From Bacillota bacterium (GTDB lineage: Bacteria > Bacillota > SHA-98 > UBA4971): a stretch of DNA of 64,000 bases. The stretch spans positions 27,878-91,877 of the forward strand of contig JAAZLO010000045.1 in assembly GCA_012689375.1 (NCBI GenBank). The letters are read 5' to 3'. The position numbers and the translations under genes were made by a program. Below, in pieces: positions 1-64,000 of this stretch (positions are counted from its first letter, which is position 1; every line of letters starts with the position of its first letter). The notes under the pieces are model-generated. The model did not search any database. It was not told the origin of the DNA and saw only the letters and a program-made list of their open reading frames with translations.

Positions 1-76
1 AAAGCCGCTCCATTTCTTATAAGTCTCATTTGTATTATGTCCACCGGATTTTCTGTTAAGCATAGTGCTAAAAAGA

Positions 77-108
77 GAATCAGGCCCAGCAAAAGCTGAG
101 CCTGATTC
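77..108 (-). terminator. Rho-independent terminator downstream of clpX
   Basis: Inverted repeat gaatcaggcccagc-aaaa-gctgagcctgattc (14-bp arms, one wobble); on the minus strand it is followed by CTCTTTTT. Confidence 0.8.
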
Positions 109-133
109 ATAATGTTTCTGATATTTATATAGT

Positions 134-1396
134 TTATGCGGTTTCTTCCCGTTTCTTTGTTTTTCGCTCCTGGAGCACCATTGCTGGTTGTGCCCCATCA
201 TTTATTGTTTCCGGCGTTAGCATAACCTTCTTTACATCTTGCCTTGACGGTATATCATACATAATATCAAGCATAATCTTTTCCATAATGGAGCGGAGCC
301 CGCGTGCCCCGGTATTTAAGGCCATCGCTTTCCTGGCTACCGCCATCAACGCTTCATCAGGAATTTCCAGCTCAACATTATCAAGTTCAAACATTTTTTT
401 GTACTGCTTTGTCAGGGCATTTCTTGGCTCTGTAAGTATTCTTACAAGGGTATCTTCGCCAAGAGCATCTAAGACAACCACTACAGGAAGCCTTCCTATA
501 AACTCAGGGATAAGCCCAAATTTAAGTAGATCCTCAGGCATAATCCGCCGTAAAACATCTCCTATATTCATATCTACCTTGGGCCTTACTTCGGCGCCAA
601 ACCCCAGCACTGATTTACCGACCCGGCTGTTGATAATCTTTTCCAGACCATCAAAGGCCCCTCCACATATGAATAAGATGTTTGTAGTGTTAATCTGAAT
701 AAACTCCTGATGAGGATGTTTTCTCCCGCCTTGCGGCGGTACACTGGCCATAGTACCTTCAAGGATTTTTAAGAGTGCTTGTTGCACACCTTCCCCGGAA
801 ACATCCCGGGTTATTGAGGGGTTTTCTGATTTTCTAGCAATTTTATCCACCTCATCAATGTAGACAATACCCCTTTCAGCTTTTTCAATATCATAATCAG
901 CCGCTTGAATCAGCCTCAGGAGAATGTTTTCTACATCTTCACCGACATACCCAGCTTCAGTAAGGGATGTTGCATCTGAAATAGCAAAGGGCACATTTAA
1001 AATTCTAGCTAATGTCTGGGCAAGCAATGTTTTCCCGACCCCGGTCGGACCAAGGAGGAGAATATTACTCTTTTGGAGCTCCACATCATCCACCCGGGTA
1101 TTTGCCCCTATACGCTTGTAATGGTTATACACTGCGACAGCAAGAGTTTTCTTAGCCTCTTCCTGACCGATAACATATTGATCAAGGATCTCCTTAATCT
1201 CCCTGGGTTTCGGGATATTGCATAGTTCAATCTCGGCTTCCTCACCTAGCTCCTCTTCGATGATTTCGTTACATAATTCTATACATTCATCGCATATATA
1301 AACGCCTGGTCCTGCTATTAGTTTTTTGACTTGATCCTGGGTTTTACCACAAAATGAGCATTTGGGTTGACCCCTCTCATCGCCGAACCTGAACAT
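134..1396 (-). CDS. clpX: ATP-dependent Clp protease ATP-binding subunit ClpX
   Basis: 420 aa; N-terminal C4 zinc finger (CSFCGKTQ...CDECIELC), Walker A GPTGVGKT, ClpX-typical [21 protein letters not shown] and [10 protein letters not shown]. Confidence 0.98.
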
Positions 1397-1407
1397 CCAA
1401 CCACCCC

Positions 1408-1992
1408 CTATTTCCTGGGATCAAATATTTCATCGATAATACCGTATTCCTTTGCTTCCGGAGCAGACATGAAAAAATTCCTATCAGTATCCCCAATTAT
1501 CTTTTTTATAGATTGACCGGAGTGTTTTGATAATATCTCCTGGGTTACCTCCCTCAACCGAACGATTTCCCTTGCTTGAATTTCAATATCGGTGGCTTGA
1601 CCCTGGGCTCCCCCCAGCGGTTGATGAATCATAACTCTGGAATATGGCAAGCCGAACCTTTTGCCCTTAGCTCCCGCAGCAAGCAATAATGCACCCATGC
1701 TGGCAGCCATCCCAATACAAGTGGTAGCTACATCAGGTTTGACGTATTGCATTGTATCGTAAATAGCAAGACCTGCAGTTACTACGCCCCCGGGGCTGTT
1801 AATGTAGAGGTTTACATCTTTTTCCGGGTCTTCTCCCTGCAGAAAAAGGAGTTGTGCAATTACCAGATTTGCCGTAGTATCATCTATTGGCCCCCCCAAA
1901 AAGATGATCCTGTCTTTAAGCAGCCTGGAATATATATCGTAAGCACGCTCTCCCCGACTTGTCTGTTCAACTACCATAGGAATAAGGTTCAC
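1408..1992 (-). CDS. clpP: ATP-dependent Clp protease proteolytic subunit ClpP
   Basis: 194 aa; [14 protein letters not shown] (Ser) and MIHQPLGG (His) motifs; adjacent to clpX. Confidence 0.98.
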
Positions 1993-2022
1993 GGATATCC
2001 ATCCTCCCTAACGCTTATTAGT

Positions 2023-3318
2023 CTACCCCCCTTGAGCAAACTCACCTAAGCGCTTTCTGGTTTTCTCTTTAATTATTGCATTTTCTATTTGCTTAATACG
2101 TCCTGATTGTATAAGTAGTTCCTTCATATCTTCAAATGAAGATTCCTTATAGTTTGCAATTATCCGGATTCTGTCATCAATTTCGTTGTCTGCAGCCTCG
2201 AGCCCTTCAGCCTTTGCAATGGCATCCAAGACCAGATCCGCCTTTACAACGGCATATGCATCATCCCGGTAATTATCCCGTAAGTCTTCCTTGTCAAATC
2301 CACATGATTCAAGGTATCCTTCCATGGTCAGACCCTGTTCAACAAGGGTAGATTCAAGGTTGTTCAATGTACCGTCTATTTGCCTCTCTACAAGTATTTC
2401 CGGGACATCGACCTCAGTCTCCTTACTAATTTCGTCTATTACCTTATTTATATACTCAATTTCAAGACGTTTTTTTATTGAGTCTTCGAGATTTTCCCGA
2501 ATTGCCTGCCTCATAGCATTTATATCCTGAAAATCCCCAAATGCTTTCGCGAATTCATCATTTACTTCAGGGAGCTCCTTTTTCCGGATACCATCAATCT
2601 TAATCTTAACTAGTACCTGCTTGCCTGCATATTCCTTTTGATGGAACCCTTCCGGGAGTGTTGCTTCAATCTCGGTTTCATCGTTTATTTTTAAGCCTGT
2701 TACACCCCTGCTGATACCAAGAAAATCGGCTTTATCGTCACCTGCTTCAACAAGAATAGAATCATCACCGATACCTAAATCAATAGTTTGGCCTTCAAAG
2801 GTAACATTGATTTTGGCCAAAACAAAATCATGATCAGCAACAGTATCATGATCAACCGGAACGAGAGTTGCTTGGTTTTCCCGGAAGATTTGAATTTGTT
2901 TATCTACATCTTCATCGCTAACTTCGGGCATCTCTTTTTCCACACGTATTTGCCTGTAATCCGGTAATTTAATTTCAGGCCTCACCAGCACCTTTGCAGT
3001 TAACTTAATAGGTTTGCCTTCCTCAGCCTCGGTGATCTTAAGATCGGGTTCATCCAAGGGATCAATCCCTGTTGCTTCTACTGCCTCAACATATACTTCC
3101 GGTATAAGATTTTTTAATGCATCCTCAATGAGAGTTTCTTTTCCTATACGCATTTCTAAAATTTGTTTTGGGACTTTTCCCTTTCTAAAACCGGGTACCC
3201 TGACTTGACGTGAGAACTTACTATAACTCTCATCCAAGAACCCCCGGAATCTACTTTCCCCAACTTCAATGGATAGATGAGCGAAACTGTTTTCCAGCTT
3301 CTCCACTGTTGCTTTCAC
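2023..3318 (-). CDS. tig: Trigger factor
   Basis: 431 aa; VPGFRKGKVPKQILE ribosome-binding signature, central PPIase-like region; tig-clpP-clpX order. Confidence 0.97.
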   Translation of the reverse strand: MKATVEKLENSFAHLSIEVGESRFRGFLDESYSKFSRQVRVPGFRKGKVPKQILEMRIGKETLIEDALKNLIPEVYVEAVEATGIDPLDEPDLKITEAEEGKPIKLTAKVLVRPEIKLPDYRQIRVEKEMPEVSDEDVDKQIQIFRENQATLVPVDHDTVADHDFVLAKINVTFEGQTIDLGIGDDSILVEAGDDKADFLGISRGVTGLKINDETEIEATLPEGFHQKEYAGKQVLVKIKIDGIRKKELPEVNDEFAKAFGDFQDINAMRQAIRENLEDSIKKRLEIEYINKVIDEISKETEVDVPEILVERQIDGTLNNLESTLVEQGLTMEGYLESCGFDKEDLRDNYRDDAYAVVKADLVLDAIAKAEGLEAADNEIDDRIRIIANYKESSFEDMKELLIQSGRIKQIENAIIKEKTRKRLGEFAQGG

Positions 3319-3424
3319 TTATGTCCACCCCACCGTCAAACTCTGAATGCTTGGTCCCCGATTACAGACGGGAAACAAGGACTTATTTATAATAACATAC
3401 AATTTGAAGAAATACATGAGCACC

Positions 3425-3469
3425 AAAAATAATGCCCCGGTAGGCAGCCATATTGGATCCGCCGAGGCA
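3425..3469 (-). terminator. Terminator-like hairpin in the putative tig leader
   Basis: Minus strand TGCCTCGG (3469-3462) pairs with CCGGGGCA (3440-3433), followed by TTATTTTT; lies between a predicted promoter (3493-3522) and tig. Confidence 0.45.
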
Positions 3470-3492
3470 ACGATCCTGACAATCTAAACCCA

Positions 3493-3522
3493 ATTATCTG
3501 ATAATAGTTTACCATGTGACAA
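3493..3522 (-). promoter_or_regulatory. Candidate sigma-A promoter for tig-clpP-clpX
   Basis: Minus strand TTGTCA, 18-nt spacer, GATAAT. Confidence 0.4.
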
Positions 3523-3661
3523 TCCTTTTTGTAAAGGCTCATGAATTGGGGAAATTCCGATAAATATATCGAATCTTCGGAGTGTCAGTCTTTGTATCCC
3601 TTGTACCGGCGATCCTTTTAAACTATCGGAAAAATAAGGCGAAATACCCGGCATTGACGCC

Positions 3662-3690
3662 TTGACGTGCCAAGACTTGTGTGCTATTCT
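3662..3690 (+). promoter_or_regulatory. Candidate sigma-A promoter for tRNA-His
   Basis: TTGACG, 17-nt spacer, TATTCT, about 65 bp upstream of the tRNA. Confidence 0.45.
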
Positions 3691-3754
3691 GTAAATACTC
3701 ACAGACTGGTTTCAATGATTCCGGGTAACAATTATAATAATTAATAATTTAAGT

Positions 3755-3831
3755 GGTAGGTGTAGCTCAACGGTGAGAGCGCTGGACTGTGGCTCCAGAG
3801 GTTGCGGGTTCAAATCCCGTCATCTACCCCA
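3755..3831 (+). tRNA. tRNA-His (GTG anticodon)
   Basis: ggtaggtg...catctacc acceptor stem with the extra G-1:C73 pair diagnostic of tRNA-His; anticodon arm CTGGA-CTGTGGC-TCCAG; T arm GCGGGTTCAAATCCCG(T); encoded CCA. Confidence 0.97.
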
Positions 3832-3883
3832 TTTTTTATCCTAATCGCTCCCACCTTTAAAGATTCTATTTTTTAATATGGGT

Positions 3884-5140
3884 TTATTCCTTCGATTGTG
3901 GAAGGATTTGGTTAAGGATTATCCCCAGAATAGCCGCAAGCCCCATCCCGCCTAATTGGGCATTTCCCCAAAGAGTAATCATTGCACCACCTATGCCTAC
4001 AACTAAAATCACGCTGGCGATAAAGAGATTCCTGGAATCCTTCAAATCAACGTGATTTTCTACCATGGTTCTCACACCTACAGCTGCAATGAGCCCAAAT
4101 AATACAATGGAAATACCTCCGATAACAGGATCGGGAATTGTTTGAATGGCTGCACCGAGCTTAGCTACGAATGCCAACAGGATCGCAATAACTGCAGCTA
4201 CTCTCATTACCTGGGGCTTCCACACCCTTGTCAAAGCCAAGACACCTGTGTTTTCAGAATATGTAGTATTCGCAGGACCGCCAATCAGCGCTGCAATTGA
4301 CGTGGCAATACCGTCCCCCAGGAGCGTCCTTGTTAAGCCAGGATCTTTTACAAAGTCGTCTTCCACTGTTGCACCTACGGCAAGTATATCTCCTACGTGC
4401 TCCACCATGGTTGCAATAGCTGCAGGAGCGATAATCCCGATAGCTGCCGCATCAAATACAGGAAGCGAAAACTCAGGTATTCCTATCCATGCTGCTTGTA
4501 CTATCGGAGCCGTATCTACATTCCCCGTTAATAAACAAATTATATAGCCGATGATAATCCCTGAAATTACAGGTAACAACCGAAAAAACCCTTTGACGTA
4601 GAGGTTAACAATTGCCACCGTAACCAGGACAACCAGTGCTATCGGCCAATTTTGACTTGCACTTTGAATTGCAGTGGGAGCCAAATTTAATCCTATTACC
4701 ATAATAACGGGTCCTGTGACTACCGGTGGAAGGATCCGTTTCATAAATTCAGGACCCAGAAAGTGGATTAAGATTCCAAAAACAACATAGATCAGTCCCG
4801 CTACAATAATTCCTCCCTGGGCTGCAGGGATTCCTTTACTTGTAACTACAAAAGCCACCGGCGCAATAAATGCAAAGGATGAGCCTAGAAATACCGGGAC
4901 TCTCCCTTTTGTAACAAAATGGAACCATAGGGTACCAATCCCTGCAGTGAATAAGGCTACACTGATATTAAAGCCGGTTAGGAGAGGAACGAGAACTGTA
5001 GCACCAAACATAGTAAACGCATGTTGTAATCCTAATAAAAGCATTTGATGCGTAGGTAAATCATCTCCGTGTCTTATCGGCCCCATAGATACTGTTTCCG
5101 TTGTTGAACGGGTTTTGTCCATTATTTTTCCTCCCTTCAT
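3884..5140 (-). CDS. uraA: Uracil/xanthine permease (NCS2 family, UraA-like)
   Basis: 418 aa, multi-TM; TYSENTGVLALTRVW and GPANTTYSENTG signature. Confidence 0.9.
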   Translation of the reverse strand: MKGGKIMDKTRSTTETVSMGPIRHGDDLPTHQMLLLGLQHAFTMFGATVLVPLLTGFNISVALFTAGIGTLWFHFVTKGRVPVFLGSSFAFIAPVAFVVTSKGIPAAQGGIIVAGLIYVVFGILIHFLGPEFMKRILPPVVTGPVIMVIGLNLAPTAIQSASQNWPIALVVLVTVAIVNLYVKGFFRLLPVISGIIIGYIICLLTGNVDTAPIVQAAWIGIPEFSLPVFDAAAIGIIAPAAIATMVEHVGDILAVGATVEDDFVKDPGLTRTLLGDGIATSIAALIGGPANTTYSENTGVLALTRVWKPQVMRVAAVIAILLAFVAKLGAAIQTIPDPVIGGISIVLFGLIAAVGVRTMVENHVDLKDSRNLFIASVILVVGIGGAMITLWGNAQLGGMGLAAILGIILNQILPQSKE

Positions 5141-5213
5141 TCCGAATTGCTATGCCACAAATTATTTAGAACACAATAGACGGATAAATATACCGGCCTT
5201 TATAATTCCGTCA

Positions 5214-6614
5214 TTACATGTGTATTGATTTTCCATGTACTGCCTCAGCCGCCTCTGCCAATGCTTCTGCAAGGGTGGGGTGAGCATGTATAGTATCTAC
5301 AAATTCCTCTACGGTCAATTGAGTGCGTACTGCCAATGTAGGTTCAGGAATGAGATCTGTCGCATTCGGCCCTACGATGTGTACCCCAAGTATTACATCA
5401 GTTTCCGCATCTGCAATGATCTTGACAAACCCATCAGTCTGTCCTATAGCTAAGGCTTTACCGCTGGCCCTGAATGGGAACTTACCTATTTTGACTTCAC
5501 GGCCTGATTCCTTAATTTGATTTTCATTTAACCCGACACCTGCAACCTCAGGCATAGTAAATATTGCGCTGGGCACAGCAGTATATGTCATACGCTTTTT
5601 ATCGCCTGCAATATTATGGGCAGCAACCATACCCTCGTAGGATGCGACATGTGCAAGCATAATGTTACCTACCACATCACCGATTCCATATACTCCGGGA
5701 ATGTTTGTTTCCATTTTATCATTTACCATAATCTCCCCGCGGTTGTTGGTTTCTATCCCCAGCTCCCTGATACCAATCCCTTCGGAATTTACCTGGCGTC
5801 CTACAGATAAAAGTGCTTTATCCGTAATGATTACTTCCCCTGTATCCAGGGAGGCCTTAGCCTTCCCGTCTGCTTCCGTGATCTTTTCAATTTTCACACC
5901 ACATTTAACATCAATACCATGGTTTTTTAAAGACGATTCGACCGCTGAAGAAACATCCGGATCCTCCATAGGAAGTACGGTAGGCATAATATCAACAACA
6001 GTAACTTCACTGCCAAGGCTTGCAAATATGAAAGCCAACTCACATCCTATAACACCGCCGCCGACAACAAGTAAGGTATCAGGTACATCTGAAAAGTCCA
6101 AGGCTTCATCACTGGTAATAATAGTATTTCCGTTATATCCGAACGTCGGAAACAACAAGGGTCTTGATCCTGTAGCAATTATTATGGATTCCGCTTTTAT
6201 TTCGGAGGTACCGTTCTTTGAATCCACCATAATCATTTCAGGTGAATGCAGCCTGCCTGTACCCTCCACGACGTCTACCTTTCCCCTTTTCAAAAGGTAG
6301 CCCACACCGGCCCTGAGACGGGATACTATTTTATTTTTTCTTGCAATCATTTTACTAAAATTAGCAGATACATCTTTTGCTTCCACACCAAATTCTGTAA
6401 GCCTTTGCGCCAGTGTAAACGCTTCAACACTTGCAATCAAGGCTTTTGTAGGAATACATCCCCTGTTAAGACATGTTCCTCCAAGCTGATCTTTTTCAAC
6501 AAGGCATACGTTTTGCCCTAATTGGGCTGCTCTGATAGCTGCAACATATCCTCCCGGTCCTGCGCCAAGCACAGCAACATCATATTTTGACACATTAACA
6601 CGCTCCCTTATCAA
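5214..6614 (-). CDS. lpdA: Dihydrolipoyl dehydrogenase
   Basis: 466 aa; GAGPGGYVAA, redox-active GGTCLNRGCIPTKAL, C-terminal HAHPTLAEAL. Confidence 0.95.
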   Translation of the reverse strand: MIRERVNVSKYDVAVLGAGPGGYVAAIRAAQLGQNVCLVEKDQLGGTCLNRGCIPTKALIASVEAFTLAQRLTEFGVEAKDVSANFSKMIARKNKIVSRLRAGVGYLLKRGKVDVVEGTGRLHSPEMIMVDSKNGTSEIKAESIIIATGSRPLLFPTFGYNGNTIITSDEALDFSDVPDTLLVVGGGVIGCELAFIFASLGSEVTVVDIMPTVLPMEDPDVSSAVESSLKNHGIDVKCGVKIEKITEADGKAKASLDTGEVIITDKALLSVGRQVNSEGIGIRELGIETNNRGEIMVNDKMETNIPGVYGIGDVVGNIMLAHVASYEGMVAAHNIAGDKKRMTYTAVPSAIFTMPEVAGVGLNENQIKESGREVKIGKFPFRASGKALAIGQTDGFVKIIADAETDVILGVHIVGPNATDLIPEPTLAVRTQLTVEEFVDTIHAHPTLAEALAEAAEAVHGKSIHM

Positions 6615-6664
6615 TTATGATTTGGCCCATACTGTTCCGAGGGAATCCTTTAATCCACTGCAAT

Positions 6665-7843
6665 CTAAAAGGGATCCCATACTTCGTAGCGGTAAATACG
6701 GGGAACACGCCCGCTTATACCACATAAAACATCATGGGCCACTGTTCCGATTTTTTCTGCAATCTCCTCCGCGGTTATTTCTTTGGTCCCTTGCTTACCT
6801 ATAATAATAGCCTCGTTCCCCATATGCACATCAGCATCGCCTACGCATACCATACATTCATCCATGCATACTCTCCCTACCACCGGGAATCTGTTTCCTT
6901 TGATGATCACTTCCCCACAATTGGAAAGGGCCCGCGGAAAACCATCTGCGTATCCAATGGGTAATGTTACAATAGTGGATTCCTTATGTGTAATATAAGT
7001 ACCACCATACCCTATAGGAGTGCCCGCAGGGCACCTTTTTACAAAGCCCACTTTCGTTCTGATAGATAAAGCAGGAACAATACCTATTTCAGCTTTAATT
7101 TGATCCGCTCTCTCTCCATACAAAGGAGTAAATCCGTACATAAAAATTCCGGGCCTCACAATATCTAACCTTGCCTCAGGAGTAGTTATCGCAGCCACAC
7201 TATTGGCTGCATGGTAATATTTCGCTTGAATGCCGTTACGCCTAAGAGCCTCTGTTGCATCATTAAACAGGGAAAGTTGTTTATACAAAAAAGTCTTATC
7301 CTCTTCTTCGGCAGTGGCTAAGTGTGTAAAAAGGCCTTCGATCTCAATATTTGGAAGCATAGCAATATGCTTAACGAAATTTACTGTTTGGTCCGGGTGA
7401 AGGCCTATGCGGCCCATGCCTGTATCTATCTTTATATGACACTTAGCCCTTTTTCCCTCCTTGACGGCTGCGTTGGATAAGGCTTCTGCAAATTCGTAAG
7501 TAGCTACTGTACATGAGAGGTTATAACGCAAGGCTGCCTGGGCCTGGGCGGGGAACAACTGTGCAACAACTAAAATCGGGGCAATAATCCCCGATTTTCT
7601 TAGGGCTATACCTTCCTCAATCAACGCAACCCCCAACCAGCTTGCTCCGTTATCCAATGCTGTACGTGCCACCGGTATCACACCATGGCCGTATGCATCA
7701 GCCTTTACAATACCTAAGATTTCGCAATCCGGTCCTGTCACCTTACGAATAGCCTGTATATTATGGGCTATACACGCAAGATTAATTTGGGCTACAGTGG
7801 GCCTATCCCGGCGTCCGTCCCACATGGTTTTCGCCCCTTTCAT
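6665..7843 (-). CDS. alr: Alanine racemase (start possibly 7825)
   Basis: PLP-binding VKADAYGHG, RVCMDECMV; internal ATG at 7825 has a better RBS (AAAGGGGCG). Confidence 0.95.
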   Translation of the reverse strand: MKGAKTMWDGRRDRPTVAQINLACIAHNIQAIRKVTGPDCEILGIVKADAYGHGVIPVARTALDNGASWLGVALIEEGIALRKSGIIAPILVVAQLFPAQAQAALRYNLSCTVATYEFAEALSNAAVKEGKRAKCHIKIDTGMGRIGLHPDQTVNFVKHIAMLPNIEIEGLFTHLATAEEEDKTFLYKQLSLFNDATEALRRNGIQAKYYHAANSVAAITTPEARLDIVRPGIFMYGFTPLYGERADQIKAEIGIVPALSIRTKVGFVKRCPAGTPIGYGGTYITHKESTIVTLPIGYADGFPRALSNCGEVIIKGNRFPVVGRVCMDECMVCVGDADVHMGNEAIIIGKQGTKEITAEEIAEKIGTVAHDVLCGISGRVPRIYRYEVWDPF

Positions 7844-9386
7844 GTACCAGGCTCTTTAGGGTTCCCGGCACATTTTCTAAGATATTTGAAGCGGTAACGC
7901 CCATTTTACCCAAAATTGAAGCTGCAGTATCACCGGCAAGTCCGTGGACATATACGCCGGATATGGCTGCTGCAAGAGGATCCATTCCCTGAGCTAGGAA
8001 CCCTGCAATAATTCCTGTGAGCACATCGCCGCTGCCTGCAGTTGCCATTCCTGAATTACCCGTCGGATTAATATAGGTTACCCCTGAAGGATCAGCAATT
8101 ATTGTCCGGGCACCTTTCAGAACAATAATTTTCCCAAATTGGGATGCCGTCTGACGTGCTACATCCAATCTATCCTCCTTAATTTCCTGTATGGAAAGGC
8201 CTGTCAGCCTTGCCATTTCGCCGGGATGGGGCGTAAGAATAATCGGAGCCCTCGCTCCTCTGAGGCCGGCGGTATCTTGGGCAAGGGCATTTATCCCGTC
8301 AGCATCTACAACTGTAGGGACGGAAGTCATCATTATTATGTTTCTTACAAGTTGGGCAGTTTCACTATGAGTGGATAAACCCGGCCCAACGGCTAAGGCA
8401 GAAGCATCACGACTGATTCCGTCTAAAAGGGATTGGGCCTGCAGGCTTATACTCCCGGATTCAGTCTCCGGAAGTCCCCTGATCATAACTTCGGTGAGCT
8501 TCGAATTCATGATACCGTGTAACCCAATGGGAACACCGAGAGTGACAATGCCTGCACCTGATTTTAGGGCGGCTGTGCTTGCAAGAACGGCTGCGCCTGC
8601 CATATTAGGCGAACCGGCAATAACAAAGACCTTCCCGAACGTTCCCTTGTGAGAATCTTCATAGCGCGGAGGGATCCGTTGCCTTATAATATCAGCTGTA
8701 GAAAGGTTTAATTTAAGGTTATTGTCAGTTAAAAGAAATCTCGGAAGACCAATATCTGCAATTGTCAATTCACCGACGTAATCTGCACCTGGGTAAAGAA
8801 ACAGGCCTGCTTTAGGAAGTCCGAAAGTTATTGTATGAGTTGCCCTAACACATTTTAGACCTACTTTACCGGTTGATGAATCTAACCCTGAAGGAACATC
8901 TACCGCAACGACAGGCCGCCCCGATTTGTTAATTATATCAATAATCCGGCTGGTATAACCATCGATATCTCCCCTGAATCCCGTTCCGAATACGGCATCT
9001 ACTGTCAAATCCGACATGGATACTGCTATTTTAGCAGTTGGCAATCCGTCTGCCCGCAATTCCTCCACTTCTATTCCCATGCCTGTAAGAATATCCAGAT
9101 TAACCCGGGCATCCCCTTGGACTTCCCCTGCATCACAAAGAAGGAAAGTCTTTACCCTTACCTGGGCATTCACGAGGTGCCTGGCAATAACGAATCCATC
9201 TCCCCCATTATTCCCTTTCCCCGCAAATATACATACACGGGGATTCTTTATATCGGAAAGGAGTTTCTTTATGGTGTCAGCCACAGCTTTTCCTGCATTC
9301 TCCATCAGAATAATGCCAGGAATACCTATAACTTCAATGGCACTCCTATCTATTTTTCGCATCTCTTCACCGGTGACTATCTTCAA
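7803..9386 (-). CDS. nnr: Bifunctional NAD(P)H-hydrate epimerase / ADP-dependent dehydratase
   Basis: YjeF_N GKGNNGGDGFV...DVPSGLD plus YjeF_C TPHPGEMARL and GSGDVLTGIIAG. TTG start at 9386 preceded by GGAGG is preferred over the longer ORF (9413). Confidence 0.93.
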   Translation of the reverse strand: MKIVTGEEMRKIDRSAIEVIGIPGIILMENAGKAVADTIKKLLSDIKNPRVCIFAGKGNNGGDGFVIARHLVNAQVRVKTFLLCDAGEVQGDARVNLDILTGMGIEVEELRADGLPTAKIAVSMSDLTVDAVFGTGFRGDIDGYTSRIIDIINKSGRPVVAVDVPSGLDSSTGKVGLKCVRATHTITFGLPKAGLFLYPGADYVGELTIADIGLPRFLLTDNNLKLNLSTADIIRQRIPPRYEDSHKGTFGKVFVIAGSPNMAGAAVLASTAALKSGAGIVTLGVPIGLHGIMNSKLTEVMIRGLPETESGSISLQAQSLLDGISRDASALAVGPGLSTHSETAQLVRNIIMMTSVPTVVDADGINALAQDTAGLRGARAPIILTPHPGEMARLTGLSIQEIKEDRLDVARQTASQFGKIIVLKGARTIIADPSGVTYINPTGNSGMATAGSGDVLTGIIAGFLAQGMDPLAAAISGVYVHGLAGDTAASILGKMGVTASNILENVPGTLKSLVHERGENHVGRTPG

Positions 9387-9789
9387 CGTTTTTACCTCCG
9401 ATAGCGACTGCAAAGGCTATGGCTAAAGCCTCAGTATGAGACATTGTTATAAGCATCGTTCCTATACCTCGGGCCTGGGCAAGTTCTTTGGCACGACCGT
9501 GCAAACACACAAAGGGCTTCCCGGAGGGTTCATTCATAATTTCAATTTCGTTCCACCCAATCCCGGATATACCCTGCCCCAGTGCCTTTGATACAGCTTC
9601 CTTTGCTGCAAATCTTCCCGCTAGTTTTTCGTAATGCCCTCCTTTGGCAGCCTCAAGTTCAATATCAGTAAATACCCGCCCACGGAGCCTCTCGCCTTTA
9701 CGCTCCATCAATTCACGGATTCTACTAACTTCAATAATGTCCACTCCGATACCGATTAAGTTTGCTTTTAATTCACCTTGGTAAAACAC
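9367..9789 (-). CDS. acpS: Holo-[acyl-carrier-protein] synthase
   Basis: 140 aa; GIGVDIIEVSRI, RFAAKEAVSKALG. Confidence 0.95.
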   Translation of the reverse strand: MFYQGELKANLIGIGVDIIEVSRIRELMERKGERLRGRVFTDIELEAAKGGHYEKLAGRFAAKEAVSKALGQGISGIGWNEIEIMNEPSGKPFVCLHGRAKELAQARGIGTMLITMSHTEALAIAFAVAIGGKNVEDSHR

Positions 9790-11160
9790 CTAGCCCAACT
9801 CTTTCTGTATTGCTTTCGCCACCCCGGATACGGCGTCTCTCACCATAGTTTCCTCCGGCCCTTCACCTAAAATACGAATTAAGGGCTCTGTTCCAGACGG
9901 GCGTACAAATACACGCCCATCTTCACTAAGTAATGCTTCGGCCTTTTTTATAGCCTGGGCTACCCTAGGGTTAGAAAACAAATCCTGTTTGTTTCTAACA
10001 CCGACATTTATAAGAACCTGAGGATAAACTTCCATGCATGAAGCCAATTCTGACAGTTTTTCGCCTGTTCGGCGGAGAACCGACAGGAGGGCAAGGGCAG
10101 TAATAAGCCCATCGCCTGTTGTATTATGATTAAGAAAGATTATATGCCCCGATTGTTCCCCACCCAGGATAACTCCTAATTTTCTCATTGCTTCTAGGAC
10201 ATATCTATCCCCGTTTTGGGTAATAACAACATTGCCGCCTGCGCGCATGAAAGTCTCAGACAGCCCCAAATTACTGTACACAGTGGCAACTATCGTATTA
10301 TGGGGAAGTTCCCCCCTCCGTAGAAGATCTAGGCCGCAAATAGCCATAATATGATCACCGTCAACCACACGTCCTTTTTCATCAACGGCAATTAATCGAT
10401 CTGCATCACCGTCATGTGTAAGCCCCAAATCAGCCCCTGTTTCCAGTACTAGCTCAGCAACAACTTCAGGGTAAGTAGAACCGCAATCCACATTGATGTT
10501 TGTTCCGTCCGGCTTGTCATTCACTGCTATCACATGGGCGCCTAGATTCCGTAGCAATTCCGGAGTATATGCCGAAGCAGCACCGTTTGCACAATCCACA
10601 GCTATTTTTAACCCTTCAAGAGTAACATCAACCGTGCTTCTTACATATTTCGCATATCTTTTTCTTGCATCTTGGAGCAAGGTGACTGTTCCGACACCAT
10701 GCCCTGACGGCCTTGGAAAATCATCATTGTTATTAATATGAAATATCCCCTGTTCATCCAGGGTAATGTATTTTTCTATTTCTAATTCTTCTTCATCCGA
10801 AAGCTTAAAACCATCACCTGAGATAATCTTTAATCCATTATATTGCATGGGGTTATGTGAAGCCGAGATAATAATACCTGCGTCAGCCTGAAGGTCTCTC
10901 ACAAGGAACGCAACCCCCGGAGTGGGAATTACGCCGGTGTTTACCGCCTGTCCCCCGACTGATGCGATTCCTGACACTACTGCAGCCTCTAACATATTCC
11001 CGGACAATCTTGTATCCCGCCCAACAACGATAGTAGGCCTCTTCCCAAGTTTTCGGGAAATAATTCCGGTCGCTATCCGACCTATAGTAAACGCCAACTC
11101 CGGTGAAAGAAAGGTGTTGGCGATATCACGTACCCCGTCAGTCCCAAACAATCTTGCCAT
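9790..11160 (-). CDS. glmM: Phosphoglucosamine mutase
   Basis: LFGTDGVRDIAN, catalytic ISASHNPMQYNGLK, THDGDADRLIAVD, RPSGTEPLIRI; adjacent to cdaA-cdaR. Confidence 0.97.
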   Translation of the reverse strand: MARLFGTDGVRDIANTFLSPELAFTIGRIATGIISRKLGKRPTIVVGRDTRLSGNMLEAAVVSGIASVGGQAVNTGVIPTPGVAFLVRDLQADAGIIISASHNPMQYNGLKIISGDGFKLSDEEELEIEKYITLDEQGIFHINNNDDFPRPSGHGVGTVTLLQDARKRYAKYVRSTVDVTLEGLKIAVDCANGAASAYTPELLRNLGAHVIAVNDKPDGTNINVDCGSTYPEVVAELVLETGADLGLTHDGDADRLIAVDEKGRVVDGDHIMAICGLDLLRRGELPHNTIVATVYSNLGLSETFMRAGGNVVITQNGDRYVLEAMRKLGVILGGEQSGHIIFLNHNTTGDGLITALALLSVLRRTGEKLSELASCMEVYPQVLINVGVRNKQDLFSNPRVAQAIKKAEALLSEDGRVFVRPSGTEPLIRILGEGPEETMVRDAVSGVAKAIQKELG

Positions 11161-11255
11161 ATCCGGTTCCTCCTGACAAATATGACAGTCTTAAGAAGGC
11201 ACAGATTATTTGATTAACAGGCCCAGACTGCTATATTACTCAATTAATTCGCGTA

Positions 11256-11954
11256 TCATTTTCCGGATCCCTCTGCATTAGCTGGATCCGCAGGCAACTT
11301 ACGAATAGGAACAAATACACGGACAATTTGCGGTTGGATGTTCAAATCTGTAATAACACTGCCTCCTGCATCAATCGGGCTTACCTTTACGTTCCTGGAA
11401 ATCGAAGATGTAGCACCTGATATATCAATTCTGGCTAATACCTCAGATATCTTCTCTACCTGGCTCTTTTGGCCGATAACAGTAATAAATTTAGGTGATA
11501 ACTCCGGCTCCTGCGGGAAAGTTGCTTCCGCGGGGTATCCCGTTATTGCTATTTGGACAGGGAAATCCTCGGTAACGACAGTATCCACTCTTACACCGAC
11601 TGATGCCGGAATAACTTCGATTACCTGTATTCCCTCAGGAGGTAACACCTCAACTCTTCCGGCGTACTCCCCTTCACCGCGGTCTGATACAGACAGATAT
11701 GCCTGTACTTTGGAACCATCCAACGTTTCTACAAGGTACTTCGGGCCGCGTACCCGGACTTCCACCTGTCTCGGCCTTGTATCAACTGTAAATTCAGGTG
11801 AAGCACCTTCTACATTCACATCTGTTATGATAAACCGTTCAATATTATCACCCTGGGTTTTGCTTATATCTGCACCTGCAACAAACCATATAACAATAGC
11901 CAGGAGAACGGCTGCTATCTTAAGGTAAAGTTCACGGGAAACACCTATTTTCAC
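11256..11954 (-). CDS. cdaR: YbbR-repeat protein, CdaA regulator CdaR
   Basis: N-terminal TM anchor LKIAAVLLAIVIWFV, YbbR-like repeats, between cdaA and glmM. Confidence 0.9.
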   Translation of the reverse strand: MKIGVSRELYLKIAAVLLAIVIWFVAGADISKTQGDNIERFIITDVNVEGASPEFTVDTRPRQVEVRVRGPKYLVETLDGSKVQAYLSVSDRGEGEYAGRVEVLPPEGIQVIEVIPASVGVRVDTVVTEDFPVQIAITGYPAEATFPQEPELSPKFITVIGQKSQVEKISEVLARIDISGATSSISRNVKVSPIDAGGSVITDLNIQPQIVRVFVPIRKLPADPANAEGSGK

Positions 11955-12802
11955 ATTACATGCCCCCTTAGCCAGGCAGGAATGCTTTGTTTAAATTTGT
12001 TTGCATTTAATAGCTCTATCAGCTTTTCTTTTAAAGTGCTCTCATCCAGATACCGTACCAGCTTCCCGCTATGTGCAACAGAAATGACGCCGTTTTCTTC
12101 TGAAACAACTATGGAAATAGCATCAGATTGCTCTGATAAACCCAGTGCAGCACGGTGCCTGGTCCCCAGACGCCTACTGATGTTAGGGTTTTCAGACAGC
12201 GGAAGATAACAACCTGCAGCCATTATTCTGTTCCCCCGAATGATAACGGCACCGTCATGCAACGGTGAATAAGGCATAAATATATTCATCAAAAGTTCGA
12301 CAGAAACTACAGCGTCAATTTTCGTGCCGGTTTCCATTAATTCAGCAATGCCCGTATCCCGTTCGATGGTAATAAGTGCACCGACTTTATCCCTGGACAT
12401 GATTGCAGCTGCCTTAGAAGCGTCGGTAATCAATCTTAACATATCCTCTTTTTCAAGAAGCCCTAGCGGGCCGGTGAAAATACCGCCGCGCCCTATTTGT
12501 TCCAACGCTCTCCTGAGTTCCGGTAAAAATACTATGGGCAGGGCAACGAAAAGCATGGTAATTGTCTTTTGTAACAACCAGTTTACTGTACGCAGCTTCA
12601 GCAAGTCACTGAGCATAGTAGTGATAAAAAGGACTGCAATGCCTTTGATAAGCGATACGGCCTTTGTACCCCGGATAATAATTAAAAGCCTATAGATGAC
12701 ATAGGAGATAATAAGGATATCAACTATTGAGCGAATTGCATTTACCGCGTTTATCTTGGCAAAGCTTTCCATAAACCCTGCAATACTAAAATCAAATGGC
12801 AT
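11951..12802 (-). CDS. cdaA: Diadenylate cyclase (c-di-AMP synthase)
   Basis: DAC motifs SPLHDGAVII and LGTRHRAALGLSE; N-terminal TM helices. Start at 12802 has RBS GGGAGG; longer ORF starts at 12817. Confidence 0.95.
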   Translation of the reverse strand: MPFDFSIAGFMESFAKINAVNAIRSIVDILIISYVIYRLLIIIRGTKAVSLIKGIAVLFITTMLSDLLKLRTVNWLLQKTITMLFVALPIVFLPELRRALEQIGRGGIFTGPLGLLEKEDMLRLITDASKAAAIMSRDKVGALITIERDTGIAELMETGTKIDAVVSVELLMNIFMPYSPLHDGAVIIRGNRIMAAGCYLPLSENPNISRRLGTRHRAALGLSEQSDAISIVVSEENGVISVAHSGKLVRYLDESTLKEKLIELLNANKFKQSIPAWLRGHVM

Positions 12803-12849
12803 ACACGCCTCCCTCACCTTTACCCCAGCAAAGCCTTGGTTGCAAATAT

Positions 12850-12878
12850 ATAGTATACATTAATAGAGCCTGATGCAA
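12850..12878 (-). promoter_or_regulatory. Candidate sigma-A promoter for cdaA operon
   Basis: Minus strand TTGCAT, 17-nt spacer, TACTAT. Confidence 0.45.
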
Positions 12879-12929
12879 GGCTGGCAGAGTATTATTATCA
12901 GGACAGGTATATATTATAAGGTACCGACT

Positions 12930-14138
12930 TCAGGCACCGAATTTACTAAGTTTCAAAGCATTAGCCATTGCCAAGGGCAAAACACCGAGCGATGGAAAAA
13001 CCCCAAGATTACCTGAAGCACACGTGGATTCACCAAATCCTTCGATACCTTGGGGTCTTACCCACTCTGAGTGAATTAAGAATGGTACAGGGTGCCAGCT
13101 GTGACCTTTCATTTTTGCAGGTGTTGAATGATCACCGGTCACAATTAAAACGTCAGGACCCAAACCAAGGATTGAAGGAACGAATTTATCGAACTCTTCA
13201 ATAACTTGGACCTTACGTGCAAAATCACCGTCTTCTCCTGAACTGTCAGTATCTTTTATGTGAAAGTAAAAAAAGTCGTACTTATCAAAATGAGCAGTAA
13301 GTGTTTTTACTTCATCACTGATATTTATTCCACCGGTCTCTAAAATGTCCATACCGACTAACTTCGCTAAACCACGGTACATAGGATAACAAGCAATGGC
13401 AGCAGGGGTCAATTTGAACACTTGGGACATATCAGGTATTTCAGGAAGACGGGCAAAACCACGTAATAACACCATATTTGCAGGATGTTCATCCCGCAAT
13501 ACTTTTGCCGCCTCTGAAATCCATTTATCTACGAGGCTTGCAGTCAGGACAGCCTCTGAATTATGCGGAATTGCATCTTTCGGTCTCTCACCTATATGTT
13601 GAGGATCAGTATCCTTTATTTCACCGGATAAATTTTCCCCTCGAAATACTGCAACAAAACGATGAAAACTTCCCGGTTCAAGAATAACCTCAATACCCTC
13701 TACTGTAATTCGTCGAAGTTTCTCAATAAGCCTTCGATTTTCTTCAGTGGGGATCCTACCTGCACGCCTATCAAGAATAACACCGGTGTCATCTACTGTG
13801 CAAAAGTTCCCCCTGGCTGCCACGTCCGATGGTTTCAGTTCAACTCCTGTCCCAAGAGCTTCTAAGACCCCCCTGCCTATTTCATATTCCATCGGATCAT
13901 ATCCAAACAAGGCAAGATGTGAAGGTCCGCTCCCCGGTGTAACACCGAGAGCCACAGGTTCTATCAAACCACAATCAGAAGAAGCCGCCAGTTTGTCCAA
14001 ATTTGGAGTAATTGCTTCTTCCAAGGCTGTACAGTTTGTACCGGGGTAAGGCAGTCCCCCTATACCATCTACTACTACCATGACTATTTTTGTTTCCGTT
14101 TGTTGACTGAGTTCTTTAATAAGTTGAATATTTACCAT
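12930..14138 (-). CDS. apgM: 2,3-bisphosphoglycerate-independent phosphoglycerate mutase, archaeal type
   Basis: VVVDGIGGLPYPGTNCTALEEAITPNLD, GSGPSHLALFGYDP, TGDHSTPAKMKGHSWHPVPFL. Confidence 0.93.
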   Translation of the reverse strand: MVNIQLIKELSQQTETKIVMVVVDGIGGLPYPGTNCTALEEAITPNLDKLAASSDCGLIEPVALGVTPGSGPSHLALFGYDPMEYEIGRGVLEALGTGVELKPSDVAARGNFCTVDDTGVILDRRAGRIPTEENRRLIEKLRRITVEGIEVILEPGSFHRFVAVFRGENLSGEIKDTDPQHIGERPKDAIPHNSEAVLTASLVDKWISEAAKVLRDEHPANMVLLRGFARLPEIPDMSQVFKLTPAAIACYPMYRGLAKLVGMDILETGGINISDEVKTLTAHFDKYDFFYFHIKDTDSSGEDGDFARKVQVIEEFDKFVPSILGLGPDVLIVTGDHSTPAKMKGHSWHPVPFLIHSEWVRPQGIEGFGESTCASGNLGVFPSLGVLPLAMANALKLSKFGA

Positions 14139-14285
14139 GTTTGTACCCCTTTCTTATGACACCACAAAAACCCTAACTCAAGAAAACTTCGCTGTGTTTT
14201 TTTATTATCCTCCCCAATACCTTCACGGGGGCATACTATAACCGAAAAATACAGGGAATGAATCCATCAAAGGGTGACTGTTTAA

Positions 14286-16304
14286 GTGAATGCAGACTCC
14301 AAGGAAACAAATAGTTTATATAAAAAGCTCGGCTTAATCCCGGGATGGCGTTGGGTAACAGTGATACTTGTTTTTCTTATCTTTGCAGTATCAGTTATTA
14401 CCGGCATAAAGCCGATTGGTGAAATAAGGGGAGGAACTGCATTCTATGATATTCATGGCACTCTTATCACAACAACTGCGACCCCGGACAGAATCGAAAT
14501 CCCTTTATCAGATATGTCCCCCCATCTCCTTCATGCATTTATCGCTGTGGAAGATTCCCGTTTTTATAAGCACCCGGGGCTTGATCCCATAGGAATAGCC
14601 AGGGCTCTGCTGCATAATATTCAAAGAGGTCGGATCGTCGCAGGAGGCAGTACAATTACCCAACAACTAGCGAAAAACATGTATCTCCCTGCAACACGAT
14701 CTTTCAAACGTAAGTTGGCCGAAGTGGTCCTTTCATTTTATTTAGAAATAAGATTCTCGAAAAATGAAATTCTCGAGCGTTACCTAAACTTGGTTTATCT
14801 CGGGCATGGAGCATATGGTGTTGAAGCAGGTGCACACCTTTATTTTGGGAAGCGGGCTTCTGATCTTTCCCTTGCAGAAGCTTCTATGCTGGCAGGTATT
14901 ACAAGGGCACCTTTCTACTATTCACCGTACAGAGACTTGGATATCGCTCTCGACCGCATGAAAACTGTCATCAATAGAATGCTTATTATAGGTTATATTT
15001 CCGAAGATGAAGCAAAAAACGCCTCAAACGAGATCATTCAAACTGTAGGGCTTGGAAGACGTGAAACCAGGCCTGCTCCGTATTTTATGGACTACGTTAT
15101 TGATGAGACTTTAAAACTCCTTGGAGATGAGGGAGCACTGCTTTATTCAGGCAATTTAAAGATCCACACATCCTTAGATATAAAATTCCAACATGCCGCA
15201 GAAAAGGCATTTGCCAAAGGGCTTGATGCCCTTACGCCCCAAAATACAGAAAAGAAAAGTACCTCACAGGCAAAAATACCGATCCAACCACAGGGAGCAC
15301 TGGTAGTTTTAGATCCCAGGAATGGGCATATTAAGGCTCTCATAGGAGGGAGAAGTTATTCCGAAACACAATTTAATCGTGCATTGCAGGCAATGAGGCA
15401 ACCGGGCTCATCATTCAAGCCCTTTTTCTATGCCGCCGCCTTAGACAACGGCTTTACGGCCGCATCTACACTCCCTTGTGAGCCCGTAACATTCTATAGG
15501 CAAAGGCTACCCTACACTCCTACTGACTACGGGGAATTTCAGTACCATTTCAGATGGTTGACATTAAGGGAGGCTCTGGTCACTTCATGCAATGTGGTAT
15601 CAGTAACACTGGCAAATATCATTGGGCCAGAAACAGGAATGAACCTGGCAAAAAAATTAGGCGTACAAAGCCCATTAGGGCCAAACCTATCCCTTGTTCT
15701 TGGGACCTCGGAAGTTACCCCCTTTGAAATGACATTAGCCTTTGCACCCCTTGCCAATGGAGGAAAACGGGTACAACCTATATTCATAACGGCAATTGAA
15801 GATAAACAAGGGAAAAAACTATATCATTCCCGGGTTAGAACCCTACAAGTCATTGACCCCAGGACTGCTTTTATTATCACAGATATACTGAAACAAGTTA
15901 TTAGCCCGTGGGGCACCGCAAGATCTATTTCATCCCGATTTTTGCCGGAAGTAGCTGCGAAGACAGGCTCCACCCAGGGCTATACTGATGCGTGGATAAT
16001 AGGTTATACACCTAATATTGTATGTTCGGTGTACATAGGTAATGATAACCCCAGTGTTCTTCTGGGGAAATCCGGAGGAGCGGCTGCAGGACCAATATTT
16101 GCAGATTTTATGGAAGAAGTGCTCAGGGACGGGCCTGTATTAACCTTTCAAATGCCATCTGAAATCGTCAGCGTTGAAATATGCCATGAAACAGGGTATT
16201 TAGCCTCACCCGGATGCCCAACTACGCGCCGAGAGTTGTTTAAAGACGGTACACAACCGGTTTATGAATGTCCCTGGCATGGATCCTCTTTTTATCCAAG
16301 GTAG
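14286..16304 (+). CDS. Penicillin-binding protein 1A family (transglycosylase/transpeptidase)
   Basis: GT51 motifs AVEDSRFYKHPGLD, GGSTITQQLAKN; transpeptidase QPGSSFKPF, TSCNVV, KTGSTQGYTDAW. Confidence 0.95.
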   Translation: MNADSKETNSLYKKLGLIPGWRWVTVILVFLIFAVSVITGIKPIGEIRGGTAFYDIHGTLITTTATPDRIEIPLSDMSPHLLHAFIAVEDSRFYKHPGLDPIGIARALLHNIQRGRIVAGGSTITQQLAKNMYLPATRSFKRKLAEVVLSFYLEIRFSKNEILERYLNLVYLGHGAYGVEAGAHLYFGKRASDLSLAEASMLAGITRAPFYYSPYRDLDIALDRMKTVINRMLIIGYISEDEAKNASNEIIQTVGLGRRETRPAPYFMDYVIDETLKLLGDEGALLYSGNLKIHTSLDIKFQHAAEKAFAKGLDALTPQNTEKKSTSQAKIPIQPQGALVVLDPRNGHIKALIGGRSYSETQFNRALQAMRQPGSSFKPFFYAAALDNGFTAASTLPCEPVTFYRQRLPYTPTDYGEFQYHFRWLTLREALVTSCNVVSVTLANIIGPETGMNLAKKLGVQSPLGPNLSLVLGTSEVTPFEMTLAFAPLANGGKRVQPIFITAIEDKQGKKLYHSRVRTLQVIDPRTAFIITDILKQVISPWGTARSISSRFLPEVAAKTGSTQGYTDAWIIGYTPNIVCSVYIGNDNPSVLLGKSGGAAAGPIFADFMEEVLRDGPVLTFQMPSEIVSVEICHETGYLASPGCPTTRRELFKDGTQPVYECPWHGSSFYPR

Positions 16305-17281
16305 ATCTGACGATCCAACCTTTTATTATAAACACTCCAGTTGCCGTCGGTATCCTTATTGTCTTCTACAATATCCACAAATTGAGCAACAAAAGCATCT
16401 GAATAGTCTGCCAGATGAAGAACAATCGCTTCAAGAGTTTTTGGGCGTTTAGGCGAACCCCATTCAAGCTTTCCATGATGACTTAGGATCATATGACGAA
16501 TTTTAAGGCTCAAATCGTTGGGGAAACCAGGTATTCCATGGACAGCCTGAGCAATCATGCGTTCACCAATAACGATGTGACCAATGAGCTTACCTTCATC
16601 ACTTAAGTCGAAGGGACCGTCATATTTGTATTCCATTAATTTACCGATATCATGGAGTATAGCCCCTGTAATCAAAAGTTCGTTATCAATTACCGGATAA
16701 AGCCGGCTTATTGTCTCGCATAAAGCTACTACGTTAACAGTATGCTCTATTAATCCCCCGATAACGGCATGATGAATTGTTTTCGCAGCGGGAGCCTGAA
16801 TATAGGCTGCAGCAAATTTCGGATCTTCGAGGAATGTCAGAACTAGCTTTTTCAGATATGTATTGGAAAACCCCTCCACTTTGATAATTAGTTGGTTTAA
16901 CAACTCCTCAACATTTTTTGTTGTACGTGGCAGAAAAAGAGAGAGATCATATTCCATATGTGTGCATTTATGTAAAGTCTCAATTGTAATCTGTGGAGTC
17001 CCCCTATATTCCCCGACGAATCCTTTCACACATACTACATCCCCGTCCTGAAATGAATTATATACATTTTCACCGTCATCCCATAAGATAGCTCTTATCT
17101 CACCTGTTCTGTCGAAAAGTACAAGTGTCAAATAATAACCCGGCCTTGATGCAAACGTGGAAAGCTGCTTGGATTTAGCCATAAAGATACTGTTAACCGG
17201 TTGGCCTTGTTCAAGATCGGTTATTCTTTGCCTTTCACCCTGCGTGTGGTTGTTTAGCATGACTTTTTCAACCCCTAACAT
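16292..17281 (-). CDS. 3'-5' exoribonuclease YhaM family (OB fold + HD domain)
   Basis: N-terminal OB-like region, HD motif GAILHDIGKLMEY, ILSHHGKLEWGSPKRPKTLEA. Confidence 0.9.
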   Translation of the reverse strand: MLGVEKVMLNNHTQGERQRITDLEQGQPVNSIFMAKSKQLSTFASRPGYYLTLVLFDRTGEIRAILWDDGENVYNSFQDGDVVCVKGFVGEYRGTPQITIETLHKCTHMEYDLSLFLPRTTKNVEELLNQLIIKVEGFSNTYLKKLVLTFLEDPKFAAAYIQAPAAKTIHHAVIGGLIEHTVNVVALCETISRLYPVIDNELLITGAILHDIGKLMEYKYDGPFDLSDEGKLIGHIVIGERMIAQAVHGIPGFPNDLSLKIRHMILSHHGKLEWGSPKRPKTLEAIVLHLADYSDAFVAQFVDIVEDNKDTDGNWSVYNKRLDRQIYLG

Positions 17282-17307
17282 ATAAACACTGTTCCTGCAT
17301 ATAGAAT

Positions 17308-18126
17308 CTAAACACCAAGGACAAACCGGCTTATCGCCTCTTGAACCCCGTCCCCGTTTATTCCCTTTGTAATATAATCAGCCGCTTCCTTTACCTTATC
17401 ATCAGCATTACCCACGGCAACGCCGATCCCGGCGTAAGATAACATCGTAATATCATTTTCACTGTCACCTATAGCCATTACCTGATCTTTCAATAGACCC
17501 ATATCCTCAGCCAGCGTGGCAAGGGCCGCTCCTTTTGTGACTCCTTTACCGGTAAATTCAATAAATGTAGGCATTGAACGTACTATGTGTGACTTATCTC
17601 CGAACTTTTGTTTCAATACAGGTAAAATTTCATTAACAATTTCCGGAGTTGATATAACCAATAGCTTTGTAGGGGGCTCTTCAAGGAAATCTGACAAATT
17701 CCCCACAACATTAGCCCCTACATTAACATGGGCCATATAACGGCGAATCTTATCATTCATACATTCAACGTATATTTCATCGTTTATGTATGCATTAATA
17801 TGACAACCAAGAGATCTGAGATGCTCCAGAATTTGATGAGCATATTCAAGGGGTATCGGTCTATGCCAATACAGTTCCCTTGTCTTTGCATTCTTTACAA
17901 AAGCACCGTCGTAGGTTATAAGGGGACTATTGAGCCCTAACTCTTCAACAAAAGGTACAGTCGCACGATACATGCGCCCGGTCGCTAATGTAACTTGACA
18001 CCCTGCATCTATTGCATTATGTATAGCTTGTTTTGTCTCAACGCTTATCTTTAAATCACCGCCAATCAAAGTGTAATCTACATCAATAGCCACCAATTTA
18101 ATTGCATTGGATTCCTTAACTGTCAC
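17308..18126 (-). CDS. Cof-type HAD-IIB family hydrolase
   Basis: DVDYTLIGGDLKIS, TLATGR, GDSENDITML. Confidence 0.93.
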   Translation of the reverse strand: MTVKESNAIKLVAIDVDYTLIGGDLKISVETKQAIHNAIDAGCQVTLATGRMYRATVPFVEELGLNSPLITYDGAFVKNAKTRELYWHRPIPLEYAHQILEHLRSLGCHINAYINDEIYVECMNDKIRRYMAHVNVGANVVGNLSDFLEEPPTKLLVISTPEIVNEILPVLKQKFGDKSHIVRSMPTFIEFTGKGVTKGAALATLAEDMGLLKDQVMAIGDSENDITMLSYAGIGVAVGNADDKVKEAADYITKGINGDGVQEAISRFVLGV

Positions 18127-18192
18127 CAGTTTCGCACCACCCGTATAATAATATGAAATCCTTTATAACAAAAGTAAAAAAACGCAACGTAA

Positions 18193-20028
18193 TCAAAGGT
18201 TTTGTTTTAGCAATTCTGCAAGCTTCCGGTTAATTCCAGGCACCTTTGCAATTTCTTCCACCCTTGCTTCACCTATACCCTTTATTGATCCAAAAGCAGC
18301 GAGAAGAGCCTGGATCCTTTTCTTCCCAATACCAGGAATCTCCTCAAGGGAAGATAGCATGGATCGCTTAGTCCTGAGTTGTCTATGATATGAAACAGCA
18401 AATCTATGGGCTTCGTCACGGATATACCTTAGGAGAAGAAGGGCCTTTGAATCTTGTGGCAGAACAATCGGCTCATTTTGATCTTCTGTAAAAATCAATT
18501 CATTACGCTCTGCAAGGCTAATTATGGGAATATCCGTAATACCCAATTTTGTGAGGGCTTTAACCCCTGCATTGAGTTGACCCCTTCCCCCGTCAATAAC
18601 AATTAAATCCGGTAATTTCAGATTATTTTCTGCCTTCCCTAGGATTCTTTTATACCGCCTAAGGACGACTTCCAACATCATGGCATAATCATCCTGCCCG
18701 TCCACGGTTTTTATTTTGAAACGTCGGTACGAAGATTTCTCAGGCTTACCTTGTCGGAACACTACCATGCTTCCGACAGCATCAGTCCCTTGAATAGTTG
18801 ATATATCGAAGGCTTCAATCTTTCCGGGGAGCCTGGGTAGGTTTAATGCCTTCTTGAGTTCAAGCAACGCTGCATCTCTCGATGCTGCTTCCCGTGCAGC
18901 AAGGGTTTTTGCTTCTTCCAAACTAATTCTTGCATTATCCGTTGCCATACTTTGGAGATGCCTTTTATTGCCCCTCTTCGGGACACGGATACTGACCTTA
19001 CGACCCTTTTTTTCCCTTAGCCACATATTGATTGCTTTCTTATCCTCCGGATCTGAGGGGAGCAACAGTTCATCCGGGATGAAGACAGCTTCAGAATAAT
19101 ATTGCTTAATAAAAGCAGTAATGACTTCAATGTCGGGAGTACCCCAGGCAACGGTAATAAAAAAACGTTCACGACCCATGAGCTTCCCGGATCTGACAAA
19201 AAACACCTGAACGCATATATCAGTGTCATCCCGGAAATAACCCATTACATCAATATCTGCATCTGAATCAAGCACTACTTTTTGTCTCTCAGTCACACGC
19301 CGGATAGCCTGAATGGTGTCGCGGATAGATGCTGCTTCTTCAAAGTTAAGCGAATCCGAGGCATCTTGCATCTTCTTTTTCATTGCAGGCAATACTTGAT
19401 CATGGCGCCCTTCCAGGCACAAAATAATTTGATTTATGAGTTCCCTATATGCTTCTTTAGATATTCTGCCTGTGCAAGGAGAGAGACATTTTTTTATATG
19501 ATAATTAAGGCATGGACGTATTTCTTGAGTGCAACCCTCATCTATTTTTTTTGAACAACTCCGTATAGGGAACAGGCTCTTTAAAAAGCGGAGAGTATTA
19601 TGCATTGCGCCCACATCCGTAAACGGTCCAAAATACCGGCTGCCGTCCTGTTCTACTTCTCTTGTTATAAGTATCCTGGGGAAATCCTCTTCCAGTGTAA
19701 TTTTAATAAAAGGGTAAGTTTTATCATCCCTCAGCTGTATATTAAACCAGGGACGGTATTTTTTTATTAGATTGTTTTCGAGGATCAGCGCCTCAACTTC
19801 AGAATCAGTAACAATATACTCGAAATCGCAAATACGATCTATAAGCACCTGAGTTCGTTTAGGCAGTCCTTCAGATGATTGAAAATACGAACGGACTCTG
19901 TTCCTCAACGAGGAGGCCTTCCCTACATAGATAACCCGGTTTGAACGATCCTTCATTACATAAACCCCAGGCCTGTCAGGAAGGCTTTTTGCTCGTTCCG
20001 CTAAATTTGTTTTTAGATTTGTGTTCAC
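18193..20028 (-). CDS. uvrC: Excinuclease ABC subunit C
   Basis: GIY-YIG PGVYVMKD...VIYVGKASSLRNRVRSYF, UVR motif, C-terminal HhH. Confidence 0.98.
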   Translation of the reverse strand: MNTNLKTNLAERAKSLPDRPGVYVMKDRSNRVIYVGKASSLRNRVRSYFQSSEGLPKRTQVLIDRICDFEYIVTDSEVEALILENNLIKKYRPWFNIQLRDDKTYPFIKITLEEDFPRILITREVEQDGSRYFGPFTDVGAMHNTLRFLKSLFPIRSCSKKIDEGCTQEIRPCLNYHIKKCLSPCTGRISKEAYRELINQIILCLEGRHDQVLPAMKKKMQDASDSLNFEEAASIRDTIQAIRRVTERQKVVLDSDADIDVMGYFRDDTDICVQVFFVRSGKLMGRERFFITVAWGTPDIEVITAFIKQYYSEAVFIPDELLLPSDPEDKKAINMWLREKKGRKVSIRVPKRGNKRHLQSMATDNARISLEEAKTLAAREAASRDAALLELKKALNLPRLPGKIEAFDISTIQGTDAVGSMVVFRQGKPEKSSYRRFKIKTVDGQDDYAMMLEVVLRRYKRILGKAENNLKLPDLIVIDGGRGQLNAGVKALTKLGITDIPIISLAERNELIFTEDQNEPIVLPQDSKALLLLRYIRDEAHRFAVSYHRQLRTKRSMLSSLEEIPGIGKKRIQALLAAFGSIKGIGEARVEEIAKVPGINRKLAELLKQNL

Positions 20029-20029
20029 T

Positions 20030-22855
20030 TTAAAGCACCTTCCTGAGAAACTGCCCTGTATAGGATGTTTCTATCTTTGCAATTTCCTCAGGTGTCCCAA
20101 GCGCTACAACAGCCCCGCCCTTTTCCCCGCCCTCAGGACCCAAATCAATAATGTAATCGGAACTTTTAATCACATCGAGATTGTGTTCGATTACAATAAC
20201 TGTATCGCCTTCATCCACGAGGCGATCGAGAACAGCAAGTAGCTTATGAATATCAGCAAAATGGAGTCCGGTGGTAGGCTCATCAAGGATATATAAGGTT
20301 CTGCCGTTACTCCGGCGGCTTAGTTCTGTGGCGAGCTTAACCCTTTGCGCTTCCCCACCGGAAAGGGTTGTAGCCGGTTGCCCCAGTTTAATATAGCCCA
20401 GCCCCACATCATATAATGTTTCCAATCTTCGTTTAATACGGGGAATATTCCTAAAGAATTCGAGGGCTTCATCCACCCTCATATCCAACACATCGGCTAT
20501 TGTTTTTCCTTTATACTTAATTTCTAATGTTTCCCTGTTATATCTTTTCCCTTTGCATACCTCACAAGGTACATAAACATCAGGGAGAAAATGCATTTCA
20601 ATCTTTATAATTCCATCACCACGGCAAGCTTCACATCTGCCACCCTTCACATTAAAGCTAAACCTACCGGGACGGTACCCCCGGGCTCTTGCTCCCGGGG
20701 TCAGGGCAAAAGTTTGCCTTACAACATCAAAAGTACCTGTGTAAGTTGCGGGATTTGATCTCGGGGTCCTTCCGATAGGTGATTGATCCACATTGATAAC
20801 ACGATCTAAATGTTCGATCCCCAGAATATCATCATGGGCACCGGGCTTCACAGCAGCCCTGTTTAGATCATGTGAGAGTCTCTTATAAAGAATCTCATTT
20901 ATCAATGTGCTTTTCCCAGAACCTGAAACCCCGGTTATGCATAGGAATACTCCAAGAGGGATTTCTACGTCAATGTGTTTCAGGTTATGTTCCTTTGCTC
21001 CTTTAATTATCAGCGATTTTCCATTAGATAAACGACGGCTTAACGGAATTGGAATCTTCCTTTTCCCTGAAAGGTAAATCCCGGTTAATGAATTTTCACA
21101 ATGGATTATATTATCGATGGAACCTTCCGCAACTACTTGTCCACCTTCAGCTCCTGCTCCGGGCCCTATATCAATAATATGATCTGCAGATCTGATAGTC
21201 TCCTCATCATGTTCGACTACAATAACAGTGTTTCCTAAATCACGAAGGCTTTTTAAAGTATTTATCAAACGTTTATTATCGCGTTGGTGAAGCCCAATAC
21301 TGGGTTCATCAAGGATATAAAGGACACCGACAAGGCTGGATCCAATCTGAGTAGCCAACTGTATACGCTGTGCTTCCCCGCCCGCCAGAGTATATGTAGG
21401 CCTGTCAAGAGTCAAATAATCTAACCCGACATCAATTAAAAACCTCAGCCTTTCCTGTATTTCCTTTAAAACTTGTCTCGCAATAAGGAGTTCCCTGTCT
21501 GTTAAATCAAGCTCTTTAAAGAATCCATAGGCATCCCGACATGATAAAGCACAAACTTGCATTATCGATTTTCCGCTAATTTTCACTGCGAGGCTTTCCG
21601 GCCTCAGTCGTGCACCGCCACATGAAGGACAAGTCCTGGCTGTAATGAAATCTTCAATTTCCCTCAGGACGCCTGATGATCGGGTTTCGTTATATTTGCG
21701 TTCCAGATAAGGAATGAGCCCTTCATATCTGGTTTTGCGCGATACAAGATTCCCGGAGAAATTATGGTATTTAAACCCAAACTTTTCTTTCCCTGCACCG
21801 TAAAGTAATATCTTTCTGTGTTCCGGAGATAATCTTCCTACAGGCATGTTTGAATCAATCCCAAATCTATCGCACACTGATATAACCCTGTTTGCAAAGT
21901 AATCACTCCGCGTCCCTTCGAAGGATCCCCTCCAAGGTATGAGTGCACCCTGAATAATACTTTTATTATTATCAAGAACAAGCTCAGGATCAATTTCCTC
22001 CTTTGTTCCCAGCCCGGCACATTCAGGACATGCACCGTATGGGCTGTTAAAAGAAAACATCCTTGGGACGAATTCTTCATAACTGATTCCACATTCAACA
22101 CAGGCAAATTGTTCACTGAAAATCAAATCTTTGGCATCTAATACATTGATTACAGTAATACCGTCACTATGCAACATCGCTAACTCTATTGAATCAGCTA
22201 GACGCTGCTCTATCCCATCACGGATTACAAGACGATCCACTACTATCTCAATTGTATGGATTTTATATCTATCCAAGGTTATATCTTCATCAATCCGCTT
22301 AACCTCACCATTTACTCTTACTCTGACAAACCCTTCTTTTCTGATATTTTCCAGGATTTTTTTGTGTACACCTTTTTTACCGCGGATCACAGGTGCCAGG
22401 ATCTGAATCTTAGTCCCCTCATCGAGGTCCATCACCTGATCCACAATTTGCGCCACTGTTTGCCGGGTGATAGGTAGCCCACATATTGGACAATGGGGTT
22501 TACCTATTCTCGCAAATAAAAGCCTCAGATAATCGAATACTTCAGTTACAGTTCCCACCGTAGATCTAGGGTTTTTGCTTCCTCCTTTTTGATCAATGGC
22601 TATAGCAGGGGAAAGACCTTCAATATAATCTATATCAGGTTTATCCATTTGACCGAGAAATTGCCGGGCATAAGCAGAAAGAGATTCAATATATCTCCTT
22701 TGCCCTTCAGCATAAATCGTATCAAAAGCTAAAGATGATTTCCCCGAACCACTGATTCCGGTGATAACGACAAGTTTATCCCTGGGGATCATTACATTTA
22801 TGTTTTTCAGGTTATGCTGTCTAGCTCCCCTGATTGTTATAAAATCCCTACCCAT
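20030..22855 (-). CDS. uvrA: Excinuclease ABC subunit A
   Basis: Two ABC modules, zinc-binding Cys pairs, [37 protein letters not shown]. Start set to [16 protein letters not shown] at 22855 (GGGGGAG RBS). Confidence 0.98.
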
Positions 22856-22880
22856 ATTATCTCCCCCGAAAACCTTTACA

Positions 22881-24878
22881 TCAGATAAACTGCGTGCGAA
22901 GTTCCTGTATTCTGTCGCGGATTTCCGCAGCCCTCTCAAATTCCAGGGCCCCGGCCGCCTTGTACATTTCATCTTCCAATGTTCGTATAAGTTTTGCAGC
23001 CTCTTTGTAGGACATTGCAATCCCGCCCAATTCATAAGCATGTTTATCTTCTGCAACTTTTAGCATTTCAGTTATATCGTGAATTGCCTTTTTTACTGAT
23101 TTAGGAGTAATGCCGTGACGTCTATTATACTCCATTTGGATCTTACGGCGTCTATAAGTCTCGTCAATGGCTTTTTTCATGGATTTAGTAACAGTATCAG
23201 CATACATTATTACTTTCCCGTTGACATTCCGCGCGGCACGGCCGATAGTCTGGATAAGCGATGTTTCCGATCGCAAAAAACCTTCTTTGTCTGCATCCAG
23301 AATTGCTACAAGCGAAACTTCAGGAAGATCCAGACCCTCCCGTAGGAGATTAATCCCTACTAAAACGTAGAATTCCCCCAGTCGTAAATCCCTCAGGAGT
23401 TCCACCCTCTCAAGGGTTTGGACATCTGAATGCAGGTACCTAGCTTTTACTCCCATTTTCAATAAGTAATCGGTAAGGTCCTCCGCCATTTTCTTTGTAA
23501 GGGTAGTTACTAACACCCTCTCGTCAGCTTTTATCCTCTCTTGGATTTCAATAAGGAGATCATCAATTTGATTTTTTGTAGGACGTACGATAATCTCCGG
23601 ATCAATAAGCCCCGTAGGCCGGATTATTTGCTCAACTACCTGATTACTCATATTGAATTCGTATCGTCCCGGTGTAGCTGACGCGAAGACCACCTGATTT
23701 ATACGGGCCTCGAATTCATTGAAAGTGAGCGGGCGATTATCATAGGCAGACGGCAGCCTAAACCCGTATTCAATAAGATTCCTCTTACGGGATCTGTCAC
23801 CTCCATGCATAGCATGTATTTGGGGAAGCGTTACATGGGATTCATCAATGATTATGAGAAAATCGGGAGGGTAATAGTCCAACAAAGTCGCAGGCGGTTC
23901 ACCTGGCTGTCTCCCTGTTAAATGCCGAGAATAATTTTCAATCCCTTGACAATACCCGACTTCATTAAGCATTTCCAAATCATACCTGGTCCTTTGTTCA
24001 AGCCTTTGGGCTTCGAGAAGCTTTCCCGCCCCGCGTAATTCGGCAAGTCTTTCCTTGAGCTCATCCTCAATACCGGTAACTGCGCGCCTCAGCCTCTCCT
24101 CGTCAGTAACAAAATGTGTTGCCGGAAATATCCTTACGGACGTTTTTTCTTCAAGTATCTTCCCCGATATTGCATCTACCCCTACAATACAATCAATTTC
24201 ATCTCCGAAGAATTCTATGCGTATTATATTATCTTCGTATGCCGGAATAATTTCCACAACATCCCCGCGAACCCGAAACGTCCCCCTTGTGAATCCGATA
24301 TCATTACGGACATATTGAATTTTTACGAGATCCCTCAGAATAGCATTTCTGTCAGCCTTTTCACCTTTCTTTAACCAAACCGTCATTTCCTCATAATCCC
24401 TAGGAGATCCAAGCCCGTAAATACATGATACACTCGCCACGATGAGGACATCCTTTCGTTCAAGGAGGGCACTTGTCGCCCTATGCCTCAATCTGTCGAT
24501 CTCATCATTTATGGACGCATCCTTTTCAATATACATATCAGATTGAGGGACGTAAGCCTCAGGCTGATAATAATCGTAATAGCTTACAAAGTATTCCACT
24601 GCATTATTCGGAAACAGCGTCTGAAACTCACTGCATAGCTGGGCTGCCAATGTCTTATTATGTGCAATAACAAGGGTAGGTTTCTGTACTGCCTGGATAA
24701 CCAATGCATCAGTAAACGTCTTTCCTGTACCGGTAGCCCCAAGCAATGTCTGAAACCTGTACCCAGCAATAATACCTTCCTGCAATTTCCGGGCGGCCTC
24801 AGCTTGATCCCCTTTAGGTGTCATATCTGTTTTAAGGTTAAAATCACCCAATAAATAAGCCTCCAATTCCCAATTCAA
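22881..24878 (-). CDS. uvrB: Excinuclease ABC subunit B
   Basis: [28 protein letters not shown]-terminal UVR motif. Confidence 0.98.
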
Positions 24879-25014
24879 TAGTAATTCTAAATTACCTGTA
24901 ATGATACTGCAATGTACACTAATGCAATTCCATTAAAGAAGATGATATGGAAGTTATTACAAATATGTATTCATGAACTTAAAAAGCCCATTGTCAGCAG
25001 GTAGGAAGGCTATG

Positions 25015-26295
25015 TCATCTACGTGAGGCACGCATTCCTCTAAACCACCTTGCCAGCGGCCCCTCAAGGGATGCAGCCGGCACTTTTACGTGTGCACTGT
25101 CGCCCGGTGCAGGGGATGGGATAAATCCGATGTTTTTTTCCGTACCGGAAAGGGATTTTGAAAATCGCTTCTCCTTACCGTCAGAACCAAGCCTCTCAAC
25201 CTCAATATAATACCAAGGTACATACGGATCTAAAGCAATTTTCAGATCCCCCGGATTTTTTACTGGCTGTCCGTTTATAGAAACAATGATATCCCTACTC
25301 ATAAAGCCGGCCTTATCAGCAGGAGAATCAGGGATAACATCAAGTAAAACTAATCCCCTGGGGTTTACAGAAAAAATCGGGCGTCTCGTAGTCTCACGGC
25401 GTCTCCCCAGCGCAATAACTACTTCATGGCCTAGGGGAGAGCAAATTGCAGCTAACCATTGAACCCATGGAAATGGAATGGAAAGTAAGGCTAATCCTAA
25501 AAGTACAACACTGAAAATTAGAAGATCGACGGCAGTACGCGAGCTTCTTTCCTTTGGATTTTCAGTAAGGGTAAAATCCCCATAACCCAGTGCTGCAGGT
25601 AGTACAAACATGGCAAACAGTAATTCGCGGCCGTCAGAAAGCATTATCCCGGGCTTTATCAGGGGCCACCAATCCGGCATGGTTATTAAACCGTTTGCCA
25701 GCCCTTCCATTTCACTTACATGCGGAATTAACAACATCATACCGATAATAGGTATAGGCCAAAATTTCTGTAAAATAAAGCCTCCGACTACACACCCCTC
25801 CTGTGTCTCCATATAAAGGGGCAACGCCCCATGACTGCCTGTGATTCGTATCAACAGACTCTCAATTAAATGAAGGACTGCGATGAGAATCATTATATCT
25901 GTAACCCCAACTTCCGGCCAACCAAATATCAGGCTGGATAAAGCAACTAAACCACCTGCGTATGAAAAACACAGGAATCTCCTGTCTATAAGCATAAGAA
26001 AAACAGCAAGAGGAAGTATAAATGAAACTCCTGCCCTTGTTATGGTCACGCCTATAAAAATCAAAATCAAACTGGCAATAAATCCTGCTACAACACCTAG
26101 CAGGATAGAGGTGAGAAGACGAGATACCAGCGATCCTCCGGGCCTCCCGTATATACTTGCCTCAACCCTAGCTGTACGGGAATACTGGCCTGCAATAATT
26201 GCTATAATAACCCAAAAAATGGGATGGAGCACTGCTTGAGGAATCAACATCAAAATGGTAATAATTATCTTCCCCATCGGAAACATTAACGCCAC
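25015..26295 (-). CDS. Membrane protein with C-terminal PDZ domain
   Basis: Multiple TM segments followed by PDZ-like LLDVIPDSPADKAGFMSRDIIVSINGQPVKNPGDL. Confidence 0.8.
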   Translation of the reverse strand: MALMFPMGKIIITILMLIPQAVLHPIFWVIIAIIAGQYSRTARVEASIYGRPGGSLVSRLLTSILLGVVAGFIASLILIFIGVTITRAGVSFILPLAVFLMLIDRRFLCFSYAGGLVALSSLIFGWPEVGVTDIMILIAVLHLIESLLIRITGSHGALPLYMETQEGCVVGGFILQKFWPIPIIGMMLLIPHVSEMEGLANGLITMPDWWPLIKPGIMLSDGRELLFAMFVLPAALGYGDFTLTENPKERSSRTAVDLLIFSVVLLGLALLSIPFPWVQWLAAICSPLGHEVVIALGRRRETTRRPIFSVNPRGLVLLDVIPDSPADKAGFMSRDIIVSINGQPVKNPGDLKIALDPYVPWYYIEVERLGSDGKEKRFSKSLSGTEKNIGFIPSPAPGDSAHVKVPAASLEGPLARWFRGMRASRR

Positions 26296-26330
26296 CCCTG
26301 TTTGTTTTGTAGGCTATTATTCATTATACG

Positions 26331-27578
26331 TTATCCTGCATGTTTGCTTAACTCCTTATTTTTCAGTTGTTCCTCTAAAACCTTGATGGCAGCTTCGAGC
26401 TGGGTATCAGTTACATTGTCTTCTGTATCATCGGATATTTCAGGAAGCACTGCTATCACATCAGGCTCTATGCCTTTTTTATCAATCAAATGTTCACCTG
26501 CAGTGAGATATTTATGAGTTGTTATGGAAATTGCAGATCCATCAGACAGAGGATAAATAGTCTGTACCGATCCCTTACCAAATGTTTTAACCCCAACCAA
26601 GATAGCACGACCTGTATCTTTTAATGCACCCGCAACAATTTCAGAAGCACTCGCACTTATTTCATTAACTAGTACAACCATGGGAATATCGATTTTCTCA
26701 CCGGGGCCCGCATTATATGTAACCCGATGTCCGCTTTTATCCACCATGTGAACAACAGGAGTCCCGGCAGGAAGAAACTTTGTGAGCACCTGAACTGCCA
26801 AGTGCACTGATCCACCTGTATTCAGCCGTAGATCAAGGATAAATGCTTCCATATCCCTGTTGAGAAGATCCCTGATATTCTCCATCATTTCTTCAGCAAC
26901 ATTTTCGCCGAAGAATGAAGCCAAGTGGACATATCCGATTTTATTATCCAACATTTCACTGGAAGTATGCGGGACCTGTATTGTATCACGCATAATACTT
27001 ATATCCAAATTCTGAACCGTATCATTTTCAATTCTTTCCACACCCAGGATGACAGCAGTACCCTTCTCCCCTTTCATTAGGGAAACAGCGTATTCCAAAG
27101 CCATATGTTCCGTACTTTTATTGTCAATATATTTTATTTTATCCATAGGCAACAGCCCGGCACGTTCCCCGGGTGTGTTTTTAATCGGAGACACAACGGT
27201 GAGTTCACCGTCAACAATTCCTACCACTATGCCTATACCATCAAAGGATCCCTTCATATCGTCTATAAAAGTTCGAAATTCAGATTCACTCATAAATCTC
27301 GCAAGGGGATCATCCAGAGCCTTAATCATATCCCTTACCTGCTCTTCCTCACCATATGCCTGAAGCAATGTTAATTCATCAACAGGGTAAAGGTAAAATG
27401 TTTTCAAAATGTATAAAGTCTCAAAGGCTGCCTGGGCCTGTGCTTGTCTGGAGGCCTCCGAGGATTCGGGGATTCCCTTATCCAAAGCCTGGATAGCAGG
27501 ACCAGACTTCAAGAATAAGACCCCGATAATTACTGCAAAACTAATAATTAGGCAAAGCCAACGGAAATATTTTTTCAT
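26331..27578 (-). CDS. S41 family C-terminal processing peptidase
   Basis: PDZ (GIGIVVGIVDGELTVVSPIKNTPGERAGLLPMD) and S41 NEISASASEIVAGALKDTGRAILVGVKTFGKGSVQ. Confidence 0.95.
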   Translation of the reverse strand: MKKYFRWLCLIISFAVIIGVLFLKSGPAIQALDKGIPESSEASRQAQAQAAFETLYILKTFYLYPVDELTLLQAYGEEEQVRDMIKALDDPLARFMSESEFRTFIDDMKGSFDGIGIVVGIVDGELTVVSPIKNTPGERAGLLPMDKIKYIDNKSTEHMALEYAVSLMKGEKGTAVILGVERIENDTVQNLDISIMRDTIQVPHTSSEMLDNKIGYVHLASFFGENVAEEMMENIRDLLNRDMEAFILDLRLNTGGSVHLAVQVLTKFLPAGTPVVHMVDKSGHRVTYNAGPGEKIDIPMVVLVNEISASASEIVAGALKDTGRAILVGVKTFGKGSVQTIYPLSDGSAISITTHKYLTAGEHLIDKKGIEPDVIAVLPEISDDTEDNVTDTQLEAAIKVLEEQLKNKELSKHAG

Positions 27579-27621
27579 GCTTTCCCACCGGTTTCTATAT
27601 CGTAATTTAAAATTGCCACCA

Positions 27622-28845
27622 CTATTTCAACCATTTCCACGGGTTCATGGGAGTACCCTGATCCCTTACCTCAAAATGGACATGGGGCCCTGTAGACATT
27701 CCTGTACTCCCGGCCCTTGATATTATATCACCTTGGATTACAGCTTGCCCCACCCTGGCAACAAGGGCGGAGTTATGACCGTAAAGGGTGGAAAGGCCAC
27801 CCCCATGATCAATAATAACAGTATAACCGTATCCGGTTATCCATCCACTGTGGATAATAATACCGTCAGCCGCTGCCCGCACCTGGGTTCCGGTAGGAAC
27901 CGCTATATCAATTCCTGAATGGAATCTGTACTCCTTTAGCACAGGGTGATATCTGTTACCGTACTCTGAGGATATCCGACCCTGGACAGGCATAATGAAT
28001 TTCCCATCCCACCTTGCGATACCCCTTCCCTCTTTGATATCACGCGCCTGTTGCTCCCGTATGACCCTTTCCAACTCTTTACTGATTTCTTCCAATTCAT
28101 CTAGGGCCTTCTCATACTGGGCCCTTTCAGTCTGTATCTTGCTGAGTTGGGCCTCCCTTTCCTTAATCCGGGCCCCCAGGGAGACTTCTTGTTCCGAGAA
28201 TTCCATTTTTGAAGAAGAAAGCTTTTTACACTGTTCCTCAAGGGCGGTTTTCTTTTTTTTCACTTCAACTATTTGTTCATTGAGGGCCTTAATTTCAGAT
28301 TCTGTTTCTTTTAAACACTCGGCATCATTTTGGGCGATCATTCTCACATAATCGTATCTTCCAATGAAATCCATAAAACTTGAGGCTGTGAAAAGGGCCA
28401 TCATATAGCTTCCGGAGTCATACATATACATAGCCCTCAGCCTATTTTTTAACAACTTAAGCCTTTCTTCAAGGCGCTGTTCCGTAAGAGCTTTTTCTTT
28501 CTTTGAAGCCGCCAAATCCCTTTTCGCCTGTTCAATAGCTTTTTCAATGTCTCTGATTTGATTTTCCAATAACGAAAGGCGGGATCTTGTCCTTTCTAAA
28601 CTTATTTCAGTTGCCTCCAGTTCGGTTAGGACTCCCTTTTCCTTTTTCTTAGTTGTCACCAGATTTTGCCTGGCCTGGTTTACCTGACTAGAAAGTGCCT
28701 GCAGTTGATTACGTTTCTCTACAAGTTCAAGAGACTGCTCCCCGTGGACGGATAATGAAGCCATGCCCAATATAAAGCCTATAATAAGAAAAAAGGTCAG
28801 CGATTTAGATCTCCAGATACTTCTTTGTACATAATCCACCTGCAA
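27622..28845 (-). CDS. EnvC-like murein hydrolase activator (coiled coil + M23)
   Basis: Signal/TM segment, long coiled coil, M23 domain GNRYHPVLKEYRFHSGIDIAVPTGT...GPHVHFEVR; next to ftsX-ftsE. Confidence 0.93.
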   Translation of the reverse strand: MQVDYVQRSIWRSKSLTFFLIIGFILGMASLSVHGEQSLELVEKRNQLQALSSQVNQARQNLVTTKKKEKGVLTELEATEISLERTRSRLSLLENQIRDIEKAIEQAKRDLAASKKEKALTEQRLEERLKLLKNRLRAMYMYDSGSYMMALFTASSFMDFIGRYDYVRMIAQNDAECLKETESEIKALNEQIVEVKKKKTALEEQCKKLSSSKMEFSEQEVSLGARIKEREAQLSKIQTERAQYEKALDELEEISKELERVIREQQARDIKEGRGIARWDGKFIMPVQGRISSEYGNRYHPVLKEYRFHSGIDIAVPTGTQVRAAADGIIIHSGWITGYGYTVIIDHGGGLSTLYGHNSALVARVGQAVIQGDIISRAGSTGMSTGPHVHFEVRDQGTPMNPWKWLK

Positions 28846-29689
28846 AAACCCCCATTAATACACCAAGTATAACGAGACCTGTACACAATTTAATAACAGG
28901 CCCCGCCTCTGAAATTATAGGAATAAAAGGTACCACAGGCCCCAGCCTGCCGATACATATTCGGTACCCTATATAAAGACATACCCCGGAGACAAAGGAC
29001 CCCATAAACCCTACAATCATCCCCTCAATCAGAAAGGGCCATGTAATAAACCAATCAGTTGCGCCTACCAATTTCATTATTTCGATCTCTTTAGCACGAT
29101 ATGCCAATGAAAGCCTTATTGTATTCCCGACAACAAACGTAACCGCACCAAAGAGAATAACTGCTAAACCCACCGCACCTATTGTAACGAACCTTGTTGT
29201 TTTCAACAGCTTCTCAGTAAATTCCTGCCCGAAATTTACCCCTGCTACATAGGGCAAATCGGATATTTTAGACGCAATATCAGAAGTAAGATCTGCATTT
29301 AACACCTTCACATCGAAAGCATCAGGCAGGGGGTTCTCTCCTAAGATGTCAATAAGTCCGGCTTTTTCACCCAGTTGTTTTGCGAGACGATCCAGGCCTT
29401 CATCTTTACTGATGTGTATTACTTTATCTACACCATCAGTATTTTCAATTTGTTGCCTTAATGCTTTTAGGTTTTGATCTTCAATCCCGTCTTCAACATA
29501 AACTCTAATTTCAATGCCGGATCTCAGTTGATTATTAACATTGTTTAAATTCATTAGAGTCAAACCAAATACACCCAGGACGAAAATGGAAACAGCCATG
29601 GTTCCAAGGGAAACAAGGCTCACGTTGCGTTTGGCTGACTTCCAACCTTCAACCAGAAAGTACCGAAGTGTAGCCAGCCTCACCCTCAT
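28805..29689 (-). CDS. ftsX: Cell division permease-like protein FtsX
   Basis: FtsX topology and ENTDGVDKVIHISKDEGLDRL; start at 29689 has RBS GAGGAAGGGG; longer ORF starts at 29716. Confidence 0.94.
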   Translation of the reverse strand: MRVRLATLRYFLVEGWKSAKRNVSLVSLGTMAVSIFVLGVFGLTLMNLNNVNNQLRSGIEIRVYVEDGIEDQNLKALRQQIENTDGVDKVIHISKDEGLDRLAKQLGEKAGLIDILGENPLPDAFDVKVLNADLTSDIASKISDLPYVAGVNFGQEFTEKLLKTTRFVTIGAVGLAVILFGAVTFVVGNTIRLSLAYRAKEIEIMKLVGATDWFITWPFLIEGMIVGFMGSFVSGVCLYIGYRICIGRLGPVVPFIPIISEAGPVIKLCTGLVILGVLMGVFAGGLCTKKYLEI

Positions 29690-30362
29690 AGACCCCTTCC
29701 TCATCATCCCGTACAACCCTGCCGCTGTCTAACTCGATTACACGTTGTTTCAGTCCATCCACTATTGCAATATTATGAGTAGACATAATGACTGTAGTGC
29801 CCCCTTTGTTAATCCGTAAAAGAAGCTCCATAATATCCCAAGATGTTTCCATATCGAGATTACCTGTAGGTTCATCTGCTAAAAGGACAAGGGGCGCTCC
29901 TACAATCGCCCTTGCAATCGAGACTCTTTGTTGTTCACCCCCGGAGAGTTCGCCGGGGTAAGCATGGACTTTATTCCCTAAGCCTACAAGATCCAAGGCC
30001 TTATTCACAAGGGGACCTATCTGCTTATCTGGCCTTTCGATTACCATCAGAGCAAAAGCCACATTATCATAAACAGTTTTATTAGGTAAGAGCTTATAAT
30101 CTTGGAATATCATTCTTACAGATCTTCTTAAATAGGGTATTTCATTGGGCCTTAATCTAGTTATATTCCGCCCGTTCAGAAGCACCTGACCACGTGTAGG
30201 TGTGATTTCTCTTGTTAGGAGCTTTAGAAAAGTAGTCTTTCCTGCACCGCTTGGGCCTACCAAAAAGACAAATTCCCCATTTCTTATGGAAGTACTGACT
30301 GAATGAAGCCCTGTGGCACCATTGGGATAAACCTTACTTACCTCGTAGAAGCAGATCAACAT
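29649..30362 (-). CDS. ftsE: Cell division ATP-binding protein FtsE
   Basis: ABC ATPase GPSGAGKTTFLKLL, LSGGEQQRVSIARA, LADEPTGNLD; start at 30362 (RBS GGGAAGTGA). Confidence 0.94.
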   Translation of the reverse strand: MLICFYEVSKVYPNGATGLHSVSTSIRNGEFVFLVGPSGAGKTTFLKLLTREITPTRGQVLLNGRNITRLRPNEIPYLRRSVRMIFQDYKLLPNKTVYDNVAFALMVIERPDKQIGPLVNKALDLVGLGNKVHAYPGELSGGEQQRVSIARAIVGAPLVLLADEPTGNLDMETSWDIMELLLRINKGGTTVIMSTHNIAIVDGLKQRVIELDSGRVVRDDEEGVYEGEAGYTSVLSG

Positions 30363-30448
30363 AATCACTTCCCGCAAATGTTACATAACGACTTTATCTT
30401 TAATTATTCGATGATTTAGGACGGAATCCCTTCTACCTATTATGGGAA

Positions 30449-31402
30449 CTACATTTCCTTTCGTTTTATTACTTCAAGTGCAGTCCGGGCAATATCATCC
30501 GCGGTCAGAGAATATGCTTTCATCAATTCATCCGGCTTACCTGATTGTCCAAAAACATCACACACACCGATTCTTTTTACGGGAACAGGACAGATCTCGC
30601 TTACTGTCTCACATACTGCACTCCCCAAACCACCGATAATACTATGTTCCTCAGCAGTTACTATGGCACCAGTTTCTTCGGCGGCTTTGATTATTATATC
30701 AGTATGGATAGGTTTTATTGTAGCCATATTAATCACTCTGGCCGAAATCCCTTTTTCCGCCAGGATCTCCGCTGCTTTTAGGCTTTCAGACACCATTATT
30801 CCGCACGCAATTATTGTAATATCTTTACCGTCACGGACAACAATCGCTTCCCCGATTTTAAAATTATATGATTCCTTAAATAATACAGGCACAGGGCTTC
30901 TGCCGGTACGAATATAAACAGGCCCCTCGTGATCAGCTGCAGCAAACACTGCCTGATGTGTCTCAACAGCATCTGCCGGGACAATCACTGTCATCCCGGG
31001 GATCACCCGCATAAGGGTTAAGTCCTCAATGGATTGGTGGGATGCTCCGTCTTCACCCACGGTAATCCCTCCGTGACTCGCCCCGATTTTTACATTCAAC
31101 CTTCCGTACCCTGCTGTTTGCCTAACTTGATCGAAAGCACGCCCTGATGCAAAGATTGCAAATGAACTTGCAAAGGGAATTTTCCCTGAAGCCGCAAGAC
31201 CTGCAGCGGTTCCCATCATATCAGCCTCAGCTACTCCCATTTGGAAAAACCTCTCCGGAAATTCCCGGGCAAATCCATCCGTTCTTGTAGATTTGGAAAG
31301 ATCCGCATCAAGAACTACAATATCAGGATTAAGCCTGCCCAGCTCTATCAAAGCTTTTCCATATGCCGCTCGGGTTGGTACCATTTGTGGCGTATGAGTC
31401 AT
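30449..31402 (-). CDS. Transketolase C-terminal subunit
   Basis: Pyrimidine-binding domain DADLSKSTRT...GVAEADMMGTAAGLA; paired with the N-terminal subunit. Confidence 0.93.
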   Translation of the reverse strand: MTHTPQMVPTRAAYGKALIELGRLNPDIVVLDADLSKSTRTDGFAREFPERFFQMGVAEADMMGTAAGLAASGKIPFASSFAIFASGRAFDQVRQTAGYGRLNVKIGASHGGITVGEDGASHQSIEDLTLMRVIPGMTVIVPADAVETHQAVFAAADHEGPVYIRTGRSPVPVLFKESYNFKIGEAIVVRDGKDITIIACGIMVSESLKAAEILAEKGISARVINMATIKPIHTDIIIKAAEETGAIVTAEEHSIIGGLGSAVCETVSEICPVPVKRIGVCDVFGQSGKPDELMKAYSLTADDIARTALEVIKRKEM

Positions 31403-31437
31403 ATCAAAGTATCCTCCTATCTGAAGTCAATATGAAT

Positions 31438-32265
31438 TTATAACGACGCTTCTATACGGCTTATAGCTATTTTTGCCTGTTCCTGAGACGGTGCCTTGCC
31501 ATGCCAATCCACGACGTTTTCCATGAATGAAACCCCTTTACCCTTGACTGTGTGGGCCACAGCCAGCGTCGGTTTTCCCTTGGTTGCCCTTGCCTTCTCG
31601 CATGCACTATAAATAGCCGGAATATCATGGCCGTCTATTTCAAGAACATGCCAACCGAAAGCCCTCCATCTTGCTGCAGGCTCAGTAAAGGATTTTACAT
31701 CCTCAACATTGCCGTCGATTTGCAAACGGTTATAATCAAGGAAAACCATGAGATTATCTAATTTTTGATGAACTGACGTCATGGATGCCTCCCATATCTG
31801 GCCTTCCTGCACTTCTCCGTCCCCAAGAATTACATATACCCGTGTAGGTTTTTTATCAAGTCTTGCAGCAAGCGCCATACCGTTTGCCGTTGATAATCCT
31901 TGTCCCAAGGAACCTGTAGACATTTCTATGCCTGGGACATGTCTCATACTGGGGTGTCCTTGAAGTCGGCTTCCCAGCTTTCTAAGGGTAAGCAATTCAT
32001 CCTCAGGAATAAAGCCTGCCTCAGCTAACGCTGCATATAAAGCAGGGGCTGCATGGCCTTTTGACATAATAAATCGATCCCTGTCAGGCCATTTATGGTC
32101 CTTTGGATCGATTTTCATCACCTTAAAATAAAGGGTCGCCAGTATATCCACAACTGAAAGGGATCCGCCTGGATGCCCAGATCCTGCGGTTGTAATAGAT
32201 TTTATAGTATTCAACCTGATACGATTTGCAATACACTGCAATTCCCTTACTTCCTGTTTTGTCAA
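31438..32265 (-). CDS. Transketolase N-terminal subunit
   Basis: TPP-binding GDGEVQEGQIWEA, GHPGGSLSVVDILATLY. Confidence 0.94.
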   Translation of the reverse strand: MTKQEVRELQCIANRIRLNTIKSITTAGSGHPGGSLSVVDILATLYFKVMKIDPKDHKWPDRDRFIMSKGHAAPALYAALAEAGFIPEDELLTLRKLGSRLQGHPSMRHVPGIEMSTGSLGQGLSTANGMALAARLDKKPTRVYVILGDGEVQEGQIWEASMTSVHQKLDNLMVFLDYNRLQIDGNVEDVKSFTEPAARWRAFGWHVLEIDGHDIPAIYSACEKARATKGKPTLAVAHTVKGKGVSFMENVVDWHGKAPSQEQAKIAISRIEASL

Positions 32266-32314
32266 TTAACCCACTCCTTGATATAAAATATACCTTTAAA
32301 GGTCTGTACATCTG

Positions 32315-33040
32315 CTAGGCCAGTTTTTCCTGGAATACTTTTATAATAAACTTGGGCAAGGCCCTCATACGCAAAAGCCTGCTTGGTTCACAAGCCAAGC
32401 GGAACAACCATTCTAAACCATATCGTCCCATCCAACCGGGCGCCCGTTTTACGTTGCCTGCTAAAACATCAAAACTGCCCCCTACACCCATGCATATAGC
32501 TGCCTTTATTTGTGTCTTATGTTTTGCAATCCAATAGTCCTGCTTGGATACGCCCATTCCTACAAAAACAAGGCGGGCTTTTTTGGAGTTTATCTCCCTA
32601 ATAATCCCAGCCTCTTCTTCCTCACTGAAAAACCCATGGTGAACTCCTGCTACAACGAGCCCGGGAAACCTCGTCATGATACATTCAACTGCTTTATCAG
32701 CAACACCAGGCTTAGCACCTAAAAAAAATACCGGCCATTTATGACAGGCGGCATCAGCAAGCAGTTCCTGCATTAAATCAAAACCGGCCACTCTTTCCGG
32801 CAGGGGATTTCCGAGAATTCGGGAGGCCAATACAATGCCGGCGCCGTCAGGGACTACCAGATCCGCCTTGGAAATAATATGATGGAGTGTTGAATCATCC
32901 TGGGCTGTCATGGCCATTTCTGAATTTAAGGTAATTACTTGAAATGTCCTATATGTTGAAATGAAATCTCTGATATGCGCAACTGCCCCAACCATATTTA
33001 CTTTATCTACAGGGAGGCCGAGGATGTTTACCCTTTCCAT
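32315..33040 (-). CDS. WecG/TagA/CpsF family glycosyltransferase
   Basis: TLNSEMAMTAQDD, VPDGAGIVLASRILG, FLGAKPGVA, GVGGSFDVLAGNVKRAPGWM, GLEWLFRL. Confidence 0.95.
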   Translation of the reverse strand: MERVNILGLPVDKVNMVGAVAHIRDFISTYRTFQVITLNSEMAMTAQDDSTLHHIISKADLVVPDGAGIVLASRILGNPLPERVAGFDLMQELLADAACHKWPVFFLGAKPGVADKAVECIMTRFPGLVVAGVHHGFFSEEEEAGIIREINSKKARLVFVGMGVSKQDYWIAKHKTQIKAAICMGVGGSFDVLAGNVKRAPGWMGRYGLEWLFRLACEPSRLLRMRALPKFIIKVFQEKLA

Positions 33041-33053
33041 AAAAGCACCTCCG

Positions 33054-34160
33054 TTATGACCTTGACTTTTCTTTTACTACATCAGCTGCAAGATAAGCCA
33101 CATGTTTTGCGGATTCTGCCAGTTTCGGGGCGAGCAAAGAGAGGTTTTTCTTCATATCTTTACGCCTAAGCCAAGTATCCTTGACATAGCCGGAAAACAT
33201 GTCTGTTTCGGGATTATCTTCGCAGAGTGCGGGTTCCTTACCTATTCTTGAAAGGAGCCCATCCACTTTCGGATCATATGATAAAGCAACAAATGGGGTA
33301 GCTGTAGCAACTGAAAATACAAGGGAATGATACCGCATACCGATGAGAAAATCAGCGGCTTTTATAATTGACATAATTTCCCCGGGTGAAACTTGGGCAT
33401 CCATAATAAAGGCGTGTTCCTGCATTAGTTCAATACATGCCTGGCACACAAAGATGTCCTGTGTTTTATGAAATGGGACGTACACAATAACCGCATCTTC
33501 CGTTTTTACCAAATCATCACAGGCTTTGGCTATGGCTGGGATAAACCCCGGAACTGTACGCCAAGGACGTACTGATACTATTATCAAAGGCCCGCTTTGA
33601 ATCGGGATTTTCAAAGAGCTAAGGAGATCCTCGGCATTTCTTTCACCGGGATCAGGCTTAAGGGCAAAAGCCGGGTCAGCAGCTACATGTATCTTAGGCT
33701 TCGTAACCCCTAAGGATTTTAGAAGAGCAAGCGAAGGTTCATCCCGGACAGTAATAGTATCAACAAAGTTCCCCACGGTTTTCAATAGGAACTTACTAAA
33801 CCCCAGATTCAAGGGACCAATACCTTGGGCATAAAAGAAAACCGGTATTTTCATTGCTTTTGCCAAGACTACAAGACCTAAGTAATATGGAACTGATCGA
33901 GAGCTTGTAACATCCTGGAGAAGCCCACCTCCACCACTTATGAATAAATCGGCATCCCGGAGTTCCTTGGATATTCCCCGGATATTCCCTCTGTTTATTG
34001 CAAGTACGTTATGGGACTCCCCGGTCAAAACAGGATCTTTAGACAAAACTACTATCTTTGAACCACCGGTCGCTTCCTCCAAATGATCAATCATAGCAGC
34101 AAGAATAGCTTCATCACCTAAGTTCTGAAACCCAAAGTATCCGGAAATAACAAATTTCAT
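33054..34160 (-). CDS. csaB: Polysaccharide pyruvyl transferase CsaB
   Basis: ISGYFGFQNLGDEAILAAMI, SGGGGLLQDVTSSRS, GMRYHSLVFS; start set to internal ATG at 34160. Confidence 0.92.
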   Translation of the reverse strand: MKFVISGYFGFQNLGDEAILAAMIDHLEEATGGSKIVVLSKDPVLTGESHNVLAINRGNIRGISKELRDADLFISGGGGLLQDVTSSRSVPYYLGLVVLAKAMKIPVFFYAQGIGPLNLGFSKFLLKTVGNFVDTITVRDEPSLALLKSLGVTKPKIHVAADPAFALKPDPGERNAEDLLSSLKIPIQSGPLIIVSVRPWRTVPGFIPAIAKACDDLVKTEDAVIVYVPFHKTQDIFVCQACIELMQEHAFIMDAQVSPGEIMSIIKAADFLIGMRYHSLVFSVATATPFVALSYDPKVDGLLSRIGKEPALCEDNPETDMFSGYVKDTWLRRKDMKKNLSLLAPKLAESAKHVAYLAADVVKEKSRS

Positions 34161-36211
34161 TTTCCGATTTGTTCCCCTTCCGATATCACCTGATCCGCCT
34201 TGTTGTTCCTTGGGAAATAGATAAATATTACAGTTGCCACAATACCGATGATTGCGCCAAGCACTAATCCATAGAAAGTTCTTTGTACAGTAACCATAAT
34301 CGGAGTATGAATATGTGAAAATGTGTTTATCATAGATATTTGCCCTATACATCCTATAGCTACAAGCAACAAGCTAAACTTAGAATAACCTGAAAGGGCT
34401 ATAGGTACTGCAAGCAGTAACAAGGGATGCCCTATGAGGAACTCCTTGGTTCTCGGGCGAAATACTAAAAGGCCTTCAAGAAATCTCCTCATTCCTTCAT
34501 CAAACTGTGGGATAGGCAAACCAAGGTAAAAGTTACCTGTCCGCAGAACATACACAAGCCCACCTAAAGCTATAACAATTAAAACCAGTAAATGCCATAC
34601 CCGTAATGGAGCCATAAACAAACGTTGCAATTCTACAAAAAAATTGCGGATCCCATTCCTCCCCAATTGCTTCCTTTCTATCAGATGCTTCCAGCATATA
34701 ACAGCTCCAAGGAAAACAGGTATGACGTGGGCGGCTTTTACCCCAATAAATTTATCAATAGCTAACATAAAACTACCGCTGGAAAGAGTACCTGCAACGA
34801 GAAGCCCCCCCACAACGGATATACCTGACGCTTCAAGCCATAATAGCAATGCATCCTTTAATTGCCGGGTTCTGTACGCACCGCATTTTAAAAGTGATTT
34901 AATATATAGCGTGCTAACTGCAAGCACAGGAAATACCACCGCACCGCCAAGGGCGGCTATCTGTCTTATAAAAGTTGAATATCCGGTAAACAATAACGCA
35001 ACATATATAATACTCCCTAGTGCAAATAAGCCTAACTCAATAACCGGGGGGAGAGAAAATAGGGTATCAAGTAAAATAAAGGCAGCTGCCAAAATACCAA
35101 TACCGGTCATGGCAACAAGGTATTTCCCAGGAATGTGCCGTGGAATTGGTTTAGCTTGACCAATGGAGAATCCCGATGATAAAAGCCCGTCTTTGATAGC
35201 CTGGATATAATCTAAATTTTTATCGACAATCTCCGTATCTCCTGTTAATGTTTGAAAGGGGCGGATATACATAACTCTTATATTACGTTCACGGGCTGCC
35301 CGGACAAATCTTTCCACTGCTTTATCAAAAGAGATTTTATCCATCTCCCGTTCCGTAATACTGTGGACTCTCACTACTTTATCGCCCATTAAACGTGCAA
35401 ATAGATCGTCTCCTGTTTGGGAAGTAAATTCTATGTGCCCGAAATTCATATTATTCAGTGACATAAGCTCATAAACATCATCCAAGTGATCAGGATACCC
35501 AAGTATCTCCATGCCTTCAAATATCATGAGGCCGGCATTATCTCTATACGGGATGCGGCTGAAGGAATAGCCTATTTTATAAGAATTTATACCTGAGTAG
35601 TTCCTCAGCCTTGGTACAATATTAAGTCCCGCTTCAACAAGATTCCGGGCTTCATTTGGATCCAGCCCAATGTTTACCTTTTCTAAATCAAGAACATCCC
35701 TTGCTGTTTCGAGGAATAATCCAAGATTTTCAGATGAAAATGTAGATATACGTTCCCCTCCGAGTCTTACAGGCAACGTTTCAATGAGATTCTGAAAAAC
35801 CATGTCGTCTCTAGGAAATATATAGGAATTACCCGCAAAAATCCGTGATTCCTCAATCATCCGCCTTAGGGTATCGTCATTTACAGGGGATAATCTATTA
35901 TAATCGAGAATTTGCCTACCACTGAATAAATGCACTTGTCCTTCAGTTGTTATATCCCTTATTGTACGTTCACTTAAAGCAGCAGACGTAAGCCCCCTAT
36001 CCCGTGCCTCTTTTAGAAAATTGTCTAAGGGATATCCTGCAGTACGGCATAATGCTCCCGCTGCCTTATAATCAATTACTAACTCCACGGTATTGTTTGT
36101 TTTCTCAATTTGTCCTCTTCCCCACAGTATAAAAACAGAGGAAATAACTGATGCAATCAATATACATACCCAAAGGTTCTTAACCCGCCTTGTCCCGGTC
36201 ACAGAGGCCAC
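34157..36211 (-). CDS. DUF5693-like membrane protein
   Basis: 684 aa; soluble N-terminal half then multi-TM C-terminal half; position next to csaB fits this family. Confidence 0.75.
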   Translation of the reverse strand: MASVTGTRRVKNLWVCILIASVISSVFILWGRGQIEKTNNTVELVIDYKAAGALCRTAGYPLDNFLKEARDRGLTSAALSERTIRDITTEGQVHLFSGRQILDYNRLSPVNDDTLRRMIEESRIFAGNSYIFPRDDMVFQNLIETLPVRLGGERISTFSSENLGLFLETARDVLDLEKVNIGLDPNEARNLVEAGLNIVPRLRNYSGINSYKIGYSFSRIPYRDNAGLMIFEGMEILGYPDHLDDVYELMSLNNMNFGHIEFTSQTGDDLFARLMGDKVVRVHSITEREMDKISFDKAVERFVRAARERNIRVMYIRPFQTLTGDTEIVDKNLDYIQAIKDGLLSSGFSIGQAKPIPRHIPGKYLVAMTGIGILAAAFILLDTLFSLPPVIELGLFALGSIIYVALLFTGYSTFIRQIAALGGAVVFPVLAVSTLYIKSLLKCGAYRTRQLKDALLLWLEASGISVVGGLLVAGTLSSGSFMLAIDKFIGVKAAHVIPVFLGAVICWKHLIERKQLGRNGIRNFFVELQRLFMAPLRVWHLLVLIVIALGGLVYVLRTGNFYLGLPIPQFDEGMRRFLEGLLVFRPRTKEFLIGHPLLLLAVPIALSGYSKFSLLLVAIGCIGQISMINTFSHIHTPIMVTVQRTFYGLVLGAIIGIVATVIFIYFPRNNKADQVISEGEQIGK

Positions 36212-36229
36212 CCCATTTCATTGCAGTGA

Positions 36230-36985
36230 CTACCTTAGAATATTATCTTGCCTATTCTCTGTAAGGATACTTGAAATGCTCCCGATAATACGGAGGGCTC
36301 CGTCTTCTACGTTCGCGTACTTAATTATCGCAGGAATCGGGAGTTGGGCCATATCCAAAGAAAGATTGAGCCCTTTCAGTAATCTGTCTGTAATAATAGA
36401 AGGGAGTGCGGCACTACCCAGCCTGATATGATCCACTGTATAATTGAGACATGTCCCGTCCTTTTCTATAACAAGCCCCCCGTCAATATTCACAGGAACA
36501 CCTATTCCGGCCACATCAATATAGCCCTTTATCACTATTTGCCCTGGATTCAATTGGATATGGACTGACTCCGGTACACCTTCTAAATCACGAATATATT
36601 TATTGAGATCATTCTCCATGACCATTATTTCGGCTTTTCCCTTTTCAACGCGAGATATGATCAGTCGTTTTTCTTTAACTAAGGCTTGCATATCAATGAG
36701 AATATTACTTGCATCAAGCACAATAGATTCAATTCTGAGACCTTCCATGGGAAAACCCTTACAATCAATACTAATGGAATTTATACGCCCGGAAAAAATC
36801 AAGCTAATTATAGGGAATACTCTTAATCGGATTTTTGTTGATTCTATTCCATCTACGCCTGATTCTATTGCATCTTTGAGTTTGGATTCAATTATTCCTT
36901 TTACTGCTAATTCCGATATTATTAAAACACCGACTGCAATAATAATTACAAAGATAATAAGCTGAACCCTTGTTCCTTTCATCAT
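36230..36985 (-). CDS. DUF2993 (LmeA-like) family protein
   Basis: Single N-terminal TM then beta-rich region with INSISIDCKGFPMEGLRIESIVLDASNI. Confidence 0.7.
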   Translation of the reverse strand: MMKGTRVQLIIFVIIIAVGVLIISELAVKGIIESKLKDAIESGVDGIESTKIRLRVFPIISLIFSGRINSISIDCKGFPMEGLRIESIVLDASNILIDMQALVKEKRLIISRVEKGKAEIMVMENDLNKYIRDLEGVPESVHIQLNPGQIVIKGYIDVAGIGVPVNIDGGLVIEKDGTCLNYTVDHIRLGSAALPSIITDRLLKGLNLSLDMAQLPIPAIIKYANVEDGALRIIGSISSILTENRQDNILR

Positions 36986-38089
36986 TGTATTATCTTTGTC
37001 GGAGCCCTAAGGTAGGCCTCAATAAATTCGTTAATTTCACCATCCATGACTGCCTGAACATTACCTGTTTCTATCCCGGTTCGGTGATCTTTTACCATGG
37101 TATAGGGTTGAAACACATATGATCTGATTTGGTTTCCCCAGGCAATTTCCCTTTGCTCACCCTGGAGTTGATCGAGTTTCCTTTCCTTCTCCTCCTCTAA
37201 GTGTTTAAACAACCTCGCCTTTAGGATCCTCATCGCAGTAATTCTGTTTTGATACTGCGATCTTTCATTTTGGCATTGTACAACTATCCCAGTAGGGGTA
37301 TGAGTTATCCTGACGGCTGATTCAGTTTTATTCACATGCTGGCCCCCGGCTCCCCCTGATTTGTAGGTATCTATTTTTATATCATCTGGGTTGATTTCGA
37401 CTTCTACGTCTTCAGGAATTTCCGGAATCACATCAACAGATGCAAAAGATGTATGTCTCCTGGCATTGGCATCAAAAGGCGAAATCCTGACAAGGCGATG
37501 CACTCCTTTTTCAGCCTTCAAATATCCAAAGGCATTCTCTCCGCCAACCAGGACGGTAGCGTTTTTAATCCCGCCTTCTTCACCAGGTGGGCAATCAGTT
37601 ACTTCCGTACTGTATCCACGTTTTTCAGCCCACCTTAAGTACATGCGAAGGAGCATCTCGGCCCAATCCTGGGATTCCGTTCCCCCGGCACCGGGGTGTA
37701 TTGACAGGATGGCGTCAGAATCATCATATTCACCGCTGAGCAGGTGAGCAACCTCAAGGTTCGAGACGATCTCAGTCAACGATTTAACTCCTTCTTCAAT
37801 TTCGCCTTTAATAGAGTCATCCCCTTCTTCTATTGCGAGATCTAAGAGGATTAACATATCATCGATTTTTGCCATCGTGTTTTCCCAGGATTCGACACCT
37901 TCCTTGAGCCTGCTGACTCGTTTAAGCACTTTTTTGGCGTTTCCCGGATCATCCCAAAAGCCCGGATCCGACATTACACTTTCAAGATCCCTTATTTCTT
38001 TCGATTTCGTAGTAATTTCAAAGATAATCCCTCATTTTCTCCGTTCTGGCTTTGAGATCCACCAAAACCGGTTTAACTTCACTAATCAC
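36982..38089 (-). CDS. prfB: Peptide chain release factor 2 with programmed +1 frameshift
   Basis: GGQ motif SGGAGGQHVNKTESAVRITH. Upstream frame read by hand from GTG 38089: VISEVKPVLVDLKARTEKMRDYL-TGA; +1 shift at CTT-TGA (38023-38018) then EITTKSKEIRDLESVMSDPGFWDD. About 368 aa in total. Confidence 0.95.
38018..38036 (-). promoter_or_regulatory. RF2 programmed frameshift site
   Basis: Minus strand AGG GAT TAT CTT TGA A, aligning position for position with the E. coli prfB site AGG GGG TAT CTT TGA C. Confidence 0.92.
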
Positions 38090-38092
38090 AAA

Positions 38093-40786
38093 TTACACCT
38101 CTTTGCCACAACATTTTTTATATTTTTTCCCGCTGCCGCATGGGCAGGGATCATTTCTGCCAACTTTTTGCGATTGCCGCTGTATTGTCTCCCGACGCTT
38201 ATCTTCCCCGCCTCCGGAAGCAGATGTAACAGTAAATTGCCTGGCTACAGGTTTTCTTTCTTTCCGTTTACCACCTGCAACTATCCTTGACATCCATGCC
38301 ACAACATCATCACGGATATTGGCCTTTAAATCTTCAAACATCTGCCAGCTCTCTATTTGATACTCAAGGAGGGGATCTTTCTGTCCATATGCTCTAAGTC
38401 CAATTCCTTCCCTAAGATTATCCATACTTTGGAGATGATCGATCCACTTGGAATCGATAATACGTAACACAACAAGTTTTTCCAAGGCTCTCATATGTTC
38501 AGAACCTATTATTTTTTCATGGGTTTCATAGGATTGAATAATACGATCTAAAATAAATTCATCTAAATCAGGGCGGAGTTTTCCTTCCAAATCAGATGCG
38601 GCAATCGGAGGCTGCAATGTAAATATTTGATGTAATTTATCTGCTAGCATCTGCAGATCCCAATCCTCCTGAAACACATGCTCACCGGCATAAAGATTTA
38701 ATATTTCCGTAGCTACATCGGACATCATTCCTATGATTCTGTCCCTTAGGCCTTCCCCCCTGACGACTTTGCGCCTATCCCCGTAGATGACCTCACGTTG
38801 CTTATTCATGACATCATCGTATTCCAAGACCTGTTTTCTAATATCAAAATTGCGGCCTTCAACCCGCCTTTGTGCAGTTTCGATAGCCCGTGCTATCCTT
38901 AAATTCTCTATAGGCATGTTTTCTTCCCATCCAAGGCGATCCATTATTCCAGTTATCATATCCCCACCGAACAGCCGCATAAGATCATCTTCCAATGAAA
39001 CATAAAACCTGGATGCACCGGGATCCCCTTGTCGTCCTGAACGGCCCCTAAGCTGATTATCTATTCTACGACTTTCATGACGTTCCGTCCCTATAATAAA
39101 CAACCCACCGAGCTCAACGACTTTTTCATGTTCCCCAAGACATTCAGCCCTGGCTTCCTCAAGGAAAGCTTTATAATCTTTTCTGGCCTTCAGCACTTCT
39201 TCATCATCTGTCGGAAAGTATTCTGCGGCCTCGGCTACCACCTCGCTGGGATACCCGCTTTTACGGAGTTGTTCCTTGGCGATATATTCAGGGTTACCCC
39301 CTAGAATAATGTCTGTACCCCTACCTGCCATGTTCGTAGCAATAGTCACTGAACCCAATCTTCCCGCCTGTGCTATTACCTCAGCTTCCCGCTGATGATA
39401 TTTGGCATTAAGGACCTGATGCTTAATACCCTTTGCCTTTAACATATCGCTTAGCAATTCCGATTTCTCTATAGATATGGTCCCTACAAGTACAGGCTGA
39501 CCTGTTTGATGTATTCTTCCGATTTCACTGATGATCGAGTCAAATTTGGCCCGTTCAGTCTTTAAAATAATATCAGGATAATCAGTCCGAATCATAGGAA
39601 GGTGTGTCGGAAGAACAATAACATCCAGGCCGTATATTTTTCTGAGCTCCTCCTCTTCCGTAACCGCTGTACCAGTCATACCTGCGAGTTTATCGTACAT
39701 GCGGAAATAGTTTTGAAATGTTATTGTAGCCAATGTCAAGCTTTCTCTTTCTACCGCAATGCCTTCCTTGGCTTCAATGGCTTGATGTAAGCCATTACTA
39801 TATCTTCTCCCAAACATGAGCCTACCGGTAAATTCATCAACGATAACTGCCTGGCCGTCCTTAACAATATAATCTCTGTCACGGCGCATGAGAGTATGAG
39901 CGCGGAGGGCTTGATTTAAATGGTGCATTAACTCTATATTAGACTCATCAGAAAGGTTGCCAAGCCCCAGCATACGCTCGATCTTTTCCACCCCTTCATC
40001 AGTCAGGGATACAGTGTTAGCCTTTTCATCAACTGTGTAATCCTCATCCTTTTTCAGACGCGGGATAAGCCTTGCGAATTGGCGGTAAAGATCCGTAGAT
40101 TCCTCTGCCTGCCCTGAGATAATTAAAGGGGTTCTAGCCTCATCTATCAAGATGCTATCCACCTCGTCAACAATGGCATAGTTTAACTTTCGTTGCACCA
40201 TTTCTTCCTCGGAAGCAACCATATTATCACGCAAGTAATCAAAGCCGAATTCATTGTTCGTTCCATAGGTAATATCTGCTGCATATGCTAATTTTCTCTG
40301 GGCATAATCAAGGCCGTGAATTATAACACCTACTTTAAGCCCAAGGAATTTATAAATTGTACCCATCCATTCCGCATCACGTCTTGCTAGATAATCGTTG
40401 ACAGTTATAATATGGACACCTTTACCGGTTAAGGCATTTAAATATGCAGGCAAAGTTGCAGCTAGTGTCTTACCTTCCCCCGTCTTCATCTCTGCAACCC
40501 GTCCTTCATGGAGGACCGCCCCACCCATAATTTGTTCGTCAAAGTGGCGTTGATCGAGAACTCTGACTGCTACTTCACGGACTACGGCGAATGCCTCAGG
40601 GAGAAGGCTGTCAAGTTCCTCGCCGTTTTCCAGCCTTGTCTTAAATTCAAGGGTTTTAGCTGCAAGTTCCTTATTAGAAAGCCCGGAGATCTGCGGTTCT
40701 AAAGCAGATACCTGCTCTGCTGTTGCCCTAAGTCTTCTTAATTCCCGTTCGTTAGTATCAAAAGCCCTTCTCAGAAACCTAAGCAC
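38093..40786 (-). CDS. secA: Preprotein translocase subunit SecA
   Basis: DEAD motor motifs, [13 protein letters not shown]-terminal SEC-C zinc motif [18 protein letters not shown]. Confidence 0.98.
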
Positions 40787-40895
40787 TAACTTATCGCCCC
40801 ATCTCTCCCGAAGTTTTCAAATAAATAATGGATAATCTAACTAATTATTCAGGAAGCACCTGAAAAACCACATTAAACTTATAAAATGCGATTCA

Positions 40896-40924
40896 ATTAT
40901 AACACCTACGTTTTTTAGCAGCAA
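40896..40924 (-). promoter_or_regulatory. Candidate sigma-A promoter for secA
   Basis: Minus strand TTGCTG, 17-nt spacer, TATAAT. Confidence 0.5.
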
Positions 40925-40937
40925 CTGCACGGGAATC

Positions 40938-42044
40938 CTAATTCCCATGTACCAATGAATCAGTAATAATCCTAAGCCCGCCGGATACAAGGGAGTGCCC
41001 ACCCGGAACAATCGGGATTTTCGAAGATAAAAGGCATGCGGTAATTTGGCGTGCAATAGGGTCTTCTATTTGATCAGGGCGTAAAAGATCTGAATTGAAC
41101 CTGTCCGCTGCAGACAATTCTAAATGAAGATGACAAAGAAAGACCCTTGTATCAATTAATACTGCATCTGCCGTTTTCTCCAGTGTATTAGTAAAATATT
41201 CAAATCCGACTTTTTCCGCAAAATAGCCCAGGAGTGAAACTACCTGATGGTTACTATCCCTTCCTAATGCTTTCATGCCCCTTTCCTCTGAAAAAATCCT
41301 CATTCTGCATTTGAGTCTTTCGTTAACATACAGTACAGCTCCTGGGTTTACCCGGCCGATTACACAAATCTCTGATAAGGGAATGCCCATTATTTCTCTG
41401 ACATTTCTGAGACATGAAATTGCAGGCTCAAGATCCAGTGATCTGAGCGCATTTAATACATTGGAACCGGCATGTGGATGTAAACCTAAGATCATAATAT
41501 CTGTAGGCGTATCCACGTCAAAAGTCGAACCTATTGTTTCAGGAAGCTTTCGGTGATCAAGGAAGGATAACGCCATACCGAGGGCATTATCGGATGTAGG
41601 TAGATCCCGGATTTTGAGAAAGGCGGAAGCAGGGGTAAATCCTACAATATCACTGGAAAAAACGTTATTAGCAAGCATAATGCTATCGGACATAGCAAGG
41701 CTTCTCGCAAGGAAGCTAAATTCACCTGTTGTCATAAGTGCACCTGATGCGCCCCCCATATATATTACAGCTTCCAAGGCCTCAGTCTTGATAACATCAG
41801 AGAAGGCCTTCCCAAAATTAAATTGCTTTTTAGTAGGTACAACCTGGGTTTCAACTCCATAATCCCGGGCGGCTATAGCTAAATCATTATAAGTAGTATA
41901 CAGAAGTATCCTATCAAGTTCAGGCAACCTTGAAAGTTTTTCAAGGTTATCAAGGACCACTGCTTTCCTCACAGTCACAATAATATCCTCTACAGGGCTT
42001 TCCGGCCTGCCTCCTTCAAAAATAACTAAAGATACTTTATTCAT
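40938..42044 (-). CDS. MobA/CofC-like nucleotidyltransferase-fold protein, function unknown
   Basis: GT-A-like N-terminal region with STFDVDTPTDIMIL resembling the D-[IV]-D-T-P motif of NTP transferases; no canonical N-terminal GGxSxRMG loop. Confidence 0.55.
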   Translation of the reverse strand: MNKVSLVIFEGGRPESPVEDIIVTVRKAVVLDNLEKLSRLPELDRILLYTTYNDLAIAARDYGVETQVVPTKKQFNFGKAFSDVIKTEALEAVIYMGGASGALMTTGEFSFLARSLAMSDSIMLANNVFSSDIVGFTPASAFLKIRDLPTSDNALGMALSFLDHRKLPETIGSTFDVDTPTDIMILGLHPHAGSNVLNALRSLDLEPAISCLRNVREIMGIPLSEICVIGRVNPGAVLYVNERLKCRMRIFSEERGMKALGRDSNHQVVSLLGYFAEKVGFEYFTNTLEKTADAVLIDTRVFLCHLHLELSAADRFNSDLLRPDQIEDPIARQITACLLSSKIPIVPGGHSLVSGGLRIITDSLVHGN

Positions 42045-42132
42045 ATATCTTTCAGGTCCCCCTATGTATAGAAGGGCTGCCTGTAAAAGGCAACCCTTTT
42101 GGATTTGTCTGATACCTTATTTTGTTTTAACC

Positions 42133-42678
42133 CTAAAATTCAGGTTCTATCAAGCCGTAGTTCCCGTCTTTACGGCGATATACCACATTAACTTCTTCTG
42201 TATCGCTGTTGAAGAAAACAAAAAAATCATGACCAAGGAGTTCCATTTGCATTATTGCTTCCTGTGTCGGCATAGGTTTTACTGCAAACCGCTTGGTTCT
42301 GACGACACGCGCCTCCTCTTTATGTTCCTCCACATCAGTGATACCAGGGGAAAATTCGGATTCAACAATTCTCGCTCCTGTCTGTCTAAGCCTCCGGTTA
42401 ATCCTAGTTTTATATTTACGAACCTGTCTTTCAATTTTGTCAACTGCTCCATCCAATGATGCATACATATCCCCGGTTTTTTCTTCACCCCGCAAAAGAA
42501 GGCCGTTCACTTGCATTGTAACTTCGGCAATTTGAAGACCTTTTTGGGCGCTGAAGACCACCTGGGCATAGACTGAATCCCCCTCAAAAAACTTCTGGAG
42601 TTTGAGAACCTTCTTTTCAGCATAATCCCTAAGAGCCTTCGATAGTTCAACATTCTTAGACTGCATAGTAACTTCCAC
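42133..42678 (-). CDS. hpf: Ribosome hibernation promoting factor, long form
   Basis: N-terminal S30AE domain and C-terminal VVRTKRFAVKPMPTQEAIMQMELLGHDFFVFFNSDTEEVNVVYRRKDGNYGLIEP. Confidence 0.95.
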   Translation of the reverse strand: MEVTMQSKNVELSKALRDYAEKKVLKLQKFFEGDSVYAQVVFSAQKGLQIAEVTMQVNGLLLRGEEKTGDMYASLDGAVDKIERQVRKYKTRINRRLRQTGARIVESEFSPGITDVEEHKEEARVVRTKRFAVKPMPTQEAIMQMELLGHDFFVFFNSDTEEVNVVYRRKDGNYGLIEPEF

Positions 42679-42758
42679 TTAAACCAGCTCCTTCCAGGAA
42701 AATCAGGTCCAGACTTCTTAATAGAACATTCCCGAACAATGGAACAAAATCCTCCCTG

Positions 42759-44378
42759 CTATGTGGGAGGTTCAGCCCATCTCATATCAACAGCGGCATC
42801 ATCTGCCAGAGTTGACAAAGGTGGCATTTCTGATTTCTTAATCCTATCAAAAAGATAGCCTTCTATATCATTTACATTATCGGATTGAAAACCAGAATCA
42901 GGAAAAACACTGAGATTTTTAAGACCAGATTTCCACATTTGTAGATTTAAAGACCAAGCAATCTCAATATCCAGGGGATCTAACCATGTAATACGTACCG
43001 GAAAGATTTCTTCGTTGTCAATTGTCTCCTCCCGGAAGATCCCTGAATTTGCCGCCTGAATCACATATACCCCACCGTTACTACGCTCCAGAGAGCGTAT
43101 GTATGACAAGGCAAAGGCAATATTATCTGAAGACATGGAATTTACAACAAAAAATGAAGCAGGCACATTTGCCAATTTCATACGGTAAGCTTCCCATAGT
43201 TCCTCAGTAACGATAACCGTAGGGGTAAGCCGATTTATAAGATGTATCCCAAAATATCCACCTTGACAAAATCCGCACAACCCATCGATTTCTTTCGTTT
43301 CCTTCGAAGGCACTAACTTAATCCACAGTCTTAAATCACCGGGAACCGGGTTCAGAACGGTTTCTCCAAGTGTCATTCCATGGATCAACTGCAGTTCGAG
43401 GGGTATTCCCACCAACTCGCATATAAAATCAACCAAAAGATATTGCGCACCCGGCATTGAACAAAAGTGGGGACTCTCTAACCAAACTAATTTTACATTA
43501 CCGAAACTTCGTGCAGCATGAAGCACCTCGTTAACAGGGAATACTTTGTCTAAGGTACCATTCAACATGAAGGTTGGCCTTACCCATATATCAGGTATAG
43601 CCGCAGGATCCGCCAGGATCAAAACATCCGCCGTTTTATCAATATCAGTAATCCCAACCTTTGAAAAGCGCCTATAACTGCGCAGCACTATGTTTTCACT
43701 ATGCATTAAAAGATCATAGAACCCTCCCCCGGCAACAAGAAAGGCTCCACCTTTAAATCTCGGATCAGTTTTATATGCCAGCATAGAAACCATGCCGCCA
43801 AGGCTCACTCCTGTTATACAGATACACTCTTCATCCACATTTTCCCGGACAGTCAACCAATCTAATGCACGATGCACATCTATTACCGCACGGCGGAGGT
43901 TATTCCTTACCATTTTTGGGGAGCCTGCTATAAATTCCCATCCTGAGGTTTCATCTGGACCCTTGGAACGCCTGTGATGGTATGGTAGGCTCGGCATTAA
44001 AACGGCAATCCCCCGTTTCGCCATAAAATCGGCTACACCCCAAAACTCATCTTCTTTTCCTGAGAACATACCATGGATCCCGATAACTGCGGGTAGTTTT
44101 TCGGATTTTCGCGGTTCAAAATATGCAGCATATACAGTATCACCCTGGCTTTCATATGTAAGTTCATACCTACGGTACCATTGGTTTTCCTCCTTAAGAA
44201 TAAGTTTATCTTCGAGGGGGAGGCTCTTATCGTATGAGTAAAACCCTATAACTTCGTTGAAATCCAAAGACATTGTATAAGCCCGGCTTGGAATGCTCAC
44301 AGGCATAATCGGTAAAAATACCAGGACGGCCACTAGGATGAAAGCTCTTATAACGCAGCGTAGTAGGTTTTGCTTCAA
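42759..44378 (-). CDS. Exported or anchored alpha/beta hydrolase with C-terminal extension
   Basis: N-terminal hydrophobic segment; nucleophile elbow ITGVSLGGMVS, candidate Asp NGTLDKVFPV and His ESPHFCS; about 190 aa beyond the hydrolase core. Confidence 0.7.
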   Translation of the reverse strand: MKQNLLRCVIRAFILVAVLVFLPIMPVSIPSRAYTMSLDFNEVIGFYSYDKSLPLEDKLILKEENQWYRRYELTYESQGDTVYAAYFEPRKSEKLPAVIGIHGMFSGKEDEFWGVADFMAKRGIAVLMPSLPYHHRRSKGPDETSGWEFIAGSPKMVRNNLRRAVIDVHRALDWLTVRENVDEECICITGVSLGGMVSMLAYKTDPRFKGGAFLVAGGGFYDLLMHSENIVLRSYRRFSKVGITDIDKTADVLILADPAAIPDIWVRPTFMLNGTLDKVFPVNEVLHAARSFGNVKLVWLESPHFCSMPGAQYLLVDFICELVGIPLELQLIHGMTLGETVLNPVPGDLRLWIKLVPSKETKEIDGLCGFCQGGYFGIHLINRLTPTVIVTEELWEAYRMKLANVPASFFVVNSMSSDNIAFALSYIRSLERSNGGVYVIQAANSGIFREETIDNEEIFPVRITWLDPLDIEIAWSLNLQMWKSGLKNLSVFPDSGFQSDNVNDIEGYLFDRIKKSEMPPLSTLADDAAVDMRWAEPPT

Positions 44379-44544
44379 GGGTACCCCTGCCCTTCCGCCA
44401 TGACGATACTTCCCTATTATGTTCTGACGTAAAAGCTATCTTTAGGGTTCCCATCTCCAACCCTAAAAGATGCTTTGCTTTCTAATTGATTTTCCTGTAG
44501 GAGTAGTATTATATAAGAGTCTTCCGCTGTTATAAAAAAGAAGC

Positions 44545-44563
44545 GCGCGGCAATATGCCGCGC
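44545..44563. terminator. Strong, probably bidirectional terminator
   Basis: gcgcggca-ata-tgccgcgc perfect 8-bp hairpin, AGTTTTT on the plus side and CTTCTTTTTT on the minus side. Confidence 0.75.
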
Positions 44564-44634
44564 AGTTTTTAGCGTCTGGAAATGCCGCGCCTGACGCTGC
44601 TTGTCGCATGACCAATCCAGTTGTGCCTCTCTAC

Positions 44635-44925
44635 CTACGCACCCCAGGATGATTTCTGAGCTTCAAAACATTCCCGACAATATACAGGTCTGTCCTCGCG
44701 GGGTTTAAAGGGAACTTCAGCTTCCCTCCCACAAGCCGAACAGATAACTGAATGCATTTCTCTAGGACCTTCGTTACGCTGACGCTTCCGGGCCATACGG
44801 CAATCTCTACAGCGAACAGGCTCATGCTGAAATCCCTTTTCAGCATAGAATTCTTGTTCTCCGGCTGTAAATGTGAACTCTGCACCGCAGTCGCGACATG
44901 TTAGAACCTTATCTTTGAACTCCAT
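44635..44925 (-). CDS. Zinc-ribbon domain protein
   Basis: LTCRDCGAEFTFTAGEQEFYAEKGFQHEPVRCRDCR and VICSACGREAEVPFKPREDRPVYCRECF; start at ATG 44925 with RBS AGGAGA. Confidence 0.85.
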   Translation of the reverse strand: MEFKDKVLTCRDCGAEFTFTAGEQEFYAEKGFQHEPVRCRDCRMARKRQRNEGPREMHSVICSACGREAEVPFKPREDRPVYCRECFEAQKSSWGA

Positions 44926-45141
44926 GTAAGATGATCTCCTCACTTTGGTGGTAATTACCCCCTTGTTCAGAGAATCTGTCGCACCCACAGCACTTGTCTC
45001 TTATATTTACTACGTGCCTATAGCCCGCGGCCGGCCCGAAGGTACAATTTAAATCTGAACAAGTATGGCTGACTCCATTCTACTTGCAGGAAACACCAAA
45101 TGCAAGCATTTTTATTTACCATCCGCCTTTGTTATCCATAA

Positions 45142-47985
45142 TTATATAGGAAATCCATAAGAATCCTTCTTGAAAATCTTAAGGATTTCGCTGAAGATGA
45201 CAGGAGATATAGACAGAAACCCTACACAAGCCCATTGCTTCAAATTCAGAGGAACCACATTAAAAACAAAACCAAGCCCGGGTATAGTAAGAATTAGGAT
45301 TTGTAATGAGGCAGACACTGCAAATGCCAATATCATATATTTGTTAGAGAACAGGCCCAACTTAAACAAGGATTTTGTTGCTGAACGCAAATTGAAGCTG
45401 TGAAAAAGTTGGCTCAAGGAAACCGTGGCAAAAGCCATAGTTCTTGCTGTAGTTATCGTATCTCCCCTTATAAACGTAAAGGGATAGGGTTTTATACCTA
45501 AAAAGAAAGCGAAAAGGGTAATCACTGCTATGAAGAACCCATAGAGCCCAACATAGGCTGCAGCCCCCGTACCAAATATAGATTCATGCCTACCCCGGGG
45601 CCGATGCATCATTACACCGGGTTCAGGGGGCTCTACCCCAAGGGCAAGGGCAGGCAGACTGTCTGTAACAAGATTTATCCATAGTATTTGGATAGGTGTA
45701 AGTATCCTTATTCCGCCCAATGCAATTCCGGCAAAGATTGCTATGATCTCTCCTGTATTACAGGATAATAAATATAAAATAGCTTTTCTGATATTATTAA
45801 AAATCGTTCTTCCTTCTTTAACCGCCCGGACAACAGTGGCAAAATTGTCATCTGCAAGCACCATATCAGCGGCACCCTTAGCCACGTCCGTTCCAGTTAT
45901 ACCCATAGCACAACCGATATCCGCCTGTTTCAGTGCGGGGGCATCATTAACTCCATCACCTGTCATAGCCACCACGTGACCCAAACTCCGGAGTGCATCT
46001 ACAATACGGACTTTATGTTCAGGGGAAACACGGGCATAAACCGATACTTCATTACCCTTCTCCTTGAGCTTTTCAAGAGGCATATTTTCTAGCTGATCTC
46101 CGGTCAAAACGCCGACTGGATAATTTTTTGAAAGTCCATTTTCAGGGATAAGGCCGATGGCTTTTGAAATAGCCAATGCGGTGTCTTTATGATCCCCTGT
46201 AATCATTATTGGAGTTATACCCGCCTGCCGACATGTATTTATAGCGGCTGCCGCCTCCGGTCTCGGCGGATCTATCATGCCCATAAGGCCAACAAAGACA
46301 AGATCCCTCTCAACCTCATCAACTTTATAATCCCGTTGATTACTGTCCAGCACCTTATAAGCACATGCTAAAACACGGAGAGCCTGTGAAGCTAGGCTGT
46401 CATTTACACTCATAATTTCTTGACGGTCCCCTTGGTTTAAACATCTTACAGTCCCGTTTTCTGATATAAATTCACATTGGGAAAGGATAGAATCAGGCGC
46501 ACCTTTTACAAGGGCCATAAGATTCCCGTCGGGAAACCGATGGATAGTAGTCATACGTTTTCGCACAGAATCAAAGGGAATCTCACTGATCCGCGGCATC
46601 TTGGCTTCGTCATTTTCAGTAAATCCCCCTTTACGGGCAGCAACTACAAGCGCTCCTTCAGTAGGATCTCCGATGACAAACCACTCACCTGATTCGGGAT
46701 TTCTTTTTAATTCTGAATTATTACATAAGGCTGAAATTTTTAACAGGAAGCCTAAATACGGCTTAAGATCATCAGAAATACTTTTGTGTGTTGCAAAATT
46801 GTATGGTCCGTCTATAAGGAACTCACCTTCAGGAGTGTAGCCTTTACCTGTTACTTTAATTAGGGTTTTATTTGTATATGCCTTTACTACGGTCATTTCA
46901 TTCCGAGTGAGTGTGCCGGTTTTATCCGAACAAATTACAGTGGCACTTCCCAGTGTTACTACAGCGGGGAGACTCCGTATTATTGCCTTTTTTCCGGCCA
47001 TTCTCTGGACACCTATAGCTAACACCACCGTGATAATTGCAGGAAGCCCTTCGGGGATTGCGGCAACAGCCAGACTCACTGAAGTAAGAAACATTTCGAA
47101 AGGATTAATTCCCCGGAAAAGACCAATAACAAACATAACTCCGCATAACGCTAAAGTAATTCCGCCCAACCATTTCCCTAAACTTTTTAGATGTTGTCGG
47201 AAGGGTGCGGGCTTTTCCGGAGAAGCCCCGATTAAACTTGCTATACGGCCTATTTCTGTATTCATCCCGGTAGCAAATACAATGCCTCGGCCTCTTCCAT
47301 GGACACATACAGTAGCCATATAAAGAATATTAGATCTATCCCCCAATGGTATATCCCCTGTACCGTTCTCGGGGATGGTTTCCCAACATTTTTCTGAAGG
47401 CACTGATTCCCCTGTAAGGGCCGATTCATCAGCCTTCATTTCAATTGAATCCGTTATGCGTATATCTGCAGAGATCCGATCCCCTTCTTCAATCAGAACC
47501 AGATCACCGGGTACAAGTTGATTTGCAGGGATCGTCAGATTTATACCGCCCCGCCTGACCCTGGCATAAGGGACCGTCAATTTTTCCAGGGCAAGCAGAG
47601 CTTTTTCGGCCTTATTTTCCTGGAAGACCCCAAGGGCTGCATTAACCAGGACTATCGCCATAATTACCAAGCCCTCAGCAATTTCACCCAAAACTGAAGA
47701 TATTATTGCAGCAATAATAAGTATGAGAACAAGCGGCTCAGTGAATTGTCTGAAAAACATATGAACAAGGCCGGGGCCTGCCTGTTCTTTAAGTTCATTA
47801 AAGCCGAAGGATTCAAGGCGTTGTTTTGCTTTGTCAGGATCCAAACCGCCAATAGAATCAGTCTTTAATACCTCAGCAACATCTTTAATATCCATATGAT
47901 AATATTTTGGGGTTGATCTTTCTAATCTGTCATTATCCTGTATCGTACCATTAACCACATTTCCCGGGTTGTAATTCCTGTACAC
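45142..47985 (-). CDS. Calcium-transporting P-type ATPase
   Basis: Phosphorylation motif CSDKTGTLTRNEMT, VAAIPEGLPAIITVVLA, MTGDGVNDAPALKQADIGCAMG. GTG 47985 preceded by AGGAAGGG chosen as start; the longer ORF overlaps the upstream gene. Confidence 0.94.
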   Translation of the reverse strand: MYRNYNPGNVVNGTIQDNDRLERSTPKYYHMDIKDVAEVLKTDSIGGLDPDKAKQRLESFGFNELKEQAGPGLVHMFFRQFTEPLVLILIIAAIISSVLGEIAEGLVIMAIVLVNAALGVFQENKAEKALLALEKLTVPYARVRRGGINLTIPANQLVPGDLVLIEEGDRISADIRITDSIEMKADESALTGESVPSEKCWETIPENGTGDIPLGDRSNILYMATVCVHGRGRGIVFATGMNTEIGRIASLIGASPEKPAPFRQHLKSLGKWLGGITLALCGVMFVIGLFRGINPFEMFLTSVSLAVAAIPEGLPAIITVVLAIGVQRMAGKKAIIRSLPAVVTLGSATVICSDKTGTLTRNEMTVVKAYTNKTLIKVTGKGYTPEGEFLIDGPYNFATHKSISDDLKPYLGFLLKISALCNNSELKRNPESGEWFVIGDPTEGALVVAARKGGFTENDEAKMPRISEIPFDSVRKRMTTIHRFPDGNLMALVKGAPDSILSQCEFISENGTVRCLNQGDRQEIMSVNDSLASQALRVLACAYKVLDSNQRDYKVDEVERDLVFVGLMGMIDPPRPEAAAAINTCRQAGITPIMITGDHKDTALAISKAIGLIPENGLSKNYPVGVLTGDQLENMPLEKLKEKGNEVSVYARVSPEHKVRIVDALRSLGHVVAMTGDGVNDAPALKQADIGCAMGITGTDVAKGAADMVLADDNFATVVRAVKEGRTIFNNIRKAILYLLSCNTGEIIAIFAGIALGGIRILTPIQILWINLVTDSLPALALGVEPPEPGVMMHRPRGRHESIFGTGAAAYVGLYGFFIAVITLFAFFLGIKPYPFTFIRGDTITTARTMAFATVSLSQLFHSFNLRSATKSLFKLGLFSNKYMILAFAVSASLQILILTIPGLGFVFNVVPLNLKQWACVGFLSISPVIFSEILKIFKKDSYGFPI

Positions 47986-48019
47986 TGAAAATCCCTTCCT
48001 GTCCGGCCTGTACACGTAG

Positions 48020-48973
48020 CTATATAACTCGGATTGCAAATTCAGGGCAATAGGGTGTGCAATATCCGCATAATATGCACTTATTTCTGTCAACTGAAGA
48101 TTTCCCTTCAATCAACGATAATGCCTGGTTAGGGCAGGCATCTATACAGTTACCGCAACCTGTACAGAGTGACTTCACTATTTTCAACCGCTTCCCTTTA
48201 GCTACCAATTTCCGTTCATTTTCGGAAATAGTTTCACCCTTGAATATCCTGCAATTCATATCAACTTCCGCTTCAGATACCATACCCACTACCACAGCAT
48301 CCATCCCGGGCAAACCCCGAACAAATTTGAATGCCTTATCCATCTCATCTAAAAGATTGCCCCCTGCCAATGCCTTCATACCATAAATACCTTTACCCCT
48401 ACGGGATGCCTTGTTAATTGCAACGGCCATATCAGATACTGTTCCACCCAGAATTCCCAGACCGGTCATATTTATAAGCGGGTGTATAATATCAATATCT
48501 TCAAGGCCTGATGCAACATTTACGATGCCCACATTGTGAGTGGATATCCCAATTGCTTCAATTAGTCCTTTTTTCTTATAATCTTTCAGACACTGATATG
48601 CCCCTGCTCTCTCATGAAAGACATTTTCATTGGCCCGGGCTGCATGAAGAAGCATTATATCAAGTTTTTTAAGATCAAGGGCGTGAAGTGCATGAATTAT
48701 ATGCTCTTCAGCTGTTTCATAATCAGAAGCAGGTGTTTTTGTAGCAATCACTGTTTTATGTCTCCAGCCTTCTTTGGCTTTCCGAATGTGTTCATAAGTA
48801 CCGTAAACATGGGCTGTATCAACAAATGTAATCCCCTGTTCAAATGCCCTTCTGATTACTTTTGCTCCTTCCTCCGGGGACATACCCTTTTGCATCGGAC
48901 CAATTACAAGGGCACCAAACCCAAGTTTTGTAACATTAATTTCCGTATTGCCCAGCATAGTTTTAGGCAGCAT
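48020..48973 (-). CDS. Aldo/keto reductase with C-terminal 2[4Fe-4S] ferredoxin domain
   Basis: AKR barrel (GFGALVIGP, DTAHVYG, GISTHNVG) plus CTGCGNCIDACPNQA...CILCGYCTPYCP. Confidence 0.92.
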   Translation of the reverse strand: MLPKTMLGNTEINVTKLGFGALVIGPMQKGMSPEEGAKVIRRAFEQGITFVDTAHVYGTYEHIRKAKEGWRHKTVIATKTPASDYETAEEHIIHALHALDLKKLDIMLLHAARANENVFHERAGAYQCLKDYKKKGLIEAIGISTHNVGIVNVASGLEDIDIIHPLINMTGLGILGGTVSDMAVAINKASRRGKGIYGMKALAGGNLLDEMDKAFKFVRGLPGMDAVVVGMVSEAEVDMNCRIFKGETISENERKLVAKGKRLKIVKSLCTGCGNCIDACPNQALSLIEGKSSVDRNKCILCGYCTPYCPEFAIRVI

Positions 48974-49172
48974 AGGATATCCCTCTTTTCATATATTAAA
49001 TTTCATATTGTGACAGACAATACAATTAATTATATACACGATTATCCTTACATAGCCTAATACATATGCTTACATATTAAACCACATTGTACAATTGGTG
49101 AAGGCCAAATCCTTAATTCAGTTCTTTAGATCTACAAATTTATACATTTAGTTAATTATATATCCGGTTAAG

Positions 49173-49201
49173 TTGATCCAAGTCTGACTCAAGGCTAGAA
49201 T
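49173..49201 (+). promoter_or_regulatory. Candidate sigma-A promoter for hbd-ackA
   Basis: TTGATC, 17-nt spacer, TAGAAT; followed by the palindrome GGTGCCGGCACC at 49209-49220. Confidence 0.4.
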
Positions 49202-49272
49202 GTATAAGGGTGCCGGCACCTGTCCATGTTTAATTCAGGCACTTTTGCCAGAAAGTTTAGGGAGGTCTCAGG

Positions 49273-50166
49273 GTGAGAATCCGAAAAATTGCCATTATTG
49301 GCGCGGGTACAATGGGATGTAGTATTGCGGAAAGTATTGGGGAAAAAGGCTTCCAGGTTTTCCTTGTGGATCGCACCGAAGAACTCGTAGAAAACGCTAA
49401 ACACAGGGTCGAACTTAGTTTAAACAAACGCTTGGAAAAATGGGGAATTACTGAAGCTGAAAAACGGGTTACTCTCAGTCAAATTTGTTTCACGTCACAG
49501 TTAGATAATGTTGCAGTCTGCGATCTGGTAATCGAAGCAGTTCAAGAAGATCTCGATACTAAAAAGGCGATTTTATCGGAACTTGATGGGGTTTGCCATG
49601 ACAGGGCAATTCTTGCATCTAATACATCGACCCTTAGTATCACTGAGCTCGCGGCAGCAACACAACGACCTGAAAAAGTGATAGGTCTCCATTTTCTGAG
49701 CCCAGTGGTAAATATTAAGGTGGTAGAAATAGTCCGGGGTCTGAAATCATCAGATGAAACCTTTGAATCAACAAAGAAATTTATAAAAAGCCTTGATAAA
49801 ATTGGTGTGGAGATTCATGATTCTCCGGGATTTGTTACAACCCGATTAATTACCCCCTTTTTAAACCAGGCTATGAATGCACTCATGGAGGGTGTAGCAT
49901 CTGCATCTGATATTGATACTGCAGTAAAACTGGGTTTTAATTTACCGAAGGGCCCCCTGGAAATGGCGGATCATATGGGCCTGGACACTGTTTTAAATTC
50001 TATGGAAGTTTTATTCAGGGATATCGGTGATTTTTCTTTCAGGCCATGCCCGCTTCTCCGAAAATTAGTACGTGCGGGCCACCTGGGAGTCAAAACCGGC
50101 CAGGGTTTCTTCCAATACGATAAAGAAGGAAACCTTATTAAAGAGGAAGATAACTTTTTGTACTAG
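49273..50166 (+). CDS. 3-hydroxyacyl-CoA (3-hydroxybutyryl-CoA) dehydrogenase
   Basis: GAGTMGCSIAESIGEKGFQVFLVDR, LGLHFLSPV-like GLHFLSPVVNIKVVEIVRG; GTG start with GGGAGG RBS. Confidence 0.93.
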   Translation: MRIRKIAIIGAGTMGCSIAESIGEKGFQVFLVDRTEELVENAKHRVELSLNKRLEKWGITEAEKRVTLSQICFTSQLDNVAVCDLVIEAVQEDLDTKKAILSELDGVCHDRAILASNTSTLSITELAAATQRPEKVIGLHFLSPVVNIKVVEIVRGLKSSDETFESTKKFIKSLDKIGVEIHDSPGFVTTRLITPFLNQAMNALMEGVASASDIDTAVKLGFNLPKGPLEMADHMGLDTVLNSMEVLFRDIGDFSFRPCPLLRKLVRAGHLGVKTGQGFFQYDKEGNLIKEEDNFLY

Positions 50167-50177
50167 GGGGTAAAAGA

Positions 50178-51407
50178 ATGAAGGTATTTGTTCTTAACTG
50201 CGGTAGCTCATCTGTAAAATATCAGCTGTTCGATATGAAAGACGAATCGGTTCTAGCAAAAGGCCTGGTGGAACGGATAGGCTCTGATGATGCCACCCTC
50301 ACCCATACACCGGTAGGACGGACCGGTACAAAAAGGGTGTTGAGCATCCTTGATCACACAACCGCCATCGGTCAAGTCTTAAGGATGCTTACTCATTCTG
50401 AATATGGGGTTATTAAAGATATTGCGGAAATCCGCGCTGTCGGCCACCGTGTACTCCATGGAGGCCCTGCATTTACTCAGTCAGTTCTGATAGATGAGGA
50501 AGTAAAGCATGCTATCCGAGATTGTATTCCCCTGGGCCCGCTACATAATCCTGCGAACCTTATGGGGATTCTGGCCTCTGAATCTAATATACCTGGCGTA
50601 CCACAGGTTGCTGTTTTTGATACTGCATTCCATCAGACCATGCCTAAACATGCGTTCCTTTACCCTCTCCCATATATCCTGTATGAGCGTCATAAGGTGC
50701 GAAGGTATGGGTTCCATGGCACATCTCATAGGTTTGTTTCAGGAAGGGCTGCAGAAATACTGGAAAAACCACTTAATAATCTTAAGGTTATCAGCTGCCA
50801 TCTGGGTAACGGGGCAAGTATAGCCGCAGTAAAAAACGGAAAATCCATTGATACCAGCATGGGACTTACACCCTTGGAAGGTCTTATGATGGGAACCAGA
50901 TCCGGGGATATTGATCCTGCAATTATCTTTTATATAATGAATCGTGAAAATTTAGGATTGGAAGAAATAGATTCTTTATTAAACAAACATAGCGGGCTTC
51001 TGGGGGTTTCCGGAATTAGCAGCGATATGAGGGAAATTGAAGCCGGGACTGAACAAGGTAACAACCGCGCCAAAATTGCATTTGATATCTATGAATACCG
51101 TATCCGTAAGTATATCGGTGCCTATGCCGCTGCACTGGATGGAGTGGATGCTATCGTATTTACAGCGGGTATCGGGGAGAACTCACCCATGCTTAGACAA
51201 CGGGTATGCCAGGGTTTAGGATTCCTTGGAGTTACAATCGATCTTGAGAAAAATGATTCGAAGGGTAAGGAAGTTGATATTACAGGGGAATCCTCTAAAA
51301 TCAGGGTTTTGGTAATTCCGACAAATGAGGAGCTGGTTATAGCTAGGGATACTATGGAAATCGTATCGGCTATAAGAAAGGGGAATCTCCGGATATGTTA
51401 CAAATAA
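50178..51407 (+). CDS. ackA: Acetate kinase
   Basis: VLNCGSSSVKYQLFDM, YGFHGTSHRFVS, FTAGIGENSPMLR. Confidence 0.95.
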   Translation: MKVFVLNCGSSSVKYQLFDMKDESVLAKGLVERIGSDDATLTHTPVGRTGTKRVLSILDHTTAIGQVLRMLTHSEYGVIKDIAEIRAVGHRVLHGGPAFTQSVLIDEEVKHAIRDCIPLGPLHNPANLMGILASESNIPGVPQVAVFDTAFHQTMPKHAFLYPLPYILYERHKVRRYGFHGTSHRFVSGRAAEILEKPLNNLKVISCHLGNGASIAAVKNGKSIDTSMGLTPLEGLMMGTRSGDIDPAIIFYIMNRENLGLEEIDSLLNKHSGLLGVSGISSDMREIEAGTEQGNNRAKIAFDIYEYRIRKYIGAYAAALDGVDAIVFTAGIGENSPMLRQRVCQGLGFLGVTIDLEKNDSKGKEVDITGESSKIRVLVIPTNEELVIARDTMEIVSAIRKGNLRICYK

Positions 51408-51505
51408 AACCGGTCCCCCACCCTGTTTAGTTATTATACCGCTACCGGGATCGCAGGCTTCTAAAGGATTATACCGGCATGTACTGCTTATCCCGGTAGC
51501 AGAAA

Positions 51506-52411
51506 TTATAAAAGATGATTTAGAGTTTTAGTCCATAACTGCCGAACAGCATTGGCTGCAGGGCCTTCTGCATCATGATCAGCACAACCGGGCGGAATCA
51601 TCAGCCCGCCTTTTACAAGGGATTCAACTACTTTTTTATCAAACGGAATCTTGCCTACCACATCAATATTATTTGCTTTGCAAAACCCTTCTATATTATC
51701 TGAGGTTTTATCATCCAGATCGTACTTATTAATACATACCACTGTTTTAACATCAAAGCCCTTTGCAAGAGCGTATAATCTTTCCATATCATGGATACCC
51801 GCAATTGTCGGCTCAGTGACAATGAGGGCTAAGTCTACACCGGATATTGAGGATATCACGGGACACCCTATACCCGGGGGACCATCATTTATAATAAGGC
51901 GTGAATCAAGAGTTTCAGCAATCTGTCGGGCTTCACGCCTAACTTCCGTAACGAGTAAGCCGGAATTCTCTTCAGCCACACCAAGCCTGGCATGGACAAG
52001 CGGTCCGTAAGCGGTATCAGATACAAACCAATGGCCTGCAATGACATCCTCCATACTTATAGCTTGCTTAGGACATATATGGAAGCACACTGTACAACCT
52101 TCACATGAAATGGGATCTATCTTTGTCTGTTCCTCATGCACATTGATGGCATTAAAGCGGCATACCTTTATACATTCCCCACAGTTATCACATTTATTTT
52201 CATCAATTACAGCCTTTTTAAGACCAAAAAATTCATTTGTTGTTTTTATCTTAGGATTTAATATAAGATGGAGGTCTGCAGCATCAACGTCACAATCAGC
52301 TAAAACTATTACTTCATCGGGGAATGAATCCTTTGCCAATCTCGCAAAAGCCCCGACTATGGTAGTCTTACCTGTACCCCCCTTACCGCTTATAATAAGT
52401 AATTCTTTCAT
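51506..52411 (-). CDS. MinD-superfamily P-loop ATPase with inserted ferredoxin domain (paralogue A)
   Basis: SGKGGTGKTTIV; CDNCGECIKVCRFNAI and CEGCTVCFHICPKQAI; NDGPPGIGCPVI. Confidence 0.92.
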   Translation of the reverse strand: MKELLIISGKGGTGKTTIVGAFARLAKDSFPDEVIVLADCDVDAADLHLILNPKIKTTNEFFGLKKAVIDENKCDNCGECIKVCRFNAINVHEEQTKIDPISCEGCTVCFHICPKQAISMEDVIAGHWFVSDTAYGPLVHARLGVAEENSGLLVTEVRREARQIAETLDSRLIINDGPPGIGCPVISSISGVDLALIVTEPTIAGIHDMERLYALAKGFDVKTVVCINKYDLDDKTSDNIEGFCKANNIDVVGKIPFDKKVVESLVKGGLMIPPGCADHDAEGPAANAVRQLWTKTLNHLL

Positions 52412-52456
52412 ACCGATTCCATCCCTTCAAATGCCTTTACTGTTGCATCCTTAGAC

Positions 52457-53311
52457 TTACTTTGCCCTAACGCAAATCGCATGCCATAAATCCTGAAAAA
52501 TCTTTTTTATCTCAGGAAATTCCTCGATAAACCGCCCGCCCCTGGCATAGCATTTAGCATATTTTCTGTCAAAAGGGATTTCAGCAAGTATAGGTATATT
52601 TTCCGCCTTACAATAATCAAATAAACCACCATTACCTAACCCTGCCCGATTAATTACTACACCGAATTCAATTCCCAATTCCCCTACCATATCAACAGCA
52701 AGTGATAAATCGTGAAGCCCAAAGGGTGTAGGCTCAGTAACAAGCACACAGAAATCGGTACCGCTGACTGAAGCTACAACCGGACATGAAGTTCCGGGGG
52801 GCGCATCAATAATGGAAATAACATTGGGGGAACTGCCTTTTGTATGATTCTTCACTGCGTTTACAACTGGTGGAGCAAGGGGGCTCCCAATATTTAATTT
52901 ACCGTGTATATGAGATATCGAACCTGCATGACCCCATTCAATCATTCCAATTTCCAAAGGTTCCTCCTGGATTGCACCTGTTGGACAAAGTAACGTACAT
53001 CCACCGCAACCATGGCATAATTCAGGAAAGGTTAGAACATGATGACTCCCTAAGGGAAGAATTGCGTTGAATGCACATACTTCCCCGCACTTCCCACACC
53101 CGTTACATTTTTCCTCATCTACGATAGGTATGGGTATGGTGACTTTTGAAGAACCTTCGAAGCGGGGCTTCAGAAACAAGTGTACGTTAGGCTCCTCTAC
53201 ATCACAATCCATCACACATACAGATTCTGTCTCCGCCAAAGTTAAAGCCAGATTTACTGCGATCGTTGTCTTGCCTGTTCCGCCCTTTCCACTAGCTATT
53301 GATATAATCAT
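52457..53311 (-). CDS. MinD-superfamily P-loop ATPase with inserted ferredoxin domain (paralogue B)
   Basis: SGKGGTGKTTIAVN; CNGCGKCGEVCAFNAI and CHGCGGCTLLCPTGAI; IDAPPGTSCPVVA. Confidence 0.92.
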   Translation of the reverse strand: MIISIASGKGGTGKTTIAVNLALTLAETESVCVMDCDVEEPNVHLFLKPRFEGSSKVTIPIPIVDEEKCNGCGKCGEVCAFNAILPLGSHHVLTFPELCHGCGGCTLLCPTGAIQEEPLEIGMIEWGHAGSISHIHGKLNIGSPLAPPVVNAVKNHTKGSSPNVISIIDAPPGTSCPVVASVSGTDFCVLVTEPTPFGLHDLSLAVDMVGELGIEFGVVINRAGLGNGGLFDYCKAENIPILAEIPFDRKYAKCYARGGRFIEEFPEIKKIFQDLWHAICVRAK

Positions 53312-53420
53312 GAAGCATCCCCACTTATACTACTTAATCTCCGGTTTATTCCTTGTTGCACCATATTTCGCTTTGGAAATTTGCATATATCTCAAAAATT
53401 ATTTGTAACCACTCATATGA

Positions 53421-53807
53421 TTATTTACCACAATTACCGTGGTGATCGTGATTAGGATCCATACGGCCCTTGCCCTGACCCCGTTCGCAAAGACTGTCCC
53501 CGGCTGTAAGTACACCTGAAGCGTAGGATTGGGCAGCGTCATCAACTGGCCCGGTTACGCCCACAATGGCTTCGATGTTTTTTGCTTCAAAGAGTTCCTT
53601 TGCCCTTACACCCATTCCGCCTGCGATAATACAGGAAACATTTAATTTTTGTAAATACTCAGGCAAAAAACCAGGCTCATGTCCTGGGTTGGGAACTACA
53701 GTTTTATCTACAATCGAACCATTTTCCACGTCATATATTGTGTAACCCCCACATCTTCCAAAGTGTGGAGCTACCACGGATCCATCCGTTGCTATGGCAA
53801 TTTTCAT
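53421..53807 (-). CDS. NifX/NifB-type dinitrogenase iron-molybdenum cofactor family protein, His-rich tail
   Basis: MKIAIATDGSVVAPHFGRCGGYTIYDVENG; C-terminus GRMDPNHDHHGNCGK. Confidence 0.88.
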   Translation of the reverse strand: MKIAIATDGSVVAPHFGRCGGYTIYDVENGSIVDKTVVPNPGHEPGFLPEYLQKLNVSCIIAGGMGVRAKELFEAKNIEAIVGVTGPVDDAAQSYASGVLTAGDSLCERGQGKGRMDPNHDHHGNCGK

Positions 53808-53893
53808 TAAAGAACACTCCCTTCACAATCCTGCCTTTCGCTGATATCAATATGTTTAAAGATCGAAATCACCCAAAAAGCTCTATCCGCATT

Positions 53894-54283
53894 TTATGAT
53901 CTACGACGTCGTCGCGGCATATTCAGCCCGGTATGCGAGTCTGTTGTGGCCCCGGAAACCTGACGCAAGGTTCTCTCTTTGTAAGCCGAAATTGCATCTT
54001 GGACTGTACCGGATTCCATTACGAAAACCTTAATTCCAGCCGCTTCTAAAGCCCTGGATGCATTCGGCCCGACATGCCCTGTAACAACTGAACTAACCCC
54101 GGAATTAGCCAGGAATTGGGCACTTTGTACACCTGCACCACCTAATGCAGTGGTAGCCTCATTATCCTCGAAGTTGCATTCTTCCGTTTCTAAATCAACA
54201 ATTGCAAAATACTTGCATCTCCCGAATCTAGAATCGAATTCTGAATCCAAACTCTTATCTTGTGCTGTAATGGCAATCTTCAT
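53894..54283 (-). CDS. NifX/NifB-type family protein, Arg-rich tail
   Basis: MKIAITAQDKSLDSEFDSRFGRCKYFAIVD, C-terminus NMPRRRRRS; ATGA overlap with the upstream Mrp stop, GGGGAGG RBS. Confidence 0.88.
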   Translation of the reverse strand: MKIAITAQDKSLDSEFDSRFGRCKYFAIVDLETEECNFEDNEATTALGGAGVQSAQFLANSGVSSVVTGHVGPNASRALEAAGIKVFVMESGTVQDAISAYKERTLRQVSGATTDSHTGLNMPRRRRRS

Positions 54284-55122
54284 TTTAAAACCTCCCCATT
54301 CGTTATTCTGGCCCATTTTATACCCGAACGAAATGCTTCACTGTCATATTTCTCAATTTCGCCCAAATCACATAGTTTTGAAATGTTGGGATCAAGGGGT
54401 AATGCCCCAAGGTAGGGGATCCCCGATGATTTTGCCAATTCCTCTCCTTTGCTCGGTCCGAATAAACGGAGTATCTCGCCACACTTCGGGCAAACCGTAT
54501 AACTCATATTTTCAATGAGTCCGAGAATTTTTATATCCATTATTGATGCCATCTTTATGGCCTTCTTAACAATTAATGCGGCGACATCCTGAGGTGACGA
54601 AACGATTACTATTCCATCTAAAGGCAAAGATTGCATAACAGTAATAGGAACATCCCCTGTCCCCGGAGGTAAATCAACAATTAAGTAATCAAGTTCTCCC
54701 CAAATTACATCTGTCCAAAATTGTTTTACCGCACCTGCAATTAAAGGACCTCTCCAAATTACAGGATCATCTTCGTTCTTTAATATAAGATTAAGGGACA
54801 TAACCTGAATCCCCAAGTTGCTCTTTACCGGAAGAATCCCAAACTCCATAACCTGCGCTGATGATTCTATACCAAACATCTTAGGTATACTCGGCCCTGT
54901 AATATCAGCATCAAGCAAACCGACTTTGTATCCATCCTTTGCCAGCTTTATACTTATAAGGGCGGCAACTGAGGATTTCCCTACGCCCCCTTTGCCACTC
55001 ATTACTGCCAATACCCTGTTTATCTTATTAAGATCGCTCTGCGGAAGAACCCCAATCTTTTGCCCTGATTCAGGATGTGAAGTCTTTCTTAAATCACCGG
55101 TATCATTTGCTCCCTGTTTCAT
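54280..55122 (-). CDS. Mrp/NBP35 family ATP-binding protein (Fe-S carrier-like)
   Basis: MSGKGGVGKSSVAALI, DLPPGTGDVPITVMQ, ENMSYTVCPKCGE; start at 55122 has GGGAGG RBS (longer ORF starts 55140). Confidence 0.93.
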   Translation of the reverse strand: MKQGANDTGDLRKTSHPESGQKIGVLPQSDLNKINRVLAVMSGKGGVGKSSVAALISIKLAKDGYKVGLLDADITGPSIPKMFGIESSAQVMEFGILPVKSNLGIQVMSLNLILKNEDDPVIWRGPLIAGAVKQFWTDVIWGELDYLIVDLPPGTGDVPITVMQSLPLDGIVIVSSPQDVAALIVKKAIKMASIMDIKILGLIENMSYTVCPKCGEILRLFGPSKGEELAKSSGIPYLGALPLDPNISKLCDLGEIEKYDSEAFRSGIKWARITNGEVLK

Positions 55123-55167
55123 GGAAATTCCGCCTCCCACGCTCCGGTTTCTTAAAGGGCCCTAACT

Positions 55168-55205
55168 ATTCAGGGGACGAATACAAACGCCTCCGTCCCC
55201 TGAAT
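55168..55205. repeat. Inverted repeat between DUF5320 gene and mrp
   Basis: attcaggggacg ... cgtcccctgaat, perfect 12-bp arms, 14-nt spacer. Confidence 0.75.
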
Positions 55206-55247
55206 AACATACCGGAACGCATCCAATGTTAAGGTAGTATATTCTAA

Positions 55248-55679
55248 TTAACCTTTGTCTACGTCGCCTGTTTTTTCTCCGCCAAGTTCTTCTAAGCGCC
55301 CTTGGATTGCTTCTAATTCCTCTTTAAGCAATTCAGCCTGTTCCCTTAAAAAAGAGACTTCCTGTTCATCGGTAGCCGCGCCTCCATATTCCATATAGTA
55401 TTCAGGATATGGGTAGGCTCCTCCATAGGGATATGCAGGAGCGGCCCAGCTAGGGTGGTAAGGCGGCATCCACCCAGCTCTTACAGGTGCTCCGTACATC
55501 CGTCCCCAGCCTCCGTACATCCGTCCCCAGCCCCTGCCCCTGCCTCTGCCAAATCCCGCTCCCCTAAATCCCGGTTGCGGATTCATGTATCCAGGCATAG
55601 GAAACCCGGCGCAGTATCCTGCTGCCCGGCCGGTCATCGGACCATAACCTGCAGGTCCTGTTCTGTCTCCTCGTGGCAT
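55248..55679 (-). CDS. DUF5320-like protein (Gly/Arg/Tyr/Pro-rich with C-terminal coiled coil)
   Basis: MPRGDRTGPAGYGPMTGRAAGYCAG N-terminus, low-complexity middle, coiled-coil C-terminus. Confidence 0.85.
   Translation of the reverse strand: MPRGDRTGPAGYGPMTGRAAGYCAGFPMPGYMNPQPGFRGAGFGRGRGRGWGRMYGGWGRMYGAPVRAGWMPPYHPSWAAPAYPYGGAYPYPEYYMEYGGAATDEQEVSFLREQAELLKEELEAIQGRLEELGGEKTGDVDKG
55491..55532. repeat. Perfect 21-bp tandem duplication inside the DUF5320 gene
   Basis: tccgtacatccgtccccagcc repeated twice (encodes duplicated GWGRMYG). Confidence 0.9.
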
Positions 55680-55812
55680 ATTTTACACCTCCTCATCAAA
55701 CAATCTTTTATGAAATTGGGAGATCTCTCATCACAAGATAAAAAGATCTTTACATAAGTAGAAACGGACTTCCCAGCAAAAGCACTATTAACTTTTTCAC
55801 CCGGGAAGTAAT

Positions 55813-55860
55813 GGGCATATGCCCGTTATCATTATAACCATGGTTATGAGCAAATGTCAA
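55813..55860 (-). promoter_or_regulatory. Consensus sigma-A promoter overlapped by two palindromic operator candidates
   Basis: Minus strand TTGACA (55860-55855), 18 nt, TATAAT (55836-55831); palindromes ATAACCATGGTTAT (55834-55847) and GGGCATATGCCC (55813-55824). Confidence 0.75.
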
Positions 55861-55876
55861 TAATAAAAAAGAATCT

Positions 55877-56353
55877 TTATCCGTTGTTTTTTCCCCGTTT
55901 ACGGTGGCCCCATGGCATATTACCAAACACGTGTCCCTTATGATCTATCCTCTGAACACTTCTTCCTCTGCATTGAGGACATGTCATTTCAATACCCTGC
56001 CCGCCTTCGCCGAAGGGGATCTCAAAATCATAATCACATATTCTGCAGTTAAATTTACGCATTGCTACTCTGTAGCTCCCACCTTCTATGCGGAGAGCCC
56101 GACCTTCTACAAGAGCCCTGGCTATTTTTTCCCTGGCGGAAGTAAGATCCCGCTGGAATGTAGGTCGGGAAATTTGCATTATTTCTGCACATTCTTCCTG
56201 TTGAAAGCCTTCGAGATCCTTTAGCCGAATAGCTTCGAATTCTTCTATAGTTAATATTTCTTCTTCTAAATCCCGGAGGGGTGTCCCCGCCGGTTTAAAT
56301 GCAGTGATATTAGGTAAAAACCCTACACGTCTGCGCTTTGGGGGCCTGCCCAA
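55877..56353 (-). CDS. DUF134-family HTH protein with C-terminal CxxC...CxxC region
   Basis: MGRPPKRRRVGFLPNITAFKPAG; LTIEEFEAIRLKDLEGFQQEECAEIMQISRPTFQRDL (HTH); CRICDYDF...CPQC. Confidence 0.88.
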   Translation of the reverse strand: MGRPPKRRRVGFLPNITAFKPAGTPLRDLEEEILTIEEFEAIRLKDLEGFQQEECAEIMQISRPTFQRDLTSAREKIARALVEGRALRIEGGSYRVAMRKFNCRICDYDFEIPFGEGGQGIEMTCPQCRGRSVQRIDHKGHVFGNMPWGHRKRGKNNG

Positions 56354-56515
56354 ATTGTTCTCCTCCGTTTCCGTCTACATCATTTTTTCCCTTATATCAG
56401 TTAATTAATACAAATACCAGATTCATCTTTGAATTAGCTGAATACTAATCATATGTTCATAATTATCATAGGTCTTCCCTACCTATACGTCAAGCACTGA
56501 GAAGTACCTGTGTAA

Positions 56516-57460
56516 TTACTCTACCCCCAAATATTCCAACATTGCATCTAAATTACTTGTAGCCAGGCAAACAGTGGAATCCGCGGCTCCATAGTACATT
56601 CTTAACTCCCGGGTCCTCCTTGTAGAAATAACACCGGCAGGCAGGATCATACCGGGTGAATCACCTACCAACTCGTAGGGGCTATCCGGTCCGAAAACCC
56701 AATGATTGCTGCGGCGGATTACTTTCCAGGGTTCATTATAATCCAATAATGCCAGGCCCACCCTGTTTAAGGATGCTGATTCAGTTTTTTTCACTCCACT
56801 ATAAAGAAGGAGCCATCCCTCGTTAGTTTCAATGGGTGGAGGACCAAGACGTACTCCGGAGCAATCCCACCAATCCGATCGTGCAGATAGTACAAGCCGA
56901 TGATCCCCCCAATACCTTAAATCGGGGGAAAATGAGATCCAAATACTGGCTTTACCATTAATAACCGGGCTATGAATAAGTACATAACGATCATCAAGCA
57001 TTCTTGGAAAAAGTGTGGATGCCTGATCATTAGGGAGCAATAGTGATCCTTTTCTGTCTACGGATTCAAAGTCTTCCGTCGTAGCCAAAGAAATTGTAGG
57101 ACCACCCGGGGAAAATGATATGTATGTTATAGCATATTCTTCTCTTTCTTCCATCCAGACAATCCTAGGATCTTTTATTCCTTTTTGTCCCTCATTTGCA
57201 GTACTATCAGCCTGTAAAAAAGGTTTTCCATCAATTCTCCAATCGCTTCTGCCATCCTTACTTCTGGCAATGGTTAGGTGGGAAAACCCCCGTGTATCTT
57301 CAGCCCTGACCAGGAGAAGCGTTTCATCATCATGTTCTACAGCACCTGGATTAAAAGTAGCATTAACCAAGTATGGCCAATTAGACGGGGTAATAATGGG
57401 GTTGTCACCGTACCGGTCAAAAAGCACATCCGCAGTATGGAAACTATCATTTTGACTCAT
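56516..57460 (-). CDS. Glycosidase/phosphorylase, GH130-like
   Basis: NATFNPGAVEHDDETLLLVRAEDTRGFSHLTIARSKDG and IKDPRIVWMEEREEYAITY, five-bladed propeller family pattern. Confidence 0.85.
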   Translation of the reverse strand: MSQNDSFHTADVLFDRYGDNPIITPSNWPYLVNATFNPGAVEHDDETLLLVRAEDTRGFSHLTIARSKDGRSDWRIDGKPFLQADSTANEGQKGIKDPRIVWMEEREEYAITYISFSPGGPTISLATTEDFESVDRKGSLLLPNDQASTLFPRMLDDRYVLIHSPVINGKASIWISFSPDLRYWGDHRLVLSARSDWWDCSGVRLGPPPIETNEGWLLLYSGVKKTESASLNRVGLALLDYNEPWKVIRRSNHWVFGPDSPYELVGDSPGMILPAGVISTRRTRELRMYYGAADSTVCLATSNLDAMLEYLGVE

Positions 57461-57851
57461 AAATAGAACCTCCTGTTTGATTAACGAATAATATCCCGGA
57501 GCCTAGTATTTGACAAACACCGGTAATTTCTGCAATAAAACACAGCAATCGTACCGGTAGGTTGTTTTAAGTATTTCACTGTAAGTAGATCTTATGGTAC
57601 CGATGGGATAATTCCGGTTGTGGACTTCAATTAAAGTAAAGATATGCCAAACAATACATCGGCGGGGAGGAAAGCCCTGAGAAGCCGGTATCTCAGCTCG
57701 CGCAGCAATTATACAGACAGCATGCATAAAAACAAATCTATATACTCATATAATAACAAAAGAGTAATATGTTGTCAATTCCTCCATACCCGTACAATCC
57801 TACGTTATATTCGCCGTTCGCTGCTTACGCTAATCAATTAAATTAGAAAAA

Positions 57852-57900
57852 GCCGACAGAAGGCCGGAGTGCCGTTTATCTGCTAATACCCGGCACTCCG
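57852..57900 (-). terminator. Terminator-like hairpin downstream of cotF-like gene
   Basis: cggagtgccg (57865-57874) / cggcactccg (57891-57900), followed on the minus strand by GCC..GGCTTTTTC. Confidence 0.55.
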
Positions 57901-57934
57901 ATACAGACTTCCAATGTGAACTATGTGATTCGAA

Positions 57935-58465
57935 TTATTGTGGGTTATACATCCCGTGTTGCTGCATATAATTAAAGATTCCTTCTCCGTGTTGTTGTTC
58001 TTCTTTTTGTATATGCTGTAGCGCCTGACGAATATTAGGATTCACGGATTCAAAGATCGCTGTGTCATACGTACCCGAAATGTACTTCTCGGTCATCAGC
58101 ATATCACTGCAAAGCATAGCATCATCCTGGGCAGTCATACCCGTACTGGTTTGTTGCCCTAAGAGTTGTCCCGCCTGTGTCATGCCTTCTACTGTATGCT
58201 GCATAGCCTGATGATGGCCTTGGCCTGCATGCTGAGATTGATGTTGGCCTTGTCCTACCTGGATGTTTACTTTTTGTCCTTGAAGCAATTGATTGATAGT
58301 ATCATAATGTTGTTGTTCATGAGATCCATATTCATTAAACAACTGCTTCAATTGTGGATCTTGTGCCTGTTCCGCATAATTTCTGTATTTTTCGATACAG
58401 ATTTCCTCATGGCTTAGCTGATCCTTTAACAGCATTTGCTCTTTCTGGGTAAGCTGAAAGTCCAA
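57935..58465 (-). CDS. CotF-like spore coat protein
   Basis: LTQKEQMLLKDQLSHEEICIEKYRNYAEQAQDPQLKQLF; Gln/His-rich centre; ferritin-like helical repeats. Confidence 0.82.
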   Translation of the reverse strand: MDFQLTQKEQMLLKDQLSHEEICIEKYRNYAEQAQDPQLKQLFNEYGSHEQQHYDTINQLLQGQKVNIQVGQGQHQSQHAGQGHHQAMQHTVEGMTQAGQLLGQQTSTGMTAQDDAMLCSDMLMTEKYISGTYDTAIFESVNPNIRQALQHIQKEEQQHGEGIFNYMQQHGMYNPQ

Positions 58466-58821
58466 TTAAATCACCTCCAATTCAAGTTTGGTTTACTTTT
58501 GGCGGGTTTATACACACCCATTAAAGGAGACCCCATAAAGAATGTATCCCGTTTTAATTTGGCAGGATCTTGTAGACTAATGTAGAAAGTTTAATTATCA
58601 TCTAAAATCTTAGCAGATTTGAACTAATTTCTGTGTCTACCTGCAGTTACTGCATTCATAAATTTATAGTAAATCCTCATAGACAATTGCCGGGCAAAAG
58701 TAGGATATATGCTTAAAACATTATCGTAGACAAGGTTTCGATGATACGACTTAAAAGTTGCCGAAATTTCGGTTCAGAAGAATAAAGGGAGCACTTTCGC
58801 CATCTTGAAACTCAGGGGGGT

Positions 58822-60852
58822 ATGGGTAATATGGGAGCCAGAGAAATGGATATAGAGGCAAAAACAATAGAAGATGCCTTGACCATAGCCGAAAAAGCCT
58901 TTGGTGTGGATAAGAGCCAAATTGAAGTGGAAGTGCTGGACAGAGGTCAACCAGGTTTCCTAGGAATTCTGGAACGGCCTGTCATGATCCGGGCGACAAT
59001 CCTTCGGCCCGATGAAGATGATGTGGATACAGGTGAGGATCAAACCGGTGAAACCACTTGCGACGGGACGGTGGAAATCCGGGACGGGAAACTTTATATA
59101 CAAGATCCTGTCGGAAGTGGCAACCCGGCAATAATCATTCCGACATCCGAAGTTATCCTTACTGTTAACGACTCTATTGTTACAGAACCTAAACCTGTAA
59201 CGGAAAAAGATAAAGTAGAGATAAGTCTTACAAAAAGAGTTTACCCGGCCGATATAACAATTGAGGTTTCCGAAGACTGTCTTACAGCCTATGTAAAGGT
59301 AACACCTGAAATTACCGTGAACAAGAAATTAGAGGATCAAGCCCCGCAGAGCATACTTGAGCTGAAGGTCCTTTGTCATGAAGAAAGAGTAAATACTGTC
59401 ACTGCCTCCGAAATAGAAGAGAATCTAAAATCCAAGGGAGTAGTATTCGGTCTTAATTATAATGCTATAAAACAAGCAGCTGAAAAGGCTGATGGTATGC
59501 CTGAGGTTGTGGCTGTGGGTAAGCCTGTACAACAGGGGAAAAACGGTTTCATCGAATACCTCTTCCAGTCAGATCCCGTAGAAATCGCCTATGATGAGAA
59601 TGAAAGAATAGATTATTGGGAGCGTTATATATTTCCTTCCGTAAAGGAAGGTGATGTCCTTGCAGTACTGCATCCGCCAACTCCGGGAATACCGGGAATA
59701 AAGATAACCGGTGAGGAAATTCCACCAGATCCTGTATTTGACGATGTACTACGAGCCAAAGAAGGAGTAAGAATTAGTGATGACGGCAGACAAGCTATTG
59801 CCACTATGGCGGGTAGACCCGTTAAAGAAGATGGGAATACACCATACCTAAAAATAACCCAATTAATGACCCATTCCGGTGATGTGAATCTTTCCACCGG
59901 CAACCTGAGATTTTGGGGGGACCTCCTTATTCTCGGAAATGTTACCGGGGGGATGGAAGTATCCGCGCTTGGTGATATCACTATAAAAGGGAATGTAGCC
60001 GGTGCAATAATCCGTGCAGGCAGCAGAGTAATATGTCAAGGAAATGTCATTAAATCGCAGATCTATTCCGGAGGATTGATTGCCCTATACGATAAGCTGG
60101 CATCATTGGTAGGTGATTTAGAGAAACTCATGGATCAAATAATCCGTGAAACCGATGAAATACACCGCCATTTGATAAACACCAAAAAACTGGAACTACA
60201 ACCGGATGGGCATACAGAGAATAATGTCATAAATAGGATTATTTCTCTTGTCATTAAACAAAAAAAGAAACCTATCAATGCATTTATCGAAGAATGTACC
60301 ACTATCCTGGATACAGCAATATTACCTTTCCCACCCGTTATTGAAGAGTTGCTCCAGTCAGTAAAGGATCTAATCGGTTCTCCTAAAGATCAAGCCCGCC
60401 TATCCCTGGATATCCTCAAAGGTATCCTAGAAAAAAGCCGTGGGGTAAATGAATTACTCGTGTCTTTACCTGATCGCAACAACGATATTGTATGCAAGTA
60501 CGTCCAAAACAGTGTTTTAGAAACGACAGGAAGCATACAGATAACAGATAAAGGGGGCTTCTATTCAACTCTTACAGCTGAGGGTGATATATCGGTGCAT
60601 GGTGTTTTCCGTGGCGGAGAAATACTAGCAAAGGGGGACGTACTTGTGAATGAAGCCGGATCTCCGGGGCCATCCTCAGGTGATGTAAAAATTAAGGTGT
60701 CGGAAGGATCCACTATCAAAATCAGGAAAGGCTTCCCTGAGACCATTCTTCAGGTGGGTAATCGTTTTCATATCCTTAAAAAGGAGGAAAAAGCCCTCAA
60801 AGTGCATCTGGGAACTGAAGGCAATATAGACCTTGGCACTTTTAGAACCTGA
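58822..60852 (+). CDS. FapA-like (DUF342) protein with N-terminal Jag-N domain
   Basis: Jag_N-like AKTIEDALTIAEKAFGVDKSQIEVEVLDRGQPGFLGI; DUF342 core with GDVNLSTGNLRFWGDLLILGNVTGGMEVSALGDITIKGNV. Exact start uncertain (ATGs at 58822, 58831, 58849). Confidence 0.88.
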   Translation: MGNMGAREMDIEAKTIEDALTIAEKAFGVDKSQIEVEVLDRGQPGFLGILERPVMIRATILRPDEDDVDTGEDQTGETTCDGTVEIRDGKLYIQDPVGSGNPAIIIPTSEVILTVNDSIVTEPKPVTEKDKVEISLTKRVYPADITIEVSEDCLTAYVKVTPEITVNKKLEDQAPQSILELKVLCHEERVNTVTASEIEENLKSKGVVFGLNYNAIKQAAEKADGMPEVVAVGKPVQQGKNGFIEYLFQSDPVEIAYDENERIDYWERYIFPSVKEGDVLAVLHPPTPGIPGIKITGEEIPPDPVFDDVLRAKEGVRISDDGRQAIATMAGRPVKEDGNTPYLKITQLMTHSGDVNLSTGNLRFWGDLLILGNVTGGMEVSALGDITIKGNVAGAIIRAGSRVICQGNVIKSQIYSGGLIALYDKLASLVGDLEKLMDQIIRETDEIHRHLINTKKLELQPDGHTENNVINRIISLVIKQKKKPINAFIEECTTILDTAILPFPPVIEELLQSVKDLIGSPKDQARLSLDILKGILEKSRGVNELLVSLPDRNNDIVCKYVQNSVLETTGSIQITDKGGFYSTLTAEGDISVHGVFRGGEILAKGDVLVNEAGSPGPSSGDVKIKVSEGSTIKIRKGFPETILQVGNRFHILKKEEKALKVHLGTEGNIDLGTFRT

Positions 60853-60876
60853 TATATTACAACAATTAAGTTGACT

Positions 60877-61329
60877 TCAAATATTTATGTTACGAAATTC
60901 CAGTAATCTGATACATATATCAACAATTATTTGCATGGAAAGATCCGCTCTGAATATATCATATGTTAAAAAAGTATCTATGTAGTGTATCACTTCCATG
61001 TCAGGAACAGACTGCGGAATATTCATAGAACCGGAGAATATTTCAGAATGGGAAATATATTTTACTATGTTATTGTAGACATAGTAAATATCTCCGAGGA
61101 ATTCAATATCAAAAAAAACTACACTCCTCCCCGCCTTGAATTCAGCCTCTTCCACTGATAAATCAATTTTTCTTATTTTTTCTGGGATATCCGGCAAAGA
61201 AACCATCATCGGAAAAAGAAAAGAAGTTTTTTGTTTTGCTATTATTACCGGTAACAGTACTTCCGTAGGACCAGAAACAGATGGGACTTTTATCAAATTG
61301 CCTGTGCATCTTGCTACATATGTAAACAT
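60877..61329 (-). CDS. Hypothetical protein, possible SPOCS (DUF3794)-like domain
   Basis: SLPDIPEKIRKIDLSVEEAEFKAGRSVVFFDIEFLGDIYYV resembles the beta-rich SPOCS repeat; same strand and close spacing as the GT4 gene. Confidence 0.5.
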   Translation of the reverse strand: MFTYVARCTGNLIKVPSVSGPTEVLLPVIIAKQKTSFLFPMMVSLPDIPEKIRKIDLSVEEAEFKAGRSVVFFDIEFLGDIYYVYNNIVKYISHSEIFSGSMNIPQSVPDMEVIHYIDTFLTYDIFRADLSMQIIVDICIRLLEFRNINI

Positions 61330-61341
61330 TACTTCAACCCC

Positions 61342-62454
61342 TTATTTAAAAACACGGTTGATGATCTTTTCCCATTTATGTTTCCAATGTTTGATATCAA
61401 AAGCCCGCGCCACTTCTTTTGCATTTTCCCCTAACCTATGCCTTTCATTTTCATTCTTAAATAAATATTCAGTAGCCTCCAATAGGCTGTCCGGTGTTGG
61501 TTTTATCAAAAGCCCATTATAATCATGAATTATCATATTAGCCAAACCCCCGATATGTGTGGTAATAACAGCACATCCTGAAGCCATGGCTTCCAAGCAT
61601 GAGAGAGAGGTTCCTTCTGCGGCTTTAGTCGGAAGAAGAGCAATATCCATCTCAGCATAGACTTTATACATAATATGTGGTGGTTGCCAGTAATAATATA
61701 TATCTTCATTTTCTGATGCCCACTTAGAGGCCTCAGCTTCCAAGATATCTGTATGTCCCCTTCCAACAAAATGAAACTCAATTTCTCCAGGGTACTTTGC
61801 TGTTAACATTTTGGCAGTATATGCTGCCTCGTTTAAACCACGAACAGATGTAAGGCGGCGGGGAAATATCACCTTCACTTTATCTCCCTTTTTAGATCGG
61901 GGTTTTACACTGTTGATATCCACAAAGTTGGGTATATACTCCATCCTATGGGACAAACCGGGCCAAGTAGCATTTACCCAGTTAATGGTGTTTGTGTCTA
62001 CGGAAACAACTTTTGCAGGCCCCCCCAAGGCTATATGATACCTCCTTAGCCATTCCATTCGTTCTGTCTCTGTACGAAATTTCGAATCGAATCCGGGATA
62101 ATCCCAGAATACCCCATGTGAAATTGATATACTCCTTTCCAGGCTATGGGGATAGGCCAAAAACGTTACAAAATAGATAACATAATCGATTCCCATTGCC
62201 TGTTCATGGAAACGTTGGTTCAAACTAGGGAAAGTCATGAATTCGCTCTTTATCTCCGGAATTGTATTAATTTTCACACCGTGAAAAAATTCCCTTTTCC
62301 ACCCGGTTCCAATTTGCCACCAAGTTACCTCATAACCTAAATCTATCAGAAGTCCGGTCAATTCAAGCCCGTACCGTTCCGCTCCTCCATATACCATTCT
62401 TAAACCATCAGGACTGTAGAAATTCGTAGTAAGAATCCCAATTTGTTTCGACAT
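61342..62454 (-). CDS. Glycosyltransferase family 4
   Basis: VYGGAERYGLELTGLL, RLTSVRGLNEAA, EGTSLSCLEAMASGCAVITTHIGGLANMI; start at ATG 62454. Confidence 0.93.
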   Translation of the reverse strand: MSKQIGILTTNFYSPDGLRMVYGGAERYGLELTGLLIDLGYEVTWWQIGTGWKREFFHGVKINTIPEIKSEFMTFPSLNQRFHEQAMGIDYVIYFVTFLAYPHSLERSISISHGVFWDYPGFDSKFRTETERMEWLRRYHIALGGPAKVVSVDTNTINWVNATWPGLSHRMEYIPNFVDINSVKPRSKKGDKVKVIFPRRLTSVRGLNEAAYTAKMLTAKYPGEIEFHFVGRGHTDILEAEASKWASENEDIYYYWQPPHIMYKVYAEMDIALLPTKAAEGTSLSCLEAMASGCAVITTHIGGLANMIIHDYNGLLIKPTPDSLLEATEYLFKNENERHRLGENAKEVARAFDIKHWKHKWEKIINRVFK

Positions 62455-62458
62455 ATCA

Positions 62459-63199
62459 TTATTTCCCCCTAAACCAAAGCCTTTTAGCGTCTTGCCATGT
62501 TTCCAAATCATTTGATTGGGGAGCTATCATTATACTTTGAGTATGCTGACTAACCCTCCCGGACATTTCTATGTCTTTGTTCTGATAAAACAAGAATTTT
62601 CTATAATGATCTTTTGGATCCGCCCAACCAAAATGTTTTATTCTGATATCTGAATAATAAGGGATGTAATTATCACAGGGATGCGGAAATCTTCCTGAGT
62701 GGATCCTCCTGTCAGGCCAATGATAATTGATGTCCGGGATATACCTGATTAAAAGAGGGCTGAACTTCACCCATGGGTTCCATCCCCCGTCAACCCTGTA
62801 ATGGGTTTTTGACGACCAAAAATCAAATATTCGAAAGCATATTGCATCATAATAATTCTGATTAATTAATAAAGATGCTTCATCAATGATTCTATCTTCA
62901 AAGATCTCATCAGCATCGATGGCCAAGATCCAGTCTGGGTTTTCCTTCACTGTGAGATTCCACAGTTTCGAACGTAACGCTGACTCATTTTGTTCGAAAA
63001 TGCAATATTCATTCTTATGGGTAATAATTCTTTCATTTTCACCGAGAACTTCGATGATATCATCTTCTGATGCATCATCCAGAATTACTACCTTATCAAC
63101 CCATTTCAAGAGGTGGGTTAATACTTCATTCAGATATCTGTCGATTTCATTCCTCACAGGCATCATTGCAATAATACTGTGCTTATAACAGCTTTCCAT
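62459..63199 (-). CDS. Glycosyltransferase family 2
   Basis: MMPVRNEIDRYLNEVL, VVILDDASEDD, WILAIDADEIFED; RBS GGGGAGGGG. Confidence 0.92.
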   Translation of the reverse strand: MESCYKHSIIAMMPVRNEIDRYLNEVLTHLLKWVDKVVILDDASEDDIIEVLGENERIITHKNEYCIFEQNESALRSKLWNLTVKENPDWILAIDADEIFEDRIIDEASLLINQNYYDAICFRIFDFWSSKTHYRVDGGWNPWVKFSPLLIRYIPDINYHWPDRRIHSGRFPHPCDNYIPYYSDIRIKHFGWADPKDHYRKFLFYQNKDIEMSGRVSQHTQSIMIAPQSNDLETWQDAKRLWFRGK

Positions 63200-63221
63200 T
63201 TGTTTTTCCCCTCCCCTTTTA

Positions 63222-63249
63222 AAAAAGGCCTTCCAGAGAAGGCCTTTTT
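63222..63249. terminator. Bidirectional-type terminator after the TasA-like gene
   Basis: aaaaaggcctt-ccagag-aaggccttttt, perfect 11-bp arms with A/T tails. Confidence 0.8.
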
Positions 63250-63250
63250 C

Positions 63251-63697
63251 CTATGAAGTCGCCACAAATATAAAATCTATTGCTAAATCTATATCCTGCA
63301 CAGCATTCCCCACTGCTGATGGAAGAGAGAATTGGAAGGTGACATCTTCAGCGCCGGTTGCGAGGGGTAGCTCCCTTCCAGGACTATCCGGCCTGTCTAT
63401 TAGGTCCTTTAGTTTGCCTGTATATAAATTTGTTGTATTTGCCTCAACGCTTACATTTAGGTTGTAAGCAAGAAGAGCTGCCAATGATTCAGAGGTGGTC
63501 CCTGAAGCTTTCCAATCAGCTGTAACGAAATAGAATTCATCAACATCACCTGTGTTTGATACGTTTATTACTGTTGAAACCAAACCCCCGGGCATTATTG
63601 TTTCTGCAAGAACCCCGCTGGAAGGTGATACTTCTATCGAAACACTTCCGGTTTGTAAAGTACCACCTATAGAGCCCGCTGAATACGTAAAAGCCAT
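63251..63697 (-). CDS. TasA/camelysin (CalY)-like beta-sandwich protein without signal peptide
   Basis: 148 aa; MPGGLVSTVINVSNTGDVDEFYF and GKLKDLI...LPLATGAEDVTFQFSLPSAVGN match the family pattern; start fixed by AGGAGG RBS. Confidence 0.6.
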   Translation of the reverse strand: MAFTYSAGSIGGTLQTGSVSIEVSPSSGVLAETIMPGGLVSTVINVSNTGDVDEFYFVTADWKASGTTSESLAALLAYNLNVSVEANTTNLYTGKLKDLIDRPDSPGRELPLATGAEDVTFQFSLPSAVGNAVQDIDLAIDFIFVATS

Positions 63698-63746
63698 ATT
63701 TTTATTACCTCCTTGGTTTTGGCAAAACCTATTATTGCCACGGTAT

Positions 63747-63775
63747 CATGGATAATGATTAAACCATTATCCATG
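63747..63775. repeat. Perfect inverted repeat upstream of the TasA-like gene
   Basis: catggataatg-attaaac-cattatccatg, 11-bp arms. Confidence 0.8.
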
Positions 63776-63836
63776 TTTATTGTTTGCTTAGAGGGTACGA
63801 GTCCGGTTTCATTATATGATTTAGGTGGTTTTAGGG

Positions 63837-64000
63837 TTACTCTTGCTGGGTAAATAAAGGGATGCCTATCCCGAAGGAAGCGAACATTCGCTCTTTGAAG
63901 ATCCCCTCAAGTGCGCATGCACCGGGAATATATGAATCCCCGTTAACGTATATCTCATCCATACCTTTCGTCAATTCATGCTTATTAATAAAATCCCGAT
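63837..64000 (-). CDS. C-terminal fragment of a CDS running off the window, function unknown
   Basis: Hand translation of the minus strand: RDFINKHELTKGMDEIYVNGDSYIPGACALEGIFKERMFASFGIGIPLFTQQE-stop; open to the window edge. Confidence 0.6.
   Translation of the reverse strand, partial: RDFINKHELTKGMDEIYVNGDSYIPGACALEGIFKERMFASFGIGIPLFTQQE

Follow-up and report, generated by a model that had tools for sequence, protein, structure and literature searches.

The orp operons of Desulfovibrio vulgaris are sigma-54-dependent, with the activator DVU2106 and IHF (PMC3897727), and MrpORP of the same species has a role in Fe-S biogenesis (PMC6345978). The locus described here resembles the D. vulgaris orp cluster, in that genes of anaerobes for Mrp/NBP35, Nitro_FeMo-Co and MinD-type ferredoxin ATPase proteins are found together. 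Just upstream is a gene of DUF134 (PF02001), a family with no assigned function in Pfam. The literature searched, with few subscription journals, gave no function for DUF134, UPF0251, COG1342 or DUF5320, and no DUF134 operator. In an adapted rex strain, a possible transposon insertion was reported in Tsac_2480, a Thermoanaerobacterium saccharolyticum gene annotated as UPF0251 (PMC5886521).

We analysed a stretch of 64,000 nucleotides (the window) from a Bacillota bacterium. The surrounding genome is a 1.83-Mb draft of 140 contigs, and the close relatives that have names are MAGs of unclassified Bacillota. With high confidence, we propose from sequence comparison that the promoter of the ORP-like operon carries two copies of one operator, and that DUF134 would bind them and repress both this operon and itself, in response to a metal or Fe-S signal.

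The ORP-like gene cluster and DUF134

The genes of the cluster, with their profile matches, are:

55877-56353, minus strand: DUF134 protein, 158 aa, TTG start, the proposed regulator (PF02001, 88.2 bits; Sigma70_r4_2, 29 bits)
55248-55679, minus strand: DUF5320 protein, 143 aa, first gene of the putatively controlled operon (82.1 bits)
54280-55140, minus strand: Mrp/NBP35-type P-loop ATPase (PF10609, 313.5 bits)
53894-54316, minus strand: NifX/ORP-like protein, Nitro_FeMo-Co (PF02579, 88.3 bits)
53421-53807, minus strand: second NifX/ORP-like protein, Nitro_FeMo-Co (PF02579, 73.5 bits)
52457-53311, minus strand: MinD-type ATPase with inserted 4Fe-4S ferredoxin domains, Orp3/Orp4-like (Pfam profile search)
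51506-52411, minus strand: second MinD-type ATPase with ferredoxin domains (Pfam profile search)

The ORP-type gene set (Mrp/NBP35 ATPase, Nitro_FeMo-Co and MinD-type ferredoxin ATPases) is complete here, and relatives keep its order. The PF02001 score lies above the curated cut-off of 27 bits, and the window's regulator candidate is a clear member of DUF134/UPF0251. The protein combines a sigma-70 region-4-like HTH with a C-terminal CxxC-x18-CxxC, as the sequence-only reading of this DNA had described it (an HTH and four C-terminal cysteines). Residues S62, R63, T65 and R68 are invariant in 40 aligned DUF134 members; other members, of the ARTTV type (see below), differ at positions 62, 64 and 66.

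In terms of possible sensor regions, two CxxC motifs are present in 96 of 121 sampled DUF134 proteins. Six scanned proteins are fused to Nitro_FeMo-Co, the same domain as in the ORP/NifX proteins proposed to be controlled:

L110, 4998-5660
L120, 4998-5747
L147, 4932-5726
L185, 4983-5777
L194, 1932-2633
L196, 4992-5729

Judged by its domain composition, such a fusion is a natural one-component sensor architecture.

Promoter and operators in the window

The gap of about 200 bp between the DUF134 and DUF5320 genes contains a consensus promoter and two perfect palindromes. Features of this gap and of the DUF134 promoter are:

55831-55860, minus strand: promoter TTGACA-18-TATAAT of the DUF5320-Mrp-NifX-NifX-MinD-MinD operon, 12/12 matches (TTGACA 55860-55855, TATAAT 55836-55831)
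55846-55861, minus strand: putative operator O1, ATTGACATTTGCTCAT, an imperfect copy that includes the -35 TTGACA (55855-55860); kept in the genus and phylum-wide
55811-55826, minus strand: putative operator O2, ACGGGCATATGCCCAT, just 3' of the -10 and over the predicted +1 (centre at about +6); kept in the genus and phylum-wide
55834-55847, no strand assigned: ATAACCATGGTTAT, 14-bp perfect palindrome in the spacer, judged to be chance and no operator; not conserved, palindrome count at chance level
56465-56493, minus strand: promoter TTGACG-17-TATGAT of the DUF134 gene, 10/12 matches; hexamers kept in relatives
56445-56460, minus strand: putative operator O3, ATGAACATATGATTAG, a degenerate copy in the DUF134 promoter; conserved within the genus and in another family of the class (f2; L099, L100)

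The promoter had been reported earlier at these coordinates, together with the 14-bp palindrome and a 12-bp one (GGGCATATGCCC, 55813-55824) with centres 22 bp apart, and all of this is correct. It is the only 12/12 promoter match within 51,000-58,600, and the claim of a regulated sigma-70-type promoter in front of the ORP-like cluster is supported. O2 encloses the 12-bp palindrome. Its partner is the imperfect copy O1 on the -35, overlooked in that reading, and the distance between the centres of O1 and O2 is 35 bp. Both O1 and O3 are degenerate copies of the motif. At O3, the distance from the -10 to CATATG is 9 nt, equal to the geometry at O2.

The 64-kb window contains two perfect 14-bp palindromes and 15 of 12 bp, where uniform base composition predicts about 3.9 and 15.6. 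Since these counts match expectation, neither palindrome is remarkable alone.

No sigma-54-like (-24/-12) site was found within 55680-55900, with the whole-window count at chance, and sigma-54 control as in Desulfovibrio was ruled out on this basis. As for near-matches elsewhere in the same genome, those inspected resembled coding sequence or had no promoter, and they were rejected as regulon members. Another promoter-like site, TTGACA-17-TATTAT with an extended -10, is located at 57778-57750 on the minus strand, some 20 bp upstream of an ORF of 74 aa (57503-57727).

Conservation within the genus

We compared the locus with four named relatives of the same genus, with DUF134 proteins 80-82% identical and a shared gene order and intergenic promoter. 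The 14-bp spacer palindrome reads ATAACAATGGTTAT, ATAATTACAAGTAT or ATAATAATGGCTAT in these four genomes, and it was rejected as an operator. On the contrary, the position of the 12-bp palindrome reads (T)GAGCATATGCTC(A), also written (T)GAGCATATGCTCA, 3' of the -10, and the conserved form of O2 is ATGARCATATGYYCAT. O1 reads ATTGACATATGCTCAT in relatives, and this second copy kept in the genus, TTGACATATGCTCAT, spans the -35 box. Consensus -35 and -10 hexamers recur between O1 and O2. The conservation check suggested for the two palindromes thus had a split outcome: the 12-bp one is kept in genus and phylum, the 14-bp one is lost within the genus.

These results change the earlier model of the promoter. 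The two perfect palindromes are not an operator pair, the true partner of the 12-bp one being a site of the same consensus that overlaps the -35, 35 bp away. With this spacing in place of 22 bp, the argument that two helical turns would place bound proteins on the same face falls.

In one relative (G003; L108, 5244-5468), an internal deletion in DUF134 removes the HTH, with the operators upstream and downstream of the gene intact. This is possibly a recent loss or an assembly error.

Distribution of the motif in Bacillota

The sample comprised 120 DUF134-containing stretches and a separate set of 70 DUF5320 loci, chosen independently of DUF134. Mismatches were counted against ATGAGCATATGCTCAT (16 positions), with 1000 permuted palindromes as control; the counts treat related genomes as independent. 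A class-wide pattern with TATACT fixed proved too narrow.

Among the 68 usable DUF5320 promoters, a site with at most 4 mismatches out of 16 is present in 32 (permuted mean 0.95), and one with at most 2 in 8 (permuted mean 0.008). For DUF134 upstream regions outside the class, a site within 4 mismatches is present in 14 of 103, against a permuted mean of 1.3. Only 1 of the 1000 permutations reaches this count, and that one differs little from the motif itself. A prior-free search of all 4096 palindromic 12-mers in the same out-of-class regions gave GGACATATGTCC as the best (p = 6e-9, uncorrected for the 4096 tests). The overall operator consensus is approximately TTATKRRCATATGYYCATAA, and the motif recurs across many Bacillota families before DUF5320/Mrp/NifX/MinD genes and before DUF134.

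Double sites were found 86 times, 51 of them with a centre spacing of 34-35 bp. The strict double-site pattern occurs at 53 places in 51 of 398 Bacillota genomes, with none for the reversed-pattern control, and an ORP-type gene or DUF134 adjoins 27 of the 30 hits examined. Three strict double operators (L335, 1501-1544; the area of L338, 1501-1544; L341, 1501-1544) have no recognised ORP gene or DUF134 adjoining; these are possibly extra members of the regulon.

DUF134 as the likely reader of the operators

The sequence-only reading named DUF134 as the natural candidate regulator, and this is supported by the motif before its own gene, by co-occurrence and by covariation of operator and helix. 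The operator is found both at DUF134's own promoter (O3 in the window) and at the target promoter (O1 and O2), and this arrangement is repeated in relatives.

DUF134 is present in 179 of 188 DUF5320 genomes versus 83 of 210 others (p = 2e-35). It is also present in 47 of the 51 double-site genomes (counted by hand), against 66% overall, and in all 26 single-contig DUF5320 genomes (two tables read together by hand). The nine DUF5320 genomes without a full DUF134 are all drafts, 90-97% complete; for these, an incomplete or wrong assembly, or a recent true loss, is possible. Four of these nine (G123, G150, G160, G297) still carry the site.

DUF134 was undetected within about 3 kb in at least 26 of 40 DUF5320 loci, and at these it would therefore act in trans. 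A site is found upstream of 14 of 62 DUF134 genes that have no ORP gene within 5 kb, a count made with four consensus variants allowed and no matched shuffled control. Many DUF134 genes have no recognisable upstream site, as in the sister genus (g2).

In terms of the recognition helix, DUF134 falls into two subfamilies, SRPTF and ARTTV, the latter with 30 loci across many families. Loci of the SRPTF type have operators of the conserved O2 form, which fits them better by 17 to 4. ARTTV-type loci have ATTGACATATGTCAAT or ATGACATATGTCAT, better fitting by 22 to 1. The relation of operator form to helix subfamily is significant (Fisher p = 1.7e-7), in a test that treats related loci as independent and in which the -35 TTGACA contributes to one half-site. 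Spacing also differs, with double sites 34-35 bp apart in the SRPTF type and 38-39 bp in the ARTTV type. The ARTTV-type operator TTGACATATGTCAA consists of two inverted TTGACA boxes.

Because operator form and spacing follow the DUF134 helix, a regulator unrelated to DUF134 is unlikely. The computation establishes which sites are conserved and how they are arranged, that they go together with ORP genes and DUF134, and that site type covaries with the DUF134 subfamily, and DUF134 appears as the likely reader of the sites. In two genomes (G286, L128; G018, L207-L209), the SRPTF and ARTTV types of DUF134 occur together, and the two forms of operator apparently do so too; these genomes are a natural orthogonality test.

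Proposed mechanism and alternatives

We infer physical binding, dimerisation, repression over activation and the ligand from these patterns; the tight repression and the ligand response put forward in the sequence-only reading are inferences of the same kind. DUF134, encoded just upstream, would bind O1 and O2, probably as a dimer. On O1 it should exclude sigma, as the HTH is a relative of sigma region 4 and the -35 box makes up one half-site of this operator. Occupancy of O2 should block initiation or clearance, and O3 would provide negative autoregulation. Repression is the simplest reading because the consensus -35 and -10 need no activator. DUF134 would probably respond to the metal or Fe-S state of the ORP proteins, with the CxxC pair at its C-terminus as the probable sensor, or the fused Nitro_FeMo-Co domain in those relatives that have one. 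Metal-cluster status is a likely signal because CxxC motifs are common, and because the fused domain is the domain of the proteins that would be controlled.

A broader reading takes DUF134 as a phylum-wide regulator family, in which a sigma region-4-like HTH reads inverted -35-like elements, competes with sigma and senses the loading of ORP/NifX clusters, sometimes through a fused NifX-type domain. We put this forward tentatively, and rate it as rather doubtful.

The motif might be bound by another regulator, such as an ArsR/SmtB protein, with DUF134 only a regulated neighbour. Some ArsR-family operators resemble ATATGAACATATGTTCATAT, and a few drafts with DUF134 undetected or truncated still carry the site. 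However, the literature searched gave no match of this sequence with ArsR, and no HTH_5 (ArsR/SmtB winged helix) domain was found in DUF134 or in the scanned cluster genes at E <= 0.001; an ArsR-type regulator was rejected on these two points. Furthermore, DUF134 is the only DNA-binding family detected in the window's cluster and is in every single-contig DUF5320 genome, and site type tracks its helix subfamily, which would be unexpected for an unlinked regulator. Such a neighbour role for DUF134 appears quite unlikely. Slightly better placed, yet still improbable, is the idea that DUF134 acts as an activator or a partial-sigma-like factor, which its resemblance to sigma region 4 and the position of O1 on the -35 would favour. 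The near-consensus hexamers need no such help, and the position of O2, over the start site, is typical of repression.

The earlier model had possibly two different regulators, suggested by the differing half-sites, at the palindromes 22 bp apart. Both perfect palindromes do exist, but the 14-bp one is lost already among relatives of the same genus, and the two conserved sites, O1 and O2, share one consensus; the model is already contradicted and hardly credible. It is equally hard to believe that the palindromes are due to chance, or form an RNA or DNA hairpin with no protein involved. Palindrome counts in the window are indeed at chance level, whereas the sites keep their sequence, their spacing and their placement on the promoter across the phylum, and half of O1 is located upstream of the transcript. 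Repression by DUF134 at two copies of one operator is the reading we retain.

Comparison with known systems

DUF134 is present in about two thirds of the 398 sampled Bacillota genomes, and a defined operator, regulon and specificity-determining helix make it a testable regulator family. This would give a first handle on the signal controlling ORP-type clusters, with their possible role in anaerobic Fe-S or Mo metabolism, outside the Desulfovibrio sigma-54 system. In D. vulgaris, control relies on sigma-54 and an enhancer-binding protein; here, we found a sigma-70-type consensus promoter, paired palindromic operators and DUF134.

As for protein structure, a sequence search of solved structures with DUF134 gave nothing significant. 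An AlphaFold2 model (mean pLDDT 81) has no Foldseek match at E <= 0.001, the HTH domain being short. Foldseek gives a probability near 1 for the HTH matches, and the modelled HTH can be superposed on both ECF sigma region 4 and the DeoR DNA-binding domain.

The DNA-binding domain of Bacillus subtilis DeoR (7bhy) is a small sigma-4-like HTH (0.7 A over 40 residues, 42% identity), and DeoR also has palindromic operators. Unlike DeoR/SorC, DUF134 has no SorC/DeoR C-terminal sugar-binding domain according to Pfam; in its place is a pair of CxxC motifs or Nitro_FeMo-Co. ECF sigma region 4 on a -35 element (2h27, 5fgm) has the same fold as the DUF134 HTH (0.8-0.9 A over 44-47 residues, 32-34% identity), and O1 contains the -35 sequence. 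In contrast to ECF sigma factors, DUF134 has no region 2, is predicted to bind an inverted repeat, and should not itself function as a sigma factor.
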